The notes under the pieces are model-generated. The model had not been told where the DNA came from. It worked only from the letters and a program-made list of their open reading frames with translations, and ran no database searches. The position numbers and the translations under genes are program-made. Of a DNA stretch of 24,085 nt, positions 1-24,085 are shown piece by piece (the stretch's first letter is position 1; each line of letters opens with the position of its first letter). Where the stretch lies: the IMG/VR virus record IMGVR_UViG_3300042549_004264, positions 1 through 24,085 of that record. One strand, 5' to 3'. The DNA comes from a virus.

Positions 1-537
1 GGCGCGGGACATCTCCAGCCTCGTGAGTGCGTAGAACGCATCCCACTGATCTGGATGGAGGGTTTGGCAGCCGAGTGAACTGGTGGTCGTGCGACCCCCT
101 TTGTGAATGTTGATGGCGATGCCGGGTCGCTTGGAAGGAACGCTCGACTCCCCGTCACGGGTGACAGGCAGAGCCTCACCTTTCGTGTTCGGCCTGAACG
201 CGGGATAGCCGCCACCGGGTCTGGAGATCCCGTGATTGCCGGGCTTGTAAGGATGCCATCCGGGCATGAGGCTTGCTACACCTTTGCGGAACGCGGACGG
301 ATCGGTGTTAGCATTGAATGAGGCGAACGTCCCGTCCTTGCCGAATACGAAGATCGCGTCGTCGTAGATCCCACGGTCGTTCGCTCCAGGCTTACCCATC
401 GTGTCGAGGTAGTAGCCACGCATCCCCACGACGAACATCTCGGGGAGTGGGTCTTTGGGGAACTGCTTCCGCCATGCTGTGTAGGCTGCGGCGAGGACTT
501 TCTCGCGGGAGGCTTTCGGCTTGGATGACGGGATCAT
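1..537 (-). CDS. SxGCxT-motif cysteine peptidase / L,D-transpeptidase-like phage lysis protein (3' end cut by window)
   Basis: The leftward reading frame is open from the ATG at 535-537 to the window edge (179 codons), so the C-terminus is missing. The visible part contains GYYLDTMGKPGANDRGIYDD, a run ending NANTDPS, and near the end INIHKGG followed by SSLGCQTLHPDQW. The His...Ser-x-Gly-Cys-x-Thr arrangement resembles the active site of YkuD-type L,D-transpeptidases (H...S/T-H-G-C), but His is replaced by Leu before Gly-Cys. Related proteins occur in phage lysis cassettes, so I infer a peptidoglycan-directed enzyme and probable endolysin. The ATG overlaps the stop of the upstream lipoprotein gene (ATGA), and no signal peptide is visible, so membrane crossing would depend on the membrane protein encoded two genes upstream. 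It could instead be a structural protein with a peptidase-like fold. Family resemblance is fairly sure; the enzymatic role is inferred. Confidence 0.6.
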   Translation of the reverse strand, partial: MIPSSKPKASREKVLAAAYTAWRKQFPKDPLPEMFVVGMRGYYLDTMGKPGANDRGIYDDAIFVFGKDGTFASFNANTDPSAFRKGVASLMPGWHPYKPGNHGISRPGGGYPAFRPNTKGEALPVTRDGESSVPSKRPGIAINIHKGGRTTTSSLGCQTLHPDQWDAFYALTRLEMSRA

Positions 538-692
538 TTCGATGAGGTAACAATGGTTGCACGTGGCACGGGTGCGGTGCATCCGGTGAACGCGAGGAGG
601 ATGGCAAGCATGATCGCCGAGACGATCAGGCTGCGGATGAGCGAGGCCGTGTCATGTTCCGGCGGGCGCGGGTAGTTCGGTATCGTCTTCAT
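534..692 (-). CDS. Short phage lipoprotein (candidate outer-membrane lysis protein)
   Basis: A 52-residue protein. A charged N-terminus is followed by a hydrophobic stretch (SLIVSAIMLAILLAF, about residues 21-35) and a lipobox FTGC with Cys38. The mature part would be only about 15 residues (CTAPVPRATIVTSSK). The start ATG at 690-692 overlaps the stop of the preceding gene and its own stop overlaps the next start, both as ATGA, so the reading frame is well constrained despite its small size. Within a lysis-type cassette, a tiny Pro-containing lipoprotein next to a one-TM membrane protein recalls a two-component spanin pair (Rz/Rz1-like). The mature peptide is very short for that, so the role is inference. 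Seen: the lipobox and overlaps. Not shown: any sequence similarity to Rz1. Confidence 0.6.
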   Translation of the reverse strand: MKTIPNYPRPPEHDTASLIRSLIVSAIMLAILLAFTGCTAPVPRATIVTSSK

Positions 693-925
693 GGGTATTC
701 GTGTGTTTGATCCGGAAGCGGGGCGGGTGCGGATCTCCAGTGGCAGTTGATGACACCGCAGCCCCGCGAGAGACGGGCGACATCCTTCTCCAGTGCCTTG
801 ATGCGATACATGCACATCGAGAAAATGAGTTTGCCCATACCCGCCACAAGACCGCAGAGGGAAAGGAATCCGGTGAGTGCCCATCCGACAGGGATGGTGA
901 ATGCGGCTTCGGCGAGGAGTTTCAT
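689..925 (-). CDS. One-transmembrane small protein, candidate holin or inner-membrane spanin
   Basis: A 78-residue protein starting MKLLAEAAF. The ATG at 923-925 overlaps the stop of the DUF1353 gene as ATGA, which decides this start over an in-frame upstream Met at 973 lying inside that gene. Residues about 7-35 are strongly hydrophobic (AAFTIPVGWALTGFLSLCGL and on), giving one membrane segment. It is followed by a short charged, possibly helical part (YRIKALEKDVARL) and a Cys- and Pro-containing tail. The length, single TM and position just before a lipoprotein and a peptidase-like gene fit a holin or an inner-membrane spanin. Helix plus coiled coil after the TM favours the spanin idea slightly, but the coil is short. 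No family assignment can be made from sequence alone. Confidence 0.6.
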   Translation of the reverse strand: MKLLAEAAFTIPVGWALTGFLSLCGLVAGMGKLIFSMCMYRIKALEKDVARLSRGCGVINCHWRSAPAPLPDQTHEYP

Positions 926-1326
926 TCTGGTTGGAGGTCGTCTTGAGGTTTGCTTTTCTTGTATCCTTTCCACCCACCAAGGCGGACGGCACGGTAGATG
1001 GTTTTGCGGGTGAGCCAGCCGACTCCGATTTCCTCCATCGCATCGAGGAAGATCCTATCGGCCATTGCGCGGTCGATGTGCCATGTGCTGACCTTGGAGT
1101 AAAGATAATCGTGAACCAGTGCCGCCTCGAAGTAGCTGCCCGTCGGGGAGAAGATCGACCAGAACACCCTCGGGATGGACGCTCCGTCGGTGAGGAACCC
1201 GGCAGGGACGGTGAGCCACCCGATCCGCGAGTCGTAACGAAACGGGGCGGTGAGCCTGAATGTCCGGCTACCCCTGCGGATGCTAGCTAAGGAGAACTCT
1301 GCTCTGTCTGGGAATTTTGGGTTCAT
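922..1326 (-). CDS. DUF1353 family phage protein
   Basis: 134 residues. The diagnostic DUF1353 pattern is present: LTVPAGFLTDGASIPRVFW (about residues 38-56), followed by AALVHDYLYS with its conserved His-Asp-Tyr. DUF1353 proteins are about this size and are common in phage tail/lysis regions; their biochemical role is not established. A helical segment with RAMADRIFLDAMEE and a basic C-terminus follow. The start ATG (1324-1326) overlaps the stop of the upstream 100-aa gene, and its own TGA overlaps the next ATG, so it is translationally chained inside the lysis-type cassette. Family assignment is confident; function is unknown. Confidence 0.85.
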   Translation of the reverse strand: MNPKFPDRAEFSLASIRRGSRTFRLTAPFRYDSRIGWLTVPAGFLTDGASIPRVFWSIFSPTGSYFEAALVHDYLYSKVSTWHIDRAMADRIFLDAMEEIGVGWLTRKTIYRAVRLGGWKGYKKSKPQDDLQPE

Positions 1327-1625
1327 TCTTCCGGGGAGAGGATGGTTGAGGGGTCGATGTCCACGCGGGCATCGAGTCCGCCGAGGAGGGCGATGAGTTG
1401 GGAAAACTCGGGGAAATCGGTGGGGGCGAGAGGTGGGTTTCCACGAAGCGGAGTGGAGAGAACCGCGTCGTCGGCAGGGATGAAGGCTTGCCCTGCGTGC
1501 TCGCCTGTGTAGATCGGGAACGCGCCGGGACTCCAGTAGTGAGGCAGGCCGCGTGCATCCATAGCTTGCTCGACCCCGGCGAGGACGGCGGCTGCTGTTT
1601 CAGGTGTGACGACGAACCCGATCAT
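1323..1625 (-). CDS. Hypothetical 100-aa phage protein
   Basis: I do not recognise this protein. It starts MIGFVVTPETAAAVLAGVEQ and contains YWSPGAFPIYTGEHAGQAFI, an acidic C-terminal half and two Pro-rich stretches. No signal peptide, TM or metal-binding pattern is evident. Both ends overlap neighbours by ATGA (ATG at 1623-1625 with the stop of the 284-aa virion gene; stop at 1323 with the DUF1353 start), so it is a genuine member of the leftward operon. Similar short proteins between a tail-type gene and a lysis cassette are often chaperones or late structural accessories, but nothing in the sequence supports a specific function. Confidence 0.65.
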   Translation of the reverse strand: MIGFVVTPETAAAVLAGVEQAMDARGLPHYWSPGAFPIYTGEHAGQAFIPADDAVLSTPLRGNPPLAPTDFPEFSQLIALLGGLDARVDIDPSTILSPEE

Positions 1626-2476
1626 GGCAGTGTAAGTCCGGTGCAGGTTTCCCAGAGGGATTTAAGGGCGGCGGTAAAATCTTGCGCCTGCGTAGGAGTC
1701 ATGCCGAGTCCCATGCCGTAAGCGCCAAAGCGGACGGTGCTGGATGTAAAGAATTGGATTACTCCAGTAGTGTTCACAGCCATAAAAGTCATCGGGTAAA
1801 GCGTGCCGACTGATCCAGCGCTAGCAGAAGCCTCATTCACTGTGGTTGAGAAACCAGCGGCATTGTGCTTGTAGGCGCTCACGGTCAAAGTCGAAGTCCT
1901 TGAAGCTAAAAATACGCCGCGAGCGTCAGTCTCAGTGTATGAAGGAGCCACAGAACTGAATACTCGCAATGCCCTGATATTCCCCGTTGAACCAAAGAAC
2001 CCCGTCCGGCTGTTGTTTCCGTCTTGTGTTCTGCCAAAAGTGGTGCCGCCAGCAATAGCGCTAGTGGCTGTGGTCAAAACAAAAACACTTCCTGAAGACA
2101 AAGTGCATCCAAGTGCCGAAGGTGCTGCATCGAAACTAAAATAACCTGTGATGCCGTCCGAATTGACATAACCACTCGCGTGTGTGACGGCTCCCGTATA
2201 TGTGCCTGATGCGCCGCTAACAATACAGCGAGCATTCGGCGCGGCGACTTCCCAGATCGGGAGGTAGAGACGTTTGACTTGCGCCCACCAGTTTTGGGCT
2301 TTCCCTGCAACAACGAACGTGTTGATCGCGCCGGATTGGGTGGCCGTGACCGTCCCGCCCGCTGCCTGCACGGCGGCGATGTAGGCGGCGGCATCGGGGT
2401 CGAGCGATGTAAAAACCCCCGAACGCGGCCCCGTGTGCAAGGCCAGTCCTAAACCTAGTGACAGGGAGGGCGGCAT
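1622..2476 (-). CDS. Phage virion protein with a LamG/concanavalin-like beta-rich body (probable tail/fibre surface protein)
   Basis: 284 residues. The N-terminus has the phage-typical sequence DPDAAAYIAAVQAAGGTVT followed by AINTFVVAGKAQNWWAQVKR, an arrangement common in phage structural proteins that place a short helical segment before a carbohydrate-binding-like beta-sandwich. The rest is rich in Ser, Thr, Gly and Ala with alternating hydrophobics, ending with a helix (TPTQAQDFTAALKSLWETC). I infer a surface-exposed tail or fibre protein that contacts the host or decorates the virion. The gene starts 4 bp after the stop of the 95-aa gene and overlaps the next gene by ATGA. Fold assignment rests on composition and the N-terminal motif only. 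Confidence 0.65.
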   Translation of the reverse strand: MPPSLSLGLGLALHTGPRSGVFTSLDPDAAAYIAAVQAAGGTVTATQSGAINTFVVAGKAQNWWAQVKRLYLPIWEVAAPNARCIVSGASGTYTGAVTHASGYVNSDGITGYFSFDAAPSALGCTLSSGSVFVLTTATSAIAGGTTFGRTQDGNNSRTGFFGSTGNIRALRVFSSVAPSYTETDARGVFLASRTSTLTVSAYKHNAAGFSTTVNEASASAGSVGTLYPMTFMAVNTTGVIQFFTSSTVRFGAYGMGLGMTPTQAQDFTAALKSLWETCTGLTLP

Positions 2477-2480
2477 GATC

Positions 2481-2768
2481 TTAGGCTTGTTTTGATGCGA
2501 GGGTTACACGGACGGAGCCGGAAGCGACAAGGATGGACGTGAAGCGTCCGAAGAGGGTGAACCCGGCAGGGTATGTCCGCCCTACGGCGAGGTTCGATCC
2601 GGAACCACCGATGGCGGAGGGGGCGACAGCCATCGACTCGGTCAGTGTGGTGAACGTGGTCGCCTCGATACACTGGATCGCGACGAACTCGCCGACGATA
2701 GTGCCGGATGCCGAGGTGATGGTGGTGGTTCCCGCTTCGGAGAACATTTGGCGGTGAGTGTGATACAT
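2481..2768 (-). CDS. Small phage virion-associated beta protein
   Basis: 95 residues: MYHTHRQMFSEAGTTTITSA, then GEFVAIQCIEATTFTTLTES, then a GGSGSN turn, PAGFTLFGRFTSILVASGSV and a short basic end. The pattern 'G-x-F-x-A-I-x-x-x-E/D-x-T-x-F-x-x-L-T ... PAG-x-x-x-x-GRFT-x-x-x-L-A-S-G' recurs in small phage proteins located beside fibre genes, and predicts a compact beta fold. It probably sits on the virion surface or serves as a small fibre or tail component. It lies 3 bp downstream of the neck-protein stop and 4 bp before the 284-aa gene. Pattern seen in sequence; role inferred. Confidence 0.6.
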   Translation of the reverse strand: MYHTHRQMFSEAGTTTITSASGTIVGEFVAIQCIEATTFTTLTESMAVAPSAIGGSGSNLAVGRTYPAGFTLFGRFTSILVASGSVRVTLASKQA

Positions 2769-2771
2769 AAG

Positions 2772-3752
2772 TCAGTAGTGGTTATGGATGGGATACCCCG
2801 CATTGGAGTTAAAGTCGATGGAAATTTTAGGAATTGCAGCACCCCTGGCAGCGGCGACCTCGTCGTCGAGCAGCTTCCGGCACACGTTCCAATGATACTC
2901 GGCGCGTTCGATGTCCGCGTTGTCTTCCGCCATCTTGCCCAGCAGGGCGTGTTTCCATGCGGAGAGGTTCCCGAGATACACAACGTCGGTGGATGCGGCC
3001 ACCGTCGTCCATGCCAGCTTCACCGCCACATGGACATACGTGGAGTCCCTTGCCCCGCCTACGCGGAAGCGGCGGTAACGCACGACATCGTAGCCACGGA
3101 GAACCTCCGCCGCGACGGACTCGACGTCCGCATTGTCGAGGAGCAGCTTGATCTCGAACGGGAGATCGGAACCCACGATCTCGTCGATGAACACGACGGG
3201 CGTAGGGAAAGCGATGGTCAGGGTCGTCGTGCCAGCGATGACACCCGTGACGGGAACACCGTCAGCCGTGCGGCCTTTCACGGTGATGTCGCCGTCGGCC
3301 ATCGTAACGTCCGAAACCGCGACGTTCGCGGTCGTGAAAAGGTAAAGCGTGCTGATCGCCGTGACATCCTCGGTATCGACATCCTGCAAATCCGCGATGT
3401 CCCGCTTGAGAGTGTGGTAGTTCATGTCCACCAGACCGTAGCGATCCGGCAGGAACGCCACATTCCCGAGCATGGCCTTGTCGTGGAACGAGGAATACAC
3501 ACGCTGGGGGAGATCGTTCACCACCGCTCCGAGGACGGCATCCGTGTTCCGGTCGAGGGAGATGTAGCCGTCCGCGCCCTCATACACCTGCTCGGTGAGA
3601 AGGTCTTTCCAGTAGCCCATCGCATAGACGCGGGGGCCGACTTCGTTCAGCGCATTGGCAAAGCTCGCACCCGGCTCCAGATAATTTCCGGCATTACTCG
3701 TCCCCGCTGTGGCGAGCAACGTCTGAAGCTGTCCGTAAGTGATGGCGGGCAT
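2772..3752 (-). CDS. Head-tail connector / neck-type structural protein
   Basis: 326 residues. The N-terminus (MPAITYGQLQTLLATAGTS) leads to FANALNEVGPRVYAMGYWKD, then a predicted beta-rich middle (residues ~130-190, with repeated short strands and GVIAGTTTLTIAF). It ends with helices: LGNLSAWKHALLGKMAEDN and EYHWNVCRKLLDDEVAAARG. Helix - beta domain - helix with 'GNLSAWKHALLGKMAEDNAD' resembles podovirus-type adaptor/tail-tubular-A proteins that join portal to tail. That is a structural analogy, not a proven family hit. It is followed at once by the small 95-aa virion gene. The start at 3752 has no Shine-Dalgarno; the preceding mRNA reads TCCTCCCCC. Confidence 0.55.
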   Translation of the reverse strand: MPAITYGQLQTLLATAGTSNAGNYLEPGASFANALNEVGPRVYAMGYWKDLLTEQVYEGADGYISLDRNTDAVLGAVVNDLPQRVYSSFHDKAMLGNVAFLPDRYGLVDMNYHTLKRDIADLQDVDTEDVTAISTLYLFTTANVAVSDVTMADGDITVKGRTADGVPVTGVIAGTTTLTIAFPTPVVFIDEIVGSDLPFEIKLLLDNADVESVAAEVLRGYDVVRYRRFRVGGARDSTYVHVAVKLAWTTVAASTDVVYLGNLSAWKHALLGKMAEDNADIERAEYHWNVCRKLLDDEVAAARGAAIPKISIDFNSNAGYPIHNHY

Positions 3753-3794
3753 GGGGGAGGATAAGCATATCCGCAGCGGAATTGCAAGAGCAGA

Positions 3795-4379
3795 TTAGCT
3801 GCAATGTCCGCATTGTTGTGATCCCGAGGATTCCGCCACGATTCGCCGCGATGTTTTATACCATCCACCCGGATTCGACTTCCGAAGATCCGCAAAAGCA
3901 CGGTCGATGACTCGCTCCCGATGCGCTTGGAAATAGCAATATGCCTCGATCATTCCGGCGCGGCTCCACAGCGTGCCGATCATTCCGGTTTCCTCGCCCG
4001 CGTTCCACCCCAGCCTGATCGCTTTCCACCCGTCGCGGGTGGATTCCCAAGTCCGTTTTATCTCCGTATCAAAGTCCAGCGACAGTTCCGCGTCGTCCTC
4101 GAATACAAGCAGATATTCACACTTGCTCACGATTGCGTTTTCGAGCGCGTCGATGTGATCGCAGGATGCTGCCCACCAATGCGGCCACGTTCGCATCTCA
4201 TCGTTCAGGGGCGCGAATCGTTTTTCATGCGACAGCCCTACGCGCAGTTCAGGGTTGAGGGATGAAATCCATCCGCTTTGCCCCCTGATGTGAGCCAGTG
4301 TCTTTGATGCCCGTTGCGGGTATCGCTCATTGCTCAGGATAAAAAGCCGAGTGTTTGCACTGGTCAAACAGTCTTCCAT
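3795..4379 (-). CDS. Glycosyltransferase family 25-like protein
   Basis: 194 residues from the ATG at 4377-4379; a GTG one codon earlier (4382) is also possible. Features typical of GT25/LPS beta-galactosyltransferase-type enzymes are visible: an N-terminal strand TRLFILSNERYPQRASKTLA (acceptor/donor-domain start), then GLSHEKRF and TWPHWWAASCDHIDALENAI, and the metal-binding LLVFEDDAEL with an E-D-D triad (about residues 90-99), followed by WKAIRLGWNAGEETGMIGTL. It would transfer a sugar from a nucleotide donor to a glycan or protein in the cytoplasm. It overlaps the upstream FkbM methyltransferase gene, so the two should act on the same product, either a phage surface glycan or the host envelope. 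Acceptor and donor cannot be read from the sequence. The C-terminal end (SGSQQCGHCS) is unusual. Confidence 0.75.
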   Translation of the reverse strand: MEDCLTSANTRLFILSNERYPQRASKTLAHIRGQSGWISSLNPELRVGLSHEKRFAPLNDEMRTWPHWWAASCDHIDALENAIVSKCEYLLVFEDDAELSLDFDTEIKRTWESTRDGWKAIRLGWNAGEETGMIGTLWSRAGMIEAYCYFQAHRERVIDRAFADLRKSNPGGWYKTSRRIVAESSGSQQCGHCS

Positions 4380-4999
4380 CACGCGGGCATCCTTTCATAG
4401 AGTGCGTTACCCCACGACACGCCGCCCCAAAAAGTCAGGACGCGCTTGAAGCCGAGTTCACGCAAGTAGGTGTCGAGGTCGCCGACCAACGCGCAATTTT
4501 CGTAAAGCTCCTCACAATTCACCTCGCACACAACATGCTCGATGCTGTGTGACAGCAAATCCCTTGCCCCCTTCAGCACCTCAAGCTCGTAGCCTTGAAC
4601 ATCGAGGACTAGCGTGTCAAAATCCGATTTGTTCTTGATGTCGTCATCCAGCCTCACGATCTCGCAAGTCTCCTTTGAGTCGAACGTTATGTCTGGGTAT
4701 TGGTCGAGGTGCTTTTTAGGTTTGAGGATGGACGAGGATTTCCCGCCGTTCGCGCTCTCCACGGACATCTCAACTTGACCCGCAAAGTTGCCTGCGGCCT
4801 TGTTCCGGCAATCGACAGTATCGCCCCACGCGTCTTTAAGCTGCGCGAAGTTACCTGCCAACGGCTCGTAAGCTATGACGTTCGGCGTGATGTGCGCCAC
4901 GTAAAGGCCTACCTCTTGCCCGTGGTGTGACCCGACATGGATGATGCCACGGCAAGATGGTTTTGTTTTGTCGAAAACGTTTAGGAGTATGGCAGACAT
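4379..4999 (-). CDS. FkbM-family SAM-dependent methyltransferase
   Basis: 206 residues. SAM-binding motif I is HVGSHHGQEVGLY (about residues 21-33), preceded by the strand GIIHVG; motif II is ITPNVIAYEPLAGNFAQL. The FkbM-typical motif FDTLVLDVQGYELEVLKGA lies near residues 128-146, followed by EHVVCEVNCEELY. This family O-methylates sugars or small molecules. Here the overlap with a GT25-like gene implies methylation of a transferred sugar. The gene sits 12 bp after the stop of a 298-aa virion gene and forms an insert between structural genes. The start has no Shine-Dalgarno. Family is confident; the substrate is unknown. Confidence 0.85.
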   Translation of the reverse strand: MSAILLNVFDKTKPSCRGIIHVGSHHGQEVGLYVAHITPNVIAYEPLAGNFAQLKDAWGDTVDCRNKAAGNFAGQVEMSVESANGGKSSSILKPKKHLDQYPDITFDSKETCEIVRLDDDIKNKSDFDTLVLDVQGYELEVLKGARDLLSHSIEHVVCEVNCEELYENCALVGDLDTYLRELGFKRVLTFWGGVSWGNALYERMPA

Positions 5000-5011
5000 T
5001 GCAGTGATTTG

Positions 5012-5908
5012 TTATGATCCACCTCCGACCGGAGCTAGATATGAGAAGTCGTATGTGGGAACGCCTGATCCTCCGCACGTATCCCAGTTTGAGGGGAGTG
5101 ATGTGTACCACACCCCATTAAGCACCCAAAACTCTTTCTCGGGGCTTGCGGGTTGAGTGACTATAACCTGATAAGTGAAGATATTAACCGAAAGGGTCGG
5201 CTTCCACAGCCTCACCTTGAAAGTGTTGCCATCGGGTTTGACCTCAATGTGGTCGGTTTTCTCCTCAATTTTTATTCCACATATTGCCTTCAGGAAACGT
5301 AGATCATGCCGACCCGCTGCGGCGTTCCACTGTTTATAGACCCGCGCTTCGCCAGTGCCGGGAGAGGTCGTTAGGTTTTCGACAAGCTCCGATTGGAAGT
5401 GGGCGATGTTTCCTGAGTGATAGACCTTCACCTTCACCAACCCTGAGTCGGTGATGATCTCGCAGAGACGCACATTCCTCGTCCCCGCCGTTCCGGTCTG
5501 ATCATCCCCGCCAAGGAGATCCGCAGCAGTCGATGTCGGCCACGTTGACGCTTTCTTGATTTCCGCTGCGGTAGCCACACCTAGATGGTTCTCGGTGATC
5601 TCGCAGAAAATCTTGTCGCCGCTCGCCACTGTCAGGGCGTCTGCAATCGGGTCGGGCTGGCCGGGTATATTCGTGATCGAGATGGGGAGGGCGGCGTCAC
5701 CTACATGCTTCCGCGCATCGACGTGTCCGAGCGTCATCGCCAGCTTGTAGCCGTCGGTCGAATTGCCAGTGAGTGTCGGGTAGAGGTTGTTGAAAACATT
5801 CCGTGGAATCGCCGGACGTTCCACATAGTTGACGGGGGACGCGGTTTCATGGAACGCCCCGCCGTGCTGCGGTACCTGCGGCGTGTAGCTGTCGTAATCT
5901 TCGGGCAT
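5012..5908 (-). CDS. Virion structural protein, 298 aa (fibre/baseplate-like)
   Basis: The start MPEDYDSYTPQ at 5906-5908 overlaps the stop of the 397-aa gene as TAATG, which is why I reject the longer in-frame extension that lies wholly inside that gene. The protein is Thr-, Ser- and Gly-rich with repeated short strands, for example ITNIPGQPDPIADALTVASG, KIFCEITENH, VRLCEIITDSGLVKVKVYHS and VRLWKPTLSVNIFTYQVIV. It ends with the aromatic- and Gly-rich WYTSLPSNWDTCGGSGVPTY. No enzymatic motif is seen. With the neighbouring 397-aa protein it probably forms a surface or tail component. I recognise no named family. Confidence 0.6.
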   Translation of the reverse strand: MPEDYDSYTPQVPQHGGAFHETASPVNYVERPAIPRNVFNNLYPTLTGNSTDGYKLAMTLGHVDARKHVGDAALPISITNIPGQPDPIADALTVASGDKIFCEITENHLGVATAAEIKKASTWPTSTAADLLGGDDQTGTAGTRNVRLCEIITDSGLVKVKVYHSGNIAHFQSELVENLTTSPGTGEARVYKQWNAAAGRHDLRFLKAICGIKIEEKTDHIEVKPDGNTFKVRLWKPTLSVNIFTYQVIVTQPASPEKEFWVLNGVWYTSLPSNWDTCGGSGVPTYDFSYLAPVGGGS

Positions 5909-7101
5909 TAGGAAGGCTTGTAGATTTTGATGGTGGACTTCATGTAGCCTCCACGGAACGGCTTGACGTTGGTGATCGTCACGAAGTCCGGCCATGTGGT
6001 GGGCGATGTAGAGGGGAAGGTGTAGTTCGCCACGGTATAGACGTAGTCAGGGTCTTCCGTGCCATTGGTGAATGAGTAGGTAGCACCTGCGAAAAGACAT
6101 GGTCTGACGGAAATGCTGTAAAACGGGTTTGAGATGTTGATGGGTAGCGGCAGCATCACGTCGGGGTCTGCGACGGTCGGGGCGGTAACGTGGAACGTCT
6201 CAGTGACTTCCGCCTTGCATTCCCCGTTGTAGCCCTCCTCCGTATAGACAGGTTCCGCAAAGCGGCGTATGCCGCCGTCCCGTCTTTCCCACACGCCGAT
6301 GCTGATTGAACTGAGAACAGGTGGCCAGTAATACGCCTGCGTGGTGTTATATGTTCGGAGAGTCACGGCTCCTCCGGAAAAAGTTCCCGACACCACGGTT
6401 TCCGTGACAATCTCATACCACGCGCATGAAAGCTGTTTGCCGGATCGCTGCGTGCCGTCAGCTTGCAAACCCCAGTACGCGTTCGCCGGATCGGCGAAGA
6501 GCGCAGCCGCCGTGGTCGAACCCGTGACGATCTCCGAAGAGTGGCGTAGGATGGATGTCGAGGTCAGCATCTTCCCGTTGATCGGGTCGATGCCGAGCTG
6601 GGTGATCGAGCAACGCCGCATATAGACGTGGGTTTCCGCGACGTATAGCGAATCGAGTTCCTGCTGACCGATGCGCTGCTGCCGTTTCTCAACGAGGATG
6701 TAACCGCCCGTGAATAAGTCTGTCGGGGTGTTCGGTATGGCTGCCCCCACTGCCGGAGTGCCTGGATTGAACGCCGACCGGAGCGTGACGTAGGTGCGTT
6801 CGACGGCATTGAATCTCGTGCCGCCAAGATCGGCCTGCGTGAACGAGAAGTTGTAGGTGTCCTGGTTCGCCCTGTCGGCGACGTAGAACACATCGAACAC
6901 GTCCTGCGCATCTGGCTCGCCACGTTCCCTCGCAAATACGAACTTATGGTTCGGCCACTTCGCGGTGTCTGGATGCGCGGTTCCGTAGGCGGGGAGGTTG
7001 CGGGACTGGCCTACCCAGCGTTCAGAGAACAGCACGTCCCCGATGATCGGGGTGGGGAACATCTTTTCCGATTGCCGGACTGCTGCGGGGCGGGAAGCCA
7101 T
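5908..7101 (-). CDS. Virion structural protein, 397 aa (probable tail/fibre or capsid-surface component)
   Basis: The chosen start is ATG 7099-7101 (MASRPAAVRQSEK). The reading frame extends to a GTG at 7155, but that GTG lies inside an intrinsic terminator, so it is unlikely. The N-terminal region contains HPDTAKWPNHKFVFARERGE and DVFYVADRANQDTYNFSFTQ. Further on is QQELDSLYVAETHVYMR. This pattern recurs in uncharacterised phage virion proteins. The C-terminal half is beta-rich. No catalytic motif is apparent. It heads the transcription segment downstream of the capsid terminator and overlaps the next gene by TAATG. Virion role is inferred from context. Confidence 0.6.
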   Translation of the reverse strand: MASRPAAVRQSEKMFPTPIIGDVLFSERWVGQSRNLPAYGTAHPDTAKWPNHKFVFARERGEPDAQDVFDVFYVADRANQDTYNFSFTQADLGGTRFNAVERTYVTLRSAFNPGTPAVGAAIPNTPTDLFTGGYILVEKRQQRIGQQELDSLYVAETHVYMRRCSITQLGIDPINGKMLTSTSILRHSSEIVTGSTTAAALFADPANAYWGLQADGTQRSGKQLSCAWYEIVTETVVSGTFSGGAVTLRTYNTTQAYYWPPVLSSISIGVWERRDGGIRRFAEPVYTEEGYNGECKAEVTETFHVTAPTVADPDVMLPLPINISNPFYSISVRPCLFAGATYSFTNGTEDPDYVYTVANYTFPSTSPTTWPDFVTITNVKPFRGGYMKSTIKIYKPS

Positions 7102-7140
7102 GCGGAGTATGATGCACACGTAGAAGGGAAACGCAATGAC

Positions 7141-7175
7141 GAAAAAGCCCCGCACCTTTTTAGGGGTGCGGGGCT
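7141..7175 (-). terminator. Intrinsic terminator after the decoration-protein gene
   Basis: A perfect 11-bp inverted repeat, AGCCCCGCACC at 7146-7156 and GGTGCGGGGCT at 7165-7175, with an 8-nt loop. Read leftward, the stem is followed by TTTTT (7146-7142). It lies just past the stop of the 137-aa gene at 7194 and before the next gene's ATG at 7101, so it should end or reduce the capsid transcript. Confidence 0.88.
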
Positions 7176-7193
7176 AGGTGGGTGTGGGTTTTA

Positions 7194-7607
7194 TTAGTTC
7201 ACGACCAGGAAGTTCACCCGTGTCTCCGCCGTGGGGTTGGCGTTTGGATGGATGGTGAACGATCCGGCAGCAGGGATAACGTGGACACCTTTCATGGTGG
7301 CATCGTTGGAACCGACGGTGGCAAGGATCACGGAGTCAGCCGTTACACGGGAGTTCGTGACAACCAATGATGTAGCTCCGGCAGCGAAGTTCACGCTGCC
7401 TGCGTTCTTGTTGATCGTCCGTGCACCTGTGGTGGCTGCGGCGGTGATGGTCTTGTCAACCACCACGTTCGAGTGCTGGGCACCGAGGAGGTCAGCTACG
7501 AGGATAGCCTTGGGCGTGAGCGAGTCGGCTTTGGCGACCACGACTTTGTCAGTGGAAGCAGTTACCGTGCTCGTTGTCTGGAGGGTCTTGATGTCTTCAA
7601 GTTGCAT
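7194..7607 (-). CDS. Capsid decoration / head-surface-like protein, 137 aa
   Basis: The protein starts MQLEDIKTLQTTSTV. The C-terminal two thirds is a repetitive beta-rich body: TITAAATTGARTINKNAGSV, then NFAAGATSLVVTNSRVTADS and VILATVGSND, ending with AETRVNFLVVN. The pattern 'A-T-I-N-K-x-A-G-x-V-x-F-A-A-x-x-T-S-L-V-V-T-N-S-x-V' is widespread in small phage structural proteins next to capsid or fibre genes. The position directly after the major capsid gene and before a strong terminator supports a decoration or stabilising role on the capsid. It could instead be part of a trimeric fibre, since the same motif occurs in fibre heads. Virion association is likely; the precise role is inferred. 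Confidence 0.65.
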   Translation of the reverse strand: MQLEDIKTLQTTSTVTASTDKVVVAKADSLTPKAILVADLLGAQHSNVVVDKTITAAATTGARTINKNAGSVNFAAGATSLVVTNSRVTADSVILATVGSNDATMKGVHVIPAAGSFTIHPNANPTAETRVNFLVVN

Positions 7608-7628
7608 GATGGTGATGGGTAAAGGTTA

Positions 7629-7659
7629 AGGCGGGCGCAGGGATCACCTACGCCCGCCT
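7629..7659 (-). terminator. Hairpin between major capsid and decoration genes (attenuator-like)
   Basis: A perfect 9-bp inverted repeat, AGGCGGGCG at 7629-7637 and CGCCCGCCT at 7651-7659, with a 13-nt loop, sits entirely in the 57-bp gap after the capsid stop. The leftward tail (TAACCTTTACCC) is only weakly T-rich. It may be a partial terminator or an mRNA-stabilising 3' hairpin. Confidence 0.45.
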
Positions 7660-7664
7660 ATGAC

Positions 7665-9002
7665 TTATGCTGCTGGAGTGGTGGAAGTGCGTTTAAAGCA
7701 AATTGCAAATCCAAAACGAGTTTTCACGCGACGCGATGCGCTCGCCAGCACTCCACGGAAGAAACCAATGGTGCCGTCTGGGTTGGTGGTCTCGTTGAGG
7801 ATGTTCTTCCACTTGAAGTCTCCGGTGTAGGAGACGGGGTCGAACTTGACCGGACCAGCTCCGGAGAGCGGGGCGGGGATGAGGATCTCCATCACCTCGC
7901 GGTGCAGGACGTGGGCGACCTCGTAATCCGCAGTGTCGTAAGACGCGTTGGTGGTGAGGATACCGTTGGTCATCGTCTCAGGGCGAACACGGGTGAAGGT
8001 ACCGCTGGAGATGGTGCCACGGATACCGATGTCGTCGCAGAGGTGGTAGAAGCCACGGAACGAACCGTCCACACCGAGCGGGGCGATAAGCTCGCTGACC
8101 TTGCCGGAGTTCTTGCGGATGTCCTCGCGGTAGCCGTCTTCCTGTTTGAGGCGAAGGGACGCTTCGCTGGACAGGACGAGGCCGAACACGGGAGAACCGT
8201 TCTCCACGCCGAACGAACCTTCCTTGGCTCCCTCGCGGATCATCCGGAGGCGGATGCGGTCGAGGATGGCGTTGGAGATGTAGGCGGTCGGGGTGTAATC
8301 GACATCCGTTCCCGAGGTCACGAAGTCGTTGATGAAGTCAACAGCGGTCGTGGCGACACCCTCGAAGAGAGTGCCTGCGGACACGTCGATGACGGTGACG
8401 ATTGGGGTTCCGGTGGCAAGGCAGGGAACGAGGTTGGCGCAAGATGCGTCATACTCGTCACGGTGGCGCTCTTCCCAAGTGCGACCCACAGCGTCCTTCA
8501 TCAGATCGACGATGGCGGTGAGTTGCTGAAGACCCTCAAACGAGTGGCGGAGATCCTCAACGTCGAGACGTGGGGATTCGATCACACCCTTCTGAAGGTT
8601 GTATTGCTTGATGGAGCGTTGGAAGTGCAGGAAGGACTTCGCGTCTTGTGGACCGAGGTGATCCTCGGAAGCACCGGCGAAGTTCTGACCGAGGGAGTTG
8701 TTGAACGCATTGGCGGAAAGCAGGCTTCCACCGAGGTTCGTCCAGCTCACACCCATGGTGCCTGCATCCGCGTCACCGTTTGCACCGGTGTTCGGGAGCG
8801 TGCGCTCATAGATGAGGGTCGAGAGACGATAGCCCATTCCTTGCGGGAACGTGCCCTTCTTCAGAAGGTCATACCACGGGCTTGTGCCCAGCTTGTGCTT
8901 GTGGATGTCCTTGCCGATGCGGCCTGCCTCTTGAGTGAGCCAGGAGTCGATATTAACGGTGCCGTCACCGCCTTGGGTGAACATGTGGGATGTGGTGCTC
9001 AT
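7665..9002 (-). CDS. Major capsid protein
   Basis: 445 residues from MSTTSHMFTQGG at 9000-9002; the in-frame extension to 9164 has the composition of leader sequence and crosses a structured RNA, so it is rejected. Capsid-like features are an N-terminal arm, an extended loop region (YERTLPNTGANGDADAGTMG), a helix-rich middle (EDLRHSFEGLQQLTAIVDLM, then DAVGRTWEERHRDEY) and an alpha/beta A-domain-like stretch (PTAYISNAILDRIRLRMIRE). A further structural stretch is VENGSPVFGLVLSSEASLRL. The size fits HK97-fold phage capsids. Context is strong: immediately downstream of a scaffold-type gene and portal, and upstream of a small decoration-like protein. No maturation protease is visible in the window. 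Identification rests on size and context more than on a sequence signature. Confidence 0.8.
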   Translation of the reverse strand: MSTTSHMFTQGGDGTVNIDSWLTQEAGRIGKDIHKHKLGTSPWYDLLKKGTFPQGMGYRLSTLIYERTLPNTGANGDADAGTMGVSWTNLGGSLLSANAFNNSLGQNFAGASEDHLGPQDAKSFLHFQRSIKQYNLQKGVIESPRLDVEDLRHSFEGLQQLTAIVDLMKDAVGRTWEERHRDEYDASCANLVPCLATGTPIVTVIDVSAGTLFEGVATTAVDFINDFVTSGTDVDYTPTAYISNAILDRIRLRMIREGAKEGSFGVENGSPVFGLVLSSEASLRLKQEDGYREDIRKNSGKVSELIAPLGVDGSFRGFYHLCDDIGIRGTISSGTFTRVRPETMTNGILTTNASYDTADYEVAHVLHREVMEILIPAPLSGAGPVKFDPVSYTGDFKWKNILNETTNPDGTIGFFRGVLASASRRVKTRFGFAICFKRTSTTPAA

Positions 9003-9028
9003 GTTGGTTGTATTGGATTGGAGGTTGA

Positions 9029-9079
9029 GTTCTAACGGACTCACCGGGAAGCTCGGTGAAATTGACGGGTTAGAACCCG
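9029..9079 (-). promoter_or_regulatory. Structured leader RNA just upstream of the major capsid start
   Basis: GTTCTAAC (9029-9036) pairs with GTTAGAAC (9069-9076), enclosing a second stem TCACCG (9041-9046) / CGGTGA (9054-9059). The right outer arm also belongs to a competing perfect hairpin, CGGGTT (9066-9071) / AACCCG (9074-9079). The structure ends 26 nt before the capsid ATG. It may control translation or stability of the capsid message; function is inferred. Confidence 0.5.
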
Positions 9080-9183
9080 CCTTATGCTCCCTGTTTCCGA
9101 TCCGACAATTACATGCGCTACAATGCCGCGAGGAGGCGTGCCGGGTCGATGTTCGATGGCACATTACGCATTAACGCGAGTTT

Positions 9184-9211
9184 GTTGCAAGTGCAAAACA
9201 TTGCATTTGCA
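9184..9211. repeat. Near-perfect palindrome in the capsid leader (operator-like)
   Basis: Arms TTGCAAGTGCAA and TTGCATTTGCAA match as inverted repeats at 11 of 12 positions and are separated by AACA. It lies directly beyond the scaffold terminator, inside the 279-bp gap before the capsid gene. AT-rich, it could be a protein-binding site or part of a promoter; on the minus strand a TTGCAA box is followed 18 bp later by TAATGT. Confidence 0.45.
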
Positions 9212-9218
9212 ATAAAGA

Positions 9219-9257
9219 CAAAAATCCCCGCAGCCGTTTTACCGGACTGCGGGGATT
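9219..9257 (-). terminator. Intrinsic terminator after the scaffold gene
   Basis: A perfect 11-bp inverted repeat, AATCCCCGCAG (9223-9233) and CTGCGGGGATT (9247-9257), with a 13-nt loop that can extend pairing by CCG/CGG. Read leftward the stem ends in TTTTTGTCT. It sits 25 bp after the scaffold stop codon and separates the packaging/scaffold operon from the capsid gene. Confidence 0.88.
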
Positions 9258-9281
9258 GCGTAACCATCCATTACGGATGTC

Positions 9282-10436
9282 TCAGCCGCCGAACTGTTTC
9301 TTGTAGCGTTCGAGAAGCCCCTCGTCATCGTCGGAGCTGTCGGACGCGCCACCTGTGTCCGGTGTCAGTCGAGGTGACTGTCTCCGGTATGTGGCGATGT
9401 CGTCGCTGAGTTCCTCCACAGTTCTCTGAGCCTTGGCGAATTGCTTGAGGATCTTCGGCAGGAGTTCCCCGGCGATGGCGTTGTAGGAGTGGAGGTGCTG
9501 AGGCACGGCACTCGGGTCGGTGTCCCTGACCTTCGCGGTGAGTTCCTCGATGTTCACCCCTTCGATGGATTTGAGGAACGGAATTTTCGAGGTGAGGCGT
9601 TCGGCCACCTGATCCACCGTTGCCTTGCGGGCTTCGGCGGCTTTCAGGAGTTCGGCCTGCTGCTGCTTCGTGCGTGCGGCTTCGAGTTCCGCGAGCGAAG
9701 AGTCGGCATTGTCGAGGATTTCCTGACGTTTTGCTTTGAGCGGCTGCACCTTGGCAGCGAGTTCGCGCATCTCGTAGTGGTCGTCCGGATCAACGTCGAG
9801 TCCGCTGGTCAGTTCTTTGAACTTGGCACGGCGCACCTTGTCGTCTGAGATTTCCAGAACCGAGGCGAGTTCGTCCGGATCTACGCCGATGCGTTCGGCA
9901 AGGGCATCCGACTTCTGGAGAATCTCCTGAAGAGGTTTAGCCACCGCCTCTCGGTAAGCTTCGCTCTCGGTGATGTTGGTGACAGCGATCTTGGATTCAT
10001 ATTCCTTGATCTTGGATTCCAGTTCGTCGGCGCGTGCGGCCTTCGCCTCGAACTCCTTGAGACGGGCTTCCGTCTGCGCCCGAGTCTGGGTTTCGGTGTC
10101 CAGGGTGCGCTTGAGTTCGGAGTTCTCTTTCCGGAACTCCTCGAACCTGCGGTGCTGCGGGGAACCTTCCTTATAGGGATTGTCCTTGCTAGTTTCGATT
10201 TTCGACTCCGGCTCTTCCTTGTCGATCTCGTCGGTCGGAAGTTCAAGGTCCGGTTTCTCGGCGAGGTCGTCGATCTCCTTCATCGGTTCCGATTTCACGG
10301 GTTCCGATTTCACGGGTTCCGGCTCCGGCTCTTGGGACGCGGGTTCAGACTTGGGGTTCATAAACGCCTCGAAGCTGTCCACGAAGGACAGGTCATCGGC
10401 GTTCGACGTTGGTGGTTCTGCGAGTTCTGTGCTCAT
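9282..10436 (-). CDS. Capsid scaffolding protein
   Basis: 384 residues, highly charged and almost entirely helical by composition. The N-terminus is acidic and Pro/Glu-rich with a short repeat (EPEPEPVKSEPVKSEP, residues ~37-52). A long coiled-coil region follows (FEEFRKENSELKRTLDTETQ through KAARADELESKIKEYESKIA, then a second around LAELEAARTKQQQAELLKAA). The C-terminus ends GLLERYKKQFGG with a basic tip, as expected for scaffold-capsid contact. Position between portal and major capsid protein is the classic scaffold slot. Scaffolds guide procapsid assembly and then leave. No protease domain is fused. The start at 10434-10436 is preceded by CAACGACC and no Shine-Dalgarno. A strong terminator follows. 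Confidence 0.8.
   Translation of the reverse strand: MSTELAEPPTSNADDLSFVDSFEAFMNPKSEPASQEPEPEPVKSEPVKSEPMKEIDDLAEKPDLELPTDEIDKEEPESKIETSKDNPYKEGSPQHRRFEEFRKENSELKRTLDTETQTRAQTEARLKEFEAKAARADELESKIKEYESKIAVTNITESEAYREAVAKPLQEILQKSDALAERIGVDPDELASVLEISDDKVRRAKFKELTSGLDVDPDDHYEMRELAAKVQPLKAKRQEILDNADSSLAELEAARTKQQQAELLKAAEARKATVDQVAERLTSKIPFLKSIEGVNIEELTAKVRDTDPSAVPQHLHSYNAIAGELLPKILKQFAKAQRTVEELSDDIATYRRQSPRLTPDTGGASDSSDDDEGLLERYKKQFGG
10287..10316. repeat. Tandem 15-bp repeat inside the scaffold gene
   Basis: TTCCGATTTCACGGG occurs twice head-to-tail (10287-10301 and 10302-10316), with a partial third copy starting at 10317. It encodes the VKSEP repeat in the acidic N-terminal region. Such in-frame tandem copies can vary in number without breaking the protein. 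Confidence 0.8.
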
Positions 10437-10445
10437 GGTCGTTGT

Positions 10446-10766
10446 TTATTCTGGTTGGAGATGATCCCATTCGCCGAGGTCGGCGGCTTCGGGGGTGTAG
10501 TGGGCGAGGGCTTCAAGGCGTTCATACACCCCGGACACCCCGGCGTGATATGCCGCCTTGCGGGCGATGATGGCGTCAGTGTATGTCGTGAGCATGGTGT
10601 CGCTCACCTTGTTCTGTTCGCCGAGCATATTCATGGCGGCGATGAAAGCGGGTTCCCGTAGGACGCGCTTGAGGGCTTCCCGGTTCTCGGGGTTCTGGAC
10701 GAAGCGTGAGAGCTTCGCCGGAACGAGCGATTGGCGGGGCGGTTCGGTCATGTTTTCTGGTATCAT
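10446..10766 (-). CDS. Hypothetical 106-aa protein between portal and scaffold
   Basis: The start MIPENMTEPP (ATG 10764-10766) overlaps the portal stop as ATGA, favouring it over the internal Met. The protein is helical by composition: SRFVQNPENREALKRVLREP, then AFIAAMNMLGEQNKVSD, then AYHAGVSGVYERLEALAHYT. It has a short acidic tail ending LQPE. No named family is recognised. Small helical proteins in this slot occur in podovirus-like morphogenesis clusters, and co-translation with portal and scaffold suggests a head-assembly role. Function is inference from position. Confidence 0.6.
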   Translation of the reverse strand: MIPENMTEPPRQSLVPAKLSRFVQNPENREALKRVLREPAFIAAMNMLGEQNKVSDTMLTTYTDAIIARKAAYHAGVSGVYERLEALAHYTPEAADLGEWDHLQPE

Positions 10767-13030
10767 AATCTTTCGCTATACGTGAGCGACGGCGACTGCA
10801 ATGTGCGCTGCGCCATCATTGCGGCACGGGTGTCATTGATCGCGAGGGACTGCTGCGACTTTGCTTGAAGTTCGGCGATTTTCAAAGCCCCGAGCTGCTG
10901 CTGAAGTTGGAGCTTGAACTCCTCTTGCGCGATCTTGAGTTCGGCGAGGCGCATCTTCGCTGCGGCCTCGGTGTCCTCCGTTCCGGCAGCCGGGGCTTCC
11001 CCGCCTTCCTTGCGCTGGTCGTTGCGGAGCTTGCGCTCGAAGTTGTCCACGATCTGCGTGAGGTTGTTGATGCCTTCCTTGACGATGCCGAAGACTGCCC
11101 GTTGTCCGGGGTCTCGGGCGAGCGGTTCGGCGTGCTGTCCGAGATGCTGGAGCATGGCACGCATCCCCGGCAGCGCGGCGACAGGGTCGATGGTGCCCGT
11201 CTCGATCCCTTCGACCGTCTGCTGGAGCGGCTTGGCGTGGATGAGCGCGTGGGTTGCGTGGAGTTCCTGCGGGTTGACCCCGATGGGGTTCCCCTGGAGA
11301 AGGAGGATGTTCTCCATCTCGGCGACCTTGGCTTCGACGTTCAGCCTTTCCGTTTCCGGACGCTGTGCGAACTGACCTGCGTTCTGGTAGCCGACGATGT
11401 CGGAGACGATTTCGTAGATGAGATTCTTCTGCCCGATCTCGTCGAGGTTCGGGAGCAGGGCGATGAGGCGTTGAAGACCCATGGTGCGGTAGGCCGGATT
11501 GCCCGCACCAATCGCACGGGTGGCATACGTCGAGTCGTGGTCGATGGCTTTGAGTGCTTCCTTCGGAACGCCTTTCTTTTCGACCCGTGCATTGAACTCG
11601 CGGATGAGCGGATCGGAAGACGAGCCGCCCACAATCCGGCGAACCATCTCTCGGATCACACGATCCCACGATGCGTAGAACAGGTCGAGACTGGCCGAGT
11701 CGCTGCCCGCCATCTCTTCCATCTGCGCTTCGGAGTTCAGGCGGTTCTGATAAACCTCGCCGCGCTTGGAGTTACCACCAGCGGTGAACATGCTTCCGCT
11801 CTCGGCCATCCTGTCCTTGACCTCGGCAAGCATCGGCATCGACGACTGGGCGAGGTTCGGAACGGCTTTCTCCACGATGTCAACGCCGGGGGACAGAACG
11901 CCGAAGTTTCCGAAGTAGGAGAACTTCAGTTCGTCGAGGGCTTTCTGACTCTGCGGCTGCACCATGATCGCGCCGGAGAGCATGGCCGAATCGGACATCA
12001 TGCACATCATGCGGTTGTGAAGCTGGACGAGCGGGTAGAGGGTGTGGCCGAGGCCGCGTATTCCGTGAAACGTGCCGTTGCCGATGCCGTAGCAGAAGAA
12101 CACGAACGCCTCGTTCACCGTCTTGTATTTCGAGGGGACGTGGCACAGGCAATCGTTGTCACCATCCTTCTCAAGGAGGTGGAAAGAGATCGTACCGTCG
12201 AACTCACGGACGAGGGCACGGAGGATGCGGACGTGCTGGTATTTCCGGTTGAACACCGCGTCGTTGTTCTTGATCTCCATCTGGAGAGTCTCGTATTCCC
12301 CGATGGCTCCGGTGGATGCCTTGTCCGTGGCGCGGCTGATGGCTTTCATCACGGCAGCCACGTCCCACCCGAGTTCGGTGGCTTTCGCCTCGTCGCGGAT
12401 GTAATCGTAAAGCTCGGTGACGGAGATGTCCTGCTTGGAAATCGCGATCTGGATTTTCTCCTCAGAGGCGGGAGTTTGGCGGGGGATGTGGAAGTCGCCG
12501 AATCCGGCCACCTCGAAACGCCAATCGGTCGTGTCGGGAAAGTAGCTGATTCCTACGCCATGGGTCACGAACTTATCGACGAGCGACATGAAGTGTGATG
12601 CGAAGCTCGGCCACTTGCGGATCGTGCGGGTAAGTTCCTCGGAGATGATCCGGTTGTATTCAAACCGTTCCGACTCCTCGCCGAACTCGGTGTTCACGTT
12701 GAGCAGAGTTTTGGGTGTGAAGATGATGTCGTTGAAACCATTGCACACACGCTGGATGATCTTAGCCCCTTGGAGGAAGTTCGCGTTCGCACGGGAAGAC
12801 TGGCCTTGCGCACGGAGAGCGGCGGGATTGAACGGCGGATCGCCATCCTTCATACCCTGCACCCGCACACGGGCGGTCGCGCTCGCCTCGTCGTCCTCAA
12901 GCATCTTGTTATAGATGCCACGGATGGTTTTCGCCGAGGTGGCGCGGGACTCCGGGGCTTTGCCTTTCTCGTCGATCAGCTTCAGGTCTGATCCGAGTTG
13001 CTCGACTTCTTCAAGTGGGGTGATGTTCAT
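10763..13030 (-). CDS. Portal protein (podovirus-like head-tail connector)
   Basis: 755 residues, within the range of large podovirus-type portals. An N-terminal helical region (residues 1-60) is followed by the body with GAKIIQRVCNGFNDIIFTP, SHFMSLVDKFVTHGVGISYF and RFEVAGFGDFHIPRQTPASE. The stretch GIRGLGHTLYPLVQLHNRMM leads to the core around residues 345-460, ending in NRLNSEAQMEEMAGSDSASL and DLFYASWDRVIREMVRRIVG. A long C-terminal coiled-coil/barrel-type helix follows (RLAELKIAQEEFKLQLQQQL). It forms the dodecameric DNA channel at one vertex. It starts 2 bp after the small terminase stop and overlaps the next gene by ATGA. Identification combines size, C-terminal helix and gene order between terminase and scaffold. 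Confidence 0.85.
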   Translation of the reverse strand: MNITPLEEVEQLGSDLKLIDEKGKAPESRATSAKTIRGIYNKMLEDDEASATARVRVQGMKDGDPPFNPAALRAQGQSSRANANFLQGAKIIQRVCNGFNDIIFTPKTLLNVNTEFGEESERFEYNRIISEELTRTIRKWPSFASHFMSLVDKFVTHGVGISYFPDTTDWRFEVAGFGDFHIPRQTPASEEKIQIAISKQDISVTELYDYIRDEAKATELGWDVAAVMKAISRATDKASTGAIGEYETLQMEIKNNDAVFNRKYQHVRILRALVREFDGTISFHLLEKDGDNDCLCHVPSKYKTVNEAFVFFCYGIGNGTFHGIRGLGHTLYPLVQLHNRMMCMMSDSAMLSGAIMVQPQSQKALDELKFSYFGNFGVLSPGVDIVEKAVPNLAQSSMPMLAEVKDRMAESGSMFTAGGNSKRGEVYQNRLNSEAQMEEMAGSDSASLDLFYASWDRVIREMVRRIVGGSSSDPLIREFNARVEKKGVPKEALKAIDHDSTYATRAIGAGNPAYRTMGLQRLIALLPNLDEIGQKNLIYEIVSDIVGYQNAGQFAQRPETERLNVEAKVAEMENILLLQGNPIGVNPQELHATHALIHAKPLQQTVEGIETGTIDPVAALPGMRAMLQHLGQHAEPLARDPGQRAVFGIVKEGINNLTQIVDNFERKLRNDQRKEGGEAPAAGTEDTEAAAKMRLAELKIAQEEFKLQLQQQLGALKIAELQAKSQQSLAINDTRAAMMAQRTLQSPSLTYSERL

Positions 13031-13032
13031 TG

Positions 13033-13752
13033 TCAGAGTTCCTTGTGCATAACCTCTGCGTCGAGGGTTACGGTTTTTTTGGCGCGGGGTTTGCGGGGGT
13101 CAAATTCAAGGATGTTGACATCGACACCGGCACGCTGCTGGACAGCGACCTCTTTAACCTTACGGTTCATGTCGAGCGCCTCACGCGCCATATCGACGAC
13201 GATCTTGGCATCCTTCCAATCCTTCACCCTTGGAGGGTCGATGAAAATGTTGCGGAGCTGCTTGAGCGAGATGGCGGCGGACAGGGTGGCCGTGACCTCC
13301 TGGATCGACTCGGCGGTGTGCGACATTGTGTCGAGCATCTCAAGCTGCCTGTCAACGACGGAGAGAACCCCCGCGAACGCGGCCATCTCTTCCGGCGTGC
13401 GCGGGTCAGGGCGCGAGTCCATTGCGGAGAAACCCATCTCCACATACTCTTGCTGGAGTTCCGAGAGTTCCCGGTATTCGCAGAGCGTGGCATGGTCGGG
13501 GTCGTAGATCCCTTCTTTCTTCCGCTTTTCGATTCCGAATGTGGAAACCTTCCGCAGCGCGAGGTCGATCTCCTCCTGCGAAACTTTCACGTTGAGCCGG
13601 ATGCCGCCTTTCTGCAACCACTGTCCTATGGTGATAGCCGAAGTGTCTGTCAGGTCGGCGACCTGTTTGGGTTTGGCACCGTGGTTCGCCACGTCGTCAA
13701 GCACCCGCCGGACGAACTCCGGTGGGAAGGGTGCGAGGTTTCTTGCTGCCAT
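13033..13752 (-). CDS. Terminase small subunit-like DNA-binding protein
   Basis: 239 residues. Residues ~10-47 form a helix-turn-helix: FPPEFVRRVLDDVANHGAKP, then KQVADLTDTSAITIGQWLQK with the 'ITIGQWLQKGGI' recognition-helix pattern. Long helices follow (GVLSVVDRQLEMLDTMSHTA, then ALDMNRKVKEVAVQQRAGVD), which would oligomerise, and a basic C-terminal tail (DPRKPRAKKTVTL). This layout (N-terminal HTH, helical oligomerisation region, basic tail) is that of small terminases, which recognise the packaging site and deliver DNA to the large subunit. It stands divergent from the large terminase gene, 52 bp apart. A plain transcription regulator is the alternative, but position directly before portal favours terminase. 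Confidence 0.7.
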   Translation of the reverse strand: MAARNLAPFPPEFVRRVLDDVANHGAKPKQVADLTDTSAITIGQWLQKGGIRLNVKVSQEEIDLALRKVSTFGIEKRKKEGIYDPDHATLCEYRELSELQQEYVEMGFSAMDSRPDPRTPEEMAAFAGVLSVVDRQLEMLDTMSHTAESIQEVTATLSAAISLKQLRNIFIDPPRVKDWKDAKIVVDMAREALDMNRKVKEVAVQQRAGVDVNILEFDPRKPRAKKTVTLDAEVMHKEL

Positions 13753-13760
13753 GCAGACAG

Positions 13761-13788
13761 AGAATAGTCAGGGGTGTCAGACTATCAA
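13761..13788 (-). promoter_or_regulatory. Sigma70-like promoter for the packaging operon, overlapped by an inverted repeat
   Basis: On the minus strand, TTGATA (13783-13788), 16-bp spacer, TATTCT (13761-13766). The -10 box ends 8 bp before the small-terminase ATG, so the transcript would start about 2 nt upstream of the codon. Arms ATAGTC / GACTAT (13764-13769 and 13780-13785) form an inverted repeat touching both boxes, a plausible operator. Predicted from sequence only. Confidence 0.5.
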
Positions 13789-13804
13789 GACAAAATGTGG
13801 AAAA

Positions 13805-15688
13805 ATGTTGCAAGTGCGGGAAAGTCGCATTAAGTTTATCTGCGTGCGAACCAATATCGTCCCAGACTACGAACCGAAAGCTCTCGATGGCGGAGGCTTT
13901 AAGATCTGCGGCGCGGATCTTCCGCCCTGCTCCAGATTGGACGCGCAACTCTGGGGTTTCCGCCACACCGAGAACTGGAAACAGAAGGAATACCTGTTCT
14001 GGCGGATCGCCGACCACTGGTGGAACTCCAACGGAAAGGAGAAGATGGCGCGGCACCACTGGTCTGAAATGATTATCCGAGAGTGCTGTCAGAACCGTTA
14101 CGTCGCAGTGGGTGGAGCCGCGAGCGGGGGCAAATCGTGGGTTCTTGCCGGATGGGCATTGGTGTGGTGGATGTGCGCCCCGAGCACCACGAAGATTCTG
14201 CTCACATCAACCCACCTTTCCGGTGCGCGTGACCGGATCTGGGGTGCGATACTTCAGCTTATCGACGACATCCCCGAACCGCCGTGCCGCATTGTGGACT
14301 CTATCGGTCTGATAGCCTACATGTGTCCCAAAACCGGGAAGTCCTACTCCACGTTCGGTTTGAAGCTGGTGTCCGCCGACAAGAAGCAAGGTAAGCGCAA
14401 GATCGACAAGATGATCGGCGGCAAAGCCCCCAGGGTCTTGCTTGTGGCCGACGAGCTGGGGGGTATTTCCGAGTCCGTGCAAGAGGCTTTCTCTTCCAAC
14501 CTTGCCACGAACCCCGAGACGCAGATGGTCGGCCTGTCGAACCCGGCGAGCCGCTTCGACCCGTTCGGGGTGTTCTGCACGCCGAAAGGTGGTTGGGAAG
14601 CGGTTGACGTGATAAACGATATGGGGTGGGACATGCAGATCGGCGGACGGTATATCCGGCTGGATGCCTACGACTCCCCGAACTTTCACCTTCAGGAAGG
14701 TGAGGGTGAGGGTTACAGCTACCTCCCTTCGCAGCGGACAATCGACGAAGCCCTTGATTCCCTCGGAGCCACGCCCGAGGAAGCCGCGAAGTCCGGTGGA
14801 TTCCTGCGGATGTTCCGTGCCGTGTTCAACGATTCGGATAACGGGGAAACCGTGTATTCCGTGGCGGAGATCACGAAGTCCGAAGCGATGACTAAGGTTA
14901 CGCTGACGGGCAGCACAACCCTCGCCGGACTCGACCCCTCGTTCTCGTCGGGCGGGGATGCCACCGTGCTGAAACTCGGGTCGCTCGGCTACGACGAACT
15001 CGGGCAGCACTCCATAGTGTTCGGCGATGCCGTGCGGATCTACGAGGACTCGATGGACAAGACCGAACCGCGCAACGTCCAGATCGCCCGCAAGGTCGTG
15101 GCCGAGTGCAAGAAGCGCGGCGTGAAACCCGAGAACCTTTCCGTGGACGCCACCGGTGCGGGCGGTCCATTCTGCGACATCCTCCAGATGGTGTGGGATT
15201 CCAACGAGTTCCTGCGCGTCCAGTTCGGAGGTGCCGCCTCTGACCGGAAGATCAAGAACGACTCGAAGACCACTTGTCGCGAACGCTACGAGAACCGTGC
15301 GTCCGAGCTGTTCTTCATCGGGAAGCAGTATCTCCTCGGTCGCCAGATGTTCGGCCTGTCCGGCGACATGGTGAAGCAGATGACCTCGCGCCTATTCTCC
15401 ACGAAGAAGGGTGTGAAGGGTCTGCGGATGCAGGTTGAGCCGAAGAAGGAATACAAGGCGCGGATGGGCGAGTCGCCCGACGAAACGGATGCTTCGTTCG
15501 TCCTGCTTGAAGGTGCGAGGTCACGGCATTTCTTCATGCCCGCCGATCCGATGGAGGCTCAGAAGAAAGCCGCTGCACGGGATGACGTGTTCGCCCCGGT
15601 GAGCCTGCGGAAACTGAACGGTCGCCCGAGCCGCACGTTCGCCGATCTCGACGACGCCGCGCTGGGGCATGAGGCTCACTTGGTGTGA
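13805..15688 (+). CDS. terL: Terminase large subunit (packaging ATPase/nuclease)
   Basis: 627 residues from ATG 13805, the first Met in the intergenic gap; the frame stays open upstream only through the oppositely oriented small-terminase gene. The ATPase half has Walker A GGAASGGKS (about 103-111), Walker B VLLVADE (about 211-217) and a coupling-type SNPAS motif near 245-249. The nuclease half shows GLDPSFSSGGDAT (Asp ~377), LSVDATGAGG (Asp ~448) and GESPDETDA (Asp ~559/562), the three acidic sites of an RNase H-like domain. It cleaves concatemers and drives DNA through the portal. It is the only rightward gene here, divergent from small terminase and overlapping the accessory gene on its right tail-to-tail by 13 bp. 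It has no Shine-Dalgarno. Confidence 0.92.
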   Translation: MLQVRESRIKFICVRTNIVPDYEPKALDGGGFKICGADLPPCSRLDAQLWGFRHTENWKQKEYLFWRIADHWWNSNGKEKMARHHWSEMIIRECCQNRYVAVGGAASGGKSWVLAGWALVWWMCAPSTTKILLTSTHLSGARDRIWGAILQLIDDIPEPPCRIVDSIGLIAYMCPKTGKSYSTFGLKLVSADKKQGKRKIDKMIGGKAPRVLLVADELGGISESVQEAFSSNLATNPETQMVGLSNPASRFDPFGVFCTPKGGWEAVDVINDMGWDMQIGGRYIRLDAYDSPNFHLQEGEGEGYSYLPSQRTIDEALDSLGATPEEAAKSGGFLRMFRAVFNDSDNGETVYSVAEITKSEAMTKVTLTGSTTLAGLDPSFSSGGDATVLKLGSLGYDELGQHSIVFGDAVRIYEDSMDKTEPRNVQIARKVVAECKKRGVKPENLSVDATGAGGPFCDILQMVWDSNEFLRVQFGGAASDRKIKNDSKTTCRERYENRASELFFIGKQYLLGRQMFGLSGDMVKQMTSRLFSTKKGVKGLRMQVEPKKEYKARMGESPDETDASFVLLEGARSRHFFMPADPMEAQKKAAARDDVFAPVSLRKLNGRPSRTFADLDDAALGHEAHLV

Positions 15689-16011
15689 TCGTCCCATTTA
15701 TTTAATGCGCGTAGAAATGCTTCGGCACGCTGCGACGCGGATGCGGATACCGTAAAACATGGATACGGGATACGCTCTTGTTCCTGCACTACTTTCAGAA
15801 CCCACTGGTAGTAGATGAGTTTTTCATCCAGATTGAGTGTGTTCTCAAACTCAGCGCACGCATTGAGGTCGTTGAGATAGTCGGGAAGTTCGCCACAGAA
15901 TCCGTCGGGTTTAACCCATACGTCTCCTTCATCCCCACATGGGGCGGCGACAAATTCGGACTTCCACCCGCACGCCTCAGCTATCGTTATTCGTTGTTGT
16001 TCTGGTTTCAT
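15676..16011 (-). CDS. Phage ABA-sandwich-type protein, copy 2
   Basis: 111 residues from MKPEQQRITIAEACGW. The start ATG at 16009-16011 overlaps the stop of the upstream paralogue as ATGA, which excludes the slightly longer in-frame Met at 16026. It shares with the neighbour: QRI-x-IAEACGW at the N-terminus, LPDYLNDLNACAEFE in the middle, and SQRAEAFLRALNKWDD at the end. This pattern matches the small 'phage ABA sandwich' proteins common in phage accessory regions; their function is not known. The C-terminal end overlaps the 3' end of the large-terminase gene on the other strand. Confidence 0.75.
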   Translation of the reverse strand: MKPEQQRITIAEACGWKSEFVAAPCGDEGDVWVKPDGFCGELPDYLNDLNACAEFENTLNLDEKLIYYQWVLKVVQEQERIPYPCFTVSASASQRAEAFLRALNKWDDHTK

Positions 16012-16337
16012 GGTTCGTCCTCCCATTTGTTGATCGTGCGGAGGAAGGCTTCTGCGCGTTGGGCGGCGGTAGCGCAGAACGGGTTATTCGTGAGCCTACA
16101 TAATGAGCGTTCATACGCCCCACCTTTTATGATTCCTGCGGGTAAACACTTTTCCGCTTCGTGCATCGCGTCTAGCGAGTCCAGGTAGTCGGGGACACCT
16201 ACTCGGTATCCTTCCGGATTTACGCCGCGCAGGAATTTACTTTCAACCATTCCAAGTCTGGGACTTGGAGCTAGTCTGGAAATGTTCGTCCACCCGCAAG
16301 CCTCTGCAATCGCTATCCTCTGTTTTTCTTCGTCCAT
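16008..16337 (-). CDS. Phage ABA-sandwich-type protein, copy 1
   Basis: 109 residues starting MDEEKQRIAIAEACGW. Conserved blocks are the N-terminal IAEACGW, GVPDYLDSLDAMHEAEKCLP, and AAQRAEAFLRTINKWEDEP at the end. Between the first two is a basic/hydrophobic insert (SRLAPSPRLGMVESKFLRG) that differs from copy 2, so the pair has diverged mainly in the middle. The gene follows the promoter-like repeat at 16347-16374 and is translationally coupled to copy 2. Family is recognised from the motif set; molecular role is unknown. Confidence 0.75.
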   Translation of the reverse strand: MDEEKQRIAIAEACGWTNISRLAPSPRLGMVESKFLRGVNPEGYRVGVPDYLDSLDAMHEAEKCLPAGIIKGGAYERSLCRLTNNPFCATAAQRAEAFLRTINKWEDEP

Positions 16338-16346
16338 GGTGCGACC

Positions 16347-16374
16347 AACTTATGCAATTCCGCAAACCCGTCAA
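16347..16374 (-). promoter_or_regulatory. Promoter-like site upstream of ABA-sandwich copy 1, carrying the repeated element
   Basis: On the minus strand, TTGACG (16369-16374), 16-bp spacer, TAAGTT (16347-16352), 9 bp from the ATG at 16337. The 18 bp at 16357-16374 are identical to 19646-19663. The -10 box is weak (3 of 6 consensus positions), so the -35/repeat is the stronger evidence. Confidence 0.45.
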
Positions 16375-16388
16375 GCCCTGAAATCGAA

Positions 16389-16416
16389 CGACCCGGTGGA
16401 TTGAACCACCGGGTCG
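16389..16416 (-). terminator. Strong hairpin after the 154-aa gene (possible terminator)
   Basis: A perfect 11-bp inverted repeat, CGACCCGGTGG (16389-16399) and CCACCGGGTCG (16406-16416), with a 6-nt loop. A second stem CGACGG/CCGTCG (16431-16436, 16448-16453) precedes it. The leftward tail TTCGATTT is only partly T-rich, so termination may be inefficient. It lies between the 154-aa gene's stop and the next promoter-like site. Confidence 0.5.
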
Positions 16417-16482
16417 CCGAACCATGAAAACGACGGGAAACTACAAACCGTCGGAGGGAGTATGCCTCACGGGTGGTGGGTG

Positions 16483-16947
16483 TCAAATGTCAAATTCCTG
16501 ATAGCCCACTTCGCTCGTATCATCATTTAGTAGAAATGCCAACCCTTCGATTTGCTCTTTCAACTCCGCATTCTCGCGAGCTAGTTTTTCAATGCGCATC
16601 CTCAAACGGGCTTCTAGTTTCTCGTGGTAATCCTCAGTGGATTCGCAAAAGATGTCAGAACCCGTATCGCGGGAGCCTCTTTTCCCGTTTGATAGGTAGT
16701 CCACTACCCCTGTATCCGAAATACCACGGTAAGCAAAACTGCTGCCGGACACTGCTCTCGGTTCATGCGGTATGTATGTGGCACCATAGGGTGCCCAAGA
16801 GTGGAATCGACTGGCGTGCGGTCCGCTGTCATATTCGACTTTTAAAGGTGTGTGTTTTGATCGTATGAAAACCAATTCACCCCTACGGTTAATGTAGGTT
16901 TTACCTACTTCCAATTTCAGTTCTTGAGGCGGGATCTTGGTTATCAT
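16483..16947 (-). CDS. Hypothetical phage protein with C-terminal coiled coil, 154 aa
   Basis: The N-terminal part, LKLEVGKTYINRRGELVFIR, has the 'LEVGKTY-x-x-R-x-G' pattern frequent in small phage early or accessory proteins with an SH3-like beta fold. Middle residues are aromatic and Gly-rich (FHSWAPYGATYIPHEP). The C-terminus is a clear coiled coil (EKLEARLRMRIEKLARENAE, then LKEQIEGLAFLL). No catalytic motif is seen. It has its own good sigma70-type promoter 8 bp before the ATG and a strong hairpin after the stop, so it may be a single-gene unit. By eye the DNA is more AT-rich than its neighbours, which suits an accessory gene. Function is unknown. Confidence 0.7.
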   Translation of the reverse strand: MITKIPPQELKLEVGKTYINRRGELVFIRSKHTPLKVEYDSGPHASRFHSWAPYGATYIPHEPRAVSGSSFAYRGISDTGVVDYLSNGKRGSRDTGSDIFCESTEDYHEKLEARLRMRIEKLARENAELKEQIEGLAFLLNDDTSEVGYQEFDI

Positions 16948-16955
16948 GGTGCCGC

Positions 16956-16985
16956 AGTATATTGGCGATACCGCAAGAGTGTCAA
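16956..16985 (-). promoter_or_regulatory. Sigma70-type promoter for the 154-aa gene
   Basis: On the minus strand, TTGACA (16980-16985), 18-bp spacer, TATACT (16956-16961), with 8 bp to the ATG at 16947. The -35 box contains the stop codon of the upstream 338-aa gene. A start site about 2 nt before the ATG is predicted, so the mRNA would be essentially leaderless. It shares the TTGAC...TTGCGG pattern of the repeated element. Confidence 0.65.
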
Positions 16986-17998
16986 GGAACGAGTTTCTCC
17001 GTGAGAACGTCGTCGTCGGATTTCACTTCCGACGTGGCCGTTTCGACCGCCATTGTCAGGGCGCGGATCTGGAGCTTCCGCATCTCGTCGCGTTTCTCGG
17101 CATCGGGTAGCGCGTCGAACGCCTTGTATTCCTCGGGTGTGAGAAGCAGGCTTGCGAGCTGACGACCTCTTGTGTGATCCCCTTGAAGTAGGTAGGGGGT
17201 TTTGTCGTTGGGGTCGATGCCGTATTGCGACCTCTCCATGTTCGGGATGAACCGGAAGTCGTCCTTCGCGAGATCCTTGAGGAGTGTGGCTTTCTCCTTC
17301 TGCGCGGCCTTGCGGTCTTCGACTTTCTCGGACATCGCTTTCCGGTTGGCGTCGAGCAGGGCTTTCGTGGCTCCGATGACATATGGATCGCCGGTAGCCA
17401 CCAGTTCCGCAGGCACGCCGGACTCGGCGGCTTCCATGATCTGCGCCTCCGTGAGCGTGGATACTTTCGGCAGCGGGATCATCGACTTCGCGGTGCTCAC
17501 CGCACGAGCTGCGTCTGGGTCTGCGGCGACGAAGCCAAGGTTCTCGGTGGTGAGCCTGTCGATCTCGGCGGACTTCGCAAGAGGGTCGAGATCGGTGCGT
17601 GACATCACCCCTTTCACGGCATCCGTGAATGTCGCCCGTGCGGCGGTCTGTTCAACGGCGGTCTGCTGCCGCTGCCGCATGGCGGCGAGGGAACCCTGCG
17701 CTTGTTCGATGCGGAGGTTGTTCATCATTGACTGGCGGCGTTCGGCTTCCAGCTTCGACCGTTGCGCCGACACGTCGTTGATCCCGGCGAGCAGCTTCGA
17801 CTGGAGGGCGATCTTGTCCTCGGGACGCAGATGCCGCTCGGCACCGATGTCCGTGAAGAGCTTCTTCGCCATAGGGTCGATGTCCCGGCGCGGGTCGAAG
17901 TCGGCGACGGGCGGCGGTTCTGAGGCGGGCATGACAGCGGTGGCCGACGGGTATCCGTCGAGCATGTCGTCTGGGGTGAATGCGTCTTCGTAGGGCAT
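16982..17998 (-). CDS. Probable internal virion protein, 338 aa
   Basis: The start MPYEDAFTPDDML at 17996-17998 lies 5 bp after the upstream stop; the longer in-frame start is inside that gene. The protein is charged and helical: RHLRPEDKIALQSKLLAGIN, then VSAQRSKLEAERRQSMMNNL, then KAMSEKVEDRKAAQKEKATL. There are short Pro-rich linkers near the N-terminus (ASEPPPVADFDPRR). No enzymatic motif is seen. Gene order (giant protein, 135 aa, 398 aa, 338 aa) and composition resemble the internal/ejection protein block of podovirus-type phages. This is an inference. The stop codon is embedded in the promoter of the following gene. Confidence 0.6.
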   Translation of the reverse strand: MPYEDAFTPDDMLDGYPSATAVMPASEPPPVADFDPRRDIDPMAKKLFTDIGAERHLRPEDKIALQSKLLAGINDVSAQRSKLEAERRQSMMNNLRIEQAQGSLAAMRQRQQTAVEQTAARATFTDAVKGVMSRTDLDPLAKSAEIDRLTTENLGFVAADPDAARAVSTAKSMIPLPKVSTLTEAQIMEAAESGVPAELVATGDPYVIGATKALLDANRKAMSEKVEDRKAAQKEKATLLKDLAKDDFRFIPNMERSQYGIDPNDKTPYLLQGDHTRGRQLASLLLTPEEYKAFDALPDAEKRDEMRKLQIRALTMAVETATSEVKSDDDVLTEKLVP

Positions 17999-18003
17999 GG
18001 TAG

Positions 18004-19200
18004 TTATTTCCGGTTGCGAAACTCTTCCGCCCACTTGTTCGTGCTTTCGGAGAAAGCCCTAATGTCCGCGAGCATAGATCCGGCTCCTGTGGCGACTTTC
18101 TTCGAGATCTTGCGGAGGCCTGCCACCGACACGTTCTGCTCTCTGGCGCGATCAAGATACCCCATATCTCTGCGGCCACGCCATGTCTTAGATGCGTCGA
18201 AAGCAGATGAGCCGCCGTAGTTCTCGTCGTTGTCGGCACTTGCAATGAGGTCGTTGACGCCGGACAGCACCGATGTCGGTTGCGTCGGAGCCGCCGCACG
18301 GACGGGGTTTGTTCCAGGAGGTGCAGCCGGAGCCGTAGTGGACATGGGTTTCTGCCCGCCCTGATATGAAACTGGTTTTGCGAACGCCTTATTCATCGCC
18401 ACGTTCTTACCTGCACGAACGTCCGCATCTTTGCGTGCGAAGTAATCCGCCGCCGCCCCTTGGATGCCTTGCTCGGCGATGTTCTTGCGGGCGACATCCG
18501 CGCCGTATCTCGGTGCGGTGTTTGCGACCGCCGTAGCAGGGGCTTCGTTTCGGGGGGTGTCACCGCCCACGGCTTTCCATAGCCCCCGGTCAAACTCCTC
18601 TTTGGTCAAACCTATGCTCTCGGCACTGCGACGGAACATGGGGCTTCCTGGATCTTTGGCCTTCCGCATCTCCGCGAAGAGCGACTGCCGCGCTTCAAGG
18701 TTCTCGGATTTCTCGGCGCGTGCTTTCGCGACCGGACCGAAGGTTCCGGCAAGCGAGGCTTCACGGCTTTTCCGTGCGTCCTCCTGCGCGAAAGACTCGC
18801 GGACGGGAGCCGTAGGGGCGGTTGCGTCCAGCCCCGGTGTCGGGCTTGCGTCGAGGCGGGATGCCGGAGTTGCGTCCAGTCTTGGATTGGGGCTTGCGGC
18901 GGCACGCGCTTCACCCATCAGCGACCCATCGCCGAAAGTGGTCTTCGCTTTCTCGTTCACGACCATCTGAGCGGTGTCGAGTTTCCGACGCATGTCCGTG
19001 ATGTTCCGCTCCGAAGAACTGAAGCCTTTGTTCTCGGCACGCCAAAGTGCTGCCTCGCCGCGAAGTTTGCCAGCTTGTTCGCGATAGCCCTGCCGTTCCA
19101 AACGCCGTGCTTGCCGCTCAAGGTCGCCCGCAGGCGTACCGAGCTTCATGCCCTCACCGAGTTTCTGAGATACGAATGCGCCCATGCGTGATTGACGCAT
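18004..19200 (-). CDS. Probable internal virion protein with P-x-LDA repeats, 398 aa
   Basis: Start MRQSRMGAFVSQKLGEG; a second ATG at 19185 (MGAF) is possible. The N-terminal 90 residues are helical with RQARRLERQGYREQAGKLRG. A low-complexity linker at about residues 101-132 carries three short repeats, PRLDATP, SRLDASP and PGLDATA. Further on are charged helices and Ala/Pro-rich linkers (APAAPPGTNPVRAAAPTQPT). The C-terminus has AGSMLADIRAFSESTNKWAE. Extended linkers between helical parts fit a protein that must thread or rearrange, as ejected virion proteins do. No enzymatic domain is recognised. Placement between the 135-aa and 338-aa genes suggests a shared transcript. Confidence 0.6.
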   Translation of the reverse strand: MRQSRMGAFVSQKLGEGMKLGTPAGDLERQARRLERQGYREQAGKLRGEAALWRAENKGFSSSERNITDMRRKLDTAQMVVNEKAKTTFGDGSLMGEARAAASPNPRLDATPASRLDASPTPGLDATAPTAPVRESFAQEDARKSREASLAGTFGPVAKARAEKSENLEARQSLFAEMRKAKDPGSPMFRRSAESIGLTKEEFDRGLWKAVGGDTPRNEAPATAVANTAPRYGADVARKNIAEQGIQGAAADYFARKDADVRAGKNVAMNKAFAKPVSYQGGQKPMSTTAPAAPPGTNPVRAAAPTQPTSVLSGVNDLIASADNDENYGGSSAFDASKTWRGRRDMGYLDRAREQNVSVAGLRKISKKVATGAGSMLADIRAFSESTNKWAEEFRNRK

Positions 19201-19215
19201 GGATGGGGGGCGGTG

Positions 19216-19623
19216 TCAATCCGCGATTTCCACCACGTTCTCAGGCTTCTCGCCCGCCGTAGCCCGTTTGTGGAGATCCTCGATGTAGCAGCCCATGACG
19301 GCGGAGAGTCCGTTGAGATGGTGAAGAACCGACCCTGCGACCACCAGTGAGTCGGCCATGGGGACGATCTTCCATTTCTCAATGAGTTCACGGAAGTCGC
19401 GGGTCATCTGATCGACATCATGCTCCCTGCGCTGCTGGGTGTCGAACCTGCCTTGCAGGCCGAACTCCAGCGACAGCTTGAGGTTGAGGTCGTTGAGTTC
19501 CATGTCCGGGTTCGCGTCGGCGATCTCCTGCATCTGGCGGAGTTCGTCTTCCGTGAGTTCCGGGGCGAAGGTGTCCCGCACGGTGGCGAGACGCTGGATC
19601 AAGGGGTGTGGTTGGTTTTCCAT
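19216..19623 (-). CDS. Hypothetical 135-aa acidic protein
   Basis: I choose ATG 19621-19623 (MENQPHPLIQRL) over an in-frame GTG at 19644, because the GTG falls between the -35-like TTGACG and any usable -10 box. The protein is acidic and helical: PELTEDELRQMQEIADANPD, then MELNDLNLKLSLEFGLQGRF, then REHDVDQMTRDFRELIEKW. A mildly hydrophobic C-terminal half follows (ADSLVVAGSVLHHLNGLSAV), with no clear TM. No family is recognised. It is the first gene after the giant polyvalent protein and 15 bp before the 398-aa gene. Possibly a chaperone or minor virion component; this is a guess from size and place. Confidence 0.55.
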   Translation of the reverse strand: MENQPHPLIQRLATVRDTFAPELTEDELRQMQEIADANPDMELNDLNLKLSLEFGLQGRFDTQQRREHDVDQMTRDFRELIEKWKIVPMADSLVVAGSVLHHLNGLSAVMGCYIEDLHKRATAGEKPENVVEIAD

Positions 19624-19645
19624 TGGCGGGGTTACTCTTTTCACG

Positions 19646-19663
19646 ATTCCGCAAACCCGTCAA
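19646..19663. repeat. 18-bp repeated element, copy at 19646
   Basis: On the minus strand it reads TTGACGGGTTTGCGGAAT, identical to 16357-16374. It begins 3 bp after the stop codon of the giant gene and precedes the 135-aa gene. TTGACG could act as a -35 box; the matching -10 (AAGAGT, 18 bp on, 10 bp before the ATG) is poor. Confidence 0.75.
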
Positions 19664-19666
19664 TCC

Positions 19667-22600
19667 CTATTTTTCATCGACGGGGTATCTTGCTGGGCGG
19701 GATGTGTAGATGTAGTTCAGGAACTTCTTCCCTTCGTCACCGTGTTTTTCGATGATGTCCTGCATCTGCTCTTTCGGGAACACGATGCGCTCCGTGATCC
19801 CGCCGTATAGGAGGTTGTTGATGTTTCGTTCGGATATTTTCGCCTTGGACATTGCTTCCCGAACAGGTGCGTCCTCACCAAAAAGGGTGGAGAAAGCCTT
19901 TGCCGTGTTCAGGATTCCTGCCGTGACCTTGTCTGTGGCTTCGGCGCGGTCGTCGTAGAGGCTCTTCATCTCATCAAACGAGATAGGGTTTGGTGAGAAT
20001 ACCTTGTAGGTGATGCTAGACAGCTCACTCTTCTGCTTGCGCCAGTTGCGGAACGCACGGAGCATGATGTCCTCATTGCTGATAGACATGATGCGGACAG
20101 GTGCGATGGTCGCCCACACCATGCCTTCCGGACGTTGCCAGAACTCCGCTCCTTCGGTGTCGCGGTTCATCGCTTCTAGGGTCTTGATTCCCTGCGACAG
20201 GATCTTCGGATTGTAGGAGCCTTCGACGATGTGGAACGCCGACTTCCACGCTTTCATCAGGTCGGTGTCGGATTCAAGGTATATCGGGAAACCGTTGTCG
20301 TCGCGGTTTCTGCGGGTGTCCATCACCTTTCCGGCGACGATGTTCTCTCCGATGAGATCCTCCGCGATGAACCTTCCCATGATCGCCGGGATCTCGCCGA
20401 GTTCGGACGCATCGCCTTTTGCGATTGCCCCGATTAGGGAATCCGCCGTCCGCGAGAACGGGTCTGTAACAAACGATATGGGGTTCGCGTAGGTCATGTT
20501 CAGGATGCGGAGAACCTTCTGCTCGTCGTCCTTGAAATAGTAGAGCGATGAGTTCCGCAGGTATATGGGTAGCGAGGCGCGGATCGCGTCATCCTCGTCG
20601 TCGGTGATACCCATGACAAGACGTTGGATGATGATCGGCAGGGCTGCCGTGCCGAGACCATACACCGCGATCATTGCCGCACGTTTACGGCGACCGTATT
20701 TCTGGAGAACCGGGTTGTCTGAATCCATCCATTCTCCGGACAGATTCCAGGTGTTCACGGTGTTGCGGATGTTCTCCGACTTGAACCCGAGGAACGGTGC
20801 CATGAGTGCGCCGAGGCCGGAGCCTGTGAACCCGCTCACGAAGGACGACCTTTCCGACTTGGACGGCATCACCATCTTCGTGAGGCGGGAAGCCTCCTGC
20901 ATGATCTCCTTATCGGTGCCGAAGTCCGCTTCCTTGAGTTTCGTCTTGAAGTCGTTGTAAACCATCACCGTGAAGATGACCTCGGAAACCTCCGAGTATT
21001 GCGAGAGTTTGCCGACAAACGCTTTGTATGCCGCCTTGCCTTTTTTCGCGGCCTTGCCGAGAGCCATGTCCGCTTTGCCGGAAGTGACCATGAGATCCTC
21101 GATCCCAGCGTTCGGGTTCGCGCCGACCTCGTCAAGAAGCTGCATGAGGTAGCCAACCGTCGCACCATCGAAGGCGATGCGTCCGGCGACAAGCTCCTGA
21201 AACTCCGGGGTGATCTCGCCGTTCGGTTTGAGCGACTGCCGGACGAACCCGGTAGCGGCTTTCCAGTTCGCGGCGTTGGTGAAGTCCACGCCCTGCGATG
21301 CCGCCATGATCGAACCGCCGAGGACGTTGCGTATGTAGGTGGCGGGGTTGCCAAGAACCGCGACTCCGAGCGACATGCCAGCCGCACCGATCATCACCTT
21401 GCTCACGTTGCCGAGGAGTTCCTGTGCCGCCGTCTCGTCGGCGTTGCGCCCGGTCTTGAACGATGCACGGAACCGCTTCGCGTCCTCCTTGGAGGCGTAG
21501 AGTCCCCCGAGCGGGCGGAACGCGGCGTTGCCTTCGTTCGGTGAGATGACCGGCTCGAACCCGTAGTATTTACCCGGCTGCGGAAGCATCATGTCCTTGA
21601 CGTTCACGCCCATGTTTTTCGACGTGATGAAGTGATCGGTGGCGATCCGGTCTGCGGATGCACCGATCTCTGGGAGCGCGTCGGCGAGGCTGCCGCCATC
21701 CGCGAAAAACTTGAACGCCTCTTCCAGACGTTGCGAGATTTCCTCCGCGTCGGCTTTCGTGTCGCGCATCCCGGCGTTGAACCGCGAGTCGAGCGCGGCA
21801 CGTAGGGTGACGAACATCCTGTCGCGAACGTCGGCCTTGAGGTCGTCGTTGCCGCCTTCGGCGAACACCTTGCGCATGGTGTCGCGACCCTTGGCGTAGG
21901 TGACACCTGAGGTTTTCTCGGCCTCGGTGATGAACCTGCCGGACTCGATGCCGGAGTCGCGGATGCTGGTGAGGAGCTTCTGGTTCACGATGAGGCGACC
22001 GAGAGACATCGCGGTGTAGGCGAGGTTGAACACGGGGTCGGTGTTCACCTGGAGAACGCGCTGCATCTCCTCGGGGAGATTGACCTTCTTCATATAGCGG
22101 GCGATCTCGTTGGACACCGAGCTTCCACCGAACGCATTGCCTGAGCTGTCGCTGTGGCCGAGGATGAAGTCCTCGAAGAGAGCTTCGGCACGTCCGACGG
22201 CGCGTCTTGCGGCTTCCTTACGGAGGGCTGCGATGGTGGCGTCGTAGTCGCCCGCCGTGAACGCATCGCGCATGAACTCGGGGTCGCGCTCCAGTTCGCG
22301 GAACACCTGATCCTCGGCGATGGGGATGAGGTATTGGATGAAGCCCTCCTTCGCGGCGATGAGTTCCGGCTCCTTCGGATGGAGGATGCGGTCTGCCATC
22401 TTGGGGTCTTGGTGGATCTGGTAGCTGCGGACGAGGTGGATGCCCATCGAGTTGTCCACGATGGCCTTGAACTCGGGGCGGTCTTCCGAGAGGCGGCTGA
22501 CCTCGCGCTGAAGGTCGTTGGTGAGCTTGCGGAGTTCGAGGACAGCCTCGAAGGTGTCCGGAGAGGTGATCGACAGTCGGTTGAGCGCGGTCTGCTGGTC

Positions 22601-24085
22601 GGCTTTCCGTCTCGCCGTTTCCTCTTTCGTCTCGCGGACGATCTCGCGGGTGCGGAGACGTTCGGCCTGCTCTTCGACGGTAGCCATCGCTTCCTCGTAA
22701 AACGCCTTCGCGTCCGTCGGGTTCGCGTTGTAAGCGCGGTTGAACGCGGCTTCGGCGGCGGCGTATGCCCGCTCACGCGATGCGTCGTCCTTCGCGGCTG
22801 CGAGCATCCGGTCGAGCGTCTCACGGTATTCGGGGAACATGCCACGTTGCTCACGGGCGATGTCGGCTTCCGAGTCCGCGATGAAGTTCTTGTAGGCTTC
22901 CTCGATGCGGGTCGCCGCTTCGGGCGTGATGATCGGGTCGGTGTTGCCGACGGCAACCTGCACGGTGGCGATGTCCGTCTCCTCGTTCTTGATCGCCTTC
23001 TGCATCCTGAAGCCCAGGTTGCGGACGGACACCTCGATGGCACGCATCGTCGCATCCCTGCGGATCTTCGCGTTCGACATCGACTCGGGAACCCCGGCGT
23101 GGGTGGACACGAACAGCCCTTCCGCCCATCTTCCGAACTTCGTCTTGCGTGCGGGCTTGTCCGCCGAGGCGAGCGTGGACGGGTCGTTGTCGTAGAGGGT
23201 GAGGAAGCCCGAGTTCGCGGAGGTGGCTTCGGTGAAGTTCCGCAGGGCTGGCATCATCGGTGGCTCCACGGCTACGGACGGGAGGGTGGAGGGGAGGAAG
23301 AGAACCTGACCCTGCTGTTGCACGGACTCCCGCATGGCGGGCGTGATGTCGATGCGCCAGATGGGTGCTGTGGACGCAGGCCGTGCGGTGTCCTCTGATG
23401 GTGTCAGGGTGACAAGACCCGACGCCCTTTCCGGGCTGACAACAATCTCGGACTTCTCCACCTTCGCGCCCCACTGCTTCACGTATTTCCCGAGCTCCTT
23501 GGGAAGCATGTTGTCGTAGAAGCCCTCGAATCCCTCCTTGCGCGGCATCGACACGCCGGAGCCTTCGGTTTGCATCCGCTTCCAGAGTTTCGCGCCGAGA
23601 GCCTCGGGGTTCTGCCCTTCGGTGAGGGACGGGCGGATCGCTTCGACGAACTCGGCTTCCGTTGTGACGGTCTCGGAGTTCTGCGGATTCAGGTTGCGGG
23701 AATCCGCCTCGCCTTCGAGGTCTATGCCTCCTGCATTGCCGCCGTGCTGCGACTTGGCGTTGATGAGGAAAGACCCGTCGGGCTGCTTCGCCCATTCGAT
23801 GCGCTCCGTCCCCCATCGGTCGATGTGGGGTTGAGATGTGCTGAAGCCTACCCATTCCTTCCCGCCCGCCACCGCATCCCGCAGGGCGCGTTTGAACATG
23901 GCGAGCGGCCATGTGGTGCGGAAGGGGGCGTCGGCGATTTCACCGGATGCCTTGGTCACAAATTGGCCTGCGCCATATTCCTTCAGGTAGTTGTCAATGA
24001 TGACCTGCTTTGCCTGATCCAGCTCTGCGTATGGCTTCCCAAACATTCGGTTTGCTGTGCCGTCGATGTCTTCCGTTGAGAATGT
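19667..24085 (-). CDS. Giant polyvalent/ejection-type phage protein (5' end outside window)
   Basis: About 1470 residues are visible and the frame is open to the window edge, so the Met at 24046 is probably internal. Numbering from that Met, residues ~40-80 (MFKRALRDAVAGGKEWVGFS) and ~175-200 (GFYDNMLPKELGKYVKQWGA) followed by WRIDITPAMRESVQQQGQ (~228-245) match modules found in large polyvalent phage proteins (enzymatic domains strung with LPD modules). A long helical region follows. Two hydrophobic stretches lie near residues 880-920 (MIGAAGMSLGVAVLGNPATY) and 1120-1145 (AAMIAVYGLGTAALPIIIQR), fit for membrane insertion during DNA ejection. The C-terminal part contains NPISFVTDPFSRTADSLIGA. 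Missing N-terminal domains probably hold the enzymatic activities. I infer a virion-carried, injected protein. Confidence 0.75.
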   Translation of the reverse strand, partial: TFSTEDIDGTANRMFGKPYAELDQAKQVIIDNYLKEYGAGQFVTKASGEIADAPFRTTWPLAMFKRALRDAVAGGKEWVGFSTSQPHIDRWGTERIEWAKQPDGSFLINAKSQHGGNAGGIDLEGEADSRNLNPQNSETVTTEAEFVEAIRPSLTEGQNPEALGAKLWKRMQTEGSGVSMPRKEGFEGFYDNMLPKELGKYVKQWGAKVEKSEIVVSPERASGLVTLTPSEDTARPASTAPIWRIDITPAMRESVQQQGQVLFLPSTLPSVAVEPPMMPALRNFTEATSANSGFLTLYDNDPSTLASADKPARKTKFGRWAEGLFVSTHAGVPESMSNAKIRRDATMRAIEVSVRNLGFRMQKAIKNEETDIATVQVAVGNTDPIITPEAATRIEEAYKNFIADSEADIAREQRGMFPEYRETLDRMLAAAKDDASRERAYAAAEAAFNRAYNANPTDAKAFYEEAMATVEEQAERLRTREIVRETKEETARRKADQQTALNRLSITSPDTFEAVLELRKLTNDLQREVSRLSEDRPEFKAIVDNSMGIHLVRSYQIHQDPKMADRILHPKEPELIAAKEGFIQYLIPIAEDQVFRELERDPEFMRDAFTAGDYDATIAALRKEAARRAVGRAEALFEDFILGHSDSSGNAFGGSSVSNEIARYMKKVNLPEEMQRVLQVNTDPVFNLAYTAMSLGRLIVNQKLLTSIRDSGIESGRFITEAEKTSGVTYAKGRDTMRKVFAEGGNDDLKADVRDRMFVTLRAALDSRFNAGMRDTKADAEEISQRLEEAFKFFADGGSLADALPEIGASADRIATDHFITSKNMGVNVKDMMLPQPGKYYGFEPVISPNEGNAAFRPLGGLYASKEDAKRFRASFKTGRNADETAAQELLGNVSKVMIGAAGMSLGVAVLGNPATYIRNVLGGSIMAASQGVDFTNAANWKAATGFVRQSLKPNGEITPEFQELVAGRIAFDGATVGYLMQLLDEVGANPNAGIEDLMVTSGKADMALGKAAKKGKAAYKAFVGKLSQYSEVSEVIFTVMVYNDFKTKLKEADFGTDKEIMQEASRLTKMVMPSKSERSSFVSGFTGSGLGALMAPFLGFKSENIRNTVNTWNLSGEWMDSDNPVLQKYGRRKRAAMIAVYGLGTAALPIIIQRLVMGITDDEDDAIRASLPIYLRNSSLYYFKDDEQKVLRILNMTYANPISFVTDPFSRTADSLIGAIAKGDASELGEIPAIMGRFIAEDLIGENIVAGKVMDTRRNRDDNGFPIYLESDTDLMKAWKSAFHIVEGSYNPKILSQGIKTLEAMNRDTEGAEFWQRPEGMVWATIAPVRIMSISNEDIMLRAFRNWRKQKSELSSITYKVFSPNPISFDEMKSLYDDRAEATDKVTAGILNTAKAFSTLFGEDAPVREAMSKAKISERNINNLLYGGITERIVFPKEQMQDIIEKHGDEGKKFLNYIYTSRPARYPVDEK

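Follow-up and report, generated by a model that had tools for sequence, protein, structure and literature searches.

A giant polyvalent-type phage protein in which a virion/ejection-type C-terminal domain probably carries a GNAT-fold payload

The window analysed here, the complete 24,085-bp viral record IMGVR_UViG_3300042549_004264 from IMG/VR, closes with a giant ORF that probably encodes an ejected polyvalent protein, in which a packaging/ejection domain resembling the C2 region of the N4 virion RNA polymerase (vRNAP) carries a GNAT-fold payload module (Table 1). By analogy with relatives, this late-gene product would be packaged inside the phage head and enter the host along with the DNA at ejection; the last ~870 residues would most likely mediate encapsidation and passage through the tail, and the N-terminal part would bear the payload modules, of which half of the GNAT-fold module is visible. 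The module would probably modify a host protein or tRNA, a target suggested, like catalysis itself, by relatives. The C2 link and the pairing of a GNAT module with a C2-like domain appear to be new; if true, they would make it possible to search uncultured phages by sequence for ejected effectors.

Table 1. Coordinates of the giant ORF, its parts and two further ORFs in the window
Feature	Residues	Coordinates	Strand	Basis or remark
Giant polyvalent-type ORF, 1472 aa visible		19667..24085	minus	5′ end cut at record edge
GNAT-fold polyvalent module, second half (α3 to β7)	1-266	23288..24085	minus	Identity, family profile A6, model of intact L006
VLFLPS	261-266	23288..23305	minus	Site where relatives carry the RFMPE-type inter-module motif
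Charged, probably helical linker	267-490	22616..23287	minus	No relatives above cut-off in family searches
Virion/ejection-type C-terminal domain	~491-1472	19670..22615	minus	Profile match 665-1462; remote N4 C2 match ~901-1110
First hydrophobic stretch	894-912	21350..21406	minus	Mean Kyte-Doolittle 1.63; overlaps N4 C2-aligned motif
Second hydrophobic stretch	1136-1154	20624..20680	minus	Mean Kyte-Doolittle 1.73
Large terminase ORF		13541-15688	plus	PHROG 2, E 4.5e-10
Methyltransferase-like ORF		4379-4999	minus	PHROG 8156, E 9e-23; among tail-side genes

An earlier note on this DNA had described a single open frame of more than 1470 residues, and the frame is indeed open from 24085, at the record edge, to a stop codon at 19667-19669. 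At this base composition, an open run of 1472 codons would arise by chance with a probability of ~8e-23, and GC at the three codon positions is 0.59/0.43/0.79, the pattern of a genuine gene; length and codon-position GC both indicate that the giant ORF is real. Because the viral record is 24,085 bp long, the data contain no sequence upstream of the giant ORF. Searches of viral and genome contigs with giant-ORF peptides returned no close full-length relatives, and the 398-aa and 350-aa neighbour proteins used as queries likewise returned none. Pfam, NCBIfam and PADLOC searches with the giant ORF protein yielded nothing useful, with no match to the defence families of PADLOC and NCBIfam.

The visible ORF begins in a variable insert that follows the P-loop-like motif of the N-terminal module and therefore includes the module's second half only; in the alignment, the β1-β4 half and the P-loop-like motif fall beyond the record edge. 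In its best segment, the sequence up to residue ~294 is 65-70% identical to that of five IMG/VR contigs (L002-L006); three of these contigs carry complete ORFs of ~2400-2500 aa. A wider profile places the module in 188 other viral loci, mostly within giant ORFs, which bears out the earlier assignment of the N-terminal sequence to a polyvalent phage protein type; 80 of these relatives were fetched, and their ORFs span 391-5645 aa, many of them cut by contig edges. ART-PolyVal or Kinase-PolyVal domains accompany the module in the scanned giants, a zincin-type HExxH occurs in most of the complete giants carrying it (34 of 38), and its invariant residues are conserved over 37 diverse sequences (family profile A6).

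A model of the intact module of L006 (mean pLDDT 67.7) has the GNAT order of strands and helices. When the Foldseek matches to this module were examined with VIA-align, Z reached 9.6 over ~122 residues at ~10% identity, and the 50 rows are GNAT enzymes or GNAT-like domains (the C-terminal domain of ICL2 from M. tuberculosis is one of the latter). Rows less than 1 Z apart count as ties, which precludes assignment to a GNAT subfamily. Foldseek's own best matches were mostly GNATs, with E no better than 0.038, and a PDB sequence search with the module family profile gave no credible match. The GNAT fold is one predicted for the intact relative, the giant ORF itself having the truncated half only. 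Relative L006 resembles GNAT acetyltransferases (AtaT/KacT/TacT toxins and N-terminal acetyltransferases) in fold and in strand and helix order, but has a long insert between β5 and α4 and a non-canonical P-loop: where the canonical acetyl-CoA loop reads Q/RxxGxG/A, relatives carry QSDRHQxGRKxGY, in the region cut off here. We therefore class the module as GNAT-fold only and not as an active GNAT; acetyltransferase activity may be expected by analogy. Two GNAT families have already been described in polyvalent proteins (Iyer et al. 2017, PMC5512222). The earlier note had placed the likely enzymatic activities in the missing 5′ part; the visible part already includes a recognisable enzyme-like fold, in the form of half of the GNAT-fold module.

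In giants with this module the RFMPE-type motif recurs, often where a module ends: 68 giant ORFs from the L002-L006 and L115-L193 loci contain 101 copies, where 2.4 would be expected. The motif belongs partly to the conserved module end (GQxRF). From its distribution, it is a possible processing or module-shuffling junction, and VLFLPS in the giant ORF may be cleaved. HExxH is about equally common in giants with fewer than two such motifs (14 of 16) and in those with more (20 of 22), so a protease-site role for the motif remains an idea.

Downstream of the linker, the C-terminal profile match is to the giants of vB_Pun_Y3, HTVC027P, 023Pt and phi18:3 (hhalign, 99.5%, E 2e-22). The domain, which in its shared extent covers residues ~600-1462, is mostly helical and common to giants of Poorviridae, pelagiphages and Cellulophaga phages; it is homologous in phi18:3 gp123, pelagiphage HTVC027P gp85 and the Poorviridae giants, but at only ~20% identity. 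The record of phi18:3 gp123 places that protein in the virion, its annotation being 'based on experimental MS/MS proteomics analysis', and homologues are annotated as structural. Judged by these sequence relationships, the C-terminal two thirds appear to be a virion/ejection-type domain and not an anti-host enzyme. The earlier proposal of an anti-host or anti-defence protein gives way for this part of the chain; the polyvalent type, giant size and likely injection that it also put forward are backed by homology.

AlphaFold modelled the C-terminal domain too poorly (pLDDT 46) for a claim about its fold. The best PDB matches of this model were mainly membrane transporters at E ≥ 0.1, and N4 vRNAP was absent among the PDB matches listed. 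Against BFVD, the model matched giant phage proteins, several of them named polyvalent, and Cellulophaga phi19:3 (best E 3e-15). PDB sequence searches with family profiles A1 and A2 gave no credible match, and no match of the domain to a Pfam LPD model was obtained. LPD38 (PF18857) had no match in 8 records, in a search whose control was also without any match, and no hits among members of family profiles A1 and A7.

The complete pelagiphage relatives, ~1270-1348 aa long, consist mostly of this domain (their last ~900 aa). Together with the structural annotations and the non-canonical P-loop, they would suit an internal virion protein with a structural role (T7 gp16-like), either as part of the ejection channel or in DNA protection, whose GNAT-fold part is inactive. 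We consider this unlikely, since the GNAT-fold module is conserved, down to its invariant residues, and travels with enzymatic polyvalent domains. The absence of this C-terminal domain from every ORF among the fetched module relatives (80 of 188) could also reflect an assembly chimera between an unrelated polyvalent module and a virion protein. That explanation is barely credible: composition is continuous along the gene, several slices of the C-terminal part deviate more than the module slice does, and polyvalent modules are fused to the same domain in Poorviridae, where one relative is a multi-enzyme polyvalent protein ending in it.

The C-terminal domain may also have a remote counterpart in N4, where vRNAP is encapsidated and then ejected with two further proteins, forming a transient DNA-ejectosome (PMC12633501); encapsidation of N4 vRNAP needs its C-terminal region (PMC5512222), and a 2025 preprint describes the C2 region as having no structural homologue. 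Profile comparison aligns the C-termini of Schitoviridae vRNAPs collinearly with the C-terminal domain family, N4 gp50 ~3204-3442 corresponding to ORF ~901-1110. When the family is the query, hhalign gives E 7.5e-4, and when N4 is the query, 3e-5; enlarging the family by 22 pelagiphage sequences gives 2.3e-3, and E stays at 5e-5 to 2e-3 when members are dropped singly, the giant ORF included. Reversed, shuffled and unrelated-giant decoys gave E of 0.066-0.94, against 3e-5 to 2e-3 for N4 C2, the hhalign probabilities of the N4 C2 match being only 12-73%. A strong hit of decoy d5 on the enlarged profile was discounted as an overlap of the same sequences. The signal is profile-to-profile only, a single N4 sequence having no significant match to the C-terminal domain profile. 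These comparisons are suggestive, not proof, of homology between the C2 region and the C-terminal domain; the shared domain is taken, by analogy, to serve encapsidation here as in N4. More tentatively, C2 of N4 vRNAP may be a branch of a widespread packaging/ejection domain, concerned with delivery and not transcription, whose payloads would be RNA polymerase in N4, ART and methyltransferase modules in Poorviridae, and the GNAT-fold module here; we put these two proposals forward jointly, as somewhat doubtful.

The C2-like C-terminus, and the annotation of a homologue (StenR_269 WQZ00968) as a putative virion-associated RNA polymerase, raise the question of whether the missing 5′ part is an N4-like RNA polymerase and the protein the vRNAP of a new phage group. 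The order of domains makes this quite improbable. The zincin subdomain C1 lies directly before C2 in N4 (PMC12633501), whereas here the GNAT-fold module and linker precede the C2-like region, and no HExxH motif occurs in the visible 1472 aa. The visible part has a suggestive profile match to the C2 region of N4 gp50, but neither zincin C1 nor RNA polymerase was seen in it, and Pfam finds no RNA polymerase domain in the giant of vB_Pun_Y3, which ends in this C-terminal domain too.

Two hydrophobic stretches had been reported for this protein; both are present, but neither is exceptional, shuffles of the same composition reaching a mean maximum of 1.69 on the Kyte-Doolittle scale. The second aligns with a milder hydrophobic segment in vB_Pun_Y3. 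The first lies in the part aligned with C2, which in N4 is included in a CTD that cryo-EM shows as a folded domain (PMC12633501). As the peaks are no higher than in shuffled sequence and the first falls in the C2-aligned part, membrane insertion is not indicated, and both stretches probably lie in a folded core. A membrane-spanning protein in which the two peaks are transmembrane helices, for example an inner-membrane part of the ejection channel, is on these grounds very improbable.

The gene lies beside packaging genes, as previously noted, with the large terminase ~4 kb away on the opposite strand. The giant ORF with its preferred reading, an ejected polyvalent protein, combines several domains in one large polypeptide (the GNAT-fold module and the C-terminal domain), shares its module with ART, kinase and zincin proteins, and is encoded among late virion genes, the terminase being identified by PHROG. 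In its size, its travelling module and its late-gene location it resembles the phage polyvalent proteins of Iyer et al. (2017, PMC5512222); it differs from them in that its C-terminal two thirds yielded no Pfam LPD match and its visible part has only a single payload module.

Immediately downstream of the giant ORF come three ORFs of 142, 398 and 350 aa. The portal-, terminase- and capsid-like proteins have no tblastn match in 50,697 phage records, which points to a divergent phage lineage; the portal- and capsid-like labels are given by size and order only. The large terminase is on the strand opposite to the terminase-small-, portal- and capsid-like ORFs. Downstream of the giant gene, gene order seemed to be shared with cto1L10, but sequence did not back this and the idea was set aside. 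Next to the methyltransferase-like ORF, the ORF at 3795-4382 is glycosyltransferase-like by eye.

An exact 1001-bp tandem duplication was observed in GenBank record OR779980.1 (L007:16974-18974; record ~33394-35394), where a giant polyvalent gene of the kind described here is broken by it into WPJ21802 and WPJ21803. The second piece has been reported as an ADP-ribosyltransferase auxiliary metabolic gene (AMG) of vB_PunP_Y3 (PMC11654794). At that place an undivided ORF of 2558-3079 aa occurs in seven IMG/VR relatives (L017-L023), so the split is probably an assembly artefact, a likelier explanation than an ADP-ribosyltransferase AMG in vB_PunP_Y3.
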